Shown here one piece after another: positions 1-64,000 of a DNA stretch of 64,000 nucleotides (position 1 is the stretch's first letter; each line of letters starts with the position of its first letter). The translations under genes were made by a program, and so were the position numbers. The stretch is taken from positions 1 through 64,000 of the forward strand of contig JAJRQC010000069.1 of the NCBI GenBank assembly GCA_024280455.1, given 5' to 3'. Origin of the DNA: Deltaproteobacteria bacterium. GTDB lineage: Bacteria; Desulfobacterota; Desulfobulbia; Desulfobulbales; Desulfobulbaceae. A model generated the notes under the pieces. That model had not been told where the DNA came from. It searched no databases and saw only the letters and a list, made by a program, of their open reading frames with translations.

Positions 1-3000
1 CTTGACGACACTCTTGTTGAGGCCGATGAAACCGTTATCGTGACCCTGTCCGCAATCACTTCCGGTGATGCCGATCTCACCGTAGACACCACTCCGGCTA
101 CGGTTACGATAACCGACAACGACACGGCCACGGTTTCCGTAGCCGCAACAGCCGCACCGGCTGAACCTGTCACTGATGGATCATTTACTGTCACTTTTAC
201 TGATAAATCCAGTACCGATACTGTTGTCGATTACACTGTTGATACAACCAGTACGGCTATAAGTGGAACTGATTACACGGCGTTGAGCGGAAGTGTAACT
301 GTTCCGGCCAATAGTTTGACCGCATTGATTCCAGTTCCGATTATTGATGATTCGATAGTGGAAGGTGCTGAAACGTTATGGCTTACGTTATCAGGAACAG
401 ATAATTCTCAGATTACAATTGATCCGGTTCTGGATAATGCCGGGGTGAGTTTTGGTGATAATGACAGTGCGATCGTCACCATTGAAGATGTGTCCGTGCT
501 GGAAGACGGCATCATGCAGTTTACCGCTACCGTTGATCATGCGGTTTCCGGTGGATTCACTGTTGATGCTTTGTTTACCGATGGTCTGGCCACAGGTGGT
601 TCACCCCTGGCCGCAGGCCTTGATTATGATAACACCGTTCAAACACTGATATTTACTGGAAATGCACTGGAAACGCAAAGTTTCACCGTACCGCTGAATA
701 ATGATACAGTTATTGAACCGGCTGAAGATGTTATGGTTTATCTTGACAATCTGGTGCCGGCAGAGGCTCCAGTAGCTATGTTTGATCTCAGTGATACAGC
801 CACCGGAACCATCCTCAACGACGAACATCTGATTACCATGAGTGCAGGAGCCAACGGCACCGTGGATACGGCTTATGGTACTGCTCCGTCGGTGAACAAC
901 GGCAGTACAACGGTTCAGATTGATCATGGCGACACACCCTCGTTTAATATGACCCCTGATTCCTGTTATCATATTGATGATGTTCAGGTAAATGGTACAT
1001 CAATTGGAGCCGTTTCCAGTTATACTTTTCCTTCAGTGGTCACTGAAGATCAGACTATTAATTCTGATTTTGCTCTTACCCAGTACACCATTACCGCGAC
1101 CGTTCTTGGAAATAACGGAACCCTGGATCCTTCTCAGACCGTTGGCTGTGGAAGCAGCGGGTATGTCTATACTGCCCAGTCCTTACCCGGTTATCATATA
1201 ACCTGGCTCAAGGTCAATGGGGTTGATGTGTCTGCTGCCGCCGGTCAGGCAAGTTATTCCTACACGTTCAGTGGTGCAATAACAGGCGACCAGACCATTG
1301 AGGCGGCTTTTACCCAGATCTTTACGATTATAGAGGAATCTCCTTTTGGAAGTGTGGTTCCGGATGGTGATAAGGATAATTTTTATGAGGTCGATTACGG
1401 GAGTAATTTGACTTTGACCGTCAGCTCTTTTGTCCCATGTCCTGATGGGCTCACCCATAATGGCAAAGATCACCATATCTCCGATATAATTGTTGACGGC
1501 ACCTCGGTCGCCGGAGTTCAGGGTGCAGGCCTGACAACGTATTCCTATGATTTTATCAATATTACATCTGAACATACCATTGAGATTCTGTTCACCAGCT
1601 TTGTGGATGTCACCGTTCACCCGAACGGTCATACAGAGAGTCCTGTCATTACCACCACGGAATCCATTGAAGTGGAGGCCCATGCCGACCAGCCGATCAC
1701 GGCAGTGCCGGATGCCGGTTTTCATGTCAGCGGGATAGAGGTTGACGCTGCCTCTGTCGGGACGCCGGAGCTGTACACCTTTGCGGATATGTTTGATGAT
1801 GATCACAGTTATGAAGTCTGGTTCGCCATTGACACGTTTACCCTGGAACCGGTTTCCCGATTCTCTACAATCTTTGACACCTCGGCAGAGAGCGTGGTTG
1901 CTACGACCCGGCAGGTGGACTGGGGGACGGACAGCTCGTTTTATGTCAACTTGAATGATGTTGATCATGCGGTAATGGGGGTACTGGTGGATAATATCAG
2001 CTATCCCATCCCTGCAGCCGGTGGTTCCGTCACCTATGCAGATTTTGTTCTGACAAATACAGCAGATGATTACCTGGAGGTCCGATTTGCAAATATTGTC
2101 GTCGGTCACCGGCTGGAGATCCTTGATTATGACACCAGCCCCATATCCGACATCCCTCTTGATGCCAAGTTACGGCCAAAGCCTGCGTCTCTGATGTTTG
2201 TTCTTGATGATTCGGGCAGCATGGACTGGGAGTTTATTGTTCCTGGTAACGGATTGTATAATTGGCGTTATTACGTTTACAGTTATCCGGCTGTGCCGGA
2301 GGCAAGAGCGTATTCAGATAACAGCCTGCAGGCAAATGGTGAGCAGGACCAATGGCGTTCCCAGTGGTCGGCCGTAAACAAAATGTTTTATAATCCTGAG
2401 GTGGAATTTACTCCATGGCCGACCTTTACCGGCAGCAGTCCAAGTTCCAATCTGCCGGCAGCATCCGGTTCCATAGCCGGCCAGGCAGATGGACTGTCTC
2501 ATGCCAATATCTACCGGCCACGTTATCATCCCTGGTATAGTCAGGATTGTACGGAGGCGCTGAATAAAGCGGTTGGTGCCACTCCGGATGACACCGGCGT
2601 CTGTGTCAATACCGAAACCTTTGACATGGATGCTTCTTTTCTTTCATTGTCAGGGAGTACCGATGACCATGGCGACACTGTTCTTACGGCCACGACTGTA
2701 AGTGTAAATAACAGTTATTTAGCTGAGTTGGAATCGGCTGGTGATCATGATGTTTTTGAAATAGAGCTTACCAGCTCCGGTGACTTACTTGTAAGAATGC
2801 TCTCTACATCTCAGTGTACTGACACCATGGCAAGGATACTCGACAGCACTGGTTCCGAATACCGCAGGACTGAATATGCCGACTCCTGGACAGACCCGTA
2901 TAATGACGGCAACTGGTATGACGATGATTGTCAGGGCGCCGCCTACTGTGATTTCAGTTGTGGTGGGTATGATCGAAGCCCTTATATCCTGTTGACTAAT

Positions 3001-6000
3001 GTTCCTGCCGGAACGTATTACATTGACGTAAGAGGTTGGGGCAATGAAACCGGAACCTATACTCTTGATCTGGGGTTCACCGGCACAAGTACCTCTTTTC
3101 CCGATCCTGCAACATCTTCACCTGGTATTATCAATGCCCATTACTATACTTGGGAAGATACCAACGGGAACAATATCATAGATTATGTTGACAGTAACAG
3201 TAATGGCCAGCTGGATATTGATGAAACAGTTAATGAGAATATCTGGCTGGTTAATCTGACAGACCCCTTAGAATATTACAGGATTAACGACAACAGTCAG
3301 GTGGTAAGTGGGGCAAATTTAGTGAAGATTGATGCGGCATCCGTACCGGCGGCAGTCAGGACGTACGCTTCGCCAACAGATGCTGATGTCTGGGTTAAAG
3401 AGCGCCAGAACTGGGCTGACTGGTTTTCCTATTATCGGAAGCGTACCTATTCAGCCACTGCAGCCGTTGCCCAGGTCATTGACCGTATGAGTGATGTCGA
3501 AGTTGGTTTCCACACCATCAATTATAATGGAGGTGGTTGGAAAAACGGAGGGTATGGAATCAGTCAATCGCTCTTGCCTGTCAACGTGGCAGGTTCAGGC
3601 AATGAGACCAATACGCTGCTTGAACTCCTGTACGGGTTTCAGGTAGATGCATATGGTACCCCCCTGCGCAGGGGAGTGGAGGATGTCGGAATATATTATG
3701 ACGATACCGATACCTCGACCGGTGGCATTGCCAATAATTCCGGTTCTTCTTTCGGTACACCCATTCAATCTCCTTACCATGCCCAGCAGGATGGTGATGA
3801 GTGCAAGCAGGTCTTTACCATAGCGATGACCGACGGGTACTGGAATGGCTGGGATCCTGCGGTCGGCAATGCCGATGGTGATAATGGTGCTCCTTATGCC
3901 GATACCTTCACCAATACTTTGGCAGATGTGGCCATGGATTTCTTTGAACGTGATCTATCGAGCCTGGAGGATCTTGTCCCTGACGGTATCAACAATCATC
4001 AGCACATGGTGACCTATACCGTCGCCTTTGGTGTGAATGGGACGTTAAATCCTGACGACTATGACCTGAACAATGCGATTTATCCAACCTGGCCAAATCC
4101 CACATCAAGTGATGCGGCCAAGGTGGATGATTTGTGGCATGCTGCGGTTGACGGTCATGGAAAGTATATGAATGCTGCAAGGCCTGATGAACTTGTCGCC
4201 TCGCTGCTTGATATTATGAATGATATCGGCAGCAGGATCGGTTCCGGCGCCTCGGTTTCGGTCAATGGCGATGAGATGTATGAGTCGGTCAACGGTCAGG
4301 TCCGAATGTTCCAGACCACCTATAACAGCGGCGACTGGCACGGTGATCTCCAGGCCTACCAGATCGATACCACAACCGGTGAGGTCATGGTCAACAATCC
4401 GGTCTGGTCGGCTGAAGAGAAGATGGCTTCCCGGTTAAATGGTTCCGGTCACACGAGCAGGATTATTGCTACCTATAACGGTTCCACCGGTGTCCCCTTT
4501 CGCTGGGATGACGGCGCTGGGACAAACTATCTCTCCGTTGTCCAGCAGAAGCAGTTGCTGCCCTTTTTCTCCCAGACGTTGACCGGTGTGGATATGCTGA
4601 ATTATCTGCGCGGTGATAAAACCAACGAGGGAGAGTTCCGGGGCCGTGATGCCGCCCATCCGTTGGGTGATTTCATACACTCTCTGGCCCGCTATGAAGA
4701 TGGTTTTCTCTATGTCGGCGGCAACGACGGCATGCTTCATGCCTTTTATGCCGATGATACGAACGGTGGAGAAGAGTTGTTTGCCTATATCCCTTCAGCA
4801 GTCTTTCCCCAGTTACGTGAACTGGCGGATCCACTGTATGACCACAAGTTTTATGTCGATAATACGCCCTTTACCAAGGAGATCGGGGCCACGACTCTGC
4901 TTGTTGGTGGCCTGGGTAAAGGTGGAACCGGCTATTACTGTCTTGATATCAGTAATCCAACAACGATTACCTCGGAAACTGAGCTTGCCGATCGGGTGAA
5001 GTGGGAATTTCCGGCTTCACCTCCTGCTACTCTACTGACCGGTACAACATTTACCTTTTCCAGTGGAACCGGCACCGGTGGTAACGATGAGATTAGAGAC
5101 AGCGCAACACAATTTACATCCGCCAACGGTTTTGATGTTGGCAAACGAATTGCCGTAGTCGGCGCCAACTTTAATGACGGTACGATCAGCGGCAGTAACG
5201 ATGGTATCTATGAGATCAAGGCTGTGGCAGCTGATGGCAGTGCTATAGAACTGGATCCAGGTAATTTGATTGATACCTATGGTGATGGTGAGGATATAAT
5301 TATCACCCAGTCCGTAAGTGATACCGGCCTTGGATATTCGTTCAGTCGTGCTGTTCTTGTCAAAAGCCGGGATTTGAGCATTAATGCCGGAACCGACCTT
5401 GAAGGCTATGTTGTGATTTTCGGCAACGGCTACGGCAGTGAAGATGGGACGGCTAGTCTTTACATCCTGAACCCGTCTGATGGGACTTTACTGAAAAAGA
5501 TTGAAACCAATGTCGGGCCGTTTAATGGTATGTCCACGCCCAAAGTCATTGACATGGATAATGATCTACAGGTCGATTATGTGTATGCCGGTGATCTGCT
5601 CGGCAATATGTGGAAGTTTGATTTAACGGCCACTGACTATAATGACTGGCAGGTTGCGTATTGTGATAATGCGGACCTTATGGGTGTAGACCACTGTAAG
5701 GATACGGTGACCGGAATGATTCCGCAGCCCTTATTCGCCGGGCTGGCTGATCAGGCCATTACCGGAGCACCTGACATTATGTTTCATGACAGTGGGCTCG
5801 GTTATATGGTTCTGTTCGGAACCGGTAAGTATCTCGGTGAGCCTGATTTGTCCTCGATGGATATTCAATCGTTGTATGGCATATGGGATTGGGCACCGGA
5901 TGCTCTTGATGAAGGATATAATGGCGTTCGGGTAGACACCGCAGCCACTCCTTCTGTTGCGACCCTGTCAAACTGGCCCGAAACCAATATTGACGGCGAG

Positions 6001-6915
6001 GCCACTCATACCCTTTTAGAACAGGTCGCCTGGGTTGAAGGAAAACTGACCGAAGATACCGATGGTGACGGTGCGCTGGATGTTGATGAGGATGTGAACA
6101 ATAACGGCGTGCTCGATACCGGTGAAGATCTTGATGGTGATGGCCACCTGGATGTGGATGAAGACACAAACGATAATGGTTTGATAGATACGTATTCCTA
6201 TTATCGAATTCCGTCTAATTTCACGGGGGACTGGTCCACTGAGCGTACAGATGCTTTGCCTGCATCCCACCGTTTTTATAATGAGGATATTAATGGAGAT
6301 GGTGTGTTGGATCAATGGGACCGGATTCCGGCCGCCAATGTAGGCTGGTTTTTTGACTTACCGGGAAAGATTGATCTTGATGGGGACGGTCAGGATAACG
6401 ACAAGGATACATTAATTGATGAGGATGATGATGGTGATGGTATAATTGATGAGCGGATGCCTGGAGAGCGCGTTGTGAATGACGCTATTCTCCGTGACGG
6501 CAAGATTATTTTTCTCTCCTTTGGTGTCACTGGAACCCGTTGTAATGCCGGAGCCTACTCCTTTGTCAATGAGCGAAATCCGAACACCGGCGGCATGCTG
6601 CAGCAACCGGCATTTGACATCAATGGTGATGGAGAAGTGGATTCAAGTGATTATGTTTATACGCAGGTTCCTTATGACGTCAATGGGGATGGAGTTATTG
6701 ATGAGGACGATGTCGTGCATGGTATTCCAGGGGACAAGTCGTTTGAAGGACGCCTGTTTAACCCCGCAATCCTCCGTGAAGATAATGACCCTTCAAAAAT
6801 TGTTGATCCTGATCCGGAAGAAACGAAATATTTCAGTTCTTCACAGGGTGGAATTCAAACGATCGAAGAATCTGCGGAAAGACGCGGTATCTATTTCTGG
6901 CAACAGGTTGAGTAG
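1..6915 (+). CDS. Giant PilY1-like adhesin/pilus-tip protein, 5' partial
   Basis: The reading frame is open from the first base, so the true start and signal peptide lie upstream; about 2300 residues are visible. In order: Calx-beta-like repeats (about bases 1-830), repeated beta modules resembling divergent InlB-type repeats (about 830-2100), a von Willebrand A domain with MIDAS motif FVLDDSGSM (about 2190-2230), a PPC-like beta domain apparently inserted in it (about 2620-3100), the rest of the VWA region (TIAMTDGYWNGWDP, about 3810), then a PilC/PilY1 beta-propeller (VGGNDGMLHAFYADD near 4710; DMDNDLQVDYVYAGDLLGN near 5560). The C-terminus carries many Asp-rich calcium-type loops (DTDGDGALDVDEDVNNNG, DINGDGEVDSSD; 6055-6720). 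PilY1 proteins sit at type IV pilus tips and act in adhesion and calcium-controlled retraction; that role here is inferred from family. No pilin genes are in view. Confidence 0.9.
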   Translation, partial: LDDTLVEADETVIVTLSAITSGDADLTVDTTPATVTITDNDTATVSVAATAAPAEPVTDGSFTVTFTDKSSTDTVVDYTVDTTSTAISGTDYTALSGSVTVPANSLTALIPVPIIDDSIVEGAETLWLTLSGTDNSQITIDPVLDNAGVSFGDNDSAIVTIEDVSVLEDGIMQFTATVDHAVSGGFTVDALFTDGLATGGSPLAAGLDYDNTVQTLIFTGNALETQSFTVPLNNDTVIEPAEDVMVYLDNLVPAEAPVAMFDLSDTATGTILNDEHLITMSAGANGTVDTAYGTAPSVNNGSTTVQIDHGDTPSFNMTPDSCYHIDDVQVNGTSIGAVSSYTFPSVVTEDQTINSDFALTQYTITATVLGNNGTLDPSQTVGCGSSGYVYTAQSLPGYHITWLKVNGVDVSAAAGQASYSYTFSGAITGDQTIEAAFTQIFTIIEESPFGSVVPDGDKDNFYEVDYGSNLTLTVSSFVPCPDGLTHNGKDHHISDIIVDGTSVAGVQGAGLTTYSYDFINITSEHTIEILFTSFVDVTVHPNGHTESPVITTTESIEVEAHADQPITAVPDAGFHVSGIEVDAASVGTPELYTFADMFDDDHSYEVWFAIDTFTLEPVSRFSTIFDTSAESVVATTRQVDWGTDSSFYVNLNDVDHAVMGVLVDNISYPIPAAGGSVTYADFVLTNTADDYLEVRFANIVVGHRLEILDYDTSPISDIPLDAKLRPKPASLMFVLDDSGSMDWEFIVPGNGLYNWRYYVYSYPAVPEARAYSDNSLQANGEQDQWRSQWSAVNKMFYNPEVEFTPWPTFTGSSPSSNLPAASGSIAGQADGLSHANIYRPRYHPWYSQDCTEALNKAVGATPDDTGVCVNTETFDMDASFLSLSGSTDDHGDTVLTATTVSVNNSYLAELESAGDHDVFEIELTSSGDLLVRMLSTSQCTDTMARILDSTGSEYRRTEYADSWTDPYNDGNWYDDDCQGAAYCDFSCGGYDRSPYILLTNVPAGTYYIDVRGWGNETGTYTLDLGFTGTSTSFPDPATSSPGIINAHYYTWEDTNGNNIIDYVDSNSNGQLDIDETVNENIWLVNLTDPLEYYRINDNSQVVSGANLVKIDAASVPAAVRTYASPTDADVWVKERQNWADWFSYYRKRTYSATAAVAQVIDRMSDVEVGFHTINYNGGGWKNGGYGISQSLLPVNVAGSGNETNTLLELLYGFQVDAYGTPLRRGVEDVGIYYDDTDTSTGGIANNSGSSFGTPIQSPYHAQQDGDECKQVFTIAMTDGYWNGWDPAVGNADGDNGAPYADTFTNTLADVAMDFFERDLSSLEDLVPDGINNHQHMVTYTVAFGVNGTLNPDDYDLNNAIYPTWPNPTSSDAAKVDDLWHAAVDGHGKYMNAARPDELVASLLDIMNDIGSRIGSGASVSVNGDEMYESVNGQVRMFQTTYNSGDWHGDLQAYQIDTTTGEVMVNNPVWSAEEKMASRLNGSGHTSRIIATYNGSTGVPFRWDDGAGTNYLSVVQQKQLLPFFSQTLTGVDMLNYLRGDKTNEGEFRGRDAAHPLGDFIHSLARYEDGFLYVGGNDGMLHAFYADDTNGGEELFAYIPSAVFPQLRELADPLYDHKFYVDNTPFTKEIGATTLLVGGLGKGGTGYYCLDISNPTTITSETELADRVKWEFPASPPATLLTGTTFTFSSGTGTGGNDEIRDSATQFTSANGFDVGKRIAVVGANFNDGTISGSNDGIYEIKAVAADGSAIELDPGNLIDTYGDGEDIIITQSVSDTGLGYSFSRAVLVKSRDLSINAGTDLEGYVVIFGNGYGSEDGTASLYILNPSDGTLLKKIETNVGPFNGMSTPKVIDMDNDLQVDYVYAGDLLGNMWKFDLTATDYNDWQVAYCDNADLMGVDHCKDTVTGMIPQPLFAGLADQAITGAPDIMFHDSGLGYMVLFGTGKYLGEPDLSSMDIQSLYGIWDWAPDALDEGYNGVRVDTAATPSVATLSNWPETNIDGEATHTLLEQVAWVEGKLTEDTDGDGALDVDEDVNNNGVLDTGEDLDGDGHLDVDEDTNDNGLIDTYSYYRIPSNFTGDWSTERTDALPASHRFYNEDINGDGVLDQWDRIPAANVGWFFDLPGKIDLDGDGQDNDKDTLIDEDDDGDGIIDERMPGERVVNDAILRDGKIIFLSFGVTGTRCNAGAYSFVNERNPNTGGMLQQPAFDINGDGEVDSSDYVYTQVPYDVNGDGVIDEDDVVHGIPGDKSFEGRLFNPAILREDNDPSKIVDPDPEETKYFSSSQGGIQTIEESAERRGIYFWQQVE

Positions 6916-6939
6916 TTAAATAATAATGCGAGGTGTATC

Positions 6940-7356
6940 GTGAAGAAGATGTGGAACATTTTGTTCGTGTTGCTCTTTGTGACCGCCAGTGTCTTTCTGG
7001 CCGGTATACAGGAAAGGGTATATGCCAGGGGAGAAGAGGGTAACTCCTTGAGAACAATGAATCAGAATGGCTGGGTGTACCGGGTGGTTGACTCTACAAC
7101 CCTTGTGATTGATGACATGACGTATCGATTGTCTCCCTCGGCAAGTTTTTTCGATAGCGATAACAATGCTATTGGTTTGTCAGCGTTGCGGCGGAAGGTG
7201 TTCGTCGCTTTTTCGCAGGTAAACGGTGTGATTAGCGAGGTCCATATTCTTCCGCAGCAGGATGAGCGGCATGGGCCGGGAGCTCTGCCGTCTGCCACTA
7301 AACCAACGGAAAATACGGGAAGTGTTATACTGGAAAATGGTGTCTGGAAAAATTAA
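6940..7356 (+). CDS. Small secreted protein of unknown function
   Basis: 138 residues with a GTG start; a gaggtg ribosome site lies just upstream and the gene starts 24 bases after the PilY1-like gene. Residues 1-30 form a signal peptide (basic MKKMW, then a long Val/Leu/Phe stretch, then a small-residue cleavage region before ARGEEG). The mature part has a compact beta-rich stretch (YRVVDSTTLVIDDMTYRLS) and a C-terminal tail rich in Pro, Gly and Thr. I do not recognise the family. The close spacing and the terminator right after it suggest co-transcription with the pilus protein and a role at the cell envelope, but no function can be assigned. Confidence 0.75.
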   Translation: MKKMWNILFVLLFVTASVFLAGIQERVYARGEEGNSLRTMNQNGWVYRVVDSTTLVIDDMTYRLSPSASFFDSDNNAIGLSALRRKVFVAFSQVNGVISEVHILPQQDERHGPGALPSATKPTENTGSVILENGVWKN

Positions 7357-7391
7357 ATTCCTTGCCCAGTTCAAGGCGAAACAATAGTAAC

Positions 7392-7429
7392 AAAAAACAG
7401 GTTCTGTGCACATCAGGACCTGTTTTTTT
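7392..7429 (+). terminator. Rho-independent terminator after pilY1 operon
   Basis: Inverted arms aaaaacaggt and acctgttttt around a 14-base loop, followed by a run of T, 36 bases after the stop of the secreted protein. Confidence 0.8.
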
Positions 7430-7478
7430 GTTCGATCCATTTTTTCGGATAAAAAGGGCAACGCCCGTTTTCTCAGGA

Positions 7479-7642
7479 TTAATTTAAGACCGATACGCCA
7501 TATTTGCAGAACAGAGTATCTGTTGTGACGACTTTGAGGTTGTGAAGTTCCGCTGTTGCAATGATGAACCTGTCACATGGGTCAGCGTGAATGGGGGCCA
7601 GCGCTACAGCTCGAATACAGACGGGCAGGTCAAAGGGGAAGT
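7479..7642 (-). pseudogene. PIN-domain (VapC-type) toxin remnant, 3' end only
   Basis: Reading the minus strand from base 7642 to a TAA at 7479-7481 gives the C-terminal third of a PIN ribonuclease: the diagnostic stretch HADPCDRFIIATA followed by LKVVTTDTLFCKYGV. The same motif (HADPADRMIVATA) occurs in the intact PIN toxin at 10203-10598. Nothing PIN-like continues upstream of about 7642, where a repeat with inverted ends begins, so the gene looks truncated by that element. The N-terminal catalytic Asp region is missing, so it cannot encode an active toxin. Confidence 0.75.
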
Positions 7643-7827
7643 ATGGGGTCATGTACGATTTTAACAGCTTGTTTGAGCTGAAAATGGGTCGCAGTAGATA
7701 TTTTTTAATCTGGTGCAGTCCTATGGGGGATTTGACCCGGTATATCCTATACTCATTTCGCCATCAACATTTGTTGTGTAAAGCATCAGCTCTTTCGAAG
7801 AGTTTTTTTCTTGACATTTGACCCCAT
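7643..7827. repeat. Short element with imperfect inverted ends
   Basis: About 185 bases bounded by atggggtcatgt (7643-7654) and acatttgaccccat (7814-7827), which are imperfect inverted copies of each other; a related internal sequence (gggggatttgaccc) lies near 7725-7738. No transposase is encoded. It abuts the truncated PIN gene, so it may be a small non-autonomous insertion that broke it. Confidence 0.5.
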
Positions 7828-7981
7828 GGGTCTATATATATCATTGTTTTGCTGAATGATGGTTCAGTAGTTGATTGCCTGTGTAGCTGGCAACTATGTC
7901 CCTGATTTTATATTGTATATGAACGTATTTCCTGCCTCCGGATTTGAATAACCCAACGGAAGTATTTTCATGTTTTGTTAT

Positions 7982-8004
7982 GGCTGGTCAAATTTGGTCC
8001 AGCC
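7982..8004 (+). promoter_or_regulatory. Hairpin in the sat leader
   Basis: Arms ggctgg and ccagcc flank an A/T-rich centre 60-80 bases before the sat start codon. It could be an operator or a leader structure. No known regulator site is recognised, so the call is tentative. Confidence 0.3.
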
Positions 8005-8066
8005 GTGCTGTTTACAATGTAGTTTATTTCGTTGTTCTACGGAAATTTAACAAGAGAGGATTAATT

Positions 8067-9344
8067 ATGTCTAAATTGGTAGCCCCCCATGGTGGTAAAG
8101 GTCTTGTCTGTGCTCTGCTTCACGGCAGCGAGCTTGAGGCAGAGAAACAGAAAGCAGCAGGTCTGAAAAAAATTCAGGTCAGTGATCGTGCTAAAGGTGA
8201 TCTGATCATGATGGGGATTGGCGGTTTTTCTCCGCTGACCGGTTTTATGAACAAGGCCGACTGGAAAGGTGTTTGTGAAAATTTTCAGATGGCGGATGGA
8301 ACCTTCTGGCCTGTGCCTATCACTTTGGATGTCACCAAAGACGATGCCAATGCCATCAGCATCGGTGACGAAATTGCTCTTGAAACCGGTGGTGAGATCA
8401 TGGCCACCATGAAGGTTGAAGAGAAGTTTGAGATGACCGAAGCCGATAAGAAATGGGAATGTGAGAAAGTCTTCATGGGCGAAGGTGAAGAGTCTGTAGA
8501 TGGTAAATTCTGGGAAATCGCCCCCGAAGATCATCCCGGCGTTATCATGGTCATGAATCAGAAAGATGTTAATATTGCCGGTACTGTAAAGGTCCTGACC
8601 CAGGGCGAGTATCCCAAAGAGTACCCTGGTGTTTACCTGACCCCGGCCGAGACCCGTGCAATGTTTGAAGAACGCGGCTGGGCCAACGTTGCCGCCCTGC
8701 AGCTCCGTAACCCCATGCATCGTTCCCATGAGTACTTGGCCAAGATCGCCATTGAAGTTTGTGACGGCGTTTTGATTCACTCCCTGATCGGTAACCTGAA
8801 GCCCGGTGATATTCCGGCTGATACCCGTGTTAAGGCCATTGAGATTCTGATTGACAACTATTTTGTCAAAGATAACGTCATTAACGCCGGTTATCCGCTG
8901 GATATGCGTTATGCTGGTCCCCGTGAAGGCCTGCTCCATGCAACCTTCCGTCAGAACTACGGCGTCAACAACATGCTGATTGGTCGTGACCATGCCGGTG
9001 TTGGTGACTTCTACGGTCTGTGCGAAGCTCAGGAAATCTTTGATCGCATCCCCACCACTGGTGATGCCGCTAAGGATCTGCTCTGTAAGCCGATGAAGAT
9101 CGACTGGACATTCTACTGCCATAAGTGTGACGGCATGGCTTCTCTGCGTACCTGTTGTCACGATAAAGATTCCCGCGTTATTCTGTCCGGAACCAAGTTG
9201 CGTAAGGCTCTGTCAGAAGGCGCAGAGATCGTCGATCATTTTGGTCGTGATGAGGTTCTTGACCACCTTAAGAAGTACTATGCAAGCCTGACCGAGAAAG
9301 TAGAGGTCAAAATGCAGGGTGCCGCTTCCGGCGACTCCATGTAA
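8067..9344 (+). CDS. sat: Sulfate adenylyltransferase (ATP sulfurylase)
   Basis: 425 residues. Activates sulfate with ATP to APS and pyrophosphate in the cytoplasm, the first step of dissimilatory sulfate reduction. The ATP-binding QxRNPxHxxHEY motif is present ([13 protein letters not shown]), as is [21 protein letters not shown] zinc-site Cys cluster ([15 protein letters not shown]) and the SGTKLRKAL signature lie near the C-terminus. The ATG at 8067 was chosen because gagagga precedes it by a normal distance; the frame is open 41 codons further upstream, but that part has no family resemblance. Stands alone: no aprAB, qmo or pyrophosphatase gene is adjacent. A strong terminator follows. 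Confidence 0.97.
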
Positions 9345-9372
9345 AACTGTTTGTTTTACACTGCTGTTTGTA

Positions 9373-9405
9373 AGGAGATGCCTTCGGGCATCTCCTTTTT
9401 TTTTT
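9373..9405 (+). terminator. Rho-independent terminator after sat
   Basis: Perfect stem ggagatgcc/ggcatctcc with a ttcg tetraloop, followed by about ten T residues. Confidence 0.92.
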
Positions 9406-9519
9406 CATCTTGACCCGGTTCCACTTTCTGGCTATCATAAAATATGACCATTTTTAATGGTCATAATGGTTATTGAGCCTTAACAATTTAAAACGAGGTA
9501 TCCATTTAGAGTAAGTAGA

Positions 9520-9749
9520 CTTCAAGGGGGTGCATTCCCATTTTGCCGCAAAGGCTTAAGATGTTGTCATACACGTTGGTTTTTGGTGGGCGATGCCCAC
9601 CCTACAGTCTGCAATTTGCTGTTTTGTGGTAGGGTGGGCATCGCCCACCAATCCAAAGCACGTTAAACAGAATAGATTTCTAATGCCTGGCTAATGTGAT
9701 ACGACCGAAATATGAGATTGCGACAAAATGGGAATGCATCCCCTTCAAG
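9520..9749. repeat. 230-bp element with long terminal inverted repeats
   Basis: Ends are near-perfect inverted copies of about 31 bases (9520-9550 and 9719-9749, core tgcattcccattttg). Inside is a second, perfect inverted pair of 23 bases (9583-9605 and 9629-9651, core ggtgggcgatgcccaccctac). The right half recurs at about 37856-37972. It fills most of the spacer between sat and the toxin-antitoxin pair. From 9750 to 9972 there is only further imperfect inverted sequence (ggtgttgag near 9791 against ctcaacacc near 9900) and no gene. Confidence 0.8.
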
Positions 9750-9972
9750 GATTTCAATGTAGGTCGGAGTCTCGCAAGCTCACTTACCTGGTGTTGAGCG
9801 GGTCATGCCGGAAATGTCTGGTTTCGTTAACCCTGAGCTTTAGCTGAGTTTTTTCATGTTTAAAACATAGCGAAACCCAACAAGGATGTTGCCGGTGCCC
9901 CTCAACACCAACAACCTGCGAACAGACAGCTTGCGGTAAGTGGATAGCCCCTATTTCCAATACGGTGGCCCT

Positions 9973-10206
9973 ATGGAAAACGTCGTTTCTAAATCTCGAT
10001 TTAAACCCCAGGCTTTAAAGTATTTCAGGCAGGTACAGGAAGGTGGTCAGGAATTGATTATAACTGAGTATTCAAAGCCGGTTTTGAAGATTGTGCCTTA
10101 CAGGCGACAATCGGCAGATATTCTGAAAGAACTGGAAGGAACGGTGAAAAGATTTGATAATCCCTGTGAACCGGTTGCTGACGATGAATGGGATGTCTTG
10201 AAATGA
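9973..10206 (+). CDS. Phd/YefM-type antitoxin
   Basis: 77 residues starting at ATG 9973. The N-terminal half matches the Phd/YefM fold seen in type II antitoxins (KPQALKYFRQVQEGGQELII, then TEYSKPVLKIVPY); the short acidic tail (PVADDEWDVL) is the part expected to wrap the toxin. Its stop overlaps the start of the PIN toxin in an ATGA arrangement, typical of coupled toxin-antitoxin pairs. It likely represses its own promoter. An in-frame start 33 bases upstream is possible but less conserved in appearance. Confidence 0.88.
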   Translation: MENVVSKSRFKPQALKYFRQVQEGGQELIITEYSKPVLKIVPYRRQSADILKELEGTVKRFDNPCEPVADDEWDVLK

Positions 10207-10598
10207 TCGTACTCGACACCCATGTGTGGATTTGGTGGCTGAGTAACAAGGAAAAATTATCTGACCATGCCCTGCAGCATATTGAACAGGCAGTGGTTGA
10301 ATCATCGCTGGTCCTCTCTTCAATCAGTACCTGGGAAATCGCGATGTTGGTTGAAAAAAACAGACTTGATCTTTCCATCAATGTCCGCGACTGGATACGA
10401 AAAACAGAAGGGTTGTCATTTGTTCAGTTTGTACCAATGGATAACACCATCCTTTTGCGATCAGTTGAACTCCCTGGAAAATTTCATGCGGACCCTGCAG
10501 ACCGTATGATTGTGGCCACTGCATTAACAATGGGGCTGCCGATTGTAACAAAAAATAAAAAAATTCAGTCCTATTCACCTGTTGAAACCATATGGTGA
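10203..10598 (+). CDS. PIN-domain ribonuclease toxin (VapC-like)
   Basis: 131 residues. PIN-domain toxins cut RNA using a cluster of acidic residues and metal. Visible are the N-terminal MIVLDTHVWIWW (first catalytic Asp), a conserved SSISTWEIAML segment (middle Glu) and HADPADRMIVATALTMGLPI with the C-terminal Asp residues, then TKNKKIQSYSPVETIW. Translationally coupled to the antitoxin by a four-base overlap. Length is normal and no key acidic residue is missing, so it should be active. A related toxin survives as a fragment at 7479-7642. Confidence 0.9.
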   Translation: MIVLDTHVWIWWLSNKEKLSDHALQHIEQAVVESSLVLSSISTWEIAMLVEKNRLDLSINVRDWIRKTEGLSFVQFVPMDNTILLRSVELPGKFHADPADRMIVATALTMGLPIVTKNKKIQSYSPVETIW

Positions 10599-10643
10599 AC
10601 TTGTGTAACTTCTCAATAAGTGGTGGTAGGTAGTTGTAAAAAA

Positions 10644-10716
10644 GTAGGTTGGGTTGAGGAACGAAACCCAACAAGATGTCCATTAATGTTGGGTTTCGTT
10701 CCTCAACCCAACCTAC
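10644..10716. repeat. REP-like perfect inverted repeat
   Basis: Two 30-base arms (10644-10673 and 10687-10716, core ggttgggttgaggaacg) are exact reverse complements separated by 13 bases. The motif resembles the REP/BIME palindromes mobilised in trans by RAYT transposases; no such transposase is in the window. Sits between the toxin gene and aroB. Confidence 0.85.
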
Positions 10717-10772
10717 ACGTTTTGTCATCACCTTCGGTTCTTGAGAATTTATATGTTATGGGTTGGGAATAA

Positions 10773-11861
10773 ATGAAGATTGAAAGAACACTGGTCGTTG
10801 GGTTAGCTGAACGTAGTTATCCGATAATTATCCGACCAAGCTTGCTTTCTTTGATTGGTGCTGATCTTGCCACTCGAAAGATCGGCAAGCGTTACGGGAT
10901 TATCAGCGATGACCATGTTGCCGGACTTTATGGAGAGACGTTGCTGCAATCCCTGGCTGATGCAGGTGTTGAGGCCGAGCTGATCACCTTTCCGAGGGGA
11001 GAGGCGAGCAAGAACCTGCAGACTATCGCAACCCTTGCCAGTGAGCTGGCCGGGCGCGGATTTGATAGGGGAGATGCATTGATAGCCCTGGGCGGTGGCG
11101 TGAGCGGCGATATGGCCGGTTTCCTGGCCTCCATCTACATGCGGGGCATTCCTTTTGTTCAGATCCCGACCACCCTGCTTTCCCAGGTGGACAGTTCGGT
11201 TGGCGGCAAGACCGGGGTCGATATTCCAGAAGGGAAAAATCTGGTTGGCACCTTTTATCAGCCCAGGGCGGTGTATATCGATCCTGATGTCTTGAAAACT
11301 CTGCCCAAAGAGGAAGTGCTGGGCGGACTTGCCGAGGTCATCAAATACGGGGTGATCTGGGATACGGAGTTTTTTAATTTTCTTGAGCAGCAGCGCGAAG
11401 ATATCCTGGCCCTTAAGGGAGAGGTAATTCTTCCGTTGATTGCCCGTTGCTGTGAAATCAAGGCCCAGGTGGTTGAGCAGGACGAACGGGAGGGCGGCCT
11501 CCGACGCATCCTCAACTTTGGCCATACTATCGGTCATGCTGTAGAGGCGGCCTCTGACTTTTCCTTGATTCACGGTCTGGCAATTGGCATCGGCATGCGG
11601 GCTGCTGCTGATTTAGCTGTATTGGGCGGCCATCTCTCCAAAGAGGAGGCTGCCCGTATCCACAGGCTTCTTAAGGAATATGGCCTGCCGGTGACGATTC
11701 CGCCTGCACTTGATCGAGCTGCAATTAAACAGTTTTTGAAGGCGGATAAAAAAACCATCGGGGGTAAGGTGTTTTTTGTCCTTCCTGAGTCTGTCGGCAA
11801 AGTATTGATTACTGATCAAGTGAGCAGCGAGGATGTTGACACTGTGTTGCAGGATGGTTAA
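10773..11861 (+). CDS. aroB: 3-dehydroquinate synthase
   Basis: 362 residues, the usual family length. Converts DAHP to 3-dehydroquinate, second step of the shikimate pathway, using NAD and a divalent metal. Seen: the NAD-binding glycine stretch ALGGGVSGDMAGFLAS, PTTLLSQVDSSVGGKTGVD, the substrate/metal segment GGLAEVIKYGVI, and LNFGHTIGHAVE with metal-binding His residues. The start ATG follows tatgggttgggaataa, a weak ribosome site. No other aromatic-pathway gene is adjacent; it is flanked by repeats on both sides. Confidence 0.97.
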   Translation: MKIERTLVVGLAERSYPIIIRPSLLSLIGADLATRKIGKRYGIISDDHVAGLYGETLLQSLADAGVEAELITFPRGEASKNLQTIATLASELAGRGFDRGDALIALGGGVSGDMAGFLASIYMRGIPFVQIPTTLLSQVDSSVGGKTGVDIPEGKNLVGTFYQPRAVYIDPDVLKTLPKEEVLGGLAEVIKYGVIWDTEFFNFLEQQREDILALKGEVILPLIARCCEIKAQVVEQDEREGGLRRILNFGHTIGHAVEAASDFSLIHGLAIGIGMRAAADLAVLGGHLSKEEAARIHRLLKEYGLPVTIPPALDRAAIKQFLKADKKTIGGKVFFVLPESVGKVLITDQVSSEDVDTVLQDG

Positions 11862-11960
11862 AATCAGGTCTGGGTGACCCACCCTTTGAAGGGTTGGTTC
11901 TCTCTAGAAAGTAATAATAATTGGTTGGGTTGACCTCAAGCCGTTAAATATAAAAATGAG

Positions 11961-12112
11961 GTAACTATTCAGAAGCACCCCATCTTCGCCCACTTCGGCC
12001 TTCTCGAATAGCATCAGTATGCCTCAAAGGCCGAATTGATCAAATATGTGGCACTTCTAAACAGTGAAAGGCCGATATTTTGGGTAATATATTGCGTGAC
12101 CTGAACAGTTAC
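11961..12112. repeat. Family-B element with GTAACTGTTCAGG-type ends
   Basis: Left end gtaactattcag (11961-11972), right end cctgaacagttac (12100-12112), imperfect inverted copies bounding about 152 bases without a gene. The same terminal sequence bounds elements at 21489-21673 and 50856-50905. The preceding bases (11862-11960) hold only a weak hairpin. Confidence 0.6.
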
Positions 12113-12139
12113 AAAAAGAGAATTTAATAAGCTGCCTCT

Positions 12140-12631
12140 ATGCCGATCTACGAATTTTTCTGTAAAGACTGCAATACGGTATTTAATTTTTTTTCCAGCC
12201 GTATCAATACCGATAAGCAGCCTGACTGCCCAAAATGCGGCCGTAAAAAACTTGAAAAGATGATGTCCACCTTTGCCATCGTCGGTAAGGCAAAGGAGCA
12301 GGGCGATGATCCGCTGGCCGGTCTTGATGAGACCAGGATGGAGCAGGCCTTTGAAGGGCTCATGCGTGAGGCCGAAAATATCAATGAGGAAGATCCGCGC
12401 CAGATGGCAACCCTGATGCGTAAGTTTTCCGACAAGACCGGGATCAGCCTTGGTGAACAGATGGAAGAGGCCCTGTCACGCATGGAGGCCGGAGAAGATC
12501 CTGATCAGATCGAGCAGGAGATGGGCGATCTGCTGGGAGGGGATAGTGGGTTTTCCCTGGAAGATATGAAAAAAAAGGTACGTTCCGGGCCAAAACCACC
12601 TGTATATGATGAAAAGTTATACGAGTTGTAG
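12140..12631 (+). CDS. FmdB-family zinc-ribbon protein with long acidic tail
   Basis: 163 residues. The N-terminal 45 match the FmdB zinc ribbon: MPIYEFFCKDCNTVF followed by CPKCGRKKLEKMMS, giving two CxxC knuckles. The remainder is acidic, helical and Met-rich (MEEALSRMEAGEDPDQIEQE), ending KPPVYDEKLYEL. The ribbon family was named for a regulator in methanogens but its function in bacteria is unclear. Length exceeds the common 70-110 residues. It stands alone between repeat-rich spacers. Confidence 0.88.
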   Translation: MPIYEFFCKDCNTVFNFFSSRINTDKQPDCPKCGRKKLEKMMSTFAIVGKAKEQGDDPLAGLDETRMEQAFEGLMREAENINEEDPRQMATLMRKFSDKTGISLGEQMEEALSRMEAGEDPDQIEQEMGDLLGGDSGFSLEDMKKKVRSGPKPPVYDEKLYEL

Positions 12632-12800
12632 GGGCTCTATTTCAGAACCACGGATGAACACGGATACACGCTGATTGTTATTTTTTCGGTGTCGTAAAGA
12701 GCCTCGAAACCGACGGAGGAGAGGTCGTATCATCTTGTAATTGCGTATTGTGCAAATGGCGGTTTTGATTTTTTACGAGTCCATCATTTTTGATTATCAC

Positions 12801-12868
12801 TGAAGTTCAGCTATTGCCTCATTCAGGGATAACATCGCTTAGTTTATCTAACCAAGGGTGCTCCTCTA
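12801..12868 (+). repeat. Dispersed repeat, copy 1
   Basis: A stretch of about 68 bases (core ttcagggataacatcgc, then tctaaccaagggtg) that recurs, diverged, at 14898-14964. It lies directly left of the family-A element. The bases before it (12632-12800) hold no gene, only a possible remnant of the cgtaaaaagtcg-type inverted repeat seen at 33603-33735 (ttttttacgagtccatc near 12770). Confidence 0.55.
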
Positions 12869-12871
12869 TTT

Positions 12872-13245
12872 CCCCATAGCCGTCAAACTAAGGAAAAATT
12901 ATCATTGGCAGAAGCAAGAAAAGTAGGGTGGGCATTGCCCACCAAAAAAGCTGCTGAACCCCGATGGACTCTAAATGTAGCAACGTCCTTTCGGCGAAGC
13001 AGCACTTAGTATTACCCACTTCCTGCTGGTGGGCGGTGCCCACCCTACATAAACTATTATTTTTTGCATGACCTGCCTCCTTGATTATGGCTCTGTGTTG
13101 ATATTGAAATTTTTGCTTCAACATAACCCACGTGGCAAGGATGGCAGGTCTTTTTTCCCTCGTTATTAGCTGACAACCATAATATCTATAGTGCGACTAT
13201 CCTGCGATATTATTGATATTTCCCGTTAGCTTGACGGCTATGCCG
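12872..13245. repeat. Family-A MITE-like element, copy 1
   Basis: Ends ccccatagccgtcaaacta (12872 on) and tagcttgacggctatg (13228-13243) are inverted copies with a few mismatches. Inside lies an inverted REP-like pair (12923-12944 and 13028-13049, core ggtgggcattgcccacc). No coding sequence. A second copy with the same ends but a different inner palindrome is at 24968-25153. The element fills the spacer downstream of hypB. Confidence 0.8.
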
Positions 13246-13258
13246 TGCAGGGGACGTG

Positions 13259-13981
13259 TCAGGCAACGAGCTTTTTCAGCCAGTCAATCCATGCACTGAA
13301 ACCGTCACCGGTTGTTGCCGACAGGTGCATGATCTCAAGCTCCGGTTGAATGCGTCCTGCCTCCTTGTCCGCCTCATCCAGCGAAAAATCAAAATAGTCC
13401 AGCAGGTCGGTTTTGGTGATAACAAAGAGATCCGCCCCCCGAAAAGTGGTTGGGTACTTGGCCGGTTTATCTGAACCCTCCGGTACCGAGACCAGGATCA
13501 CACGTTTATGTTCGCCCAGATAAAAGGTGGCCGGGCAGACCAGATTGCCGACGTTTTCAATAAAAATCAGGTCGTATTTTTTTCCTTCGGCAGTCTCCTG
13601 CTTGCTGTTTGCCTGATCTTCCAGCGCGTGCAGTCCCTTGTGGACCAGGGGTGCGTCAAGATGACAGGCACCGCCGGTTGTCAGCTGGACGGCGGCAACG
13701 CCCTTGGCCCGAATCCGGTCTGCATCCCGTTCCGTTTCAATATCTCCTTCAACAACCCCTATCCGCAATTCGCTGCCAAGGGCGTCAATGGTATGTTCCA
13801 GCAGGGTTGTTTTGCCTGCTCCCGGGCTTGATATCAGGTTGATCGCCACTGCGCCCATACGTTCTATATGGGTTCTGTTGGCGTCGCCCTGGCGGTCATT
13901 GGCCTCCAGCAGGCTTTGGTTAACCTCGACAAGCCGTTTATTCGAGGTGCCTGTCAGTTGACAGCCGCAGACATCACACAT
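13259..13981 (-). CDS. hypB: Hydrogenase nickel incorporation GTPase HypB
   Basis: 240 residues. Delivers nickel to the hydrogenase large subunit with HypA, using GTP. The N-terminal high-affinity Ni motif MCDVCGC is present but no His-rich stretch. The P-loop is NLISSPGAGKTTLLE; the second metal/switch region is GGACHLDAPLVH, followed by IFIENVGNLVCPA and the guanine-specificity ITKTDL. Last gene of the cluster, three bases after hypA. The family-A element follows. Confidence 0.97.
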   Translation of the reverse strand: MCDVCGCQLTGTSNKRLVEVNQSLLEANDRQGDANRTHIERMGAVAINLISSPGAGKTTLLEHTIDALGSELRIGVVEGDIETERDADRIRAKGVAAVQLTTGGACHLDAPLVHKGLHALEDQANSKQETAEGKKYDLIFIENVGNLVCPATFYLGEHKRVILVSVPEGSDKPAKYPTTFRGADLFVITKTDLLDYFDFSLDEADKEAGRIQPELEIMHLSATTGDGFSAWIDWLKKLVA

Positions 13982-13984
13982 GAG

Positions 13985-14359
13985 TTACTCCATTTCAAGC
14001 TGTTTGAGGATGAGTTCGTCTCCACCTTTTGCCGTACAGTGTGCACCTCCGCAATCCGGGCATGGCAGGGTCGAAGAAAAAGGCCTTGGTTTCTGTACCT
14101 GACCGGCTGGACTGGTAAAACAATTTCCGCATTGCAGGCAGGTATATTCCGGAGGTGGTGTTTCAAGAACCAGAACGGATTCTTTTGTCGGATTCTGTTC
14201 CTGTTTTAATGCATCAAAACCAAAGGAAAAGGAGTCGGTTACAATCCCGGAAAAGGGGCCAACGATGACCGTTACCTTTGTTATTTTTTCTGCTTGATGT
14301 TTGTCGGCAAGAGCCAGTAACTGGTCAATCAGGCCCTGGGCCAGGGACAGCTCATGCAT
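13985..14359 (-). CDS. hypA: Hydrogenase maturation nickel metallochaperone HypA
   Basis: 124 residues. MHELSLAQGLIDQLL carries the N-terminal Ni-binding His2-Glu3 pair. The zinc site has knuckles CLQCG and CPDCG, the second followed by GAHCTAKGGDELILK. Works with HypB to insert nickel. Overlaps the upstream protease gene by eight bases, so the two are translated together. Confidence 0.96.
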   Translation of the reverse strand: MHELSLAQGLIDQLLALADKHQAEKITKVTVIVGPFSGIVTDSFSFGFDALKQEQNPTKESVLVLETPPPEYTCLQCGNCFTSPAGQVQKPRPFSSTLPCPDCGGAHCTAKGGDELILKQLEME

Positions 14360-14837
14360 GGTCGATCATGTATCCTGCCCGGCCCAGCCTGCCTACGATT
14401 TCCACGCCGATTTCAGCAACCCGTTGTTGCAGGGTATCGGTGAGCTCCAGCCCCAGTGCAATATTCTCCGGGACTGCGCAGAGACAATCAACGGTTTCCG
14501 GTTCGTTGCCCCGCAGCTTGCAGATAGCTATAATTTCAAGAATACCCAGCTGATGAGGCGACATGGAGGTCTGGATATTTGTACCGGAGATGTCGTTGTC
14601 ATCGAGATATTCAAGCGTTCCCGGAGGATTATCGGATTTGATAACATCCACTACCATGACCCAGTCCGAATCCTCCAGAAGAGGGCCAAGGTAAATGCCT
14701 GCGGTCCCTGCATCGTGCAACTGCACATTGTCCGGGAAGGTATAGGTCTCTTCAAGGTGTCTGATTACGTGGACCCCGAAGCCTTCGTCACCCATCAACA
14801 GGTTGCCGATACCAAGAATGGCTACATCTTTAGTCAT
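14352..14837 (-). CDS. Hydrogenase maturation endopeptidase (HyaD/HynC type)
   Basis: 161 residues. Removes the C-terminal peptide from the hydrogenase large subunit once nickel is in place. Seen: GIGNLLMGDEGFGVHVI with the nickel-sensing acidic residue, VQLHDAGTAGIYL, VVDVIKSDNPPG and the conserved MSPHQLGI His. Lies between cytochrome b and hypA in the same operon. It may also have to serve MvhA, because the protease gene near mvh-hdr is truncated (35220-35381). Confidence 0.95.
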   Translation of the reverse strand: MTKDVAILGIGNLLMGDEGFGVHVIRHLEETYTFPDNVQLHDAGTAGIYLGPLLEDSDWVMVVDVIKSDNPPGTLEYLDDNDISGTNIQTSMSPHQLGILEIIAICKLRGNEPETVDCLCAVPENIALGLELTDTLQQRVAEIGVEIVGRLGRAGYMIDHA

Positions 14838-14897
14838 ATGCCTCGTACAGTGGTTTGCAAAATTATGCGTACTTTATTTGATTTTTTAATCGCCACG

Positions 14898-14964
14898 GAA
14901 ATTCAGTTGTTGCCTTTTTCAGGGATACCATCGCCTGGTTTTTCTAACCAGGGGGCAACTCCTG
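14898..14964 (+). repeat. Dispersed repeat, copy 2
   Basis: Diverged copy of the stretch at 12801-12868 (shared cores ttcagggata, catcgc and tctaacca). It lies in the 215-base spacer between cytochrome b and the protease gene, inside the hydrogenase operon. Confidence 0.55.
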
Positions 14965-15052
14965 TTACCCGAAATTTAGTGGTCAAAAAAAATCCTCCCG
15001 ACAGTAGCGATAGTATCCCTTGTTGTCAGCTGAGCAATGGTGATAGTCATAT

Positions 15053-15706
15053 TTAATTTTGTTCCGGTTTTTCAGGCAGAAATTTTGTGCCGTTGAAGAT
15101 GGAAGAGATCAATCCTTCTTTGGAGCGGATATCGTTCCAGACCACGATATACACATGGGTGGCGGCAAAGAGTATAAAGTACCACATGAACAGGTAGTGC
15201 AGGAGCCGTCCCTGCTGCTGGGTGCCAAACAGTTTCAGGCCCCAGGTCTGCCAGCCCACGCTTTCCGGATAGAGCATGTAAAAGCCGGACAGGATCTGCA
15301 GGCAGGCCACTATAAAGGTAACAAAATATGCAATACCGGCCAGGGCATTATGACCTAGGCGATGATCTTCGTTGTCGTCCAGGTACAGGTAATATTTTAC
15401 GGAAGAGCCCAGATTTTTGATGTTCCGGCCGGTAATGGGGAGAAAATCCCAGAACCGTTCCTGCCGGTTCCCGAACAGGAGCAGATACAGCCTGGCCAGC
15501 AGAGCCCCGGTAAAGACAAAGGCGGCAATGAAATGAATATAGCGCATGGTGGCCACCGGAAAGGAGGAGCTGCCCTCGATCATGGTGTTGGTCCAGGGGA
15601 AGTGAATATAAAATCCGGTGGTTACCAGGACGACAATGGACAGCACAAAGCACCAGTGGAACAATCGGAGAAGAACGGACCATGCCGGATGACGTGTATA
15701 TTGCAT
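15053..15706 (-). CDS. Ni/Fe-hydrogenase cytochrome b subunit
   Basis: 217 residues, a membrane di-haem cytochrome b that passes electrons from the periplasmic hydrogenase to the quinone pool. Four hydrophobic segments are visible: about 15-35 (FHWCFVLSIVVLVTTGFYI), 50-75 (YIHFIAAFVFTGALLARLYL), 120-145 (GIAYFVTFIVACLQILSGFY) and 165-190 (HYLFMWYFILFAATHVYIVV). His residues inside the segments (FHW, RYIHF, HYLF, ATHVY) are the likely haem ligands. It directly follows the large subunit, as in HyaABC/HydABC operons. Confidence 0.93.
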   Translation of the reverse strand: MQYTRHPAWSVLLRLFHWCFVLSIVVLVTTGFYIHFPWTNTMIEGSSSFPVATMRYIHFIAAFVFTGALLARLYLLLFGNRQERFWDFLPITGRNIKNLGSSVKYYLYLDDNEDHRLGHNALAGIAYFVTFIVACLQILSGFYMLYPESVGWQTWGLKLFGTQQQGRLLHYLFMWYFILFAATHVYIVVWNDIRSKEGLISSIFNGTKFLPEKPEQN

Positions 15707-15784
15707 GTTGACCTCGACGAGTTTTGAGTTCAGAGTTTCGGGTTCCGAGTTGTAAACTTTGCGCCTTTGGCGGTTATTCCATTA

Positions 15785-17485
15785 TCAGACAACCTTTATT
15801 CTGGTTAACTCCGTGCCCTCAGGATCAAGCATATGGACCGCGCAGGCGATACAGGGATCAAAGGAGTGCACCGTTCGCAGAACCTCAAGCGGTTGTTCCG
15901 GTTCAGCCATGGGGTTACCTACCAGGGAGGCCTCGTATGGGCCGGGCACGTCTTTGTCATCACGGGGCCCCGCGTTCCAGGTCGAGGGAACAACGCACTG
16001 GTAGTTTTTAATCACTCCGTCTTTGATGACGATCCAGTGGGAGAGGGCGCCCCGCGGCGCTTCATGAAAACCAAACCCCTGCTGGGTTCCCTTGGGAAAG
16101 GTCGGCTTGTTGAAGATTTCATAATCACCGGAGCCGATATTGTCCACCAGCAGCTACCAGTGCTTGATGGACAGATCAGCCAGCATCGAGGCCCTGATGG
16201 CACGGGCCAGATGTCTGCCCGGGGGTGAGTGCAGTGCTTCCGGTCCGACCTGGGCCCCGGCCAGTGAACTGACCCTGGACAGGGTATCGTTGACATATTT
16301 TGTTGTCAACTCGTGCCCCTGGGCATAGCCGACCAGAACCTGGGCCAATGGCCCGACCTGCATGGGTTGTCCCTGAAAGCGCGGAGCTTTCATCCAGGAG
16401 TATTTGCCGTCGTCCTGGAACTCGGTATACTTTGGAACCGTATCCTCTTCATAGGGATGCCTGGTCCAGTCACCGTCGTACCAGGAACGGGCGATGCATT
16501 CGACTACGTTGTCACGAAAGTAGCTGTCATTAAAGCTGGTGATGCCCTTGACCGTCCCCAGGTCGCCGCCCATGATGGTGCCGCCGGGCAGATCAAATTT
16601 GGTTCCTTTTGTATCCAGCACCATGTCCGGTACGGCCAGATAATTGGTCACCCCTTTGCCGTATTGGAGCCAGTCCTTGTACAGGGCGCCGATGGCGATG
16701 ACATCGGGAAGGTAGACCTGCTGGATGAAACCGCGCACCTCTTCGGCCAGCTGCTTGACCCAGTAGAGCCGTTCTATGTTGAGGGTTGTTTCGTTGTCCG
16801 GGTTGATAGCTGCCGTAACCCCGCCCACCGACATGTTTTGTACATGCGGGTTCTTGCCGGAGATGATGGCAATGGCCTGATCCGCCTTGCGCTGGTAATC
16901 CAGGGCTTCGAGATAATGGGAAACCGCCATCAGGTTGGCCTCGGGCGGCAGGATCATGGCCGGGTGTCCCCAGTAGCCGTTGGCAAAGGGCCCCAGCTGT
17001 CCGGAGTCAACTATAGATTGTACTTTGGACTGAACTTTTCTAAAGCGGTTTGCCGAGTTGCCCGGCCAGTTGGAAAGGGTTTCGGAGAGTTGAACGGTTT
17101 TGCCGATATCGGCCTGCAGGGCTGATACGACGTCTACCCAGTCCAGGGCGGAGAGGATATAGAAATGAACAATATGGTCATGGAGTGCGTGCAGCGACAT
17201 GACCAGATTGCGGATATACTGGGCGTTCATGGGGATTTCCAGGCCCAGGGCATTTTCCACCGTCCGCACTGAGGCCAGAGCATGCACCGTGGTGCAGACC
17301 CCACAGATGCGCTGGACGAAATGCCAGGCATCGCGGGGGTCACGGCCCTGGAGAATAACTTCAATTCCGCGCCACATCTGACCTGATGACCAGGCCTTGC
17401 TGATTACTCCGTTCTCTACTTCCGCATCTATTCTCAGGTGGCCTTCAATCCGGGTAATAGGATCAACCACTATTCGTTGTGCCAT
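15785..17485 (-). CDS. [NiFe] hydrogenase large subunit, interrupted by in-frame TAG
   Basis: About 566 codons. The catalytic subunit of the membrane-attached periplasmic uptake hydrogenase. Seen: start MAQRIVVDPITRIEGHLRI, N-terminal Ni-ligand motif RICGVCTTVHA, and C-terminal DPCIACAVHML with the second Cys pair and the His after which the peptide is cut. An amber codon at 16154-16156 splits the frame after LADLSIKHW; the same frame resumes with LLVDNIGSGDYEIF, which normally is continuous in this family. Only one base change separates TAG from CAG or AAG. Either a point mutation, a sequence error or readthrough; as written the enzyme would lose its C-terminal nickel ligands. Paired with the Tat-exported small subunit upstream. 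Confidence 0.93.
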
Positions 17486-17685
17486 GTGAAATCTCCTTCG
17501 CTATTTTCGGAGCTGGAAATAAATAACTTATCGTTTTCGCATCCCTGCTTCAGGCTACCATCAGCCGATCCTCAATCACAAAATCCTCGAATCAGCACTG
17601 CTGGTCCTGTGGTTTCGGAGTCTGCGCTACCTGTTCAATCGGATCGATTAAATCCGACCTGAATCAGGGCGCGAATTTCAAAGAT

Positions 17686-18786
17686 TTATTTATCTTCAGC
17701 CCTTTCGGATGTATTGCCTTTGATTACTTTTTTGCCGATGCCGACCGCAGCATGAATGCCGACCGCTGCGGCGGTCACACCGAGGATCTTTTTACCGATT
17801 GAGTCGGCGCCGGTGACAATGCCCTGACCTCCACCCGGAATAGTCACACCGGGCAGTCGTTCGTAGAACGGGGTCATGGTGTCCCAGAAGTCCGGTTCGG
17901 TGCAGCCGATGCAGCCATGACCGACACCGACCGGCCAGACCCCGACATCATTGAAACGGGCAACCGGACAGTTGGCATAGGTCTGCGGGCCCTTGCAACC
18001 GACCTTATACAGGCAGTAGCCCTGTTTATGGGCCTCATCACCGAACTGTTCAACAAAGCGTCCCTCGTCGAAATGGGGCCTGCGTTCACACTGGTCATGG
18101 TTCTTGCGGCCGTAGGCAAACAGGGGGCGACCCAGCTGATCCGTTCTCGGCAGACGTTTAAAAGTCAGGTAATGCAGGACCGTGCCTAAGAAACATACGG
18201 GGTTGGGCGGGCAGCCCGGAATGTTGATGATCGGTGTGTCTTTGATCAGATCCCGGACGCCGACCGCTCCGGTTGGGTTGGGCCTGGCCGCCTGTATACC
18301 GCCATAGGAGGCACAGGTGCCGATGGCGATAATGGCCGCGGCCTTGGGGCCGACATCGGCCAGAATATCCATGGCCGTTCTACCGCCGATCTGACAGTAA
18401 ATGCCGCCGTCTTTGGTCGGGATGGCACCTTCGACAACACAGATGAATTTGCCCTTGTTTTTTTCAATCGATGCCTGCATGGCCTCTTCGGCCTGATGAC
18501 CGGCAGCGGCCATGATGGTTTCATGGTAATCCAGAGAGATGATGTCCAGGATCAGACGGCCGATATCCGGATGGGAAGCGCGGAGAAGGCTTTCTGTGCA
18601 TCCTGTGCACTCCTGAAAGTGCAGCCAGATGACCGGCGGGCGCTGGGGAGATGCAGCCGCTTCCACCAGTTTCGGGACCATGGTTTCGGAAAGTCCAAGG
18701 GCTGCAGCTGCCATGCTGCAGCCTTTGATAAATCTGCGGCGGCTGAGCTGCGCGTCGATTGCTTTGCCGGTATCCTGCGTTGACAT
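17686..18786 (-). CDS. [NiFe] hydrogenase small subunit, Tat-exported
   Basis: 366 residues. Holds the iron-sulfur relay from the Ni-Fe site. The twin-arginine signal SRRRFIKGC at residues 15-23 with the following Ala-rich segment exports the folded dimer. Cluster ligands are visible in HFQECTGCTESLLR (proximal), GTCASYGG, NIPGCPPNP, and CERRPHF...CLYKVGCKGP...CPVARFN plus HGCIGCTEPDFWD (medial/distal). A C-terminal hydrophobic helix (ILGVTAAAVGIHAAVGIG) probably anchors the enzyme and contacts cytochrome b. The 200-base gap to the large subunit holds one copy of the gagtctgcgctacctg motif (17614-17633). Confidence 0.96.
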   Translation of the reverse strand: MSTQDTGKAIDAQLSRRRFIKGCSMAAAALGLSETMVPKLVEAAASPQRPPVIWLHFQECTGCTESLLRASHPDIGRLILDIISLDYHETIMAAAGHQAEEAMQASIEKNKGKFICVVEGAIPTKDGGIYCQIGGRTAMDILADVGPKAAAIIAIGTCASYGGIQAARPNPTGAVGVRDLIKDTPIINIPGCPPNPVCFLGTVLHYLTFKRLPRTDQLGRPLFAYGRKNHDQCERRPHFDEGRFVEQFGDEAHKQGYCLYKVGCKGPQTYANCPVARFNDVGVWPVGVGHGCIGCTEPDFWDTMTPFYERLPGVTIPGGGQGIVTGADSIGKKILGVTAAAVGIHAAVGIGKKVIKGNTSERAEDK

Positions 18787-18981
18787 GGCTTCCTCCTTTT
18801 CCTGCGGTGAGCGTGGTTCCGTCTAAAAGCGCGGAGCGAATTCGTTACTCTTGCTTCTCCTCTATTTATACGAAAAAAAAATCTGGATCAAAAGAAAAGA
18901 GTGAAAAAATACAGCGTATTTGTGCTATTTGTTCAATGTGTGCAATCTGCCCGTATGTTTCACAAGCGATCTGCGGGCTGG

Positions 18982-20013
18982 TCAACATATCCGTGGCAGC
19001 GGCTCTCCGGAAAGCGGCTCAATGAGCCGGGTTCCGCCAATGGACGTCGTCAGACTGACCCTTCCAGCAGGGCCGTCTACAACCCGGCCGATACAGGCAG
19101 CCTGTTTTCCGGCCTCGGTTGATCGCATGCAGGCCAGGAGGTCGGTTGCGGCATTTTCGTCACAGATAAGAATGCATTTGCCTTCATTGGCCAGGTAGAG
19201 CGGATCAAGACCGATCAGCTCGCAGGCGGCGCCGACCACCGGTCGGACGGGAATATCCGGCTCGGAGAGATTGATGCTGATGCCTGAGGCCTGGGCAATC
19301 TCACAGAGTGTTGTTGCCAGTCCTCCCCTAGTCGGATCACGGAGAACATGCACTGCAGCACTGTTTTCAGCCAGCAGTGCCTGCACCAGATGATGCAGGG
19401 CCATTGTGTCGCTGTGCAGATCACCGGAAACCTGCAGGCCGGCCCGGTTGGTCATGATGGTAATACCGTGGTCGGCCAGGGTTCCGGAGAGGATAATTGC
19501 ATCACCGGGCCGGGCATTTTTACCCGATATGTTGATATGCTCATCAACCCGTCCGATACCGGTGGTGTTGATAAAGAGTTTATCGGCCTTGCCCCTGGGG
19601 ACGACCTTGGTATCACCGGTAATAATGTCGACCCCGGCCTTGGTACAGCAGTCGGCTATGGAGGCGATAATGATTTCAAGCTTTGCCAGCTCAAATCCTT
19701 CTTCAATGATCAGGCCAAGGCTCAGACCCAGGGGTACGGCACCGCGCATGGCCAGATCGTTGATCGTCCCGTTGACGGCAAGCTCCCCGATATTGCCGCC
19801 TGGAAAGATGATCGGGTCAACCACATAGGAATCCGTTGACATGGCCAGCCGACTTTTTTGTTTTTGGGCCGGAAGGATGGCACAGTCCTCCAGGTCATGC
19901 AGAAGTGGATTATCAAGATATTTAAGAAAGAGGTCACTGATCAGGTTCTGGCTGGCCAGTCCGCCGCTCCCGTGATCCAGGGTGATTTTTTCAGCTTTTT
20001 TTATCTGTGTCAT
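18982..20013 (-). CDS. hypE: Hydrogenase maturation protein HypE (carbamoyl dehydratase)
   Basis: 343 residues. Dehydrates the thiocarbamate carried on its C-terminal Cys to thiocyanate, which becomes the cyanide ligand of the active-site iron. The C-terminal PRIC motif is intact. The N-terminal LDHGSGGLASQNLI and the ATP-binding PurM-like segments (AMSTDSYVVDPIIFPGGNIG, RDPTRGGLATTLCEIA) are clear. Lies 35 bases after hypD in the same direction; 195 bases separate it from the hydrogenase small subunit. Confidence 0.97.
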   Translation of the reverse strand: MTQIKKAEKITLDHGSGGLASQNLISDLFLKYLDNPLLHDLEDCAILPAQKQKSRLAMSTDSYVVDPIIFPGGNIGELAVNGTINDLAMRGAVPLGLSLGLIIEEGFELAKLEIIIASIADCCTKAGVDIITGDTKVVPRGKADKLFINTTGIGRVDEHINISGKNARPGDAIILSGTLADHGITIMTNRAGLQVSGDLHSDTMALHHLVQALLAENSAAVHVLRDPTRGGLATTLCEIAQASGISINLSEPDIPVRPVVGAACELIGLDPLYLANEGKCILICDENAATDLLACMRSTEAGKQAACIGRVVDGPAGRVSLTTSIGGTRLIEPLSGEPLPRIC

Positions 20014-20048
20014 TAATGGATTTTCCTGTTGATTCTGATCGGTTATTT

Positions 20049-21137
20049 TTATTTATGGCCGCTGAATCGATAATAGGCGGCACAGGTTCCCTCTGAAGAC
20101 ACCATGCAGGGGCCGATGGGTTGCATGGGAGTGCAGGTTCTGCCGTAGAGTGGACAGTCAGGCGGCAGCAGGTGGCCCTGCAGAATCTCACCACATTTAC
20201 AGCCTTTGGGTTCCGGAACCGGTTTCAGATCAAGCTGGAGTTTGTTGACCGCGTCAAACTGTTCAAATTCCTTGCGAAGGCCAAGACCGCTGCCTGAAAT
20301 CAGGCCCAGTCCCCGCCACAGGGTATCTTCCCGGACAAAGACGGTTTCCATCAGTTCTCGGGCCCTGCTGTTGCCCGCAGCGGTGACAACCCGGGTGTAA
20401 CAGTTCTCGACCTTGGCCCGACCTTCGAGCACCTGTCTGCTCAGGCTGACCAGGCCGGCAGCGATATCGGCCGGTTCAAATCCCGCCACTGCACAGGACA
20501 GGTGGTATTTCTCCGCCAGTGGCCTGTAGGCATCTGCTCCGATAATCGCACTGACGTGGCCGGGGCAGAGCAGGCCGTCGACATTGAGTTGGGGATCAGA
20601 CATCAGGGCAACCAGTGGCGGCGGCATGACCTTGCAGCCGGCAAAAATACAAAAGTTTTCTATTCCCAGGCGCCGGGCTTCAAGAATGGTGGCGGCTATG
20701 GTCGGGGCCGTGGTCTCAAAACCGACCGCCGGGAAGAAGACGATTTTGTCCGGATATTTGCGGGCCAGGGTGAGCGCATCCATGGGCGAGTACACCACCT
20801 CAACCGTTGCACCTTCCGATCGGGCCTCGGCCAGTGAACCGTCACTGCCGGGAACCCGGATCAGGTCACCGAAGGTGGCGACCAGGACATCTTTTTTGCG
20901 GGCGGCCTGGACAAAGGCATCCACATGCCCGGCCGGGGTGACACAGACCGGACAGCCGGGGCCGGAAATGAGTTCCAGCTGTTTAGGTACCAGGGAACGA
21001 AGCCCATGCCTGAAGATCGAGACGGTATGGGTCCCGCAAACCTCCATGATTCTGAGCGGCCGGTCAACGATCATGAAGAGCTCTTCCAGTAGGGCATCGG
21101 TGATGGCCCTGTCACGGAATTCCCGGGCGCATTTCAT
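20049..21137 (-). CDS. hypD: Hydrogenase maturation iron-sulfur protein HypD
   Basis: 362 residues. Scaffold on which the Fe(CN)2CO unit is built together with HypC and HypE. Conserved motifs: RIMEVCGTHTVSIFRHGL, GPGCPVCVTP, FFPAVGFETTAPT, and a C-terminal [4Fe-4S] cysteine set (GCKCGEIL, CPLYGRTCTPMQPIGPC). Start overlaps the hypC stop by four bases (ATGA), so translation is coupled. Confidence 0.97.
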   Translation of the reverse strand: MKCAREFRDRAITDALLEELFMIVDRPLRIMEVCGTHTVSIFRHGLRSLVPKQLELISGPGCPVCVTPAGHVDAFVQAARKKDVLVATFGDLIRVPGSDGSLAEARSEGATVEVVYSPMDALTLARKYPDKIVFFPAVGFETTAPTIAATILEARRLGIENFCIFAGCKVMPPPLVALMSDPQLNVDGLLCPGHVSAIIGADAYRPLAEKYHLSCAVAGFEPADIAAGLVSLSRQVLEGRAKVENCYTRVVTAAGNSRARELMETVFVREDTLWRGLGLISGSGLGLRKEFEQFDAVNKLQLDLKPVPEPKGCKCGEILQGHLLPPDCPLYGRTCTPMQPIGPCMVSSEGTCAAYYRFSGHK

Positions 21138-21403
21138 GGCATCTCCTCTCCATTCGGCGGCAGGGATGCGGCCATTTCACGCATCAGCTGCAGATTGGTC
21201 AATGCCTCTTCTTCAGTCAGGGTATGGATGGCAAAACCGGCATGGACAATGACATAGTCTCCAATATCGGGAATCCTGTCGGCCAGGTCAAGGCGGACTT
21301 CTTTCTCCATTCCGTCGGCATCGACCACGGCAATCTGTGGGTCGGCAAGATCACCAAAAATGGTTTTTAATTCCTTTACCTGCATGGGGATGGCAAGACA
21401 CAT
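21134..21403 (-). CDS. hypC: Hydrogenase assembly chaperone HypC
   Basis: 89 residues. Begins MCLAIPMQV, with the essential Cys2 that carries the iron-ligand unit and binds the large-subunit precursor; IGDYVIVHAGFAIHTLTEEEA is the family core. First gene of the hypCDE-hydrogenase series; upstream of it lies a family-B repeat rather than another gene. Confidence 0.96.
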   Translation of the reverse strand: MCLAIPMQVKELKTIFGDLADPQIAVVDADGMEKEVRLDLADRIPDIGDYVIVHAGFAIHTLTEEEALTNLQLMREMAASLPPNGEEMP

Positions 21404-21488
21404 ATTTTTTTACCTTGTTCTGTTGCCCGGGCCGGTCAGCTGCATCAGGCCTCCTCAGGCCCGGCCAGGCAGATTATTTGTTTTTTTC

Positions 21489-21673
21489 GTAACTGTTCAG
21501 GTAGCAGTAAAACACCTGCGTAACCTGAGTCTGCAACTGTTCTGGAGTGCCTTAGGTTCGGAGTCTACGCTACCTGGTTATTTAGGAATGCAAAGCGTAC
21601 TTGTGCTACTCGAGCAGTCCTAAATAGACGAAGAGGTAAGCGCAGGCTCCGTGAGGTACTCCTGAATAGTTAC
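21489..21673. repeat. Family-B element between hypC and usp
   Basis: Left end gtaactgttcagg (21489-21501), right end cctgaatagttac (21661-21673), inverted with one mismatch, about 185 bases apart. Inside are two inverted copies of the ggagtctacgcttacct-type motif (21557-21577 and 21634-21657). The right end overlaps the stop codon of the universal stress protein gene, so that gene ends inside the terminal repeat. No coding sequence. Confidence 0.72.
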
Positions 21674-22521
21674 TCCTTTTCTACAACCAGGACCGCACAA
21701 TGGGTCTTGGCTATAACTTTTTCAGTGACATGGCCCATGAGCAGTTTGGTGAGCCCTTTACCGTGGCCGCCGATAATGACCATATCAATATTTTTTTCCC
21801 GGGCCGTATCGACGATCACATCAGAGGGTCTGCCAACTGAGACAATAGGTGTGCACTCGGCATGCACATCCTTTTCTTTAATGGTTCTGCAGATATCATC
21901 TACCAGCTCACCGGCCGTCTGAACTTCCTCTTCATTCCCGGCAACGGAAATTACATACACCTCTTGTATTGCCGAACAGTTTTTAGCCATACTCACTGTT
22001 TCTTCAACGGCCATCCGGCTGAACGGAGAGCCATCCGTGGCCAGCAAGATTCTCTGCCCGGTGATGGAGAAATCTCTGGGAACCACCAGAACTTTAGGAA
22101 AGCCATGCCCGATAACTTTGGAGGTCATACTGCCGACCATGAGTGTCAGCAGTCCTCCTTTGCCGTGCCGTCCCATTATGAGTAGATCAGCATTGTATGC
22201 ATAGGCCAGTTCCACAAGTGTTTTATCCGGCTGGCGTGACTCCTCAATGACGACCTCACATTTGATGTCGTTGTCGCCTGCCATTTGTTGTATGTTGTCG
22301 ATATACCCCTTGATCTCCTGCCGCATGGTTACAGCGGTCGCATGGGCCGAGGTGGCGGTCTCGGTATCGGTATTGATAACACTTAAGACGACAAGCCCGG
22401 CTCCGCATGCCTGGGCGAGAAATATTGCCTCTTGGACTGCGCCGTCACTGTATTCGGATCCGTCTGTTGCAAGGGCAATAATGTTCACCTTACCCATCAG
22501 ATTGGTGTTTTTTTCGGTCAT
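21670..22521 (-). CDS. Tandem universal stress protein
   Basis: 283 residues made of two UspA domains (about 10-148 and 153-283). Both carry an ATP-binding glycine motif: MGRHGKGGLLTLMVGSMTSK in the first and IGGHGKGLTKLLMGHVTEK in the second. Each domain opens with the ATDGS signature (ALATDGSEYSD, LLATDGSPFSR). Cytoplasmic stress or energy-state sensor by family. Followed on the same strand by nothing close; the transporter gene starts about 200 bases upstream in transcription order. Confidence 0.93.
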   Translation of the reverse strand: MTEKNTNLMGKVNIIALATDGSEYSDGAVQEAIFLAQACGAGLVVLSVINTDTETATSAHATAVTMRQEIKGYIDNIQQMAGDNDIKCEVVIEESRQPDKTLVELAYAYNADLLIMGRHGKGGLLTLMVGSMTSKVIGHGFPKVLVVPRDFSITGQRILLATDGSPFSRMAVEETVSMAKNCSAIQEVYVISVAGNEEEVQTAGELVDDICRTIKEKDVHAECTPIVSVGRPSDVIVDTAREKNIDMVIIGGHGKGLTKLLMGHVTEKVIAKTHCAVLVVEKE

Positions 22522-22724
22522 TTTTCTTACCTCCTTGGTTGTGTGGCTGATTTTTTGTCCATCTTATGGAGACAAAAATGTCCGCAGACCCTCCTGAATC
22601 CACCAACAAATGATCCTGTTTGCTCAAGGAATCATTATTGGACAACCTGGCGTTATAATACCACGTTGTGGGAGGCTTATATAGGAAAATCGTTCGTGCT
22701 TTGCCCATGGTCGGTATGCCGCTG

Positions 22725-24212
22725 TCAGGAGGGCACCAGAATCGACATGCCCATGAGCGGCCAGAGAATTTTAACCGCAAAGGCAATAACCAGCATCAGC
22801 ATGATGGAAGCCGGTATTCCGTACAAAAACAATTCTCCGGGGGTGAATTGTCTGGAATCGTAGGCAATGGCATTGGGTGCCGCCCCGACAAGCAGCAGAA
22901 AAGGCATGCCTGCTGCAACCAGAGAGGCAAAGACGATAACTTCGGCACTGACTCCAAGATACGGGGCTATAACCAGGGCGACCGGCAGGGATATGGCAAT
23001 AGCGGCAACGTTCATTATAAAGTTGGTCATCATGAGCACAAAGAAGGCGGTTCCCATAATAAAGACAAAGCCGGGGGCCTCGGTAAACAAGGTCAGCCAG
23101 TGAATGGCCATCCATCTGGCCGCGCCGGTCTGCCAGAGACAAAAGCCTATGCTCATAGCTCCGGCAAAGAGCAGGGTAATGTTCCAGGGGATCAACTCCA
23201 GGTCGTCCAGGGTCAGGATACCGGTAAGGAAAAAGAGGATTGTCGAGGTCAGAATGATGGAGGTCTTGTCAATGGGCTGGAGGAAGGGCAGAAAAGAGCG
23301 CAGGGTCATAGTGAGGATGACACCGCCGACAATCAAGGCAGCCAGGATCTCATTTTTGGTCCAGGGTCCAAGTCCCCGGTTGAGTTTTATGACCTTGTTC
23401 CGTAATCCCGGTATCACTTTTTTTTCCGGCTTGAAAAAGACCATGAAGAAACACCAGAGGAGAATGGTCATCAGCCAGCCGATGGGAAACATGTACAGCG
23501 TCAGCTTGAAAAAGGTTATATCCATGTTCACCCCCTGCTGGATACCCTCTTTCATGATATCGTTGTAAAAGCCCAGGGCAACCGCTCCCCGGGCCGCACC
23601 AAGCAGGGTGACGATACTGCCGGCTCCTGCTACGTAGGCCATACCCATGAAAAGACCTTTGCCGAAGCGGGTCGGCTTGTCGTCTCCGGTGTACATGGCG
23701 TAGATGGCCCCAAGCAATGGATAGATCGTGGCCGCTACCGCCGTATGAGCCATAATGTGGGCAAGGGTGGAGGTGACTATAAAACAGCCCAGGTAGATCA
23801 TGCTGGTTCGTTCACCGACAATAATGAGCATCCGGTAGGCCAGTCTCTTGGTCAACCCTGTTTTGGTGAAGACCATGCCGATGGTCAGTGAGGCAAAGAT
23901 GAAAAGAACCGATGGATCCATAAAATCCCTGAACGCCTCTTTGGCCGGTCTGATTAGAAACATGGCTTGCAGGGTGCCGATAACAATACTTGTGATACCG
24001 ATGGGGATAACTTCAAAAACCCACCAGATTCCGGCCAGGAGGAAAATGGCAATGGCGCCTTTGCCCTCGCGGCTGAGCTGAATATGCTGTCCCTGGGGAT
24101 CTATTGCATCGGGCCAGGGCTGGGCGTAATACACCGCCGCAAAAATAAAAATACCCAGCCAGCAGAAGAGTTGTTTTTTCCAGTTAATGTCTGATAAAGC
24201 GTTGGGTCTCAT
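22725..24212 (-). CDS. SLC13/DASS-family anion:sodium symporter
   Basis: 495 residues with about a dozen membrane segments. The family moves sulfate, phosphate or di/tricarboxylates with sodium. Visible features: EVIPIGITSIVIG near the first hairpin, a NITLLFAGAMSIG segment, TNFIMNVAAIAISLPVAL in the second half and the final VGAAPNAIAYDSRQFTPGE, the usual C-terminal substrate/sodium motif. In a sulfate reducer sulfate uptake is a plausible role, but the sequence alone does not settle the substrate. A CBS-domain gene 33 bases upstream in transcription order may regulate it. Confidence 0.9.
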   Translation of the reverse strand: MRPNALSDINWKKQLFCWLGIFIFAAVYYAQPWPDAIDPQGQHIQLSREGKGAIAIFLLAGIWWVFEVIPIGITSIVIGTLQAMFLIRPAKEAFRDFMDPSVLFIFASLTIGMVFTKTGLTKRLAYRMLIIVGERTSMIYLGCFIVTSTLAHIMAHTAVAATIYPLLGAIYAMYTGDDKPTRFGKGLFMGMAYVAGAGSIVTLLGAARGAVALGFYNDIMKEGIQQGVNMDITFFKLTLYMFPIGWLMTILLWCFFMVFFKPEKKVIPGLRNKVIKLNRGLGPWTKNEILAALIVGGVILTMTLRSFLPFLQPIDKTSIILTSTILFFLTGILTLDDLELIPWNITLLFAGAMSIGFCLWQTGAARWMAIHWLTLFTEAPGFVFIMGTAFFVLMMTNFIMNVAAIAISLPVALVIAPYLGVSAEVIVFASLVAAGMPFLLLVGAAPNAIAYDSRQFTPGELFLYGIPASIMLMLVIAFAVKILWPLMGMSILVPS

Positions 24213-24245
24213 ATTCCATATCCCCTGGGGAACTGTGTTCCCGGT

Positions 24246-24815
24246 TCAATGCCGACGGCTGTGGACGCACTCTTTGATAATCTGGAACACTCCTGAGAAC
24301 ACATCGGTCAGGCGCAGAATACCGGTAATCGTACCATTACGCGTGACCAGCAGGGACTGATGGTTGCCCATGATCAACAGGTGTATGGCCACACCCAGGG
24401 ACGTGTCTTCCGTCACGCATTCCGTTTCAACCGGAGGATGCATGAATTCCCTGACCTGATGCCCTGTGACTTTCTGGCAGATATGTTCAAGCGGCGCGTC
24501 CCAGAGGCTGAATTCATGCAGGGAAAGATCAATGAAGTTGTCGGAAAATCCGTATTTGCTCATTCCTGCGTGTTTGTCCGGGTCCTGGTATCTCGGCTCA
24601 AGCGCCTTGAGCACATCGAGCTGGGAGAGCTTGCCGACAACGTTGCCGCTGTTGTCCAGAACAAGTATGGCCCGGTGGCGGTACCGTTCATCATCAAATC
24701 GTTTCTGGGATTTCTCCAGCTCTATCACTGCGTCCAGGATAGAGGCGTTTTCAGAAACCGTCGCGTAATCCGACAGGTTGACCATCAGATCCTTTACTGT
24801 GTATTCTTCTTCCAT
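24246..24815 (-). CDS. CBS-domain pair protein
   Basis: 189 residues: two CBS motifs (about 5-75 and 115-185). The first contains AILVLDNSGNVVGKLSQLDVL, the second SLLVTRNGTITGILRLTDVF. Such pairs bind adenine nucleotides and often gate transporters or channels. It is transcribed just before the SLC13 transporter, which suggests a regulatory partnership. A 16-base direct repeat lies about 80-120 bases upstream of its start. Confidence 0.9.
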   Translation of the reverse strand: MEEEYTVKDLMVNLSDYATVSENASILDAVIELEKSQKRFDDERYRHRAILVLDNSGNVVGKLSQLDVLKALEPRYQDPDKHAGMSKYGFSDNFIDLSLHEFSLWDAPLEHICQKVTGHQVREFMHPPVETECVTEDTSLGVAIHLLIMGNHQSLLVTRNGTITGILRLTDVFSGVFQIIKECVHSRRH

Positions 24816-24895
24816 AAAAGATAGCCTTTTCTTTACGCCCGCTGCATCAACAGGTTGCTGTAGTCTGTGATGGACGCTGATGTTTCATTCAAGTT

Positions 24896-24933
24896 ATTCT
24901 CCATGCAGAATATTCTGATTCTCCATGCAGAAT
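24896..24933. repeat. 16-bp direct repeat upstream of CBS/transporter operon
   Basis: attctccatgcagaat occurs at 24896-24911 and again at 24918-24933, 22 bases apart (two helical turns), upstream of the CBS gene. It could be a paired operator; no regulator is assigned. Confidence 0.55.
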
Positions 24934-24967
24934 TCGTAATAGTTCACCAGAATTCATTGCTCTCTAT

Positions 24968-25153
24968 CCCCATAGCCGTCAAGCTCAGGAAGACTATTTA
25001 TAATATCGTATGACAGCTTAGCCGTAGGAGCCCGCCCCGCGGGCGATGATTTGCAGGAGCATCAATTTGGCCCGTTAGTATCGCCCGCAGGGCGGGCTCC
25101 TACGGCGGGCAACCAGCTAATATGTTACTGTTTCCCTTAGCTTGACTGCTATA
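24968..25153. repeat. Family-A MITE-like element, copy 2
   Basis: Ends ccccatagccgtcaagctcagga (24968-24990) and tttcccttagcttgactgctata (25131-25153) are inverted copies and match the ends of the element at 12872-13245. The interior differs: a 24-base inverted pair (25024-25047 and 25080-25103, core gagcccgcc). Lies directly behind the stop codon of hypF and fills the 340-base spacer. Confidence 0.8.
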
Positions 25154-25155
25154 CT

Positions 25156-27447
25156 CTATCCCTGCATTGCAGCATAGGCCTGACCCAGGGCAATGCCTCC
25201 ATCGCCGGCAGGAACCTGTTCGCCGCTGAATACGGAAAAACCAATGTCAATGCACCCGGTTGTGATCCCCTCAAGCAAAATTTTGTTCTGGAATGAACCC
25301 CCTGCCAGGACAACAGTGTCAAGACCTGTCTGTTGCCGTAGTTGCCGCAAAATTTCAATGGAACCGTCCTGCAGCCATTGGTGAAAGCCATAGGCAATTA
25401 CAGGAATGGCCACATTCTGTTGCAGATCTTCAACAATCTGCCGGATAAGGGGGCGTGAGTCAAGAATAAGTACCCCTTCTTTATCTTTCAGGGCAGGATT
25501 GTAGCGATTTGTCCTCTGGGCAACCCCTGCCATTGCCGCCTGATGTTCCAGCTGCATTGCCGCCTGACCCTCATAGTCGGCGATCAGGCAGAGGCCAAGC
25601 AGACCTGCCACTGCGTCAAAGAGTCGGCCGCAGCTGGAAGTGAGTGGACAGTTGATCTTTTGAGTAATCATTTGAGTGATAACTGCGCGTTTGCCGGTAT
25701 CAATTTGTAACAGGGCTTCGGGCAGGCGCTGCAGCTCAAGCGCGTTTGTTCCCGCGGCCATGTAAAGCATGGCCATGGCCATGCGCCAGGGTTCTCCGGC
25801 TGCGACATCTCCACCGGGCAGCGGCAGCAGTGAAAGATGTGCAAGTCTGGTGTAGCCCCGGCGATCTGCGAGGTACCATTCTCCGCCGTATACGGTTCCA
25901 TCATCACTGTAGCCGGTTCCGTCAAAAATCACTGCCAATACGGGTCCATCAAGTCCATGTTCGGCCATGACCGCTGCCCCGTGGGCATGGTGATGCTGAA
26001 CCTGTTTACAGGGCTGGGGCAGTTTTTCACAAAATCTGGTGCTCAGGTAATCGGGGTGCAGGTCGCAGGTTACTGCCTGAAAATCGGTTTCCAGGATGTT
26101 TTGGAAATGGGTGATGCTCTCGGTATAGAAGTCTAGAGCCAGGGGGCTGGTCAGCTCGCCGATATGCTGGCTGATAAAGGCTTCATTGTTGCGGACAATA
26201 CAAAAGGAGTTCTTCATCTCCGCCCCACAGCCGAGAACATTTTTTGTCTGGTGGGCAAGCAGCAGCGGCTCCGGGGTGTAGCCGCGGGCGCGTCGCAGCA
26301 TTCGGGCTTTTTTCGCCATTACCCGGACAACCGAATCATCCACTCGGGTAACAATCTCCCGATTATGCAGGAGAAAGTGATCGGCAAGACCATGAAGCCG
26401 GGCCAGGGCCTCGTCGTTGCCGGTACAGATGGGTTCCCCACTCAGGTTGCCGCTGGTCATGACCAGGGCGTGGGGGCAGTTGTGATCTGCAAGAAGCAGA
26501 TGATGCAGCGGCGTATAGGGCAGCATCAGGCCGAGAATACCGATGCCGGGAGCAAGATTTTCCGCCAGGATTGTGTTGTTTCGTTTTTCCACAAGGACAA
26601 TGGGGGCCCGGTGCGAGGAAAGCAGCTCTTCCTCCTGCTCTGAAATCAGGCAGTATTCTCGAGCCTGCTCAAGATCCCGAACCATGATTGCCAGGGGTTT
26701 CTCCCGCCTGTGTTTGCGCTCCCGCAAAGTAGCCACCGCTGAAATACTGGTGGCATCAACCGCCAGATGAAATCCGCCCAGCCCTTTGATGGCGACGATT
26801 TTTCCACGGGCCAGAGCCTCGGCACAGGCAGCAATGCAGTCGTTGGCTGTAATGGATTCTCCATCTTCGTCATGCCAGCTCAGGCTTGGCCCGCAGGTCG
26901 GGCAGGCATTGGGCTGGGCATGAAAGCGCCGGTTAAGAGGATCATGGTATTCCCGCTCACATTGCGGGCAGAGTGTAAAAACATCCATTGAGGTGTTGGG
27001 CCGGTCATAGGGAATAGTTTTAATGATCGAAAATCTGGGCCCGCAGTTGGTACAGTTGATAAAGGGATAACGGTGGCGGCGATCGCGGCGATCAAAGAGT
27101 TCCCGGATGCAGTCCGAACAGAGGCCAATATCCGGAGATATCTGGGTATTTGCCTGCTCTGCCTGCAGGCTTGGCAGGATGATGAATTCCGATCGCTGCT
27201 TCTGTACGGAGATTTCCTTTATGGTGATACTGGTGATTCGGCTGACCGGTGGTGGTTCGTTCTCGAGTCTGCTGCAGAATGTGGCAATGGCCTTTTTTGT
27301 GCCCTGTAATTCGATAAAAACACCGTTGCTGGAGTTGGCAACAGAACCTTTCAGCTGCATTTTCCCGGCAAGACGATAGACAAAGGGCCGAAAGCCGACC
27401 CCCTGGACAATGCCCTGGACACTTATTTGAATTGCCTGCTGGTGCAT
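25156..27447 (-). CDS. hypF: Carbamoyltransferase HypF
   Basis: 763 residues, full length. Transfers the carbamoyl group from carbamoyl phosphate to the HypE thiol, the source of the cyanide ligands. Domain order: acylphosphatase (1-90; VQGIVQGVGFRPFVYRLA), two zinc fingers (CSDCIRE...CTNCGPRF and CPQCERE...CPTCGPSL, about 107-180), a YrdC-like domain (200-385; GGFHLAVDATS, VMTSGNLSGEPI) and a Kae1-like domain (410-763; HHHAHGAAVMAEHG, VIFDGTGYSDDGTVYGGE, VLAGGSFQNKIL). It closes the mvh-hdr operon, nine bases after a small zinc-ribbon gene, and supplies the only hyp function absent from the other hydrogenase cluster. Confidence 0.97.
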   Translation of the reverse strand: MHQQAIQISVQGIVQGVGFRPFVYRLAGKMQLKGSVANSSNGVFIELQGTKKAIATFCSRLENEPPPVSRITSITIKEISVQKQRSEFIILPSLQAEQANTQISPDIGLCSDCIRELFDRRDRRHRYPFINCTNCGPRFSIIKTIPYDRPNTSMDVFTLCPQCEREYHDPLNRRFHAQPNACPTCGPSLSWHDEDGESITANDCIAACAEALARGKIVAIKGLGGFHLAVDATSISAVATLRERKHRREKPLAIMVRDLEQAREYCLISEQEEELLSSHRAPIVLVEKRNNTILAENLAPGIGILGLMLPYTPLHHLLLADHNCPHALVMTSGNLSGEPICTGNDEALARLHGLADHFLLHNREIVTRVDDSVVRVMAKKARMLRRARGYTPEPLLLAHQTKNVLGCGAEMKNSFCIVRNNEAFISQHIGELTSPLALDFYTESITHFQNILETDFQAVTCDLHPDYLSTRFCEKLPQPCKQVQHHHAHGAAVMAEHGLDGPVLAVIFDGTGYSDDGTVYGGEWYLADRRGYTRLAHLSLLPLPGGDVAAGEPWRMAMAMLYMAAGTNALELQRLPEALLQIDTGKRAVITQMITQKINCPLTSSCGRLFDAVAGLLGLCLIADYEGQAAMQLEHQAAMAGVAQRTNRYNPALKDKEGVLILDSRPLIRQIVEDLQQNVAIPVIAYGFHQWLQDGSIEILRQLRQQTGLDTVVLAGGSFQNKILLEGITTGCIDIGFSVFSGEQVPAGDGGIALGQAYAAMQG

Positions 27448-27456
27448 GAATACTGT

Positions 27457-27702
27457 TTACTCCTCCTGGGCCAGAGCTTCGCGGAGGAGTTGTTGATAGC
27501 GGGCTGTTTCTATAACCTTTTTCTGTTCCATATCCTCGGCCTCTTCCCTGTTTAAGTGAATCAGGCCGCAGGCGGGGCAGGAAAGGTTGACTTCATCGCC
27601 GACCGCCCGAGCTTTCAACTCCTCTGCGGTCATGTGACCGACATAGCCGCAGGCACAGGCCGGGCACTGGCCGCGAACAACAGTTTTTAATTTTTTATTC
27701 AT
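27457..27702 (-). CDS. Small zinc-ribbon-like protein between mvhA and hypF
   Basis: 81 residues, unknown function. Two Cys knuckles (GQCPACACGYVGHM and LSCPACGLIHLN) suggest one zinc ribbon; the C-terminal half is charged and helical (EDMEQKKVIETARYQQLL). Starts six bases after the mvhA stop and ends ten before hypF, so it is almost certainly co-expressed with them. Position suggests an accessory role in hydrogenase maturation, but this is inference from context. Confidence 0.8.
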   Translation of the reverse strand: MNKKLKTVVRGQCPACACGYVGHMTAEELKARAVGDEVNLSCPACGLIHLNREEAEDMEQKKVIETARYQQLLREALAQEE

Positions 27703-27708
27703 AGCCTT

Positions 27709-29151
27709 TCACTTCCCGTTGCAGATGAGTTCGCCCTGGCTGTTTCTGATCTCGATGATAAGGTCGGAACCGCCGTCCAGGCGGTGGGTCGCACACGACA
27801 TTCACGGATCATAGGCCCGAACCGCCATCTCTATCCGGTTGAGAATACCCTCGTCATAATGCCCGTTTTTAATAAGATCGGTTGCCGCCTGCCGGACGCT
27901 CATATTCATGGGCGCAAGATTATGGGTGGTGCCTACAATCATGTTGGCACTGGTAATACAACCGTTTTCGTCGGTGGTATATTCATGGATAAGCGTTCCC
28001 CGGGGGGCCTCAACATGACCTACTCCCCGGCCGGCACCCGGTTGAACGTTGTGTCTGATCATGTCTCCGGTAATACGATCGTCTGCCAGCAGCTCAAGGC
28101 TACGTTCACAGGTATAAACGAGTTCGATAAGCCGGGCCCAGTGATAGAGCAGGGTACCCTGGGCCGGTCGGCCGAAAAGGTCACGGAATTCTTCCAGGGC
28201 CTCCTGGGCGATCGGGGTTGAAATATGATCGCAGATATTGATTCGAGCCAGAGTATTTGTCCGGTAAATACCCCTGGGCCGGTCAAGATCCATGGAGAAG
28301 CCCTCCTGCCAGCTGTCGGCCCAGGGCATTTTGCCATAGCTCCAGTTCTCCACATGTTCTTTGATGTGCTCTTTATACTGTTCAGGTGCAAAATCGGTGA
28401 AGGAGCCGTCCGCCTTCATCAGGCGCAGGTCGCCGTCATAGAGTCGCATGGCGCCGTTTGTATCCACCGTGCCGAGAAATCCTGTTTCAATTCTGCCCAG
28501 GGTCTGCAGAATATTCTGATATTTATTCAAGACCTCGTCCCGTCCATAGGTCAGGGCAAAAACAGCAAACTCGAGCAGGGTTCGGCAGCCCTGCTGCAAC
28601 CGTTGTCGCTCTTCTTTAGTCATCGGCTTGGAAAAACCGCCACTGACCCCGGCAACAGGATGGATTGCACGGCCGGCGAATTCTTCCAGCAGTTGCTGGC
28701 CGAGTTTCCGCATCGCGGCAACTCGGTTGGCCAGTTCGGGATCGGCCCTGACAATACCCATGATCGAGCGCACCGAATAATCGGCATCAGGGCCCAGAAT
28801 AAAGTCAGGCGCGGCCAGAAAAAAGAAGTGCAGTATTTTGTCATTGATATGGGCCATGACCTGGCAGAGTTCGCGTAAGAGCGCTCCTGTCGGCGGTGGC
28901 TTGACGCCGAAACACGCATCAACAGCCTTGACCGAGGCCAGATGATGCATCCACGGACAGATGCCGCAGATCCTGGTGACGATTCTTGGAATCTCTTCTG
29001 CCGGCCGCCCGCAGATGAACTGTTCAAAGCCGCGCAGAGAGAGAATATGCAGGCGGGAGTCGGCCACGTTGCCCGCTTCATCCAGGTCGATGGAGATGCG
29101 GGCATGACCCTCTATCCTGGTCAGGGGTTCTATGGAAATGGTAGTATTCAT
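27709..29151 (-). CDS. mvhA: Selenocysteine-containing MvhA-type hydrogenase large subunit ([NiFeSe])
   Basis: 480 residues if the UGA at 27802-27804 is read as selenocysteine (residue 450). N-terminal TISIEPLTRIEGHARISI; first Ni-ligand pair in RICGICPWMHH. At the C-terminus the canonical DPCxxCxxH reads DP-UGA-MSCATH, so the nickel-ligand Cys is replaced by Sec, followed by 22 residues (RLDGGSDLII...) to a TGA at 27709-27711 that the protease would remove after the His. Start ATG overlaps the mvhG stop by ATGA. A plain reading would stop at the UGA and lose the active site. Cytoplasmic (no Tat partner). It belongs with MvhG, MvhD and HdrA in an electron-bifurcating complex by family knowledge. 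Confidence 0.93.
27769..27785 (-). promoter_or_regulatory. Possible bacterial SECIS hairpin of mvhA
   Basis: Right behind the UGA, the transcript has arms accgcc/ggcggt with a five-base tggac loop, starting about 17 bases after the UGA. Distance and shape suit a SelB-recognised SECIS within the coding region. Confidence 0.6.
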
Positions 29152-30077
29152 GAGGCCCTCTTTTTCTCTTTGAGCGGACGCAGGCGGCCATGGGCACCGG
29201 AAAACCTGAGCATGGATTTCCGGTCGATTATTGTCTTGAAGTCGATGCCCTGGCTGACAAGTCCGTTCAACATTCCAAGCATCTGGTTGTCCTGGTGGCG
29301 AACCGGGCCATAACAGCCCCGGCAGGGGACCCTGGCCCTGATGCAGGCAGGTTCGCCTTGGTGGCCGCATCCGCCGGCCGTGACCGGTCCCATGCAGAGA
29401 AATCCCTGTTCAAGCAGGCACTGCATGGAGGCGGTTGATTCATTGCTGTCAAATCGGGCATTGGCGGTAAATCTGAGCAGTTTCCGCTCAGATTTACCGG
29501 TTCTCCTGGTCGGACAGGTGTCGCAGACGCTTTTTGTCACCGGTTCTGGTGTCAGGCCATCAAGAAAATCTTCAAGTACCCTGGCAATTATGGTTGGGTC
29601 GGGCGGGCAGCCGGGAAGGAAAATATCCACATCCGTCTTTTCGTCCAGACTGTAGACCCGGTCAAGCATGGGGGGGGTATCCTGGTTCGGTACATCTACA
29701 GGCTCAGTGGTCACTGTGGAAAAAACCGTTTGCAGGGCATCTGCCATGGGCCACTCATTTATCATTGCCGGGATACCGCCGTGGGTGCCACAGGTGCCGA
29801 GTGCCACCAGGGTTGTGCAGCTTTTGCGCATGGCCTCCAGAACCTGAAGCTGATGCGTGTTGGCAACTCCACCTGAGACCAGACCGATCTCGGCCTTGGG
29901 GATCGAAATTTCAGTTTCGGAACCGGCCGGATCGGAATATTTATGATCCATGAGCAGGGGCAGGTGGACCAGCTGCAGCCGGTTGAGCAGGGGGATGAGC
30001 GCCTCCCCGATGTTGAGCAGGCTGATCTCGCAGCCGGAACAGCTGTGCAGAGATTCAGCAGCCAGACGGATATTCAT
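29148..30077 (-). CDS. mvhG: MvhG-type hydrogenase small subunit
   Basis: 309 residues without a Tat signal, so cytoplasmic. Relays electrons between the Ni-Fe(Se) site and MvhD through iron-sulfur clusters. Proximal cluster ligands: SLHSCSGCEISLLN, ALGTCGTHGG and LPGCPPDPT. Further Cys groups (VCDTCPTRRTG; CLLEQGFLCMGPVTAGGCG; CIRARVPCRGCYGP) supply two more clusters, as in MvhG/F420-reducing-type small subunits. Overlaps both mvhD (upstream) and mvhA (downstream) by four bases. Confidence 0.94.
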   Translation of the reverse strand: MNIRLAAESLHSCSGCEISLLNIGEALIPLLNRLQLVHLPLLMDHKYSDPAGSETEISIPKAEIGLVSGGVANTHQLQVLEAMRKSCTTLVALGTCGTHGGIPAMINEWPMADALQTVFSTVTTEPVDVPNQDTPPMLDRVYSLDEKTDVDIFLPGCPPDPTIIARVLEDFLDGLTPEPVTKSVCDTCPTRRTGKSERKLLRFTANARFDSNESTASMQCLLEQGFLCMGPVTAGGCGHQGEPACIRARVPCRGCYGPVRHQDNQMLGMLNGLVSQGIDFKTIIDRKSMLRFSGAHGRLRPLKEKKRAS

Positions 30078-30508
30078 GGAGTGTCACCGTTATCCTGATT
30101 ACTGTTTGGGTTCGGCCCGAGTTCCAGGACTCTTTTGTGCATGGTGCCGACGGTGCGGGCAAACTGTTCCGATTCACTCGACGAGAGCCGGGTAATGAGA
30201 AACCGGTCATTCTCAAAGCCAAAATCTTCAAGCAGTTCGTCGATGAGTTCCGCCCGGGCCATGGCCTTTTCATTGCCGTCGATATAATGGCATTCGCCGA
30301 GCTGGCAGCCGATAATCATCACCCCGTCCGCTCCTTTGTTCAAGGCATGGAGAACCATTTCCGGATGAACCATGCCCGAACACATGACCCGGATGATCCG
30401 CAGGCTGTCCGGATACTGGATACGCTGGATACCGGCAAGATCCGCTGCCGCATAACCACACCAGTTACAGCAGAAGGCGATTATTTTTGGTTTATGTTCA
30501 GGTCGCAT
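30074..30508 (-). CDS. mvhD: MvhD-type electron-transfer subunit
   Basis: 144 residues. Small [2Fe-2S] protein that connects the hydrogenase to HdrA. Cys motifs: IIAFCCNWCGYAAADLAG, VMCSGMVHPEMV and IIGCQLGECHY. In some methanogen homologues one of these positions is selenocysteine; here all are ordinary Cys codons. Twelve bases after hdrA and overlapping mvhG by four. Confidence 0.95.
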   Translation of the reverse strand: MRPEHKPKIIAFCCNWCGYAAADLAGIQRIQYPDSLRIIRVMCSGMVHPEMVLHALNKGADGVMIIGCQLGECHYIDGNEKAMARAELIDELLEDFGFENDRFLITRLSSSESEQFARTVGTMHKRVLELGPNPNSNQDNGDTP

Positions 30509-30520
30509 GAGCTTTGTTTT

Positions 30521-33500
30521 CTAATTAAGGGCTGCCTCGATTTTGGCTGTCAGCTGTTCGTAGGTGAAATCGACTACGTTTATGGCCCGTTTGGGACAGG
30601 TTCCCTGGCAGATACCGCAGCCTGTACAGCGCATGGTGTCCACGGCGACAAGCTTATGCTGCTCCCCGTCGGCGTCAATCGTTTCAAGAGGTGTGATGGC
30701 CTGGTACGGACAGACATCGATACACAGGGCGCAGCCGTCACAGTGTTTGTCGTCGACCACGGCCTTGACCGCATCAAGGCAGATCTCCTTTTGCGAGAGC
30801 AGGGTAGCGGCCCGGGCGGAGGCGGCCAGGGCCTGCGAGATCGATTCTTCTATGGGCTTTGGTGCATGGGCGAGTCCGGCAACAAACAGACCGTCGGTGG
30901 GCAGGTCGACCGGCCGTAGTTTTGGGTGCGCTTCCTGAAAAAAACCATCCTCGTCAATGTTGACCCTAAAGAGTGAAGCCAGCCTGCCGGCATCTGGGTT
31001 AGGCAGGATGCCCGAGGCCAGAATGATCATGTCGGCCATGATGTGCAGAGGCCTGTGCAGGATATGATCCCAGACCTCCACCGTGATCTGCTCGTCATGG
31101 GACTTGACTTTGGGCTTGCCGAACTGTTCATAGTTAATAAAAATCACTCCGAGCTCAAGAGCTCTGTTGTACAGGCTCTCGCGCAGGCCATAGGTCCGCA
31201 TTTCGCGGAAAAGGATATACACCTGTCGGTTTGGATCCTCTTTTTTAAGTTCAATGGCGCTCTGTACGGAATGGGTGCAGCAGACCCGGGAGCAGTAGTT
31301 ATGTGTTTCATCCCGTGAACCGACACACTGGATAAAGACAAAGGACGATCCCCGGCTGACCCGGATATCATTATAAATATGGAGGGCATCGAATTCCACC
31401 GCCGCCACCACGCCGGGAATCTTTCCGTACCCGTATTCGTCCGGCAGTGAACGCTTGCCGCCCACGGCTATGATTCCTGCTCCATGAGTGATAATCCGCC
31501 GGTGTTCTTTGTGGTCACGGATGGTTGTATGGAAGTTGCCCGCATGACCTCCGGCATCAAGAACGGTCGCGCAAAAGTGCACCGTGATCCCGGGATGGTC
31601 AAGTACCTGTGCCTGTAACTTTTTAATATAGGGCGGTACATGCTCACCATTCCAGGTCCGGTGGAGGTTGAGGCCGTTGCCGCCCAGGCGGTCGGTTTTT
31701 TCAACCAGATCGACGGGGAATCCCTGGTCGGCAAGATTGATGGCGGCCGTCATCCCCGTGACGCCGCCGCCTACCACAAGGGCTGTCTGTTTGACCGCAG
31801 CAGTGTTTGCCGTCACCGGTCGCTTAAGCATAACGGCGGCCACAGCCATTTTGATAAGATCCACGGCCTTGTCCGTTGCCGCGTCGGGGTCAAGGGCATG
31901 GACCCAGGAATCATGGTTTCTGATGTTTGCCATTTCCAGCAGATATTCGTTCAGTCCGGCTTCACGGATGGTTCGTCGAAACAGCGCTTCATGTGTTTTT
32001 GGTGAACAGGCGGCAATAACGATTCGATTCAGGCCCAGTGAACGGACAAGATCAATGATCAGCTCTCTGGTATCCTGAGAGCAACCGAAGAGAACCTCTT
32101 CCACGTGGCTGACCGATTTCAGGACGCTGATTTGTTTACGAACGGTTTCAAGGTTTATGGTTTCGCTGATATTGTTGCCGCAGTGGCAGAGGAAAACGCC
32201 TGTTTTTACGGCGGCGGCCGGGGGCTGTGCCGGGGGGAGACGGAGTTTCCTGGTCTTTGTATCTCGCCTGGACATGAGCAGGCTTGCAGCCGCAGCTGCG
32301 GCTGCCGACCCCTGCTCTATGGATAGAGAGATATTTTTTGGTCCGGAAAAGGCTCCGCAGATATAGATGCCTTTTTTCGAGGAGAGCACGGGCTGGAACG
32401 AGGAGGTGGAGGCAAAATGCTCGGGTCCGAGGTGGATGCCGGCAAGGCTGGCAAGTTGTATTGTCGGTTCCTGGATTTCAAGACCAACGGAAAGCACGAT
32501 AAGGTCAAAGGTCTCCTCAAGCTGCCTGCCCTGTTCATTGATGGTTCGTACTCTGAGGGCACCGTCCTTGCCTGCCGGTTCAATGCCGTGGGGCCGACAG
32601 CGGGTGAAGCGTATTTGTTTATCAGAGGCCCGTTGAAAATAACGGTCAAAGCCCTTGCCGTGGGTTCTCATGTCCGAATAAAAAACAGTGACCTCCAGTT
32701 CACAGTCGTTGTCCCTGGCAATCATAGCCTCCTTGATGGCTGTCATGCAGCAGACCGAGGAGCAGTACCCGTGTCCACAGGGATGTGGATCCCGGCTGCC
32801 GATGCACTGGATGAAAGCCAGCTGTTTTACCGGCCGGTTATCGGATGGCCTCAGCAGCCTGCCACTGGTCGGGCCGCAGGAGGAGAGCAACCGTTCCATC
32901 TCGGGGGAGGTTATCACGTTATCCAGAACCCCGTACCCCCAGCTCCCTTTCCCCTGCGGGTTGTAGGGAGAAAAGCCGGGTGCCATGATAATGGCGCCGA
33001 CCCGAATTGTATTCTCTTGCGCCGACATCAAGAAGTCGACCGCGTCTGCCGGGCAGGCATCACTGCACCTGCTGCAGTGGCCGGTCCCATTGAGGTGGAG
33101 GCAGAGGTCGGAGTCGATGCAATAGGTGAGCGGCACAGCCTGGGCATAGGCAATATGAATGGCCCTGCGGTCGGACAGCCGTCTGTTATGTTCATCAGGC
33201 GTTGCCACCGGGCAGGCACTGGAACATTTACCGCAGGCAATGCAGCGGTCATCGTGGACATACCTGGGCAATCGGTTGATCCGAACCGTGAAGTTTCCCT
33301 CGGAGCCTGAAATGTCAGTGACTTCGGAAAGCGTCAGGAGGTTGATGTTTAAGTGCCGACCGCACTCGACCAGTTTGGGTGCAACCGTTCACATCGAGCA
33401 GTCATTGGCAGGATAGGTCCGGGCCAGCCAGGCCATGGAGCCGCCGATAGCACTGTTTTTTTCCAGCAGATGAACAAAAAAGCCGGACTCGGCCAGGTCA

Positions 33501-33577
33501 AGGGCCGCTTGAATTCCGGCAATACCTCCACCGATAACCAGCACGGAGCCTGTTTTTTTTCTTTTGCCTGTGGTCAT
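30521..33577 (-). CDS. hdrA: Selenocysteine-containing double-module HdrA
   Basis: 1018 residues if the UGA at 33389-33391 is Sec (residue 63). Module 1: FAD fingerprint SVLVIGGGIAGIQAALDLAE (about 11-30), the Sec motif NDCSM-U-TVAPKLVECG, then ferredoxin-type Cys sets (CIACGKCSSACP; CSRCSDACP) and CGHGYCSSVCCM. Module 2 (from about 350): HdrA N-terminal domain (GVFLCHCGNNISETI, VIAACSPKTHE), a second FAD fold (LVVGGGVTGMTAAINLADQG), CVGSRDETHNYCSRVCC, and two C-terminal [4Fe-4S] motifs (CDGCALCIDVCP, CTGCGICQGTCP). HdrA holds the bifurcating flavin; longer than the usual 650 residues because FAD modules are duplicated. Without Sec decoding only a 62-residue stub would be made. First gene after a 134-base repeat. 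Confidence 0.93.
33360..33378 (-). promoter_or_regulatory. Possible bacterial SECIS hairpin of hdrA
   Basis: From 11 bases after the UGA: cc aa act-ggtcg-agt gc gg, a short stem with a GGUC-type apical loop as in E. coli fdhF SECIS. The stem is short, so the call rests partly on position. Confidence 0.5.
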
Positions 33578-33602
33578 CGTTTCCCTTTTATTTTTCTTTT
33601 AT

Positions 33603-33735
33603 GATGAGATCGTAAAAAGTCGGAATGAGCATTTTTCCGTCATCCCAGCGCAGGCTGGGATCCAGTAATTCCGATACGTTACACTTGTTTTCCTTTGCCG
33701 AGGTGATGACTACGACGACTTTTTACGAGTTCATC
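33603..33735. repeat. Element with gatgarmtcgtaaaaagtcg inverted ends
   Basis: Ends gatgagatcgtaaaaagtcg (33603-33622) and its near-perfect inverse (33716-33735), with an inner hairpin atcccagcgcaggctgggat. It occupies the spacer between the HdrBC-like gene and hdrA, inside the operon; ends of this kind are widespread in Desulfobacterota genomes as far as I recall. Confidence 0.75.
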
Positions 33736-33755
33736 TTTTATGAGCAGTCTTCTGT

Positions 33756-34994
33756 TCAGGGCTGCTTTTCTGCCGGTAGCAGTGCCTCACTGACCAGCTG
33801 CCAGGGAAATCTGACCTTGATGTCCAGCTCGAACTCACGGTTGAGGACGGCCTGCAGCTGGTCCCGGCAGGTGGGGCAGGATGTGACCACAACCCGGGCT
33901 CCGGTTTCCCGGATTTGCCGGGCCTTTATCCTGCCGTGAAAGATACGCTCTGCCTCAAAGGGCGTGGCCATCGTTCCGCCGCCGGCACCGCAGCAGTAGC
34001 TGTCCCGCCTGTTAGGCGTCATCTCGATAAAGTTGGGGCAGCAGGTTCTGGTTATTTTTCGGGCCTGTTCAGCGGAATTCCCGGCCGGGGTTACCCAGTC
34101 GTTGCGGCTGTAATGGCAGGGGTCATGGTAGGTGGTACGTTCGTAACAGAGCCCCTTGTTTATACGGATACGTTTTGTGTCGATATATTCGGTCAACAGG
34201 TCGAGCGCGGTGTAAATGGTGTACTGTTTCAGGGCCTCGGGGAACCATCTCTGCAATCCGGTAATGGTGGCATGGGCGGCATGACCGCATTCCGGCAGGA
34301 GCAGGGCCTGACAGCTCAAGCGCTCCAGATTGTCGACAATTCGTCCAACCATGGTTCTGGCGGCATCGTCATCGCCGGAAAAAAAACCCCAGTTGACTGC
34401 TTCCCAGTTATCAGCCGGGATGGTCCAGGATTCACCGGCGGCATAAAAAATACGCCACCACCACTGCAGATTTTCGGGCTCAACAAAAGGTATTTTTGAG
34501 TTTACCGTAATCAGGAGCCTGGATCCCCGTACATCGATTGGAACGGAAGAGTCGGGTCCGGTGCATTTCTTTGTTTCCTCCTGGAGCTCGTGCAGTACCT
34601 GCAGGAAATCATCCTTGGGAATGCCGATGTTGTTGCCCTGTTCCAGGCAGGTGGTCCCCCCAAGCTGGATTGAGCCTGGAACAAGGGCCCTCTTTCGGGT
34701 CGAGCGCAGGGTACGGATGAGCTCAACGATCTCGACTCCGACCGGGCATGCCTGCTCGCAACGGCCACACAGGGTGCACTTCCAGGGCCAGTCCAGGGAG
34801 AGGAGTTCCTTCTCCATTTTAAGGGTGGCCATGCGTATCAGTTTCCGGGGGTCCATGGAGTCAATTCCACTGATAGGGCAGGCACCGGCACAGGAACCGC
34901 AGCCCATACAGATGTCGGCAAGGGCAGGGTTTGTATACAGGGGGTGACTTGAGGTCTGCAGTGTGAAGGCGGGGGGAGAGGATCCGGCGGTCAT
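33756..34994 (-). CDS. HdrC-HdrB-like fused iron-sulfur oxidoreductase
   Basis: 412 residues. N-terminal third holds two [4Fe-4S] motifs (CMGCGSCAGACP, about 29-40; CTLCGRCEQACP, about 73-84), matching HdrC. The rest holds two CCG-type domains: PECGHAAHATITGL with HDPCHYSR, then CCPNF, SYCCGAGGGTMA and TSCPTCRDQL, matching HdrB/HdrD. CCG domains bind a non-cubane cluster that reduces disulfides. With HdrA it would complete the Hdr half of the complex; the physiological acceptor (for example a DsrC-type trisulfide or a small disulfide) is not shown by the sequence. Overlaps the HTH gene upstream by four bases. Confidence 0.88.
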   Translation of the reverse strand: MTAGSSPPAFTLQTSSHPLYTNPALADICMGCGSCAGACPISGIDSMDPRKLIRMATLKMEKELLSLDWPWKCTLCGRCEQACPVGVEIVELIRTLRSTRKRALVPGSIQLGGTTCLEQGNNIGIPKDDFLQVLHELQEETKKCTGPDSSVPIDVRGSRLLITVNSKIPFVEPENLQWWWRIFYAAGESWTIPADNWEAVNWGFFSGDDDAARTMVGRIVDNLERLSCQALLLPECGHAAHATITGLQRWFPEALKQYTIYTALDLLTEYIDTKRIRINKGLCYERTTYHDPCHYSRNDWVTPAGNSAEQARKITRTCCPNFIEMTPNRRDSYCCGAGGGTMATPFEAERIFHGRIKARQIRETGARVVVTSCPTCRDQLQAVLNREFELDIKVRFPWQLVSEALLPAEKQP

Positions 34995-35212
34995 GGCCCG
35001 GAGTGCCTCCAGGTCCGGCTCAGGGGACGTGTGTTCAAGTGGCTTGCGGCCAAATTTTTCGCATAGCCTGGTATAGTCGGCCTTTTTACCCGGTAGCGGC
35101 GGCCGGCGGTCTTTTGGGCCGGCAGGATACCGGAGTTTATCCAGTTGCGGATCGTATTCCTGTGCACGTTGAACTCGCCGGCAAGTTCGGTGACCCGGAA
35201 CTCGTAACTCAT
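34991..35212 (-). CDS. Small excisionase/MerR-like helix-turn-helix protein
   Basis: 73 residues from the ATG at 35212. The N-terminal half is a winged HTH of the excisionase/MerR type (VTELAGEFNVHRNTIRNWIN, then SGILPAQKTAGRRYRVKR). The tail is basic and Pro-rich. It overlaps the HdrBC-like gene (ATGA), so it is translated with the mvh-hdr operon and could regulate it; that role is inference. A reading frame extends upstream but crosses the protease remnant. Confidence 0.75.
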   Translation of the reverse strand: MSYEFRVTELAGEFNVHRNTIRNWINSGILPAQKTAGRRYRVKRPTIPGYAKNLAASHLNTRPLSRTWRHSGP

Positions 35213-35219
35213 GACCACC

Positions 35220-35381
35220 TCATGTTTTTTTTCTGCAGGGCAGGGACCATGCGGCAAATGGAACGGCATGCCGGTGGAATTGCTGCTGCAACAGGAGCGG
35301 AGAGGCCGGGCCGAACCCGTCGTCACCCAGTAGTATGTTGCCGCAACCAAAAATGACGGTATAGGTGTCTCTACAGTTCAT
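35220..35381 (-). pseudogene. Truncated hydrogenase maturation protease
   Basis: 53 codons from ATG 35381 to TGA 35220-35222. The first 25 residues match the N-terminus of nickel-hydrogenase proteases (TVIFGCGNILLGDDGFGPA, compare GIGNLLMGDEGFGVHVI in the intact protease at 14352-14837). After that the sequence loses all resemblance and ends at a stop; the conserved DAG and His motifs are absent. It is probably the broken remnant of the protease that once matured MvhA. No continuation was found in the other frames. Confidence 0.65.
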
Positions 35382-35641
35382 GATTTGTCTGGAGCAGCTC
35401 CCGAGTGCTGTGCCTGCTGTGCAAGATCAGCCGGCCTCGGTGAATAAGGCGGCTGTAGAAAGAGCACATGTCTTGCAGGGTAAGGTGGCCCAGGTGGGCT
35501 GGAACGAACCTTTACTGTCTATTGAAGCGGTCTGCGGTTTTTTTGCAAGGGAAAAGTAGTTGCGCAAAGGGGAAAGATTGACTTTTTGTGCCATGCTGCA
35601 CAGTACGCACAGCTGTAAAAGCGGGTGCAGTGAGGGAGCGT

Positions 35642-35800
35642 TTAGTCGTCCTGCTCTCGAATTTTGGAGCAGAAGTCTGAAAAAAGTTTGGCTGTTTCAA
35701 CCGGGTCTTTTGCCTTGTACAGCATCAGGGTCCGTAGAAGTTCATAAATGGCCTGTTGTCGCGCCGCCGGTCGAAAGTTGTCCTGCCCGCTTACTGTCAA
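35642..35800 (-). CDS. Possible 52-residue protein coupled to moaD
   Basis: TTG start overlapping the moaD stop (TTGA). Residues include PAARQQAIYELLRTLMLYKA and KLFSDFCSKIREQDD, a plausible helical polypeptide with sensible composition. I do not recognise it. Coupled start and position suggest a real small gene of the aor-moaD operon, but the non-ATG start and length leave doubt. The 35382-35641 stretch holds only a hairpin near 35430-35457. Confidence 0.45.
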   Translation of the reverse strand: MTVSGQDNFRPAARQQAIYELLRTLMLYKAKDPVETAKLFSDFCSKIREQDD

Positions 35801-36039
35801 CCGCCTCCGATGATGGGGAAGATGGCCAGCTGGTCACCCTGGACCGGTATCTGGTCCAGGGTGCATTGGCGGGAGTTGATCATGGTTACGCCGACCTCTT
35901 CCGGGTTAATGCCCTGGAAAAGAATAATGTCGCGCACCGTAGTGTTGGCGGGGAACTGTTGTTCCTGCTTTTTGAAACGGTTGTCCCGGAAAAAGGCAAA
36001 CAGCTTGACCGTAATCGATATCCGGTCTTCAGCAGCCAT
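35797..36039 (-). CDS. MoaD/ThiS-family sulfur carrier
   Basis: 80 residues with the ubiquitin-like fold pattern (ISITVKLFAFFRDNRF at the start) and the C-terminal Gly-Gly tail (FPIIGGG) that is thiocarboxylated for dithiolene formation in pyranopterin cofactor synthesis. Its ATG overlaps the aor stop by one base (TAATG). A dedicated MoaD next to a tungsten-type enzyme suggests supply of the tungstopterin sulfur. Confidence 0.88.
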   Translation of the reverse strand: MAAEDRISITVKLFAFFRDNRFKKQEQQFPANTTVRDIILFQGINPEEVGVTMINSRQCTLDQIPVQGDQLAIFPIIGGG

Positions 36040-37766
36040 TAAAAATTCCAGAAAGTATCGATTTCTTCATCTGAAATATCCCAGACTACGTTATGCGGGG
36101 CAATGGGTTCTTCGCTGAAGAACTCCGGCAGGCGGTCATCCTTGTTGGTGAACCCGGCGGCTTCATTAAATGCGCGCTCGGTTTTAAGAATACTGATCCC
36201 CAGATTGGTGACATCCTCGGCAACCAGATTGATGCCGAAGCGGGCATTGATCATGTCGACCAGTGCCGGCAGGCAGGTTTCATCATCAAGGGCGGCAAAG
36301 GCAATGAACAGACACATACCGGTGGAGTCAATGGCAGCGGTGGCGATCTGCAGGTTACGTGACAATTCGACCTGTCCTTCGTGACTCAAAGGGTCAACCG
36401 AGCCGCCCACGCCCAGGATATTGGTGGCGATGGTATAGCCCATGGTATGATCCGCCCCCTGGGTGGAGGTGGCATAGGTGATGCCGATCCCCTTGATCGC
36501 CCGGGGGTCATAGGCCGGTATGGCCTGGTTTTTAACCACTGGAACCCGGGTCACCCCGTAGGCGCGACCAACCGACCCGGCGCCGCAGCCGATGATACGG
36601 CCAAGGGCTGTTCCTTTGGCAATATCTTCACGCAGAATTCTGCAGATGCCCTCGCCATCACCGAATTCGAGGACTCCGCCTTCCATGGCTACACCCATGG
36701 CCACCGAGGTCTCAATGGTGTCGATGCCGATATCATCCATCAGATGATCGGCCTCGGCAATCTGATCCAGGTTGTCCACGCAGCAGTCCGCCCCCATGGC
36801 CCAGATGGATTCATACTCAAAACCCGAGGTTTTGTACTTTTTATCGCTATCATTGTAGATCTGCGAACATTGAATAACACAGCCGGTGTGGCAGTTATGT
36901 TTAGGCTTGCCTTCCCGTTCGACAATGGTGTCATGCATGGTCTCACCGGAGATTTCTTCGTGGCCGTCAAACTGACCGGAGGTGAAGTTTCGGGTCGGCA
37001 GGGCTCCGGCCTCGTTGATGATATTAACCAGGACGTTGGTGCCGTAGGTGCCGAGGGCCTGGCTGATTGGATTGTCGACCAGGGCTTTGGTGAAGGTACG
37101 ATTGGCCTCTTTGAATTTATCGGGATCAGCTATCTCGACCTTGGCCTCGGTGGGCTCAATGGCAATGTATTTAATCTGTTTGGAGCCCATGACCGCACCC
37201 AGGCCGCCGCGGCCACAGGAACGGAGGCGGGAATCGGGATCTTTAATCGAAATGTTGGCGGAGTGCATCTTCATCTCTCCGGCAGGGCCGATGGTCATGA
37301 TCCCGTGTTTTTCACTGGTTCTGCCCTGGACTGCTGTTACTACATCAAAGTTTCCCTTTCCCACCAGTTCGGTTTCTTCGCTGAGGGTGATGGTGTCGGC
37401 GGAAATAAGAATGTTATACCAGGTGTCGCCCTGGGGCAGTCCTTCAATAATCAGGGCCTTGCAGCCGATCCTGGCCAGCATCTGAGCAGCTGTGCCGCCG
37501 GCGTTGGCCTCTTTAATGGTCCCGGTCAGCGGGCTTTTTGCACCGACGGAGAGTCGACCCGAGTTGGCGGCCACGGTGCCGGAGAGCATGCCCGGGGCAA
37601 AGATGAGTTTGTTTTTGCCGCCCAGTGGGTGACAGGTGGGCTCAACTTCAGCTGCAACAATGGTCGAGGTCAGGCCGCGCCCGCCAAGACCGTTCCAGTT
37701 GGCTGGAACATCCTCAATAGCTGTACTCAATGTTGACATGTTGACGCGAAAAATTTTATCTGCCAT
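36039..37766 (-). CDS. Aldehyde:ferredoxin oxidoreductase family (tungsten-pterin) enzyme
   Basis: 575 residues starting MADKIFRVN, chosen because a caggcaatgg region with a cagaggagac purine run precedes it; an upstream in-frame ATG adds unrelated residues. The N-terminal domain has LGGRGLTSTI, LIFAPGMLSGT and LSVGAKSPLTG, which bind the bispterin. The [4Fe-4S] ligands are in HNCHTGCVIQC (Cx3Cx3C) with a distal Cys further on. Later GADCCVDNLDQIAEADHLMD and DSTGMCLFIAF fit the AOR superfamily. The family oxidises aldehydes with ferredoxin; this member's substrate is unknown. Spacing of the cluster Cys is Cx3C rather than the Cx2C of the archaeal AOR, as in YdhV-like members. Confidence 0.9.
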   Translation of the reverse strand: MADKIFRVNMSTLSTAIEDVPANWNGLGGRGLTSTIVAAEVEPTCHPLGGKNKLIFAPGMLSGTVAANSGRLSVGAKSPLTGTIKEANAGGTAAQMLARIGCKALIIEGLPQGDTWYNILISADTITLSEETELVGKGNFDVVTAVQGRTSEKHGIMTIGPAGEMKMHSANISIKDPDSRLRSCGRGGLGAVMGSKQIKYIAIEPTEAKVEIADPDKFKEANRTFTKALVDNPISQALGTYGTNVLVNIINEAGALPTRNFTSGQFDGHEEISGETMHDTIVEREGKPKHNCHTGCVIQCSQIYNDSDKKYKTSGFEYESIWAMGADCCVDNLDQIAEADHLMDDIGIDTIETSVAMGVAMEGGVLEFGDGEGICRILREDIAKGTALGRIIGCGAGSVGRAYGVTRVPVVKNQAIPAYDPRAIKGIGITYATSTQGADHTMGYTIATNILGVGGSVDPLSHEGQVELSRNLQIATAAIDSTGMCLFIAFAALDDETCLPALVDMINARFGINLVAEDVTNLGISILKTERAFNEAAGFTNKDDRLPEFFSEEPIAPHNVVWDISDEEIDTFWNF

Positions 37767-37855
37767 TGCCTGTCTCCTCTGATTTTTTGTTGGAAAATCT
37801 CGTCGAAGCTTCATGCTTCCGGGTTGATTTTCACTAACGAAACCTGTTGCTGTTT

Positions 37856-37972
37856 TTTGGTGGGGCGATGCCCACCAATCCAAAGCATGCTAAACTTCGT
37901 AGATTTCGAATGCCTGACGAACAAAATAAGGCCGAAGTATGAGGTCGCGACAAAATGGAAATGCACCCCTGT
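37856..37972 (-). repeat. Partial copy of the 9520-9749 element
   Basis: Shares with 9637-9749 the order gcccaccaatccaaagca, gatttc.aatgcctg, cgaagtatgag, gcgacaaaatgg.aatgca. Only the right half is present. It lies in the 237-base spacer upstream of the AOR gene. Confidence 0.7.
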
Positions 37973-38003
37973 GGGCCTGCCTTGGCCTGATTTCGATATT
38001 TCT

Positions 38004-38357
38004 TCAGTGAGCTGGTTGCTGCTCCTGAGTTCCTAACACTTTGGCTTCTATTTTTTGTTTGGTCTGTTCATCGGGTTCCGGTTTTTTCCAGCGGATAAAC
38101 TGCTCCGTGACCCGCATGAAATCACCGTTATCCTCTTTGCATTGTTCACAGATGGATTCGGCCTGGTCGCGGTACATGATAATCTTGCTGGCTGCCTCCC
38201 CATTTTTATCCACCGCCGCCATCTTTCGACAACCGCAGTCAAGACGGATAACAGCAATACCGATACCGTCGGGACTGCCTTCAAAGATGCCTTCTATCAT
38301 GGCCCGTTCACCCTGTTCGACAGCTCGCTTTTTCTGTGGGATTTTTTGTGCACCCAT
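38004..38357 (-). CDS. Hypothetical protein with two Cys pairs
   Basis: 117 residues, start ATG with aaaggaaatt upstream. Basic N-terminus, then IGIAVIRLDCGCRKMAAVD and AESICEQCKEDNGDFMRV: the CGC and CEQC pairs could hold a metal. The C-terminus is charged (KPEPDEQTKQKIEAKV). No family recognised. Stands between repeats and the ferredoxin promoter region, on the opposite strand to the ferredoxin gene. Confidence 0.7.
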   Translation of the reverse strand: MGAQKIPQKKRAVEQGERAMIEGIFEGSPDGIGIAVIRLDCGCRKMAAVDKNGEAASKIIMYRDQAESICEQCKEDNGDFMRVTEQFIRWKKPEPDEQTKQKIEAKVLGTQEQQPAH

Positions 38358-38702
38358 TCAATTTCCTTTGTTGGCTGATTTGTTGTTTTGTTATTGGATA
38401 TATATATACAGGTTTGTTTGTAATTGATCACGGGATATGCAAGATCGTGATTTTTCAACCTTACGCATACCATTGAAAGAAACTCCTGTGCAGTAATATT
38501 CCGTAACCCGGTTAAGGGTCAATATAATTTTTACTTTTTTAACCCGTGAGCTTAATTTGAACAAATTGGCTGTTTTTTGTTTGTTGATCAGGAGGTTACA
38601 GAATTAAGGTCCATAACGTACCCTGAATTGTTTTTATCTTGACAAACCCCTGAGCTTTCGGTAGAGGGGATTCACTCTGGGTGGAAGTGCAACTCTCCAC
38701 CG

Positions 38703-38730
38703 TTGGGTCTGAAAATAGTAGCAATATAAT
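38703..38730 (+). promoter_or_regulatory. Candidate promoter of the ferredoxin gene
   Basis: ttgggt and tataat with 16 bases between, about 39 bases before the start codon; a second candidate -35 (ttgaca) is at 38639-38644. The rest of the 38358-38768 spacer is A/T-rich and has no gene. Confidence 0.4.
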
Positions 38731-38768
38731 TTTTTATTTTTTTATTAATTTATCAGGAGGTTGGGGTC

Positions 38769-38954
38769 ATGTGGGAAATCGTTATTGATAAAGATAAGTG
38801 TGCCGGTGATGAGGAATGTGTGAACGCCTGTCCGGCTCAGGTTTACGAAATGGTTGACGGAAAGGCCGAGGCTGTAGAGCCCGATGAGTGCCTGGGTTGT
38901 GAGACCTGTGTTGAAGTTTGTCCCGAGGGTGCTCTCACCGTCACCGAAGTGTAA
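38769..38954 (+). CDS. Ferredoxin with an Asp in the first cluster motif (FdIII-type)
   Basis: 61 residues, strong ribosome site caggagg. First cluster motif is C11-x2-D14-x2-C17-x3-C21-P: Asp14 replaces the second Cys. Second motif is complete, C41-x2-C44-x2-C47-x3-C51-P. In Desulfovibrio africanus ferredoxin III and Pyrococcus ferredoxin an Asp at this place allows [3Fe-4S]/[4Fe-4S] interconversion. Likely low-potential electron carrier for the Mvh-Hdr, AOR and related enzymes. Followed by a hairpin terminator. Confidence 0.95.
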   Translation: MWEIVIDKDKCAGDEECVNACPAQVYEMVDGKAEAVEPDECLGCETCVEVCPEGALTVTEV

Positions 38955-38982
38955 GTTTACATATACTTCAGTTTGTCGACTG

Positions 38983-39012
38983 TAAGCCCATCCCCGTAAG
39001 GGGGTGGGCTTA
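38983..39012 (+). terminator. Hairpin after ferredoxin
   Basis: Perfect arms taagcccatcccc-type against ggggtgggctta, followed by tgtcgtttt; T-run is short. Directly behind it (39017-39070) is another small inverted sequence containing the ggagtctacgcttacctt motif. Confidence 0.65.
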
Positions 39013-39097
39013 TGTCGTTTTAAGGTAAGTGTTCACCCGCACCTCACGGAGTCTACGCTTACCTTTTAAGGGATTGTTCAAATGCAGCAGGTAAGGC

Positions 39098-39538
39098 ATG
39101 AAACAAACAGGCGTGCAACGTATAAAACCAGGGGTCAGTCGCTCAGTACACCTGTGTATTGCAGCTCTGCTCTGGACTTCCATTGGAATCATGCTCATAG
39201 TCAGGGGCTGGGGCTGGATTGGGCCGGGCATTGCCCGGCTGCTTGCCGTCCTCGCATTCCTGGCCGGTACGCTTAAATCTGTTTTTATCCTTGATAAAAC
39301 AGCAGATAGGTCTATTTCACGGATCAAGAAGTTTAACGATGCCACCTGTGTCGGTGCTGTTTATTCGTGGAAAACCTGGCTGCTGGTAGGGTTGATGATG
39401 GCCTTCGGCATCACCATGCGTAGCCTGACTGATCCGGGAATGGTCATTGGAACCCTTTATATCGCAATCGGCTGGGCCCTGCTGTTTTCAAGTCGCCGGG
39501 GCTGGGTCGCCTGGTGGCAGTGGATTCATCATGATTGA
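39098..39538 (+). CDS. Hypothetical membrane protein
   Basis: 146 residues with three or four hydrophobic segments: about 20-37 (LCIAALLWTSIGIMLIV), 40-60 (GPGIARLLAVLAFLAGTL), 93-105 (WLLVGLMMAFGITM) and 113-128 (MVIGTLYIAIGWALLF). Basic N-terminus suggests it faces the cytoplasm. No family recognised. Its last eight bases overlap the start of alr, so the two are co-translated. Confidence 0.75.
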   Translation: MKQTGVQRIKPGVSRSVHLCIAALLWTSIGIMLIVRGWGWIGPGIARLLAVLAFLAGTLKSVFILDKTADRSISRIKKFNDATCVGAVYSWKTWLLVGLMMAFGITMRSLTDPGMVIGTLYIAIGWALLFSSRRGWVAWWQWIHHD

Positions 39539-40661
39539 ATCGCTCAACAGGGTGGTTGTCAGTCGTTCGGCCCTGCGTCATAACTTCAGCCTGTGCAAGC
39601 ATCAGGCCGCGAATTGCGGGGTTATGGCCATGGTCAAGGCCGATGGCTACGGGCATGGGATGGAGGAATGTGGCCGTGTCTTTGCAGACTGCGGTGCGGC
39701 CGCCTTCGGGGTGGCTGAGGTGGTTGAGGGTATCCGGTTGCGACGGGCCGGGGTTGAGCAGCCGATTTTTGTTCTGGCCGGAATTATGGCCGAGTTTTTT
39801 GATGCCCTGTTTGAATATGATCTGACCCCGGTTCTGGTGGATGGAACCCTGATTCAACCTTTAGCTCAGGAGGCTGTTCTTCGTAAAAAAGAAATAGCTG
39901 TTCATCTCAAGGTGGACGCTGGTATGGGGCGTCAGGGTTTCCCGTTAACCGAGCTTCCCGGTATTGTCGCTGCCGTAACGAGCCGGAAAGGACTCCGTCT
40001 CCAGGGGATTATGGCCCATTTTCCCATGGCCGATGATCCGAGTTCGGTAAGCAGCGACAGGATACTTGCTGATTTTCTCCAGGCAGTGACCGGGCTCAGG
40101 CCCGATATACAACAACAGGATCTCTGCCTGCACATCGCCAACTCCGGCGGACTGTTCTCCGTAGACGGCACGTCTCTTGATATGGTTCGGCCAGGTATTT
40201 CTCTCTACGGTTATGGAGCATCCGGATCCGGCGGAGTGCAGGGAACGCAAGAGCAGCAATTGATCCCGGCCATGCGGTTTGTCTCCCGGATTATTCAGGT
40301 ACGTGAGGTCCCTGCCGGAACCGGGCTTGGCTATGGCCATATCTTCACCACTGACAGAACGACCCGATTGGCTGTTCTGCCGGTGGGATATGAAGATGGC
40401 TATCTCCGCGTTCTGTCCAACCGGGCCCGGGTGTTGCTACATGGCCGGAGTGCGCCGGTCGTCGGCCGAATCTCCATGAACCTGACCTTGGTCGATGTTA
40501 CCGATCTTGGCGAGGTTCAGGTCGGTGACGAGGCCGTCCTGCTCGGCCGTCAAGGTCGGGAAGCCATAACCGCTAATGAGATAGCCGGCTGGATGGAAAC
40601 GATCTCATATGAAGTGCTCTGTCTGCTGGGACATTGCAACCGAATAGAGTATGTTGATTGA
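39531..40661 (+). CDS. alr: Alanine racemase
   Basis: 376 residues. Interconverts L- and D-alanine with PLP for peptidoglycan. Seen: PLP-lysine in VMAMVKADGYGHGM, HLKVDAGMGRQGF, HIANSGG and MVRPGISLYGYG, and the second catalytic Tyr region GLGYGHIF followed by LPVGYEDGYLRVLS and VVGRISMNLTLVDVT. The ATG at 39531 lies inside the end of the membrane-protein gene; longer upstream extension has no family sequence. Inverted repeat IR-L begins 16 bases after the stop. Confidence 0.96.
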   Translation: MIESLNRVVVSRSALRHNFSLCKHQAANCGVMAMVKADGYGHGMEECGRVFADCGAAAFGVAEVVEGIRLRRAGVEQPIFVLAGIMAEFFDALFEYDLTPVLVDGTLIQPLAQEAVLRKKEIAVHLKVDAGMGRQGFPLTELPGIVAAVTSRKGLRLQGIMAHFPMADDPSSVSSDRILADFLQAVTGLRPDIQQQDLCLHIANSGGLFSVDGTSLDMVRPGISLYGYGASGSGGVQGTQEQQLIPAMRFVSRIIQVREVPAGTGLGYGHIFTTDRTTRLAVLPVGYEDGYLRVLSNRARVLLHGRSAPVVGRISMNLTLVDVTDLGEVQVGDEAVLLGRQGREAITANEIAGWMETISYEVLCLLGHCNRIEYVD

Positions 40662-40676
40662 GTTCTGAGGATGGAT

Positions 40677-40809
40677 AAACCAGCATGGCTGGACCAGATA
40701 AGCGGAGCGAAGTGCAGACTCCGGGATTTACAGGTCACAGCCACAACCAGATAAGCGTAGACTTCGAGGATGAAAATAGCCTGACTGAGCATCCCTTGCG
40801 GGCTATTTT
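40677..40809 (+). repeat. argS-flanking inverted repeat, left copy (IR-L)
   Basis: 133 bases between alr and argS; the reverse complement of 42527-42659 on the other side of argS. About 70 bases in the middle are identical (core gactccgggatttacaggtc). Contains two copies of the agataagcg(t)agacttcg motif. Confidence 0.92.
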
Positions 40810-40858
40810 CGGATAAAAACGCCGAACCTGAAAATCGAAAATCATAAAATAAAAAAAG

Positions 40859-42514
40859 ATGATAAAATCACAACTGAAACAACGTGTTGACCATTGCTAC
40901 CAGCTAGGGGTTGAAAAGGGATTATGGACCGATGCCGCTGCCGACAGCTATACGATCGAGGTCCCGAAGCGTGACGGTCAGGGCGATTTTTCAACTAATC
41001 TAGCCATGATTGTGGCCGGGAAAGAGAAACGTAATCCCCGCGAGGTAGCCTCGCAGTTGGTCGAACTGCTTGGTGGCGGCGATGCCTTGTTGGACAAGGT
41101 GGAGATTGCAGGTCCTGGTTTTGTCAATTTTTTCTTGAATCGCGGGATATGGAGCTCTGTACTTCCCAAAGTTATTGAGCAGGGAGACTGTTTTGGTCTG
41201 GCGGATTTTGGTGAGGGAAAAAAGGTGCTGGTTGAGTTTGTCAGTGCCAACCCGACCGGACCGCTCAGTGTGGGCCATGGTCGCAACGCCATTTTAGGCG
41301 ACTCCATTGCCAGGGTTTTAGCTGCTGTCGGCTATGATGTTCAGCGGGAGTATTATTTCAATGATGCCGGGCGCCAGATGCGGGTACTGGGTGCATCGAC
41401 CAAGGCACGGTATCTTGAATTGCTCGGTCTGGACAACGAATTTCCTGAAGACGGGTATCAGGGCAATTATATTTATGATATCGGACGCCGACTGCAGGAA
41501 GAATCTGGAGACGGCCTGAAAGACAAGGATGTACTGTTCTTCAAGGATCAGGCCCAGAAGCATATCTTTGCCGATATTGATTCAACCCTGAAACGAATAG
41601 GAATTGCCTTTGATTCGTATTTTAATGAACACACCCTGTATGAAGACGGCTTGATTGATGATGTGGTGGATAAACTTCGGAATAAGGGCCTTGTCTATGA
41701 AAAGGACGACGCCACCTGGTTCAAGACCACTGAGTTTGGCCAGGAACAGGATCGGGTGATTATAAAAAATACCGGTGAACCGACCTATCGCCTGCCGGAT
41801 ATTGCCTATCACCGGGAAAAATTCCGGCGCGGATTTGACTGGATGATCGATATCTTCGGTGCCGATCATATTGCAACCGTGCCGGATGTTATGGCCGGTA
41901 TCCGGGCCCTTGACCTTGATGATTCCAAAGTCACCGTGATCCTGCATCAGTTTGTTACTCTTCTGCGGGGAGGTAAACAGGTGAAGATGTCCACCCGCAA
42001 GGCCACCTTTGTCACGGTTGATGAACTGGTCGATGAGGTCGGGGTCGATGCTCTGCGCTTTTTCTTTCTCATGCGCAAGCCCGACAGCCAGCTTGAATTT
42101 GATCTTGATCTGGCCACCAGTCAGAGCCAGGAAAATCCGGTCTATTATGTGCAGTATGCCCATGCCCGACTCTGCTCAATCGAACGGCAGGCAAAGGAAC
42201 AGGCAGTTGCTGTCGGAGAACTTGACGCGGCCGATCTTCTTCTGCTCAAAGAGGAAGAAGAACTGGCCCTGTTGAAAACCATGGCCGGGTATCCGGCCAT
42301 GATCGCCGGTGCGGCCCGGGATCTGGCGCCGCACCGGGTTATTTTCTTTCTGATGGAGTTGGCTGGTCAGTTCCACCGCTACTATAATAAACACAAGGTA
42401 CTTGGAGAAAATCCCGAGTTGACCAGGGCCAGATTACAGTTCTGCCGGGCCCTGAGAGTCGTGTTGAGAAACGGCCTTCATCTGGCGGGGCTTGAGGCTC
42501 CTGAAAAGATGTAA
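40859..42514 (+). CDS. argS: Arginyl-tRNA synthetase
   Basis: 551 residues, class I enzyme. HIGH-type signature SVGHGRNAI after SANPTGP; KMSKS-type KQVKMSTRKATF; the DALR anticodon-binding domain covers the C-terminal 130 residues (ending FHRYYNKHKVLGENPELTR). The N-terminal domain (LVEFVSANPTGP preceded by GDFSTNLAM) is complete. Housekeeping and single copy in view. The gene sits between two 133-base inverted repeats. Confidence 0.97.
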   Translation: MIKSQLKQRVDHCYQLGVEKGLWTDAAADSYTIEVPKRDGQGDFSTNLAMIVAGKEKRNPREVASQLVELLGGGDALLDKVEIAGPGFVNFFLNRGIWSSVLPKVIEQGDCFGLADFGEGKKVLVEFVSANPTGPLSVGHGRNAILGDSIARVLAAVGYDVQREYYFNDAGRQMRVLGASTKARYLELLGLDNEFPEDGYQGNYIYDIGRRLQEESGDGLKDKDVLFFKDQAQKHIFADIDSTLKRIGIAFDSYFNEHTLYEDGLIDDVVDKLRNKGLVYEKDDATWFKTTEFGQEQDRVIIKNTGEPTYRLPDIAYHREKFRRGFDWMIDIFGADHIATVPDVMAGIRALDLDDSKVTVILHQFVTLLRGGKQVKMSTRKATFVTVDELVDEVGVDALRFFFLMRKPDSQLEFDLDLATSQSQENPVYYVQYAHARLCSIERQAKEQAVAVGELDAADLLLLKEEEELALLKTMAGYPAMIAGAARDLAPHRVIFFLMELAGQFHRYYNKHKVLGENPELTRARLQFCRALRVVLRNGLHLAGLEAPEKM

Positions 42515-42526
42515 GGCTTTTTTTCT

Positions 42527-42659
42527 AAAATAGCCCACGAAGTGATGTCGTATCAGGCCATTTTCATCCTCGAAGTCTACGCTTATCTGGTTGTGGCTGT
42601 GACCTGTAAATCCCGGAGTCTGCACTTCGTTCCGTTTCCTGGTCCAGCCATGCTGGTTT
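42527..42659 (-). repeat. argS-flanking inverted repeat, right copy (IR-R)
   Basis: Begins 12 bases after the argS stop. Reverse complement of IR-L with a handful of substitutions at both margins and one short indel. See IR-L. Confidence 0.92.
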
Positions 42660-42692
42660 CTGTGAAATTATGTTTCTGTTTATTGGCATAGT

Positions 42693-42968
42693 ATGGCGGT
42701 GAGGAAAAAAAAACGAGCACGAAAGAAACCAGTCAAGCGGTTTCGGTTCCAGCTGAGTCTTGCCGGAGTGGCAGGGGTCGGGATTGTCGTGTTCTGTCTG
42801 TTTTTATGGATGTTCCTGCTCGGGATCTGGGCCGGGCAGACTATCCTTCTGCCCTCATCCACGTCCGGCCAGATTCTTGCTGGAAAACATTCGGCGGCAC
42901 AGGCAAAACAAAAAAAATCTGTTGGTGTTATTCTACCGGAAGGAAAAAAAAGGATGGCTGGAAAGTAG
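42693..42968 (+). CDS. Small single-pass membrane protein, possibly truncated
   Basis: 91 residues. Very basic N-terminus (RKKKRARKKPVKRFRF), one strong membrane helix (about 22-52, VGIVVFCLFLWMFLLGIW), then a short outside tail. This resembles the anchors of SPOR-domain proteins that often follow such genes, but no SPOR domain is present; an eight-A run near 42941 precedes the stop and could hide a frameshift, though the next frame is not recognisably SPOR either. Confidence 0.6.
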   Translation: MAVRKKKRARKKPVKRFRFQLSLAGVAGVGIVVFCLFLWMFLLGIWAGQTILLPSSTSGQILAGKHSAAQAKQKKSVGVILPEGKKRMAGK

Positions 42969-43141
42969 CATTCAATATTGATCCCATGCAAGGAGAGCCG
43001 GTAATTGCGGTATGCTCCTTGACCGGCGCTGTCGGTCGGAGTAAACTATATAAGTTTGTCCTGATGAGTATTGAGTGCCCATCGGACGTAACCGTTTACC
43101 AAAGAGCAACTAAGATTGATAAACCCATACTTGTAAGCGTT

Positions 43142-43305
43142 TACCAGATAAGCGCAGACTTCGGTGCTCCATATTCGTTTAGATAAGCGTAGACTTCGAG
43201 CAGGCCGACGAATCTATGAGCAGGTGTTATGCTGCTACCTGAACAGTTACGAAGTTATAACCTTTCCGCCGTCGGTGGCGTGGCTTTTCGAAGTCTCCGC
43301 TATCT
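43142..43305. repeat. Cluster of dispersed motifs
   Basis: In the 387-base spacer before the acetyltransferase gene: agataagcgcagacttcgg (43142-43164), agataagcgtagacttcgag (43181-43200), cctgaacagttac (43238-43250) and ttcgaagtctccgctatct (43287-43305). No gene, no clear left end for a family-B element. The rest of the spacer holds nothing I recognise. Confidence 0.55.
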
Positions 43306-43355
43306 ACGACACCGACAATATTGAATTCGAGTGGTATCAAAAAATATAAAATGTT

Positions 43356-43844
43356 GTGAGCACGCATAACCAGAAGAAAACAGGACGGATTCGTCCGGCC
43401 CGAATGGGAGATGTGCGGGCTATCCATGCACTGCTTCAGGGGTTTGCCGATCAGGGGTTATTACTTGCCCGTTCCATCAGCTCCCTGTACGACCAGCTGC
43501 GTGATTTTATCGTCTATGACGATGATGGAGTCCGGGGTGTGTGCTCCCTGCATATCAGCTGGGATAATCTGGCGGAAATCCGTTCTCTGGCCATCGCCCC
43601 TGAGCTGCAGGGACGCGGTATCGGGGCCCGACTGGTGCGCTCCTGCCTGGACGAGGCGGAAAGCCTGGAAATCGGACAGGTCTTTGTTCTGACCTATCAG
43701 GCCGGTTTTTTCAGAAAACTTGATTTTATTGATAAGGATAAGAAAGATCTTCCCCACAAGATCTGGAGTGACTGTCTGCATTGTCCAAAGTTTCCGGACT
43801 GTGACGAGGAAGCTCTGCTGTGGGTTTCGAAGAAGAATGTATAG
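43356..43844 (+). CDS. GNAT acetyltransferase, short N-acetylglutamate synthase-like
   Basis: 162 residues with GTG start. GNAT core: IRPARMGDVRAIHALLQGF at the N-terminus, acetyl-CoA loop LAIAPELQGRGIGARLVRSC, then VFVLTYQAGFFRKLDF. The C-terminal LPHKIWSDCLHCPKFPDCDE is typical of short ArgA-like enzymes. Would make N-acetylglutamate for arginine synthesis; argJ (53339) could supply the same product, so the role may overlap. Substrate is inferred from family resemblance. Confidence 0.82.
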   Translation: MSTHNQKKTGRIRPARMGDVRAIHALLQGFADQGLLLARSISSLYDQLRDFIVYDDDGVRGVCSLHISWDNLAEIRSLAIAPELQGRGIGARLVRSCLDEAESLEIGQVFVLTYQAGFFRKLDFIDKDKKDLPHKIWSDCLHCPKFPDCDEEALLWVSKKNV

Positions 43845-44014
43845 CTGGCCTGCACCCTGCGAAGCTTGCGCTTGCCATCCCTTGCCGCTGAAGAGCAGCA
43901 GAAAGGAAATGAAGCCGGCTCTGCAGCCCGCCTGAAACCAGTTCAAATGTATAAAAATCGTAGAATGTGAAGATATGAGCAGAGCAGGACTGCTTTGCCG
44001 TTGGAGAAAATACA

Positions 44015-46567
44015 ATGATTGGAAAGGCCCTGACCAAGGTTTTTGGTAGTAAAAATGATCGAACAATTAAACAGCTGCGACAGAATATTGTCCGGATTAA
44101 CGATCTGGAACCATCTATAGAACCACTCACTGACCAGGAGCTTGCCGCCAAAACAAATGAATTTCGCGAGCGGATTGCCCAGGGAGAGTCTCTTGATGCC
44201 CTGTTACCCGAGGCTTTTGCCGTTGTCCGAGAGGCTGCCCGGCGTGTACTTGGTGAACGCCATTACGATGTACAGCTTATCGGTGGCCTCGTATTACATC
44301 AGGGGATGATCGCGGAGATGAAAACCGGTGAGGGTAAAACCCTGATGTCGACGGCCCCGGTGTACCTGAACGCCCTGTCCGGTAAAGGCGTGCATGTGGT
44401 CACGGTTAACGATTACCTGGCCAGTCGCGATATGGAATGGATGGGTCAGATCTACCGCTTTCTCGGGTTGAGGACAGGTTCCATCGTCCATGATATGGAT
44501 GATGACGCCCGCAGGGAAGCCTATGCCGCAGATGTCACTTACGGAACCAATAACGAGTTCGGTTTTGATTACCTGCGCGACAATATGAAGTTTACCCTGG
44601 AAGATTTTTGTCAGCGCGGATTCAACTATGCCATTGTCGATGAGGTTGACTCCATCCTGATTGATGAGGCCCGGACGCCGCTGATTATTTCAGGTCCGGC
44701 TGATATGTCCACGGATATGTATATTAAGGTGGATCGGATCATGAAACATTTCAAGGAGGATGAGCATTACACCAAGGAGGAAAAGGATCGTCAGGCCATG
44801 CTCACCGATGAAGGCGTGATTCTTGGCGAGAAACTCCTTGAAGTTGATAATCTCTATGATCCCAGAAATATCAATCAACTCCATCACATTAACCAGGCCT
44901 TGAAGGCCCATGTCCTGTTTCAGCGTGATGTGGATTATATTGTCAAGAACGGTCAGGTGGTCATTGTTGATGAATTTACCGGCCGGACTATGGAAGGGCG
45001 CCGCTATTCGGACGGTTTACATCAGGCTTTGGAGGCCAAGGAAGGGGTCAAGGTCGAGAAGGAAAACCAGACCCTGGCCTCCATCACTTTCCAGAATTAT
45101 TTCCGTATGTATGACAAACTGGCCGGTATGACGGGAACGGCGGACACCGAGGCCCCGGAATTTAAGAAGATCTATGACCTTGATGTGGTGGTGATCCCCA
45201 CCCATCAGGAGATGATCCGGATTGATTATCCCGACGTCATCTACAAGAACGAAAAGGCCAAGTACCGTAATATCGTCCGTGAAATAAAAGAGCTCAACGA
45301 AAAGGGCCAGCCCATCCTGGTCGGTACGATTTCCATTGATGTTTCCGAAAAGATCGCCAAGATGCTTGCCAAGGAAAAAGTGCCCCACGAGGTCCTTAAT
45401 GCAAAGCAGCATGAGCGGGAGGCTGAGATTGTTGCCGATGCCGGCCAGAAGGGCAAGGTGACCATTGCCACCAATATGGCTGGACGCGGTACGGATATCA
45501 AGCTCGGCGAGGGCGTTCGCGAGCTTGGCGGACTGCATATTCTCGGGACCAGTCGTCATGAGAGCCGCCGGATTGATAACCAGCTGCGCGGTCGATCAGG
45601 CCGTCAGGGTGATCCCGGTTCGTCCCGGTTTTTTCTCTCCCTTGAAGATGATCTCCTCCGGATTTTCGGATCCGGCCGTATCTCCGGGATTATGGACAAA
45701 CTCGGCATGGAAGAAGATGAGCCCATTTAACACTCGATGATCTCCAAAGCGATTGAAAATGCCCAGCGCAAAGTCGAGGGCCACCATTTTGATATTCGTA
45801 AGCATTTGCTTGAGTATGACGACGTCATGAACAAGCAGCGCGAGGTTATTTACAGCCAGCGGCGTGAGGTTCTCCAGGGAGAGGATATTAAACCGATTAT
45901 TGATGATATGAAAGCTGATCTCATCCAGAATGTGATCGCTGAAACTGCGGTGGAAAAGACCCCGTCCGAAGATTGGGAGTGGGAAGCCTTTAACGAGCGG
46001 GTGAGTGAACTGTTTAACCTGCAGCCGGCTTGGAATAAAACCGAGCGGACCGATCTTGATCATGACAGCCTTCTTGAAAAACTGACGGCCGAAATTGAGG
46101 CCAAATATCAGCGTCAGGAAGAGCAGAACGGCCCTGAACAGATGCGCCAGCTGGAACGGATGATTCTCCTGCAGATGGTGGACACCCTGTGGAAGGAACA
46201 TCTGCTCAATATGGATCACTTGAAAGAGGGAATAGGCCTCCGCGGCTATGGTCAGAAGAACCCCCTTGATGAATATAAGAAGGAGGGCTTCAATCTGTTT
46301 ATGACTATGATCGAAACAGTGAAGCAGCAGACCGTCAGTACCCTGTTCAGAGTCCAGATTATGCAGGATGATGAGCTGGAGAAATTGGAAGAAGAACGTC
46401 GTCAGGAGCGGGAGCGGGAACTGCAGATGGCCCGGCGCGCCTCTGGTGACAAAGCGGATGCTGAACGGAAACCGGTCAAGCGCAGTGAAGAAAAAATCGG
46501 CAGAAATGCTCCCTGCCCCTGTGGTTCCGGTAAAAAGTATAAAAAGTGCTGCGGCAAACTTGCGTAA
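44015..46567 (+). CDS. secA: Preprotein translocase ATPase SecA, interrupted by in-frame TAA
   Basis: About 850 codons, the normal length. Motor of the Sec pathway. Walker [19 protein letters not shown]-type [20 protein letters not shown], motif [29 protein letters not shown] and [20 protein letters not shown] are all clear; the C-terminal zinc motif [13 protein letters not shown] is intact. A TAA at 45728-45730 breaks the frame between GMEEDEPI and [15 protein letters not shown]. In the family the next residue is usually Glu, so GAA to TAA is a single-base change. Translation could restart at ATG 45737. SecA is essential, so sequence error, readthrough or a functional split should be tested before calling it a pseudogene. 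Confidence 0.93.
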
Positions 46568-46580
46568 CCATCCGCAAGTC

Positions 46581-49040
46581 ATGATGAAAATCCGGTTTCC
46601 CTGCCTGTTTTTTGTTCTGTTTTGGATTGTTTTTTCAGGATCCCCCCCTCTGTGGGCGGCAGGTAAGGAATCCGTTCCAGCCGAAAAACCGGCGGATGTG
46701 GGCAAGGTGGTTGAGAACGCTGCCACCCAAGAACCCACGCCGGTCTTTGTTGAGATTTATCGCCACGTCAATGCGATTCCCAAACGACTCATCGACCTCA
46801 ATGATACTCTGGAAAATACGGTTGATACTGATGCCGTCAGCAGAGAGCTGCCGTTATTTGAAAAAGAGGTTGATGAGCTGGCCTGGCAGATTACCCTTGA
46901 GAAATCAAATCCTTCTCTGACCTATACACGGTTAGCGGCCCTGGTCGCCCAGGTCGACGGCTTGAAGAAAGAGCTTGAGAATCTGCTGGATCCGGTCACG
47001 GACTCACTCAATACTCTTGCTCTTCAGGATAAATTCTGGCAACAGGAAAAGGAACAGCTGGACAACTACCTGGAGCTGGCCCGCAAAGATTCTTCGCTCA
47101 AGCTGATTTTTGCCGATAAACAGAAGCTGTTGAAGAACGTTGACAAGGCACGGAAGCAGGTCAACACCCGTCTACATACTGTTATTGATCTGGCCAGAGA
47201 GATGAACGCTCTTCTGGTACAGCTCTACGCAGAGAAGGCCGATCTGCAACGGCTTATTCAGGAAGTGCGCGGCGTCCACATTCAGCAGACCTCTCCCTCG
47301 GTTCTTTCCAGGCAGTTTTATCGTCTGATCGACCTTACCCTGCTTCAGGACAGCAGCTGGCATAAAGTACCCAAGGTCTTCAACAAGCAGTTGAGTTTTT
47401 TCAAGGATAATGCCTGGGCAGTGCTCTTTGTTCTAGTCTGTTTTACCCTGCTCACCGTCGGGATCGTATGTACCGGCCGGCTGGTTAAAAAAAATGCGCG
47501 CTGGTTTTCCTTTACCCGGCGACCCATTGCCACTGTTCTTTTTCTGGGAATGGCCCTGTTTCTGCTGTTCGGGGTACTTCGTTCGACCCATTTTCTTGCC
47601 GTAGAAGTTGAGGATCTGCTCTACATTATCACAATTGTCGCCGTGATTCGACTGGCAGGGAATATCGTTGACCGCTGGCTGTACAGGCACCTGTTGCTGC
47701 CCATCGCTGCTGTACTTATTCTCTCCCTGCTCCTGCAGATGTTCCATATGCCGGGTGTCCTGGTTCACCTGTATATCTTTCTGGTCAGCCTGTTTCAGCT
47801 CTTTCTCTCGGTCAATAATATCCTCAGAAACCGACATCGGATTTCCTCGGTGAATCTTTTTTTCCTCAGTATCCTCGGCCTGATTTGTCTGGTTATCGGG
47901 GTGGCTGAAATCGCCGGTTACAGTTCACTTGCCCTGTATCTCTTCCGTTCGTTTCTCTACAGTGTAATTGCCGCTCTGGTGTTCTGGATGCTTTTCCAGA
48001 TTATGGAGGGGCTGCTTGAGCTTCTTTTTTCCCGTATACCGATCGCTCTTCTGCAGAAGAACAGCTCCGTGCTGGTCAAACACTGTGTGCCGCCGTTTGC
48101 CATTGTCTTCAGCCTGATTTTTTTCCTGATCTCTCTGGTTATCTGGCAGGCGTACCCTACTATTGAAGAGGCGCGCAGGAGTTTGCTCAGTAGCGGTTTC
48201 TTGGTCGGTTCATTTAAGGTAACTCCGGGATACCTTCTGCTGGTGTTCATGGTCATCTATGGCTCCCTGCTCCTGTCCAAGGCTCTTCGGGCCCTGTTGA
48301 TGCAAGAGGTTCTGCCCCGGTCGGGAGCTGAAATCGGGGTCCAGCTTTCCATAACCCGTCTGGTGCATTATGCAGTCCTGGTGGTCGGTTTTCTGGTTTT
48401 GTTACGGGTCCTCGGCCTGGAGTTAAACAAACTGGCTCTTCTTGGCGGTGCCCTGGGTGTTGGTATTGGTTTTGGCCTCCAGGCTATTGTCAACAATTTT
48501 GCCAGCGGCCTCATCCTGCTCTTTGAGCGGCCGATCAAGGTTGGTGATATGATCCAGGTGGGCACTGAGATGGGCGAGGTCAAGAAACTGGGCCTGCGGG
48601 CAACCGTAGTTCGAACCTTTGATAATGCGGATATCGTTATTCCCAACTCCGACCTGATTACTGCTCAGGTGACAAACTGGACCCTTGCCGATCGGCATAT
48701 TCGGGTAAAAGTTCCGGTCGGTGTGGCGTATGGGAGTGATGTCGCCGGGGTTCAGGAAATTCTGCTCACCTGTGCCGAGGAAAACCCTATTGTTCTCAAT
48801 CATCCTAAACCAAGGGCTTTATTCCTGGCCTTTGGCGCCAGTTCCCTTGATTTTGAGCTTCGGGTCTGGATCTCCGACTTCTCGGATCGTCGCCAGGTTT
48901 TAAGTGAACTCAACCAGGATATTGAGTCGGAATTTTCCTCTGCCGGAATAGAGATTCCCTTCCCCCAGGCCGACCTTCACCTCCGTTCGGTGGATGCCGA
49001 CGTGGTGGAGAAGATGGGACCTCTGCCGACCAAGAGTTGA
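46581..49040 (+). CDS. MscS-family mechanosensitive channel, large type
   Basis: 819 residues. Signal peptide (MMKIRFPCLFFVLFWIVFSG), a periplasmic coiled-coil region (about 30-270; ELDNYLELARKDSSLKL-like helices), then about eleven membrane segments from 280 to 600. The pore and beta domain follow: LLGGALGVGIGFGLQAIVNN, IVIPNSDLITAQVTNW and VGVAYGSDVAGVQEIL. Similar to MscK/MscM-type large channels that release solutes at hypo-osmotic stress. Starts 14 bases after the secA stop. Confidence 0.92.
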   Translation: MMKIRFPCLFFVLFWIVFSGSPPLWAAGKESVPAEKPADVGKVVENAATQEPTPVFVEIYRHVNAIPKRLIDLNDTLENTVDTDAVSRELPLFEKEVDELAWQITLEKSNPSLTYTRLAALVAQVDGLKKELENLLDPVTDSLNTLALQDKFWQQEKEQLDNYLELARKDSSLKLIFADKQKLLKNVDKARKQVNTRLHTVIDLAREMNALLVQLYAEKADLQRLIQEVRGVHIQQTSPSVLSRQFYRLIDLTLLQDSSWHKVPKVFNKQLSFFKDNAWAVLFVLVCFTLLTVGIVCTGRLVKKNARWFSFTRRPIATVLFLGMALFLLFGVLRSTHFLAVEVEDLLYIITIVAVIRLAGNIVDRWLYRHLLLPIAAVLILSLLLQMFHMPGVLVHLYIFLVSLFQLFLSVNNILRNRHRISSVNLFFLSILGLICLVIGVAEIAGYSSLALYLFRSFLYSVIAALVFWMLFQIMEGLLELLFSRIPIALLQKNSSVLVKHCVPPFAIVFSLIFFLISLVIWQAYPTIEEARRSLLSSGFLVGSFKVTPGYLLLVFMVIYGSLLLSKALRALLMQEVLPRSGAEIGVQLSITRLVHYAVLVVGFLVLLRVLGLELNKLALLGGALGVGIGFGLQAIVNNFASGLILLFERPIKVGDMIQVGTEMGEVKKLGLRATVVRTFDNADIVIPNSDLITAQVTNWTLADRHIRVKVPVGVAYGSDVAGVQEILLTCAEENPIVLNHPKPRALFLAFGASSLDFELRVWISDFSDRRQVLSELNQDIESEFSSAGIEIPFPQADLHLRSVDADVVEKMGPLPTKS

Positions 49041-49068
49041 TTTCTGCTGCCCACAGTTGAACAGAGGA

Positions 49069-49983
49069 CTATCCTCGCAGCATGTCAGGATGAAAGAGAT
49101 TTTTCTCCATATGCTTGATCTCATCTATCCCGGAAATAGTAACAGTTGGATCGGTGGCCAGTTCTTTTTCAGACAGTTTGTCGGGATAGTCGACATTGCT
49201 GAGAATATGTTTGATGCAGTATAAGCGGGCTGCCTTTTTAACATCAGAGCGAATAATGGTCCAGGGGGTCAGGGTCCGGTTGGACTCATTCAGCATCTGA
49301 AATTTTTTGACACTGTATTTATCCCAGTATTTTTGAGCAAGGTTGTCCACCGGAGAAAGTTTATACTGTTTCAGGGGGTCGGTCTTGCGGGCCTCAAACC
49401 GTCTCGACTGTTCATCTTTAGAGACGGAAAAATAAAATTTGAACAGTTTGATACCGTCTTTGATCAGCATCTCCTCAAAAAGAGGAACGTCTTTGAGAAA
49501 GCGTTTATGCTGCTCATCGGTGCAGAAGCCCATGACCGGCTCTACCATGGCCCGATTATACCAGGAGCGGTCAAACAGGACCAGTTCTCCTGCTGCCGGT
49601 AAATGGGGCACGTAGCGCTGGAAATACCACTGGGTTACTTCCTTGTCGTTTGGGGCGGCCAGGGCTACGACTTTCGTATTCCGTGGATTGAGAAAGGCGG
49701 TAATCCGCTTGATGGTGCCGCCTTTTCCTGCGGCGTCCCGGCCTTCAAAAATCGCGAGAATCCGCATCCCGTCGGCCTTCATATGTTTTTGTAACTTCAT
49801 GAGCTCTATCTGCAGTTTTTTCAGCTCAAGTTCATACTCCAGGTGAGAGGCCTTAACCCAGACTGCACATCGGTTCTTACTCTCTTTCTTATCCATATTT
49901 TTAAGAGCAGTCTCTTCAAGGAGTTTGACCTTGATCGGACAGGAAGGACTATCTTTTTTGCTTTTCTCTTTTTTGTGTGTCAT
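49069..49983 (-). CDS. ppk2: Polyphosphate kinase 2
   Basis: 304 residues. Transfers phosphate between polyphosphate and nucleoside diphosphates. Walker A IFEGRDAAGKGGTIKRI, Walker B VLFDRSWYNRAMVEPVMGF, lid RRFEARKTDPLKQYKLSP and the C-terminal WTIIRSDVKKAARL are all typical of class I PPK2. A lysine-rich N-terminal tail of about 30 residues is extra. Convergent with the MscS-type gene upstream. Confidence 0.95.
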   Translation of the reverse strand: MTHKKEKSKKDSPSCPIKVKLLEETALKNMDKKESKNRCAVWVKASHLEYELELKKLQIELMKLQKHMKADGMRILAIFEGRDAAGKGGTIKRITAFLNPRNTKVVALAAPNDKEVTQWYFQRYVPHLPAAGELVLFDRSWYNRAMVEPVMGFCTDEQHKRFLKDVPLFEEMLIKDGIKLFKFYFSVSKDEQSRRFEARKTDPLKQYKLSPVDNLAQKYWDKYSVKKFQMLNESNRTLTPWTIIRSDVKKAARLYCIKHILSNVDYPDKLSEKELATDPTVTISGIDEIKHMEKNLFHPDMLRG

Positions 49984-50070
49984 GACGAAGTGCCTCGTAT
50001 CTGAAATTATGTAGGTTATCGTTCCGCTAAAAATGAAGATCTCGGGTTGCCACCTGCACGACCTGAAAAA

Positions 50071-50089
50071 ATACCATTATATATGGTAT
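50071..50089. promoter_or_regulatory. Perfect AT-rich palindrome
   Basis: ataccat-tatat-atggtat in the spacer between ppk2 and the rhodanese-like gene, about 90 bases upstream of the ppk2 start. Could be an operator. Elsewhere in 49984-50398 only a terminator-like hairpin with T-run (about 50251-50286) is seen. Confidence 0.35.
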
Positions 50090-50398
50090 ATATCTATTTT
50101 TCGTTATGAGCAATTATTCTTAATTTTTTTTCTTGAAAATACGAAGATGAAACCGCAGGGGGGTACCACTATGTATCTGCCGAAAAAGATCAAGAAATTA
50201 CACAAATAGGTGATTATCTGAAAGTAATGAGATGGATTCTTTGCAAGAAAAAAACGAAAAAATCGTTTTCAGATTTGCTTTTTTTTAAAGAGGACGCTAT
50301 ACTTTAATTGAAAAGCTCAAAATGTTGAGACCGTTAAGCATTTCCGGCCGTCAATGTTTTGGTTCACCATTACTTGTTTGATTTCGAGGAAGGAAAGG

Positions 50399-50839
50399 AT
50401 GTATAGACAAGGTTTCAAATTTGTCCTGGTTGTATCGCTCTTGTGTTTTGCTGCCGCTGCAGGTGCAGCAGAATTAAACTTTATGGATGCGGCCCGGTTT
50501 AAAGGGTTATGTTCCAGCAAAGCACCAATGGTGCTGGCTGATATCCAGAAACCCCATGATTTTAAAAAGCATCACTTTTTTGCTGCGGTTGAAACCGATG
50601 CCTATCCTGTTAAGACAGGGGCGGACAAGGCAAAACTTGCGGTTATCCAACAGATGTTTCAGAAAACGGGTAATGATGTAATTGTCATTGGACCGCGTGG
50701 AGGTCCAGCGTCCAAGCGTGCCGCTAAGTATCTTATCGAACAGGGGATCCCCGCGGACAAGATTTTTATTCTTGAGGGTGGTGTTAAAAAGTGGCCTGAT
50801 CAGGAGATGTTGCTTGATGTTGCCGGTGGATGTGCCTGA
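50399..50839 (+). CDS. Exported rhodanese-like protein without catalytic Cys
   Basis: 146 residues; ATG at 50399 follows gaggaaggaaa. Signal peptide at residues 1-23 ending AAAGAAE. The fold matches rhodanese (APMVLADIQKPHDFKKHHF, then DVIVIGPRGGPASKRAAKYL, IFILEGGVKKWPDQ). The active-site loop, normally C-x-G-G, begins Pro (GPRGG), so sulfur transfer is unlikely; it may bind ligands or partners in the periplasm. Followed by a family-B element and a terminator. Confidence 0.85.
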   Translation: MYRQGFKFVLVVSLLCFAAAAGAAELNFMDAARFKGLCSSKAPMVLADIQKPHDFKKHHFFAAVETDAYPVKTGADKAKLAVIQQMFQKTGNDVIVIGPRGGPASKRAAKYLIEQGIPADKIFILEGGVKKWPDQEMLLDVAGGCA

Positions 50840-50855
50840 GAACGTGTGATCTTTT

Positions 50856-50905
50856 GTAACTGCTCAGGATCAAGGGTCATTTGTTACTCCTGCCTGAACA
50901 GTTAC
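50856..50905. repeat. Family-B element, short copy
   Basis: Ends gtaactgctcagg (50856-50868) and cctgaacagttac (50893-50905), inverted with one mismatch, only 50 bases overall. Confidence 0.62.
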
Positions 50906-50920
50906 CATCTTTTTAATAAT

Positions 50921-50956
50921 CGGCCGATCCGTCATGAGATGGATCGGCCTTTTTTG
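50921..50956. terminator. Terminator, usable both ways
   Basis: Arms cggccgatcc and ggatcggccg-type (ggatcggcc) with a short gtcatgagat loop and T-run; it lies between the rhodanese-like gene and the convergent phosphoesterase gene. Confidence 0.85.
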
Positions 50957-50961
50957 TTCAT

Positions 50962-51678
50962 TTAATTGAGCTTCCGGCCGGTTCTGTACATCTCGGCATA
51001 GATGGCGGGTAGCTGTTGTCGGGCAAGTTCCCGGACAACCTCTTCAACGGCATACGAAAAGCGATGGTGCCTGACAAGCACCCTGTTTTTTTTCAAAACA
51101 AGGACTGCGCAGGAGGCCTGGGGATTGCCGTCAAACATCCTGCCGGTAGAGCCGGGGTTGATGAAATGGACCCCGCCGATTTTTTTATGATACGGTGTGT
51201 GCGAATGGCCGGTGATGATGATGTCACAGACGGTGTTTTTCGCTAGTTCCAGAAAGCGACTGTCGGCTGTGCAGTCAAAGAGGAACTCGTCCGGCTTGTC
51301 CGGGCTGCCATGGTAAAGACCGATAGTATATCCGGATATGGAGAGTGTTTTCTTTTTTTTCAGCTGTAAAAGGTACTGTTTCCCGGCCGGTCGGAGAGTC
51401 TCCGCCGTGGAGGTGTACATGATCCGTTTTTCCGGTTTGGACGGTTTTTTAAATCCCTTGCCCCTGAGCAGTTTTTTTACCTTGATATCGGTGTTGCCGA
51501 GGATGGAGACGGCGTTGTGCTCGTGTAACCAGTCCAGAGTCTGATTGGCAAACGGCGCATACACTGTGGAGTCGCCGGTATTGATAATATGATCATAGGA
51601 ATCGGCATCCAGTTTTGCTGCTACTGATTGCAGGGCCGGAAAATTACCGTGTATATCACTGATCAGCAGGATTTCCAT
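50962..51678 (-). CDS. YfcE-type metallophosphoesterase
   Basis: 238 residues, cytoplasmic. Metal motifs: LLISDIHGNFPAL, IINTGDSTVYAP, SILGNTDIKVKK, and IIITGHSHTPYHK with the final FINPGSTGRMF. These are the D-x-H, GD, GNxD and GHxH signatures of the two-metal phosphodiesterase fold. Substrate unknown. Lysine-rich centre (LQLKKKKTLS) is unusual but within the domain. Confidence 0.92.
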   Translation of the reverse strand: MEILLISDIHGNFPALQSVAAKLDADSYDHIINTGDSTVYAPFANQTLDWLHEHNAVSILGNTDIKVKKLLRGKGFKKPSKPEKRIMYTSTAETLRPAGKQYLLQLKKKKTLSISGYTIGLYHGSPDKPDEFLFDCTADSRFLELAKNTVCDIIITGHSHTPYHKKIGGVHFINPGSTGRMFDGNPQASCAVLVLKKNRVLVRHHRFSYAVEEVVRELARQQLPAIYAEMYRTGRKLN

Positions 51679-51743
51679 TCTTTTTTTATTCCACCGGGAA
51701 CTCTATTTTTTACTGCCCTGAACCGTATTTCAATGGCCTGTTT

Positions 51744-53204
51744 CTACAGGAGGGGGCCGACAAGCAGGGCAGTGTTTTCAAGGAAGCGCTCATGAAAAGA
51801 GCGTTTTTTAAAGGCCTCTTCGTCAAGGGGGGAAGAGGCCGCCAGATAGTTCTGCTGGATATCGTGCAGGGCGTTGGTAAATTTTTTATTATAAATGAAC
51901 AGGGTCATTTCAAAGTTCAGCCAGAAGCTGCGCATGTCCAGGTTCACCGAACCAATCAGGCAGAAATCATTGTCCACGGAAATGGTTTTCGCATGAAGCA
52001 GGCCTCCGGAAAAGGCCATGACCTGGACCCCTGCCTCTACAAGCTCACCGTATCTTGCCCGGCTCGCGTAATGCACCAGTTTTGAATCATTTTTCTCCGG
52101 AACAATGATGGTCACGTTGACGCCTCTCTGAGCCGCTGATTTCAGAGCCGCCAGAATGGCATTATCGGGGACAAAATACGGGGTGGTCAAGATCAGTTCT
52201 TTGCGGGCGGCATAAATGGTGGTCAACAGCAGGTTGTGGATGGCATCTTCGGCAAACCCGGGACCGGAAGGCGCAAGTTGGACCGGGATGTCGCCTGCCG
52301 GAGGAACCGGATAGGTCTCACCTCTTTTATTGAGATCATCAAGCCGCTCTCCACTTTCCATTGCCCAGTCATAAAGGAAGGAAGCGGTCATGATCTCGAC
52401 AACCGGCCCCTCGATGCGAACCATGATGTCGATCCATTCCCCTACATCCTGATCCTGTTTAAAGAATTTTGGGTCGACAAGGTTCTGGCTGCCGGTATAG
52501 CCGATACAGCCGTCAATGGAGATGATTTTGCGATGGTTCCGCAGGTCAACCCGGACAAAGAGCGCCCTGAAAAGACCGGCCGGCAGACATTCAATGACCT
52601 CCACCCCTTGTGCTTCCAGCTCGCGGCATTGACTGCTGCGAAGAAAAACTTTACTGCCCAGGGAGTCAAGCAGGAGTCTGCAGCGCACGCCACGTTTGCA
52701 GGCGCGGATAAGTGCCTGACAGACCAGATCGGCCGCGCCGCCGTTGCTCCAGATATAAAATTCGAGGAAACAGGTTGTCTGTGCCTGGTCGATATCACCG
52801 ATAAGATGGCCAAAGAAATCTTCGCTGTTTTCAATGAGTAACAGTCTGTTGTCGGGCATGGTCGGGATTTTAATTGCTGCATCTATCTGACGGTGGATGG
52901 GCTCGCATTCGGGGTTGAGAGTGTTCCAGTCGGTAAAGGCACGCTGTTGCAGGCTTTCCGCCCAGCGAAGAATCAGGGGGACACCCGCTGCGGCGCGCTT
53001 TGCACGCCTTTCGCCCAGTCTGTTTTCGCCGAAGAGCAGGTAGATGATTGCCCCGAAAAAAGGAAGCAGCAGGATGACGACCAGCCAGGCAAGAGTTACC
53101 GGAGCGGCTTTTTTCCGCATAACCACCCTCAGGGACAGTCCGATGCGTATTGCCAGATCTGCAAAAAAAATTGCAGAGGTTAAAATCCAGTACATTTTAT
53201 CCAT
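51744..53204 (-). CDS. cls: Cardiolipin synthase (phospholipase D type)
   Basis: 486 residues. Two N-terminal membrane helices (ILTSAIFFADLAIRIGLSL; VTLAWLVVILLLPFFGAII), then two PLD domains. The first HxK site reads RNHRKIISIDGCIGYTGSQN; the second LHAKTISVDNDFCLIGSVN. Condenses two phosphatidylglycerols to cardiolipin at the inner membrane. The C-terminal LLVGPLL ending is normal. Confidence 0.95.
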   Translation of the reverse strand: MDKMYWILTSAIFFADLAIRIGLSLRVVMRKKAAPVTLAWLVVILLLPFFGAIIYLLFGENRLGERRAKRAAAGVPLILRWAESLQQRAFTDWNTLNPECEPIHRQIDAAIKIPTMPDNRLLLIENSEDFFGHLIGDIDQAQTTCFLEFYIWSNGGAADLVCQALIRACKRGVRCRLLLDSLGSKVFLRSSQCRELEAQGVEVIECLPAGLFRALFVRVDLRNHRKIISIDGCIGYTGSQNLVDPKFFKQDQDVGEWIDIMVRIEGPVVEIMTASFLYDWAMESGERLDDLNKRGETYPVPPAGDIPVQLAPSGPGFAEDAIHNLLLTTIYAARKELILTTPYFVPDNAILAALKSAAQRGVNVTIIVPEKNDSKLVHYASRARYGELVEAGVQVMAFSGGLLHAKTISVDNDFCLIGSVNLDMRSFWLNFEMTLFIYNKKFTNALHDIQQNYLAASSPLDEEAFKKRSFHERFLENTALLVGPLL

Positions 53205-53338
53205 TGAACCATCCGCTGGAAAGGAAAAGGAAAAATATAGAGTAAAAATAGGAGAATGTTTTCTCTTTTTACACCGTTTTGGTACAATGGTACATTACTG
53301 ATAAAAGAGTATTGATTAAACAAAAAAACGGTGTTTCC

Positions 53339-54523
53339 ATGAAAGTGAAGGGATTTTCCGCCGCTGCAGTTCAGGCCGGAATACGGTACCGGGATAGACT
53401 TGATCTTGGATTGATTTATTCGGATCGTCCAGCAGTTGCCGCAGGTGTATTCACGACCAATAAAGTGAAAGCCGCTCCAGTATTGCTCGATATCAAGCGT
53501 CTGCGCCAGGGTAAGGCTCAGGCAATTCTGGTGAACAGCGGCAATGCCAACGCCTGTACTGGTGAACAGGGAATGGAGCTCGCCCGTTCCGTCAGCGGGA
53601 TGGCGGCCCGGCAGCTGGACATTGATGAAGAGCTGGTTCAGGTGGCCTCCACCGGCGTTATCGGTGAGCAGCTTGATGCGGCCCCGTTTGCACAACAGAT
53701 GCCCGCGCTGGTTGATTCGCTTTCCGAGGATGGATTTGATGATCTTGCCCGTGCCATAATGACCACCGATACCGTTCCCAAGGTCGTTCGTAAAACAGTG
53801 GATATCGGCGGCACCGAGGTGTCTATTCTCGGGGTGGCCAAAGGCTCGGGGATGATTATGCCCAATATGGCCACAATGCTCTGTTTTGTGGTGACGGATG
53901 CGCAGATTGTTTTCCCGGTACTCCGTGAAATCGTTGCAGTCGGGGTGGAACATACCTTTAATCGAATCACCGTTGACGGGGATACTTCGACCAATGACAT
54001 GGTACTGGTGCTGGCCAATGGGGCGGCCGGAAATGAATGGCTGGATGAGGACAGTCCCGAGGAGACTGAAACTTTTACCCGGGTGATGCATGCCGTTTTT
54101 CAGGAGCTGGCCAGTATGATTGTTGTCGATGGTGAGGGCGCAACCAAGGCCGTTACCATACGGGTGACCGGGGCCAGAGAAAAAGAAGGTGCTCTGGATG
54201 CGGCCCGGACCATTACCAATTCACCGCTGGTCAAAACCGCTTTTTTTGGTGAGGATCCCAACTGGGGCAGGATTATGGCAGCTCTTGGCCGTTCCGACTG
54301 TTTCTTTCATCCTGACCGGGTTTCCATAGCCTTTGATGAGGTTGTGATGGCAGAACAGGGGATGGGGGCAGGGCCCGAGGCGGAGCAGGAAGCTGCCCGC
54401 GTTATGCGTAAGGACGCGTTCACCCTGACCGTACATCTCAATGATGGTACGGAATCAGCTGAGGTCCAAACCTGTGATTTTTCAAAAGAATATATTACGA
54501 TTAATGCAGACTATAGAAGTTGA
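53339..54523 (+). CDS. argJ: Arginine biosynthesis bifunctional protein ArgJ
   Basis: 394 residues from ATG 53339; an in-frame upstream extension lacks family residues. Transfers acetyl from N-acetylornithine to glutamate, and in bifunctional types also makes N-acetylglutamate from acetyl-CoA. The self-cleavage site is in MPNMATMLCFV (Ala-Thr). Other motifs: ILVNSGNANACTGEQG, VASTGVIGEQL, IMTTDTVPK, GEDPNWGRIMAALG. Divergent from cls. Confidence 0.97.
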   Translation: MKVKGFSAAAVQAGIRYRDRLDLGLIYSDRPAVAAGVFTTNKVKAAPVLLDIKRLRQGKAQAILVNSGNANACTGEQGMELARSVSGMAARQLDIDEELVQVASTGVIGEQLDAAPFAQQMPALVDSLSEDGFDDLARAIMTTDTVPKVVRKTVDIGGTEVSILGVAKGSGMIMPNMATMLCFVVTDAQIVFPVLREIVAVGVEHTFNRITVDGDTSTNDMVLVLANGAAGNEWLDEDSPEETETFTRVMHAVFQELASMIVVDGEGATKAVTIRVTGAREKEGALDAARTITNSPLVKTAFFGEDPNWGRIMAALGRSDCFFHPDRVSIAFDEVVMAEQGMGAGPEAEQEAARVMRKDAFTLTVHLNDGTESAEVQTCDFSKEYITINADYRS

Positions 54524-54604
54524 TATCCAGACCTCCCGTGTTGTGCCGGGCAGGCAACCCCGTAGTTTTTAAAATTCATCAGGCAATGGGCAGGTAGCCG
54601 GACC

Positions 54605-56692
54605 ATGAAACGTAACCGTTTGGGAGCATTGCTGGACAGAGTCTCGCCACCCGAAGGGGTACTGCTGCTCATCCTGGCCGTTATTATCGGCGGCGGCACC
54701 GGGTTTGCTGCTGTTTTTTTTATCCGCCTTATTGCTGTTATCCAGAACAGATCCTACACCACCATTGAATTCCTCTTTCCCCATCTCGGGGTCTGGAGTT
54801 ATGTTTTTGTCCCTGTTGCCGGAGCCCTGCTGGTCGGCCCCCTTATTGCCTGGTTTGCCCGTGAGGCAAAAGGACACGGGGTTCCGGAGGTCATGCAGGC
54901 ACTTGTCATGCGCGGCGGTCGTATCCGACCCAGAGTAGCCGTTGTAAAGATTGTTGCTTCAGCCCTCTGTATCGGGACCGGTGGTTCAGCCGGTCGCGAG
55001 GGGCCTATTGTCCAGGTCGGTTCAACCCTCGGTTCGGTTCTTGGTCAAATTCTCCATCTTTCCGATGACCGGATAAGAAACCTTGTTGCCTGTGGCGCGG
55101 CGGCTGGTATTGCCGCCACCTTTAATGCCCCTATTGCCGGAGTGGCCTTTGCTATTGAGGTGTTGATGAGTGAGCTCCAGGTGCGGATGTTCGGCAATGT
55201 GGTGATTGCCGCTGTTTCCGCATCCGTTGTCAGCCAGACCTTTCTCGGTGACCGTGCTGCCTTTACCGTACCGTCATACACCCTGGATTCTCCCCTGACC
55301 TTGTTGTTGTATCTCTTGCTGGGCCTGGCCAGTGCCCTGGTCGGCGTCATGTTTATCCGTATGCTGGGTTGGTTTGAAGATGTTTTTGATGACTGGAAAT
55401 TTCCTCTGGCTCTGAAACCAGCCGCCGGCGCCCTGTGTCTGGGTCTGCTCGGGGTACTGTATCTGCAGTTACCCGGTGTCGGTTTTTCTTCGGCAACCGA
55501 GTACCAGCTCGGCATGCCCCTTATCGAAAATATACCTCATGTCTTTGGTGCAGGCTTTACCTTTATTGAAGAGGCCCTGCAAGGGCGGGTGGATTTCTTT
55601 CTGCTCGCCCTGCTTGTCATCCTCAAACCGCTTGCAACCTCTTTTACGCTCGGTTCCGGAAATTCAGGTGGTGTCTTTGCGCCGTCACTGTTTATCGGAG
55701 CCATGCTCGGCGGTGCAATGGGAACGTTTTTCTGCGCCTGGCAACCTGATATTGCCGGAACCCCGGGTGCTTATGCACTTGTTGGTATGGCGGCTGTCTT
55801 TGCCGCAACCGCCAGAGCCCCGCTGACCGCCATGCTGATTGTTTTTGAAATGAGTAATGACTATTCCATGATACTTCCCCTGATGGTTGCCGCGGTCACG
55901 GCCAGTTATCTGGCCCAGGCACTCTATCCCGAATCCATTTACACTATTAAGCTGGCCCGGCGCGGGATTCGGTTTTCCCAGGGGCGGGACATGGATATCA
56001 TGCAGAGTGTCCATGTGGGTGAGGTTATGAACGGTGATCCGGTCACCGTCAACGAGAATGAATCTCTTGCCGATCTGTATAGAAAGTTCCAAGAGACCAA
56101 TCTGCTGGGCTTTCCGGTGGTCGACAAAAAAGGTATTCTCAGCGGGATTGTCACCCTGCAGGATATGGAACGAATTCTTGCCCATGAAACCATTACCATT
56201 ACCCTGCAGACCCTGCGGGTCCAGGACGTTGCCGTTGCCGATCCGATCACGGTCTATCCGGATGAACCGATCTGGACCGCAATTCAGAAAATGGCACCTC
56301 GCGATCTGGCCCGTCTACCGGTTGTCAGCCGAGACGACAAGGGAAAACTGATTGGTCTGATCAGTCGCAGCGATATTCTTCGGGCCTATGATGTCGGCAT
56401 TGTCCGTAAGCAGAGAGGCCAGCTTCTTGGTGACAATACAGTACTCCGTAAGGAAAAATATAATGATTTTATAGAATTCAGGCTCAGGCCGGAAAGTAAA
56501 GCAGTGCATCAACAACTCAAAGATCTTTCTCTGCCGCGTTCGGTGAATGTTGTTTCCCTTGAAAGAGCAGGAAAGCTCCTTATTCCAAAAGGGGATACGT
56601 CTTTTGAAGACGGTGATATCATAACGCTCTTTGGTCGCCGGGATTCTCTGGCCCTGGCTCGACAGGAGTTTGTTGGAGTGGTGTATGAGTAG
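54605..56692 (+). CDS. ClC-type chloride channel/antiporter with CBS and TrkA-C domains
   Basis: 695 residues. The channel part (about 15-445) has the chloride-binding motifs GTGGSAGREGPIVQVGS and GSGNSGGVFAPSLFIGAML. Two CBS domains follow (about 470-600; VMNGDPVTVNENESLADLY and DVAVADPITVYPDEPIW), then a TrkA-C domain (about 620-695; SVNVVSLERAGKLLIPKGD, FEDGDIITLFG). The Glu in GREGP suggests proton-coupled exchange. Cytoplasmic domains probably bind nucleotides. It overlaps the small Cys protein gene at its end. Confidence 0.95.
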   Translation: MKRNRLGALLDRVSPPEGVLLLILAVIIGGGTGFAAVFFIRLIAVIQNRSYTTIEFLFPHLGVWSYVFVPVAGALLVGPLIAWFAREAKGHGVPEVMQALVMRGGRIRPRVAVVKIVASALCIGTGGSAGREGPIVQVGSTLGSVLGQILHLSDDRIRNLVACGAAAGIAATFNAPIAGVAFAIEVLMSELQVRMFGNVVIAAVSASVVSQTFLGDRAAFTVPSYTLDSPLTLLLYLLLGLASALVGVMFIRMLGWFEDVFDDWKFPLALKPAAGALCLGLLGVLYLQLPGVGFSSATEYQLGMPLIENIPHVFGAGFTFIEEALQGRVDFFLLALLVILKPLATSFTLGSGNSGGVFAPSLFIGAMLGGAMGTFFCAWQPDIAGTPGAYALVGMAAVFAATARAPLTAMLIVFEMSNDYSMILPLMVAAVTASYLAQALYPESIYTIKLARRGIRFSQGRDMDIMQSVHVGEVMNGDPVTVNENESLADLYRKFQETNLLGFPVVDKKGILSGIVTLQDMERILAHETITITLQTLRVQDVAVADPITVYPDEPIWTAIQKMAPRDLARLPVVSRDDKGKLIGLISRSDILRAYDVGIVRKQRGQLLGDNTVLRKEKYNDFIEFRLRPESKAVHQQLKDLSLPRSVNVVSLERAGKLLIPKGDTSFEDGDIITLFGRRDSLALARQEFVGVVYE

Positions 56693-56888
56693 TGATTGTT
56701 CAGGGCGAGCAGCGGCAAAATCTCCTTTATGCCTGCAGTGCAAGCATTACTATGTGACCTACGATGTTCGACGGCCAAGGGGATGCCGTGCTTTTGGTTT
56801 TAAAAGTCATCGTATTCCTGCAGATGTTGTCCGGAGCAGTTCTGGGAAATCGTGTGGCCTGTTTGCAGTCAGGCGGAAGATAAAATAA
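56685..56888 (+). CDS. Small conserved Cys protein of unknown function
   Basis: 67 residues; the ATG overlaps the last codons of the ClC gene. Pattern CLQCKHYYVTYDVRRPRGCR, then AFGFKSHRIPADVV, and SSSGKSCGLF: a CxxC with two more Cys, matching a widespread short protein type (CxxCKHYYxT...PxGCRAFGFKS...SSGxxC) that I know only as uncharacterised. Probably binds zinc or iron. No function is claimed. Confidence 0.82.
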   Translation: MSSDCSGRAAAKSPLCLQCKHYYVTYDVRRPRGCRAFGFKSHRIPADVVRSSSGKSCGLFAVRRKIK

Positions 56889-57109
56889 AAGCAGAAAAAA
56901 TCTTTTGAAAGTCAGTACGTTCGTGATACTATACTGCAAAGGTTTCATGTTTAAGATCCTGTCTGAAAAAGATTCCGTCCATGGCGTGCCGGGCGTATGG
57001 CAGGTACTCCGATACTCTCAAAAAAAGACCTTGCGGAACCGTAAGAGAGGTCTTGCCGGGGATCATGTCTTAGAAGAAAGAACTATTATTGAGTGAGAAG
57101 GCCATACCT

Positions 57110-57835
57110 ATGGGACAGACAGGCAAAAGAGAATCGGGACAATTAGGGGGTGTTTCACTGGCATCTTTCTTACAAATGCTCGAACAGGAGAGGAAAAGCT
57201 GTACTCTTGCTGTCGAGTCCGATGGCAAGAACGGGAGCTTTTATTTTGATGAAGGCGAACTGATTGATGCTGAATATGAAGGAGAAGCCGGCCAGGAGGC
57301 AGCCTATACGCTTCTTGCCTGGAAAAATCCTTCCTTCAATGTCAGTGAACCCGAAGATCGGCTTCGTCGAATCAATCAACCACTGGCACACCTTCTTCTG
57401 AATGCCGCAGCTCGTCAGGACGAACTGGCAGATGAAAAGAAAAAAGATAAAACAACGTCGGGAGACAATCCAATGGAGGCTCCGGGAGTGAAAAACAACC
57501 CGGCATTGCAACGGTTGGTTGAAACTATTGTTTCCATAGCTGAAGTTAAACATTATTACCTGCTCAGTCGACAGGGGAAGATGATTGTTCAATCATCAAA
57601 AAATAATAAGATTCCAGACTTTATTACCTATTGCGTGGTTAGCGGGATTCAAATGCGGAAGGCCCTTGATGCGAAAGGACCACACCGTATTCGGCTGGTT
57701 CTGGAGAATGGTGAGGTCCTGTTGATCCTTCCTGGTGCAGGTATGATTATCGGTCTGCAGTTGATCCGGAATGCGTCTGTTTCAGAAATCACATCCAGAC
57801 TGCGCCCGGCGTTGAGCAGTCAACCGCCTGGTTGA
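57110..57835 (+). CDS. DUF4388 (PATAN)-type protein with roadblock-like domain
   Basis: 241 residues from ATG 57110, which has gagaagg ahead of it; a TTG 21 bases earlier is the alternative. N-terminal half is a DUF4388-like domain (LGGVSLASFLQMLEQERKSC, then GSFYFDEGELIDAEYEG). The C-terminal part (from about 125) reads LQRLVETIVSIAEVKHYYLL, a roadblock/LC7-like fold. In related bacteria such proteins work with small GTPases or response regulators in motility and surface sensing. Next gene has a similar domain, so the two may act together. Confidence 0.82.
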   Translation: MGQTGKRESGQLGGVSLASFLQMLEQERKSCTLAVESDGKNGSFYFDEGELIDAEYEGEAGQEAAYTLLAWKNPSFNVSEPEDRLRRINQPLAHLLLNAAARQDELADEKKKDKTTSGDNPMEAPGVKNNPALQRLVETIVSIAEVKHYYLLSRQGKMIVQSSKNNKIPDFITYCVVSGIQMRKALDAKGPHRIRLVLENGEVLLILPGAGMIIGLQLIRNASVSEITSRLRPALSSQPPG

Positions 57836-57955
57836 GACCGTGAGGAGCTTTTTTTGGGATACCGGGTCGATTATTTTTCACTCAACTTGTGTTGATTACT
57901 CAGGATTAACAGTATGAACCGCGTATAGAAAGACTGTCTACGGAGTCATTGAAGA

Positions 57956-58582
57956 ATGAGAAGATTATTAAAGGAAATATCGGTCATTCCAGGGGTAACC
58001 GGCTCCTGTATTTTTGATAAAAAAGAAGGCCCTTTGTGTAAGGATTTACACCCGTTGCTTTCAGAGGAACTTCTGCAGACCGTTGGGATCCATTTCCTTC
58101 GCTTGATTCAGATGGGTTCCCTGGCCGACCTGGATATTCAATCGAGTCATTTTCGTTTTGATAAGTACACGGTGATAGGTATACCCTTGGATACCGGAGC
58201 CGTACTGTTGACCATATGTGAGGCTCAGGCAAACTGCTCTCTGGTGGCGACCACTGCAGCTATGCTTGCAGCAGATATGAAAGAACAGCTCGATCAAGGG
58301 GTTACAATGATTGAGGACGTCGAGAGTGAAGATGAAGTCATGGCTGTTGATGAAAGTGATGATGAAGAAATGCTGGCACTCTATAACGAGATTGAGCAAG
58401 CCCTTGCCGGTGCGATAGGTCCTGTTGCCGGGGTTGTTATGCAGGATTACCTGGAAAAGTGGAGCCAGGCCGGGCCTGTCATTCCTGCCCGTCTTACCGA
58501 GCTGGTCGAGATGCTTGAGAAGGAAATTGGTGATAGCGAGCTGGGTAAAGATTTCTCCAAAAGGCTCCATTCTATTTTATAG
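57956..58582 (+). CDS. Roadblock/LC7-like protein with acidic linker
   Basis: 208 residues. N-terminal domain (1-105) has the roadblock pattern ISVIPGVTGSCIFDKKEGPL and YTVIGIPLDTGAVLLTICE. An acidic linker (DVESEDEVMAVDESDDEE) leads to a C-terminal helical domain (ALYNEIEQALAGAIGPVAG, LTELVEMLEKEIGDSEL). The start ATG has no strong ribosome site. Separated from the previous gene by 120 bases. Likely partner of the DUF4388 protein; exact function unknown. Confidence 0.78.
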   Translation: MRRLLKEISVIPGVTGSCIFDKKEGPLCKDLHPLLSEELLQTVGIHFLRLIQMGSLADLDIQSSHFRFDKYTVIGIPLDTGAVLLTICEAQANCSLVATTAAMLAADMKEQLDQGVTMIEDVESEDEVMAVDESDDEEMLALYNEIEQALAGAIGPVAGVVMQDYLEKWSQAGPVIPARLTELVEMLEKEIGDSELGKDFSKRLHSIL

Positions 58583-58871
58583 CTCTCTGGAAAATTATAG
58601 CCATTTTATGGTGTTGTCCGGTTTCCCAGTGTTGAGCGAATTCCTGTATTATCCCCCTCCACAATACCCGAGTATATCCCCCCTCCTTCGTCTTATTTCT
58701 CCGGGTCGCGTCAACATACTCTGACGCAAATTTGCTGAAAAGAACAGGCAGGTCGTGTGTAGGTGCCAAGATGAGTCGGAGCAGACATTAGTGCGTAGTA
58801 TGTTACGCGTTCCCGTCAGTAACGTATAGCTCTTTATACTACAGGCGAAGAGTATTTTTCTGAAACAAAAA

Positions 58872-58903
58872 AGAGCCCTGCCGTCATCTGACAACAGGGC
58901 TCT
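58872..58903 (-). terminator. Terminator of the DUF3365 sensor gene
   Basis: Arms agagccctg and cagggctct; on the minus strand a T-run follows. The rest of the spacer (58583-58871) is without a gene or recognised motif. Confidence 0.85.
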
Positions 58904-58933
58904 CTAGAGGAGTTCCTCTGTAACAGCTGTTAT

Positions 58934-59812
58934 TTACTCTTTCTGGAAACGCTTAAGCATTCTGTCCACACTGATCCGTAATCGGTCAACGGCCCGGGCC
59001 AATGTGCCGATTTCGTCTTTGGACGAAATGCCAATGGGGTCAGCCAGATTTTTTCCCAGACTGATTTCAGTAGCACGTTTTTCAAGAATGGAAATAGGTT
59101 TAACCACGTACTGGCTGAAAAATACCCAAATTATCATCATCAGGACAAGAACGCCGGCTGCTCCAATGGCAACCAGATTGATCGCAGCTTTCTTTGCCTT
59201 GTTCAGTGCCTTTTGAATGGGTACATAGATAACATAGGCCGCAGCAACAGTGTCGGCCTTCCAGTGATATCCATTTTCAGTACCATACCTTTCAGTTACT
59301 GCCTGTGGGGCATTGGCAGGGTCGCCATGGCAGCGGAGACAGTTTCTGCTGACTTTAATGGGCTCTGCATAATAGAAATAAGACGCCCCGTTTTTATCTA
59401 TGATTCCCTCTGTTTGCTTCATGTCCTTATTCTTGCGGAACTTGTCGATGATGACCAAGTCAAACTTGTCCGCCTTATTATCCGGATGGAGCGGATCAAT
59501 GGTTGCCTGCTTAAACAGGTAGTCGTTATTTTTTTTCTGGAATTCACTCCAGACGCCGCGGGTGAGGGTAAACCCGGACATGAGTTCCGGAATAAATGTA
59601 CCGCGGGCCACATGTTCCATAATGAGTGGCCGTTGCTGACTTTTGAAGTAAATACGGGAGGATTGCATGTAATCAAAGACCAGGTGACCTTTGGATTTAG
59701 CCTCGGCTAATGCATTGTTTACACTGAACTTGTAACTGGCTACACCAATGCCGATGGTGGCCAGCAGGCTTAGAATACCGATCATGATCATGAAGCGGAT
59801 CCGAATACTCAT
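58934..59812 (-). CDS. Haem-binding DUF3365/HAMP membrane sensor
   Basis: 292 residues. N-terminal membrane helix (FMIMIGILSLLATIGIGVAS), an extracytoplasmic domain of the DUF3365/Tll0287-like type with a c-type haem motif NCLRCHGDP (Cys158-His162), a second membrane helix (about 215-240) and a HAMP segment (VKPISILEKRATEISLG). No kinase domain. It may signal to a partner, probably the kinase downstream, through HAMP or protein contact. Haem suggests sensing of redox state or a gas ligand. Confidence 0.87.
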   Translation of the reverse strand: MSIRIRFMIMIGILSLLATIGIGVASYKFSVNNALAEAKSKGHLVFDYMQSSRIYFKSQQRPLIMEHVARGTFIPELMSGFTLTRGVWSEFQKKNNDYLFKQATIDPLHPDNKADKFDLVIIDKFRKNKDMKQTEGIIDKNGASYFYYAEPIKVSRNCLRCHGDPANAPQAVTERYGTENGYHWKADTVAAAYVIYVPIQKALNKAKKAAINLVAIGAAGVLVLMMIIWVFFSQYVVKPISILEKRATEISLGKNLADPIGISSKDEIGTLARAVDRLRISVDRMLKRFQKE

Positions 59813-60111
59813 GTGAAAACTCCGGGTTCAAAATTAAATGGATTGATTCCTCTAAATGTATACAATCATATTTTCCAGGTCTGAATCAAGGGAATAGTTT
59901 AACATTATAGTATTAAATTCAATGGTTAATGATTTTTATTCTTGAAGGCCGAAGTTGTACCCTGGCCTGGATGGAGAATTAGTGGAGTCCTTCTAGAAGT
60001 GAGCTGAACTAGAAAATAGTCTGTTTTGACGGATTTCGCGGTATAGGGGGCGGCAAGGACTCTTGAGCGGTTTTTCTTGGAGCACTGGTTACTGTATCTA
60101 CGGTCGGACTG

Positions 60112-61230
60112 CTACAGGGTCAGCGTAAATGTCGCCCCCTGACCAGAACCCGGACTTTCTGCTGTCAGGTCGCCGTCGTGGGCGTCGACGATGATTTTAG
60201 CCTGGGCAAGATTGAGACCGAATCCATCCGGATTCCTCTTTTCAGGAGGCAGGACAAAGGGTTTGAACAGCAGATCCCGATCTTCGCTCGAAAAACCCCT
60301 GCCGGTATCACTCACGGTAAGCCTGGTTTTTTCTCCTTCTGCAGCGGCCTCAATGACCACGGTTCCTCCAGATTCACTGAAAACAAGCCCGTTATCGATC
60401 AGGGTTGCGAGCAGAAACTGCAGGTAGCCCGGGTCGCCGTTGATGACGACAGCATCGTTAATCCTGTTTTCGACCACGATTTGTTTAGTCGAGATTTTAT
60501 AGGCTTTGTCGGCAATAATTGTATCGACGATCTCCTTCACCCTGACAGGTTGTTTGGAAACCGACAGGTCGCTGCCGGCGATTCCGAAATAGGTGATCAG
60601 GATCTCGGCAAGTTTTTTCAACCGATCCAGTGGTGAGTTGATCTCGCCGGACAGGTAGATCAGGAACGACATCTTGTTGTCGTCGAGCTGGTCAAGTCGC
60701 TTATGGGCCTTGACCAGTTGCTCCGTCCGTTCAATAACTTTCTGTTCCAGGTTTTCGTTCAGATCTTTGAGCTGCCGATTCTGTTCCTCAAGCAGCAGCT
60801 TCATCATCCTGCTTTCAAGGCCGTTCTCAATCACATTGAGCAGCTGTTCCCTGTTGACCGGTTTAAACAGGAAACTGTAGATATGACCCTCGTTAACGGC
60901 CTTGACAATGTCCCGCTTCTCGGCCTGTCCGGAAAGAACGATTTTGCAGATATCAGGCTGGGTTTTATGAATCCGCTCCAGGAGTTCACTGCCGCGCATC
61001 TCCGGCATCATCTCGTCACAGATGATCAGGTCGACATGATTTTTTTCGATAAATCCTTCCACATCCTCAGGGTTGATAAAGGTGTGCACGTCATAGCTTC
61101 GACAGAGCAGGATCTCCAACTCGGTCAGGATAGTCTGCTCATCATCAACAATGACCAGGGATGCTTTCTGCTTTTTTTCAGTAGCCATAATTTTTTTGGT
61201 TCGAGTAACGGGCGGCAGTGTGATCAGCAC
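60112..61230 (-). CDS. Receiver domain fused to kinase-like domain lacking phosphoacceptor His
   Basis: 372 residues from a GTG at 61230, overlapping the previous kinase by seven bases with aaggcgg ahead; ATG 61188 is the alternative. Receiver (about 24-140; SLVIVDDEQ, acceptor Asp in IICDEMMPE, then VLSGQAE and the FLFKPV Lys). A coiled coil (LLLEEQNRQLKDLNENLEQK) leads to an H-box-like region FLIYLSGEINSPLDRLKKL, where the His is Gly. The ATPase domain keeps N (TLIDNGLVFSE), G1 (DTGRGFS) and G2 (GFGLNLA) motifs. So ATP binding may persist while autophosphorylation on His cannot; it is probably a regulator that receives phosphate and changes a partner. Confidence 0.87.
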   Translation of the reverse strand: MLITLPPVTRTKKIMATEKKQKASLVIVDDEQTILTELEILLCRSYDVHTFINPEDVEGFIEKNHVDLIICDEMMPEMRGSELLERIHKTQPDICKIVLSGQAEKRDIVKAVNEGHIYSFLFKPVNREQLLNVIENGLESRMMKLLLEEQNRQLKDLNENLEQKVIERTEQLVKAHKRLDQLDDNKMSFLIYLSGEINSPLDRLKKLAEILITYFGIAGSDLSVSKQPVRVKEIVDTIIADKAYKISTKQIVVENRINDAVVINGDPGYLQFLLATLIDNGLVFSESGGTVVIEAAAEGEKTRLTVSDTGRGFSSEDRDLLFKPFVLPPEKRNPDGFGLNLAQAKIIVDAHDGDLTAESPGSGQGATFTLTL

Positions 61231-63368
61231 CTCGCCGCCTTAAAGGTCAGGATAAAGGTTGTTCCCACGCCAACGGTCGAGTCGACCTTAATTTCACCAT
61301 CATGGGCTTCGACAATCCGGTGGCAGAGATTGAGGCCGAGGCCGATGCCTTTTCCAACCCCCTTGGTTGTGAAAAAAGGATCAAATATGTTGTCCTGTAT
61401 TTCCGGCATGATGCCGATACCGTTATCCTCGAAACGTACTTCGATCGCATGTTCCTGGGGAGAATAGCTTGTAGAAATCTTAATCAGGGCTTCTTTTTTT
61501 GACAACCCTTTACTCTCAACAGCATCCATGGCATTGATTATCATGTTGATAAACACCTGGCCGAGTTCCTGGGCCAGCCCGTTAATCTGCGGCAGGTTCG
61601 GGGCCAGATCTTTTTCAAGGTTCATGCTGTATTTTATCTGGCTGTGGGTGAGGGTAATGGCATCGTTGACGATCGTGTTCACATCACAGGGAGCAAACTC
61701 TTCGTCACTGTGGGCCATTCGCTTTGTACTGGTAATGATATGTTCGATCCGTCCAATGGATTCGATGTTCCGCTCAGCGATATCGTTTATCCCCAGTAGA
61801 ACCAGATCAAGCCTGAGTTCAGCCACTTTTTCTTTGAGTTTGAGGCATTCGGGTGTCAACAGGGAAGGGTCGACATCAAGACAGGACGGCAATGCGTCGA
61901 TCAGTTCCCGGATATACCCTATATTCATTTTCAGGCCTTCCATGGAAAAGCTGATAGCCTGGGCCGGATTGTTTATTTCATGGGCAATACCGGCGACCAT
62001 GGTGCCGAGTGAGACCAGTTTCTCCTGGCGGATGATCTGTTTCTGGCTGTCGAACAGGGCGTTTTCAGCCTTTTTTCGTTGGGTGTTGTCCCTGAGCATG
62101 ACGATGAAGACTTTTTTCTGACCAAAGGACATTTCGCTGACATTGAGCTCCAGCGGGAAGGATGTACCGTTTGCACGCTTCCCTTTAAGTTCACACAAAC
62201 TGCCTTTGGCAAGGGAAAGGGCATTTCCATCCCAACTGGACCCCTGCTTTTCTCCTATTTCTTCGGGACCGGTCTCAAGCAGGCTGTCCATGGTCAGGCC
62301 GACCACGTTCTGTTGCGCGTAACCGAACATCTGTGAGGCTGCGGAATTGATGGATTCAATATGTCCCAGTTCGTTCAGGGTGATAACCCCGTCCAGCATA
62401 TTTTCTATCACCAGCCTGGTCCGGGCCTCGGCCATTTCCACCCGGCGGATGGAGCGTGAGACCGAGTTGCTGCCGAAAAAGGTGGCCAGGATGCCCAGGA
62501 GCCAGAAGAGCAGATGAACAATGGTGTAAGTGGCAATGTTTTTTTCTGAAATCGCCAGCAGAGGGGTCAGGGGAATGGAGACGCTGACTCCGCCCCGGAT
62601 GTCGCCGACATCATAACCCTGCTGGGCGTGGCACCTGAGGCAGCCGGTCTCGGTGATCAGGGGCCGCATCAGGCGGAGATAGGGTTTACCGTTGATGTCT
62701 TCAACCGAGTTGACTTCAGTGGTCCCGTTTTCAAAGGCATTGAGCGCATCGGTTTCCCAGGGGTCGGCGGCGTTTTCCGGTCGGATGGGATCCAGGCTGG
62801 TGATATGGCCGAGCGCTCCCTGGCTGCCGGTCTGCATCTCGTACACCTGGCGGATCATGTATTCAGGGTTGGCAAGGGTCAGTGCCATGCCGCCAGTTGT
62901 CATGATTTTATATTCCGGCAGGTGTTTGAGGTAGGGGTTGGGCTTGGTTTTCTCGGTGATGGGCACGAAAACACCATGGTGACCGGTGGCCCATCGATAG
63001 TAGAGATGATCTTTTTCATAGACCGTCTTGGCTTCGTTCAGGGCGATTTTAAGGGTCTGTTTGCGCTGCTGATCGATATTCCAGGCCAGGGAACAGATGA
63101 GAGCAATAGTCCAGACCACCCCGGTCACCAGGCCGACTCGGTGGATTCTGTTCGAGGAGGAGGACGGATCCAGATCGGGATCATCACACCTCCGGCTCTC
63201 GAACAGTCCGATGATGATAATGGAAAAGGTCATCATGAACGCGCCGAGGATCAGATGCTCGGTATCAAAGTAGTCGATCTCGGGATGGAGCAGGGTGTCG
63301 ATGAGGGCATTAATGTTGCCGGCGAGGATAACAATGATGATATATGTAATGATTTTGCCTGGTTTCAT
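61224..63368 (-). CDS. Haem-sensing histidine kinase (DUF3365-PAS)
   Basis: 714 residues. Membrane helices near the N-terminus (TYIIIVILAGNINALIDTL; VTGVVWTIALICSLAW). A DUF3365-type sensor has the haem motif GCLRCHAQQGYDVG (Cys243-His247). One further membrane helix (about 275-295), a PAS domain (about 320-440; ARLVIENMLDGVITLNELG-type) then HisKA with the H-box GIAHEINNPAQAI and a complete ATPase (N DAITLTH, G1 DNGIGI, GKGIGLGLN). Sensor of the neighbouring receiver protein and NtrC-type regulator by context. Same haem-domain type as the gene at 58934-59812. Confidence 0.92.
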   Translation of the reverse strand: MKPGKIITYIIIVILAGNINALIDTLLHPEIDYFDTEHLILGAFMMTFSIIIIGLFESRRCDDPDLDPSSSSNRIHRVGLVTGVVWTIALICSLAWNIDQQRKQTLKIALNEAKTVYEKDHLYYRWATGHHGVFVPITEKTKPNPYLKHLPEYKIMTTGGMALTLANPEYMIRQVYEMQTGSQGALGHITSLDPIRPENAADPWETDALNAFENGTTEVNSVEDINGKPYLRLMRPLITETGCLRCHAQQGYDVGDIRGGVSVSIPLTPLLAISEKNIATYTIVHLLFWLLGILATFFGSNSVSRSIRRVEMAEARTRLVIENMLDGVITLNELGHIESINSAASQMFGYAQQNVVGLTMDSLLETGPEEIGEKQGSSWDGNALSLAKGSLCELKGKRANGTSFPLELNVSEMSFGQKKVFIVMLRDNTQRKKAENALFDSQKQIIRQEKLVSLGTMVAGIAHEINNPAQAISFSMEGLKMNIGYIRELIDALPSCLDVDPSLLTPECLKLKEKVAELRLDLVLLGINDIAERNIESIGRIEHIITSTKRMAHSDEEFAPCDVNTIVNDAITLTHSQIKYSMNLEKDLAPNLPQINGLAQELGQVFINMIINAMDAVESKGLSKKEALIKISTSYSPQEHAIEVRFEDNGIGIMPEIQDNIFDPFFTTKGVGKGIGLGLNLCHRIVEAHDGEIKVDSTVGVGTTFILTFKAARC

Positions 63369-63428
63369 TGGCTGGTTCCTGCCGGTTTGATAGATGGCCT
63401 GGTGATTCTCAACAAGGTCGCTGTCGGC

Positions 63429-64000
63429 TTATTTGACGTCGGCGCCATATGCCTTTAACTTGCGGCGCAGGGTATCCTTGGAAATACCCAGTTCACGACA
63501 GGTCTTCATTTTTTTAAATTCATTGCGTTGCAATGTGTCAAGAATGGCCTGTTTCTCTACCTCGGCAAGAGTAACGGGCTTCAGGGCCGGGTTGGGCTCG
63601 TCTTTATCGATAAAGTCCTCCGGCAAGTGGCGCGGATAAATCATGTCGTCACGGCACATGACAAAGGTATATTCAATGATGTTTTCCAGTTCACGAATGT
63701 TGCCGGGGAAATCATACCGTTTGAGAATGGCAAGTGCTTCCTCGGAAATCCCCTTGATCTCCTTGTTCTTCAGCCGATTGAAACGCTGGATGAAATGATC
63801 AATGAGTATGGGCAGGTCTTCCATCCGTTCTCTGAGCGGCGGCAGCTCGATCTTGACTACGTTGAGGCGATAATAGAGGTCTTCGCGAAATTCTTTGTCT
63901 TTGACCATCTGGCCGAGTTTTCTGTTGGTGGCGGTGATGATGCGCACGTCCGTTTTGATTGGCTTGTTTGAGCCCAGCGGCTCGTACATCCTTGCCTGGA
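63429..64000 (-). CDS. Sigma-54-dependent NtrC-type regulator, partial
   Basis: Runs off the window end; the frame stays open to base 64000 (QARMYEPLG). Seen: the C-terminal part of the AAA+ domain (TDVRIITATNRKL, FREDLYYRLNVVKIELPPLR, YDFPGNIRELENIIEY) and a Fis-type HTH (ILDTLQRNEFKKMKTCREL, GISKDTLRRKLKAYG). The GAFTGA loop, Walker A and receiver domain lie outside. Sits 60 bases before the haem kinase in transcription order, so the two probably form a signalling pair that acts on sigma-54 promoters. Confidence 0.93.
   Translation of the reverse strand, partial: QARMYEPLGSNKPIKTDVRIITATNRKLGQMVKDKEFREDLYYRLNVVKIELPPLRERMEDLPILIDHFIQRFNRLKNKEIKGISEEALAILKRYDFPGNIRELENIIEYTFVMCRDDMIYPRHLPEDFIDKDEPNPALKPVTLAEVEKQAILDTLQRNEFKKMKTCRELGISKDTLRRKLKAYGADVK

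Follow-up and report, generated by a model that had tools for sequence, protein, structure and literature searches.

The 64,000-nucleotide stretch of DNA analyzed here (the window) opens inside a pilY1-type gene, which fills its first 6915 bases as one uninterrupted frame (Table 1). The frame is open at the 5′ side; base 1 of the window coincides with base 1 of a contig (C76, in an assembly of 173 contigs), so the truncation is an assembly end. A preliminary description, made from the sequence and its reading frames, had given the protein more than 2300 residues and called it far beyond an ordinary PilY1. Both statements hold, the frame being cut only by the contig start. Among 158 genomes drawn from the phylum (its own included), 62 gave a PilY1 match, and the 73 distinct frames have a median length of 1100 residues; the window frame is the longest and the next has 1963, some frames possibly being cut by contig ends. 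Yet this length is not unique, as directed searches turned up ten other aligned relatives with frames of 2267–3301 residues; one of the longer frames, with 2664, is from Desulfonema magnum. A homologue of the small protein encoded directly 3′ of the gene follows pilY1 in six other loci (tblastn), and neither Pfam nor NCBIfam gives a match to it at E 1; we take it to stand at the place of pilY2, using that label by position only. Further downstream lie genes for sulfate adenylyltransferase (467 bits) and aroB (385 bits), both over cut-off. Two other places in the window concern PIN domains: a 57-residue frame (7479–7652, minus strand) whose match is to the latter half of the domain, and a full PIN-domain gene (10188–10598, plus strand).

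Table 1. Features of the pilY1-type gene and its 3′ neighbor, in window positions
Feature	Position	Strand	Basis
pilY1-type gene, 5′ part missing	1–6915	+	2304 residues; open frame, PF05567 E 4.6e-41, contig placement
Calx-beta part-unit	about 1–126	+	start of window protein matches C23 unit, 56% over 79 columns
Two Calx-beta units (163–462, 460–822)	163–822	+	Pfam, over cut-off
InlB B-repeat-like stalk, residues 275–700	823–2100	+	Flg_new_2, below cut-off
VWA strand 1 with MIDAS DxSxS (residues 736–740)	2170–2226	+	model strand, alignment
Insertion (~390 residues) separating VWA strand 1 from helix 1	2227–3387	+	model secondary structure; VIA-align ranges
PPC/collagen-binding-like beta-sandwich (about residues 879–1029) in VWA insertion	2635–3087	+	Foldseek; profile of nine PPC-like inserts, own included
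Single loop motif DSNSNGQLD in VWA insertion	3190–3216	+	motif scan
VWA remainder with MIDAS Thr1220 and Asp1278	3388–4236	+	model, VIA-align, alignment
C-terminal PilY1 propeller domain with insertions	4264–6912	+	model pLDDT 84, pTM 0.86; Foldseek
Propeller loop HAF-FAY, 14 residues in window protein	4741–4785	+	alignment; 20–24 EDxDGDGxLD units in relatives
Beta-rich module, ~90 residues, within propeller	5005–5337	+	segment-length comparison, model
Conserved PilY1 calcium site DMDNDLQVD	5551–5577	+	residue-by-residue alignment with 3hx6
Four tandem 12-residue calcium-loop units	6052–6198	+	motif scan
Five further loop motifs (residues 2096, 2125, 2142, 2206, 2226)	6286–6702	+	motif scan
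Small protein (138 residues), signal-like start	6940–7356	+	directly 3′ of pilY1; tblastn

The C-terminal part of the protein matches PF05567 at 141.5 bits, against a Pfam cut-off of 28.1. An AlphaFold model of this propeller has a pLDDT of 83.9 and a pTM of 0.86, and its top two Foldseek matches are both chains of 3hx6, the P. aeruginosa PilY1 structure (E 1.6e-27 and 6.5e-26). For comparison we aligned 79 PilY1s, namely 75 of the best 80 of 526 loci plus four added proteins from the window and other genomes; L061, L097, L101, L107 and L110 were left out, as no more than 90% of the match fell within the frame. The pattern of the calcium site seen in 3hx6 is retained in 73 of the 76 rows with letters there. 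For the AlphaFold alignments the eligible relatives were thinned by choice, to 49 of 68 in one and to 54 of 72 in the other. The beta-rich module within the propeller is well modelled, and the segment that holds it runs to 88–114 residues in 11 of the 79 proteins versus 8–62 in the 65 other covering rows. Its best Pfam match (residues 1664–1790) is P22_Tail-4, which at E 0.078 we do not believe.

An RGD tripeptide (window 4609–4617, residues 1537–1539) aligns with the RGD of P. aeruginosa PilY1, reported as an integrin-binding motif. Among the 78 rows with letters at this place, 42 have RGD and 72 have R-G. Such wide retention of R-G in PilY1s of mostly environmental genomes bears on how the motif is read, and suggests a structural role.

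The VWA region had been described as split by a PPC-like domain. Its AlphaFold model has a mean pLDDT of 82, with the first helix of the VWA remainder starting near residue 1130, and the MIDAS is complete across the insertion (D736, S738, S740, T1220 and D1278, the first motif being DxSGS). The same five residues, D, S, S, T and D, occur in 71 of the 79 aligned proteins; in seven of the other eight the frame is cut ahead of the first motif, and in L048 the Thr is replaced by Ser. VIA-align gave Z scores of 13.9–15.6 in the 50 rows shown, largely to VWA-type domains, and among those no more than one Z below the best are VWA adhesins of other pilus tips (Mfa5, S. sanguinis PilB and SpaC) as well as unrelated VWA proteins. 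Only 170–214 residues are aligned over model ranges spanning about 33–756, which argues for an interrupted VWA. For the insert, Foldseek paired its predicted model with a Bacillus collagenase PPC domain and with collagen-binding domains from clostridial collagenase, with TMt values of 0.61–0.78 in the top 20 (5sv5, the best by E, 0.72 at 3.2e-5; 2o8o_A and 1nqd_A, 0.78). By sequence the insert scores 15.4 bits against PPC (PF04151), below the cut-off of 25.9 (E 0.034); we therefore call it PPC-like by fold rather than a member of that family. The model and the fold search thus support the described arrangement, a VWA fold interrupted by ~390 residues that hold a predicted PPC/collagen-binding-like beta-sandwich, and the part that falls short is membership of PPC by the Pfam cut-off.

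Toward the N-terminus, the Calx-beta domains named in the preliminary description are present, as two units over the Pfam cut-off and a part-unit at the very start. The InlB-like repeats named with them are weak in this protein: Flg_new_2 reaches E 0.0033 and 17.8 bits, against a cut-off of 23.6. We scanned 21 stalks with Pfam (those of the window protein, C23 and G034, and 18 of the 19 listed), and found Calx-beta in nine, the MopE metal-binding motif (PF11617) in seven, the InlB B-repeat in four, and Big_9 and Cadherin_5 in two each. In that scan the window's own stalk shows Calx-beta alone.

Elsewhere in the genome a search with an E threshold of 0.001 gives a single further Calx-beta match, located on contig C23, where its frame continues past the contig end. 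This frame has, read by eye, a hydrophobic start ending AYCA, and upstream of it lie, in order, genes for GspH/FimT, two N_methyl pilins and PilX_N, with an NtrC-type regulator further upstream; the PilV-like pilin scores 49.5 bits against a cut-off of 52.2. Most likely, then, the missing N-terminus is on C23, behind fimT-pilW-pilV-pilX. The C23 frame breaks inside a Calx-beta repeat, and a 43-base repeat common to the ends of C23 and C76 (shared 25-mers, C76 99 to 141) is a plausible reason for the assembly break. The last 77 residues of C23 and the first 78 of C76 are 56% identical over 79 columns, as adjacent Calx-beta units would be. No exact DNA overlap of the two contig ends was found, and we infer the linkage across a gap that is unread. 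When the C23 frame is taken together with that of C76, the complete protein probably has ~2500 residues or more. In G034 and G005 the same gene order is contiguous, with pilX directly 5′ of pilY1. The architecture of the window protein recurs in G034 within a single complete frame (2664 residues) and in G011 within one frame of 2585 residues that is itself open at its contig start. On the opposite strand of C23 (L024 8455–9164), upstream of the pilin genes and between the NtrC-type regulator and a frame that by eye resembles a histidine kinase, lie genes for a DUF6364 protein and for a protein with a PIN domain; the two may form a toxin-antitoxin pair.

Type IV pilus genes are thus found both as this minor-pilin operon and, elsewhere in the genome, as PilB (751 bits) and two copies of PilT (461 and 355 bits), all over curated cut-offs. 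A PilQ-like secretin stays below its own (208 bits against 284). Next to the PilQ-like gene there is a second PilB-like frame (contig C150, 94033–95712) with one in-frame TGA. Given the PF05567 propeller, the calcium site of the solved PilY1, the complete MIDAS, the minor-pilin operon and the PilB and PilT genes, the window protein is a genuine PilY1. Of the large calcium-stiffened tip adhesin originally proposed, the large PilY1-type adhesin is borne out by this same evidence. Calcium stiffening is a separate matter, taken up with the loops below.

Sequence identities across the operon vary in an uneven way. With G034, of another family, the window genome shares 80% in the PilY1 core, 76% in PilW, 66% in PilX, 66% in FimT and 64% in PilV; with G005, of the same genus, the figures are 78%, 59%, 63%, 38% and 66%. 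PilR is 76% identical to that of G005 and absent from the stretch of G034 examined. Pilin and pilY1 genes of A. baumannii are described as behaving as a cassette (PMC10374093, in excerpt). The closer match of core, PilW, PilX and FimT to the other family, with PilV slightly the opposite way, is weak evidence compatible with exchange of a pilin/pilY1 cassette here as well.

The VWA insertion is a recurrent feature. Six of the 79 rows are cut before the site (L047, L052, L055, L056, L063 and L084); in the 73 that cover it, 33 have an insert of 153–358 residues and 40 have 16–67 residues. The large inserts fall into 10 PPC-like and 23 golvesin-like ones, and none matches both groups at the site when whole proteins are searched with our profiles (1e-3). 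Since groups were assigned by hand before the profiles were built (from nine PPC-like and 21 golvesin-like members), the agreement of 30 of the 33 with their own profile is built in, and only G034, G018 and G033 were new to the profiles. Pfam, run on 30 of the 33, found Golvesin_C in 21 and PPC in three, and at 0.01 neither PPC nor any other family in the window's insert as cut for the alignment. Searched in isolation, inserts cross-match the two profiles, the best case being L037 against the golvesin profile at 3.9e-7; PPC-like and golvesin-like inserts may hence be of a distant common fold. Three proteins (L039, L040 and L051) combine a golvesin-like insert at the VWA with PPC-like matches in the stalk. 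The VWA has another such site, flanked by the motifs RQN and GTPL: in six proteins it measures 212–227 residues, compared with a median of 79, and golvesin matches fall within it. By eye, the LSN-YYR insert of G033 is PKD-like. PilY1 is, across this alignment, a conserved core with insertion hot spots, and the inserts differ from lineage to lineage.

The preliminary description counted ten or so calcium loops near the C-terminus. The motif D.[DN].[DN]G..[DEN] does match ten times, nine times in residues 2019–2234 and once at 1064. Shuffling the whole protein gave a mean of 0.13 matches and a maximum of 2 (500 shuffles), and shuffling residues 1991–2260 a mean of 0.095 and a maximum of 2 (2000 shuffles). 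The tandem units follow the pattern EDx[DN]x[DN]Gx[LI]Dxx. No family, those of thrombospondin type 3, dockerin and EF-hand included, matched residues 1991–2200 at E 1 or better, in a search whose HMMER filters drop most weak matches; EF-hand_1 appeared at E 0.33, in residues 1044–1160 only.

Taken together, these data very probably describe a PilY1 tip adhesin of a type IVa pilus, with modular inserts, in an uncultured Desulfobulbaceae-related bacterium. In such a protein the propeller would cap the minor-pilin complex and prime the pilus, while both the Calx-beta/InlB-like stalk and the VWA, PPC-like domain included, would face outward. As the VWA would face outward and the PPC-like domain is placed next to the MIDAS, this domain might supply or present ligand specificity; golvesin-like domains would take its place in other lineages. 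Calcium raises the mechanical stability of P. aeruginosa PilY1 (PMC11891296, in excerpt). By analogy, the loops may stiffen the tip adhesin, binding environmental calcium and so strengthening the propeller against retraction force, as reported for that protein.

A first alternative is that the loop clusters bear no load, being acidic, disordered tandem repeats prone to slippage, either neutral spacers or just tolerated in propeller loops. The HAF-FAY loop of the propeller favors this reading. It has 11–23 residues in 75 of the 77 covering rows, but holds 24 units in G005 and HyVt-437, which count as one case because their cores are 99.9% identical, and 20 in G022 (outside the 79). It holds none in G011, whose core is ~90% identical to those of its array-bearing relatives. 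The DNA of the array repeats with a period of 36/39, in keeping with this reading. The 303-residue array of G005 gave only DUF6802 (E 0.12) and no solved relative at 0.01. In the tree, G005, HyVt-437, G011 and G022 form one clade with support 100. A range of 0 versus 20–24 units among genes so similar in core points to gain or loss of the array fairly recently, in a direction that the inner order of the clade (support 44) leaves unset. In the window protein, the four-unit cluster has AlphaFold block means of about 48–59 in pLDDT, and a further loop, at 2130–2141, lies below 50; the low value of the cluster too would fit disordered spacers, although we treat it as neutral because the model was made without calcium. 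Against mere spacers, inspection by eye shows conserved Asp/Asn ligand positions and a mostly conserved DG turn, with variable residues between them, and units stay in a register of 12–13 residues. We consider a spacer role possible but rather unlikely. Genes with and without a 20–24-unit array at ~90% core identity constitute a natural experiment on calcium loops and tip mechanics.

The loops could instead serve mainly to sense calcium, and so to decide between extension and retraction of the pilus, rather than to stiffen it. The calcium site in the P. aeruginosa propeller is reported to control extension and retraction (Orans 2010, as cited in the excerpted text of PMC13190605), and that site is intact in the window protein. 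The extra loops, however, lie elsewhere in the propeller, and the segments that hold them are shorter and mostly free of the motif in most aligned PilY1s, which nevertheless keep the site. A sensor is an unlikely main role for the loops, if one to be taken seriously.

Two further alternatives concern the protein as a whole and fare much worse than the tip-adhesin reading. Calx-beta, VWA and calcium-binding content are shared with LapA (PMC7616799, in excerpt), and would suit a stand-alone giant surface adhesin of that kind that is no pilus protein; this is very improbable, given the PilY1 propeller at the C-terminus, the probable 5′ end in a minor-pilin operon, and the absence of RTX families from the Pfam matches at E 1 or better. 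The start of the contig inside the gene, in a repeat, raises the suspicion of an assembly artefact joining unrelated genes, but we reject fused genes or a join as extremely improbable, since the same run of core domains occurs in frames of G034, G011, G005, G022 and HyVt-437, homology is continuous across the core domain borders, and neither was found in what was examined, the C23–C76 gap being unread.

A wider reading can be entertained, if doubtfully. Desulfobacterota PilY1 would be a general module acceptor, a conserved core with at least five insertion points; at one of these, beside the MIDAS, different ligand-binding beta-sandwiches would be exchanged, and another, in a propeller loop, has the array of 0 to 24 calcium loops in genes ~90% identical. 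The array would then act as a spring, set by calcium and tunable in length, that lies in the force path when the pilus retracts, and the insert would be an exchangeable head passing its load directly to the MIDAS.

Modular N-termini and VWA insertions in PilY1 and ComC are already published. In the open-licence literature, we found nothing linking PilY1 with pre-peptidase or thrombospondin type 3 domains, golvesin with the pilus, or Calx-beta with type IV pili in Desulfobulbaceae and related taxa; in searches of that literature for PilY1 with Calx-beta, the excerpts mention Calx-beta for LapA only (PMC7616799). For sulfate reducers living in partnership with methane-oxidising archaea, an adhesin role of PilY1 has been proposed (PMC10553843, in excerpt).

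Of the known systems, P. aeruginosa PilY1 (3hx6; PF05567) is like the window protein in its C-terminal propeller with an EF-hand-like calcium site, in its VWA with MIDAS and in its minor-pilin operon. The window protein is about twice as long, and differs in its Calx-beta/InlB-like stalk, in the PPC-like domain inside the VWA, and in a propeller domain that adds a beta module and nine calcium loops. LapA-type adhesins have Calx-beta, VWA and RTX (excerpts of PMC7616799), whereas here Calx-beta and VWA are carried on a pilus-tip propeller. A. baumannii ComC likewise has an insertion into the VWA scaffold, called an interchangeable tool head; that insertion is a finger-like protrusion (residues 166–256, deleted there; PMC10374093, in excerpt), in contrast to the PPC-like or golvesin-like inserts of 153–358 residues in the PilY1s aligned here. 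For the published idea of pilus tips as interchangeable tools, the present set offers named, foldable modules in uncultured relatives of sulfate reducers. In the myxobacterial PilY1 classes, too, the propeller is conserved and the N-termini are diversified; some variants have a VWA and some are long. The paper on these classes states that, in the published PilY1s it compiled, no conserved domains beyond vWFA and DUF4114 had been identified (PMC13190605, in excerpt). Compared with these, the set analyzed here adds Calx-beta, InlB-like, PPC-like and golvesin-like modules, and arrays of calcium loops.

Follow-up and report, generated by a model that had tools for sequence, protein, structure and literature searches.

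The mvhA gene described here, from a sulfate-reducer-type bacterium of the Desulfobulbaceae (GenBank assembly GCA_024280455.1), is predicted to encode the large subunit of a group 3c-like cytoplasmic [NiFeSe] hydrogenase, in which UGA450 would be decoded as selenocysteine (Sec) by SelB and tRNA-Sec under the direction of a downstream hairpin, and which belongs to a divergent second copy of its operon. We put the probability of this reading, which was reached by sequence comparison, at about 95%. The window, i.e. the whole stretch of DNA analysed, comprises 64,000 nucleotides of contig JAJRQC010000069.1, and the features discussed below are collected in Table 1.

Gene, ligand motifs and operon

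The first-pass annotation had described an MvhA-type protein with UGA at the first Cys of the C-terminal motif and a stop 31 codons further on, and translation confirmed this: the frame holds a single internal TGA at codon 450, in the context AYDP-U-MSCATH, and closes at a natural TGA stop at codon 481. A plain ORF caller cuts MvhA off at 27802, just as the annotation had anticipated for simple gene callers. The start at 29151 is consistent with the N-termini of relatives and overlaps the mvhG stop. Both ligand motifs of group 3c MvhA/VhuA proteins are present, RxCGxC intact as RICGICPWMHH and DP(C/U)xxCxxH as DPUMSCATH, so that with U450 read through all four metal ligands would be in place. 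The TGA falls exactly at the conserved nickel-ligand Cys, with conserved sequence on both sides, and Sec encoded at this position, where the C-terminal motif has its first Cys, is the sequence hallmark by which the product may be classed as a [NiFeSe] enzyme.

Comparison with Vhu and Mvh subunits placed the protein closest to VhuA/MvhA. It matches the Pfam family NiFeSe_Hases (PF00374, 3e-34); the top NCBIfam model is VhuA (463.6 bits against a model cut-off of 800), the VhuU model aligns with the Sec region, residues 433-469 (40.8 bits against a cut-off of 70), and the nearest solved chains in the PDB are VhuA (9sfi) and MvhA (9sw2, 5odc). The same strand carries, upstream of mvhA, the genes mvhG, mvhD and a tandem hdrA, which adjoin it as expected of group 3c, followed by a glpC-like gene; the five-gene order glpC-hdrA-mvhD-mvhG-mvhA is kept and all five ORFs are intact. 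A second in-frame TGA of the operon, in hdrA at 33391-33389, has no counterpart in the first-pass annotation of mvhA. Downstream of mvhA, hypF comes first; at a greater distance follow hypC, hypD and hypE, then a group 1 hydrogenase and a HycI protease, and finally hypA and hypB. Between mvhA and hypF, an 81-aa protein with CxxC pairs and no family match is encoded at 27457-27702 (-).

Table 1. Features of the mvhA operon and its surroundings in the window.
Feature	Position	Strand	Remarks
mvhA/vhuA-type [NiFeSe] hydrogenase large subunit (predicted)	27709..29151	-	480 aa with Sec450; PF00374, VhuA/VhuU profiles, PDB matches
Putative Sec450 codon, in-frame TGA	27802..27804	-	first Cys of DPCxxCxxH; aligns with the terminal Ni ligand
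Bacterial SECIS-like hairpin	27769..27785	-	stem (A)CCGCC/GGCGG(T), loop UGGAC; comparison and single-sequence fold
mvhG, hydrogenase small subunit	29148..30077	-	overlaps mvhA by 4 bp (ATGA)
mvhD (FlpD)	30074..30508	-	Cys68 where most relatives have Sec
hdrA, tandem (double) HdrA	30521..33577	-	Sec in CSMU motif
In-frame TGA, Sec of HdrA	33389..33391	-	NDCSM-U-TVAPKLVE; same site Sec in most relatives
Candidate SECIS after hdrA TGA	33351..33367	-	GAGUGC-GGUCG-GCACUU; single-sequence fold only, z -0.67
glpC-like Fe-S/CCG protein (HmcF/TmcB/DsrK-like)	33756..34994	-	Cys236 where relatives have Sec
hypF, [NiFe] cofactor maturation	25156..27447	-	
hypC, hypD, hypE, maturation genes	18982..21403	-	
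HycI-type maturation protease	14352-14837	-	
hypA	13985-14359	-	
hypB	13259-13981	-	

Conservation of the Sec codon

In-frame stops interrupt two further genes of the window. The secA gene at 44015-46567 (+) has an in-frame TAA at 45728-45730, after which the frame is open to its end; since secA is essential, a wrong base in the assembly is suspected. The large subunit gene of a HybC-like group 1 hydrogenase at 15785-17485 (-) has an in-frame TAG at codon 444 (16156-16154) and is open on either side. No PylS above the cut-off was found in the genome; pyrrolysine was therefore rejected at this codon, and the TAG is attributed to mutation or assembly error. With two such stops in the same window, the TGA in mvhA could not be trusted by itself, and it might likewise be a true stop, a nonsense mutation or an artefact of assembly, in a gene that is inactive or truncated. 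This was judged very improbable and rejected, because all close relatives keep the TGA: it stands at the same codon in the loci of other species (80 of 80) and in the second copy in the same genome, the codons downstream of it are conserved, and the hairpin that follows it covaries.

Specifically, U was found at MvhA codon 450 in 80/80 loci fetched from a collection of 84,980 species. A search of 258 genomes of the class showed exactly one in-frame TGA in every full-length match of at least 61% identity and, among the matches listed, none in those at 48% identity or less. In the phylum, Sec forms were traced to identities as low as about 56%, and the closest forms with Cys (in G495, G406, G553 and G261) are 56-62% identical to the window protein; the plasmid collection yielded distant relatives only. 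On the protein tree, built by a quick method with some long branches and no inferred root, the Sec450 label changes twice, against a mean of 17 changes for shuffled labels. A more remote MvhA, L138 of genome G432, is 42% identical to the window protein, sits on a very long branch and reads DPUISCATH with TGA; its Sec at the C-terminal site possibly had a separate origin.

The hairpin downstream of the UGA

The first-pass annotation had placed a stem-loop just after the UGA. A hairpin is indeed present 17-33 nt downstream, with its UGGAY loop starting 22 nt past the UGA, and compensatory changes occur at three of its pairs in 91 sequences, but the fold of the 42 nt after the TGA taken alone (-13.7 kcal/mol, z = -0.76) lies within chance. 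Because the lone hairpin is not unusually stable, the case for a SECIS rests on comparison: a single sequence says no more than chance, and the hairpin becomes convincing only through the 91 aligned relatives. In the 91 Sec sequences, 451 of the 455 cells for the five inner stem pairs (27784-27780/27774-27770) hold a base pair, compared with a mean of 435 and a maximum of 439 in 5000 shuffles, which ignore kinship.

Double changes in separate lineages are a stronger argument for the stem than this statistic. Pair 22/32 is G-C in 84, A-T in 6 and T-G in 1 (n=91); the protein tree places the change from G-C to A-T in three lineages (L150/152/155/156; L182; L209), the Arg-to-His change (CGC to CAC) being always paired with GGC to GGT in the opposite Gly codon. 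At pair 20/34, 82 sequences have C-G and 7 have T-A, the change from C-G to T-A falling in the Desulfatitalea/Desulfacinum group, and L143 has T-A at pair 21/33. Of 90 distinct sequences, all except one have the loop UGGAU or UGGAC, and the codon of Leu458 is CTG in 90/91, yet CTG makes up 42% of the Leu codons of the same genes. The mvhA-type stem was not found in the four nearest Cys sequences (56-62% identity), and an Rfam scan of the 64-kb window returned nothing above gathering scores. A hairpin that closely follows the UGA and has G in a small apical loop is the criterion for a bacterial SECIS element (PMC1088965), and the UGGAY loop is of this form. Given the 451/455 formed pair cells and the compensatory changes at three pairs, the interpretation of the mvhA hairpin as a bacterial SECIS element is well supported by comparison.

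Selenocysteine machinery and genome context

The first-pass annotation had tied its claim to a Sec pathway in the genome and to close relatives other than ones with Cys and no hairpin. The pathway is complete, and the close relatives all have TGA. The genome, 99.85% complete with 4.83% contamination, carries selA (635 bits), selB (372 bits), a tRNA-Sec gene (72 bits, also called as tRNA-SeC by ARAGORN) and selD at three loci (G000:C104:41338, C59:176 and C33:5715), two of them with one in-frame TGA each and one without. A contaminant origin of the contig was ruled out, because the genome has no argS besides the one in the window, which shares 93% identity with that of a same-genus genome.

The mvhA frame would be open under any code in which TGA is a sense codon, and a different genetic code, with UGA read as another amino acid such as Trp or Cys, was thus considered. 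It was rejected, since the stop of mvhA is itself TGA; moreover, TGA breaks long frames in the window operon only at known Sec sites, and tRNA-Sec, selA and selB are all in the genome, leaving such a code scarcely credible.

Two operons in one genome

A second glpC-hdrA-mvhD-mvhG-mvhA operon was found in the same genome on contig C20 (L055, 4357-11763), with TGA in four of its five genes and an MvhA about 70% identical to that of the window. At the four known Sec sites, in the order GlpC-HdrA-MvhD-MvhA, the C20 copy has Sec throughout and the window operon has Cys, Sec, Cys, Sec. Patterns were counted in operons with all four sites on the available piece. Sec at all four sites was the commonest (40 operons, C20 included), followed by Cys-Cys-Cys-Sec (6), Sec-Sec-Cys-Sec (4), Ser-Cys-Cys-Sec (2) and Ile-Sec-Cys-Sec (1). 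The Cys-Sec-Cys-Sec pattern of the window occurs in none of the 53 other fully scored operons, which is a small novelty. In the tree, the window MvhA groups with Desulfogranum mediterraneum and Desulfobulbus-type sequences, and the C20 MvhA with Candidatus Desulfobulbus rimicarensis and a Desulfocapsa MAG. The window operon is accordingly best read as a divergent second operon with a partial Sec set.

Sec might nevertheless be inserted in a copy that is now a decaying duplicate, its work being done by the four-selenoprotein operon on C20. The presence of that canonical operon in the same genome, the long branch of the window MvhA (0.43 on the protein tree), Cys in place of Sec at two of the four sites and the lack of a match to the window mvhA in five of seven same-genus genomes are all consistent with such decay, and, given the branch, some loss of constraint on the window MvhA is conceivable. 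However, the five ORFs of the window operon are intact with all ligand residues and the SECIS kept, maturation genes adjoin it, and its clade includes intact Desulfobulbus-type operons with the same Cys partners. Decay of the window copy is therefore considered unlikely, and a divergent second operon with intact genes remains the preferred reading.

Comparison with known systems and proposed mechanism

Sec-containing mvhA genes are already known from Desulfotalea and Syntrophobacter (2006) and from Desulfobacterium autotrophicum (2009), and MvhA/VhuA/VhuU are counted among known selenoproteins in a 2026 review (PMC13188914). The first-pass statement that [NiFeSe] enzymes of the cytoplasmic class occur in some Desulfobacterota thus agrees with the literature (PMC1794560, PMC2702500). 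Zhang et al. (2006) reported one Sec-containing FrhA, FrhD, HdrA and GlpC each in D. psychrophila (PMC1794560). The operon described there shares with the window the five-gene order and a Sec-containing MvhA and HdrA; the window differs in having Cys in glpC and mvhD, and a second, fully Sec operon (C20) alongside. In Desulfobacterium autotrophicum HRM2, the Sec hydrogenase MvhA2DG is clustered with a Sec HdrA1 (Strittmatter et al., 2009; PMC2702500). As judged by its description, this is likewise a cytoplasmic Sec hydrogenase beside a Sec HdrA in a sulfate reducer, but it clusters with the periplasmic HysAB, unlike the window operon.

Methanococcus Vhu (VhuA + VhuU), whose VhuA is the best NCBIfam and PDB match of the window MvhA, likewise carries Sec in place of the first Cys in the C-terminal motif. 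The Sec peptide of Vhu is, however, a separate small subunit, VhuU, whereas it is fused into MvhA in the window, and its SECIS lies in the 3' UTR, whereas the bacterial SECIS of the window would lie inside the coding region. The methanogen MvhAGD-HdrABC complex (PDB 5odc, MvhA 473 aa) has the group 3c architecture in common with the window enzyme, and has Cys where the window has Sec; separate HdrB/HdrC genes, as in that complex, are absent from the window operon. Periplasmic HysAB (PDB 5jsu, 1cc1) shares Sec as the terminal nickel ligand, but it is an exported group 1 enzyme whose similarity to the window MvhA is low (E about 1e-41).

In the proposed mechanism, SelB and tRNA-Sec would decode UGA450 as Sec, directed by the downstream hairpin, a step well supported by comparison. 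Selenium would thereby replace the first C-terminal Cys ligand of nickel, as suggested by the alignment, and the Hyp proteins and the HycI-type protease, whose genes are present, would complete the active site. By analogy with work on Mvh-Hdr, H2 would be cleaved at a Ni-Fe site in which Se is a nickel ligand, and electrons would pass from MvhG through MvhD to the HdrA flavin, which most likely divides them, following the Mvh-Hdr model, between ferredoxin and a disulfide-type acceptor reached through the GlpC/HdrD-like protein. Bifurcation of electrons from H2 was proposed for D. autotrophicum by Strittmatter et al. (PMC2702500).

Distant MvhA proteins and the significance of selenium at the metal site

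In distant MvhA proteins of four genomes (G284, G320, G653 and G443; loci L229, L230, L235 and L245), TGA takes the place of the second Cys codon (residue 65) in the N-terminal RxCGxC motif, which then reads TICGVU or RICGVU, and the C-terminal Cys motif is intact in the same proteins. G443 belongs to a different class from the other three, and both classes are other than that of the window; the G653 protein is 82% identical to that of G284 over the protein. The tRNA-Sec gene scores strongly (80-81 bits) in G284, G320 and G443, the three genomes searched, and hdrA also has a TGA in the operons of G284 and G443 (L139, L137). A Cys copy of MvhA is encoded as well in G284, G320 and G443, at 97.7% identity in G284. 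The hairpin following the N-terminal TGA, GGCC-loop-GGCC, is nearly letter-identical in G284, G320 and G653 and is altered in most Cys relatives at 66-84% identity. The evidence it provides for Sec65 is modest, because the 97.7%-identical TGT copy of G284 retains the same hairpin.

Other unusual MvhA forms were also observed: L133, L135 and L136, from genomes of family f52, and L134 are MvhA relatives that lack the C-terminal Cys ligands or the usual tail, L134 stopping right after DPCMSCATH. A separate VhuU-like peptide beside the MvhA forms without the C-terminal Cys was not found on the contig pieces examined.

Sec was found at the nickel site in every fully scored operon, that of the window included, whereas Cys is frequent at the GlpC, HdrA and MvhD sites; this contrast suggests that selenium is of particular benefit at nickel. 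An enzyme with selenium in its active site would here be cut short and lost by automated annotation. The MvhA family as a whole probably uses Sec at either of two metal ligands, Sec450 in the window clade or Sec65 in the four genomes. In standard enzymes the second Cys of RxCGxC bridges nickel and iron, and we take residue 65 to be this bridging ligand, corresponding by alignment to D. gigas Cys68. No report of Sec at the N-terminal hydrogenase motif was found among open-access papers, which is not proof of absence. The Sec65 lead, outside the window, may be more interesting than the window gene itself: if it is true, the enzyme would have selenium bridging Ni and Fe, and, if confirmed, the Sec65 forms would be a natural test of the role of selenium at another ligand position of this metal site.
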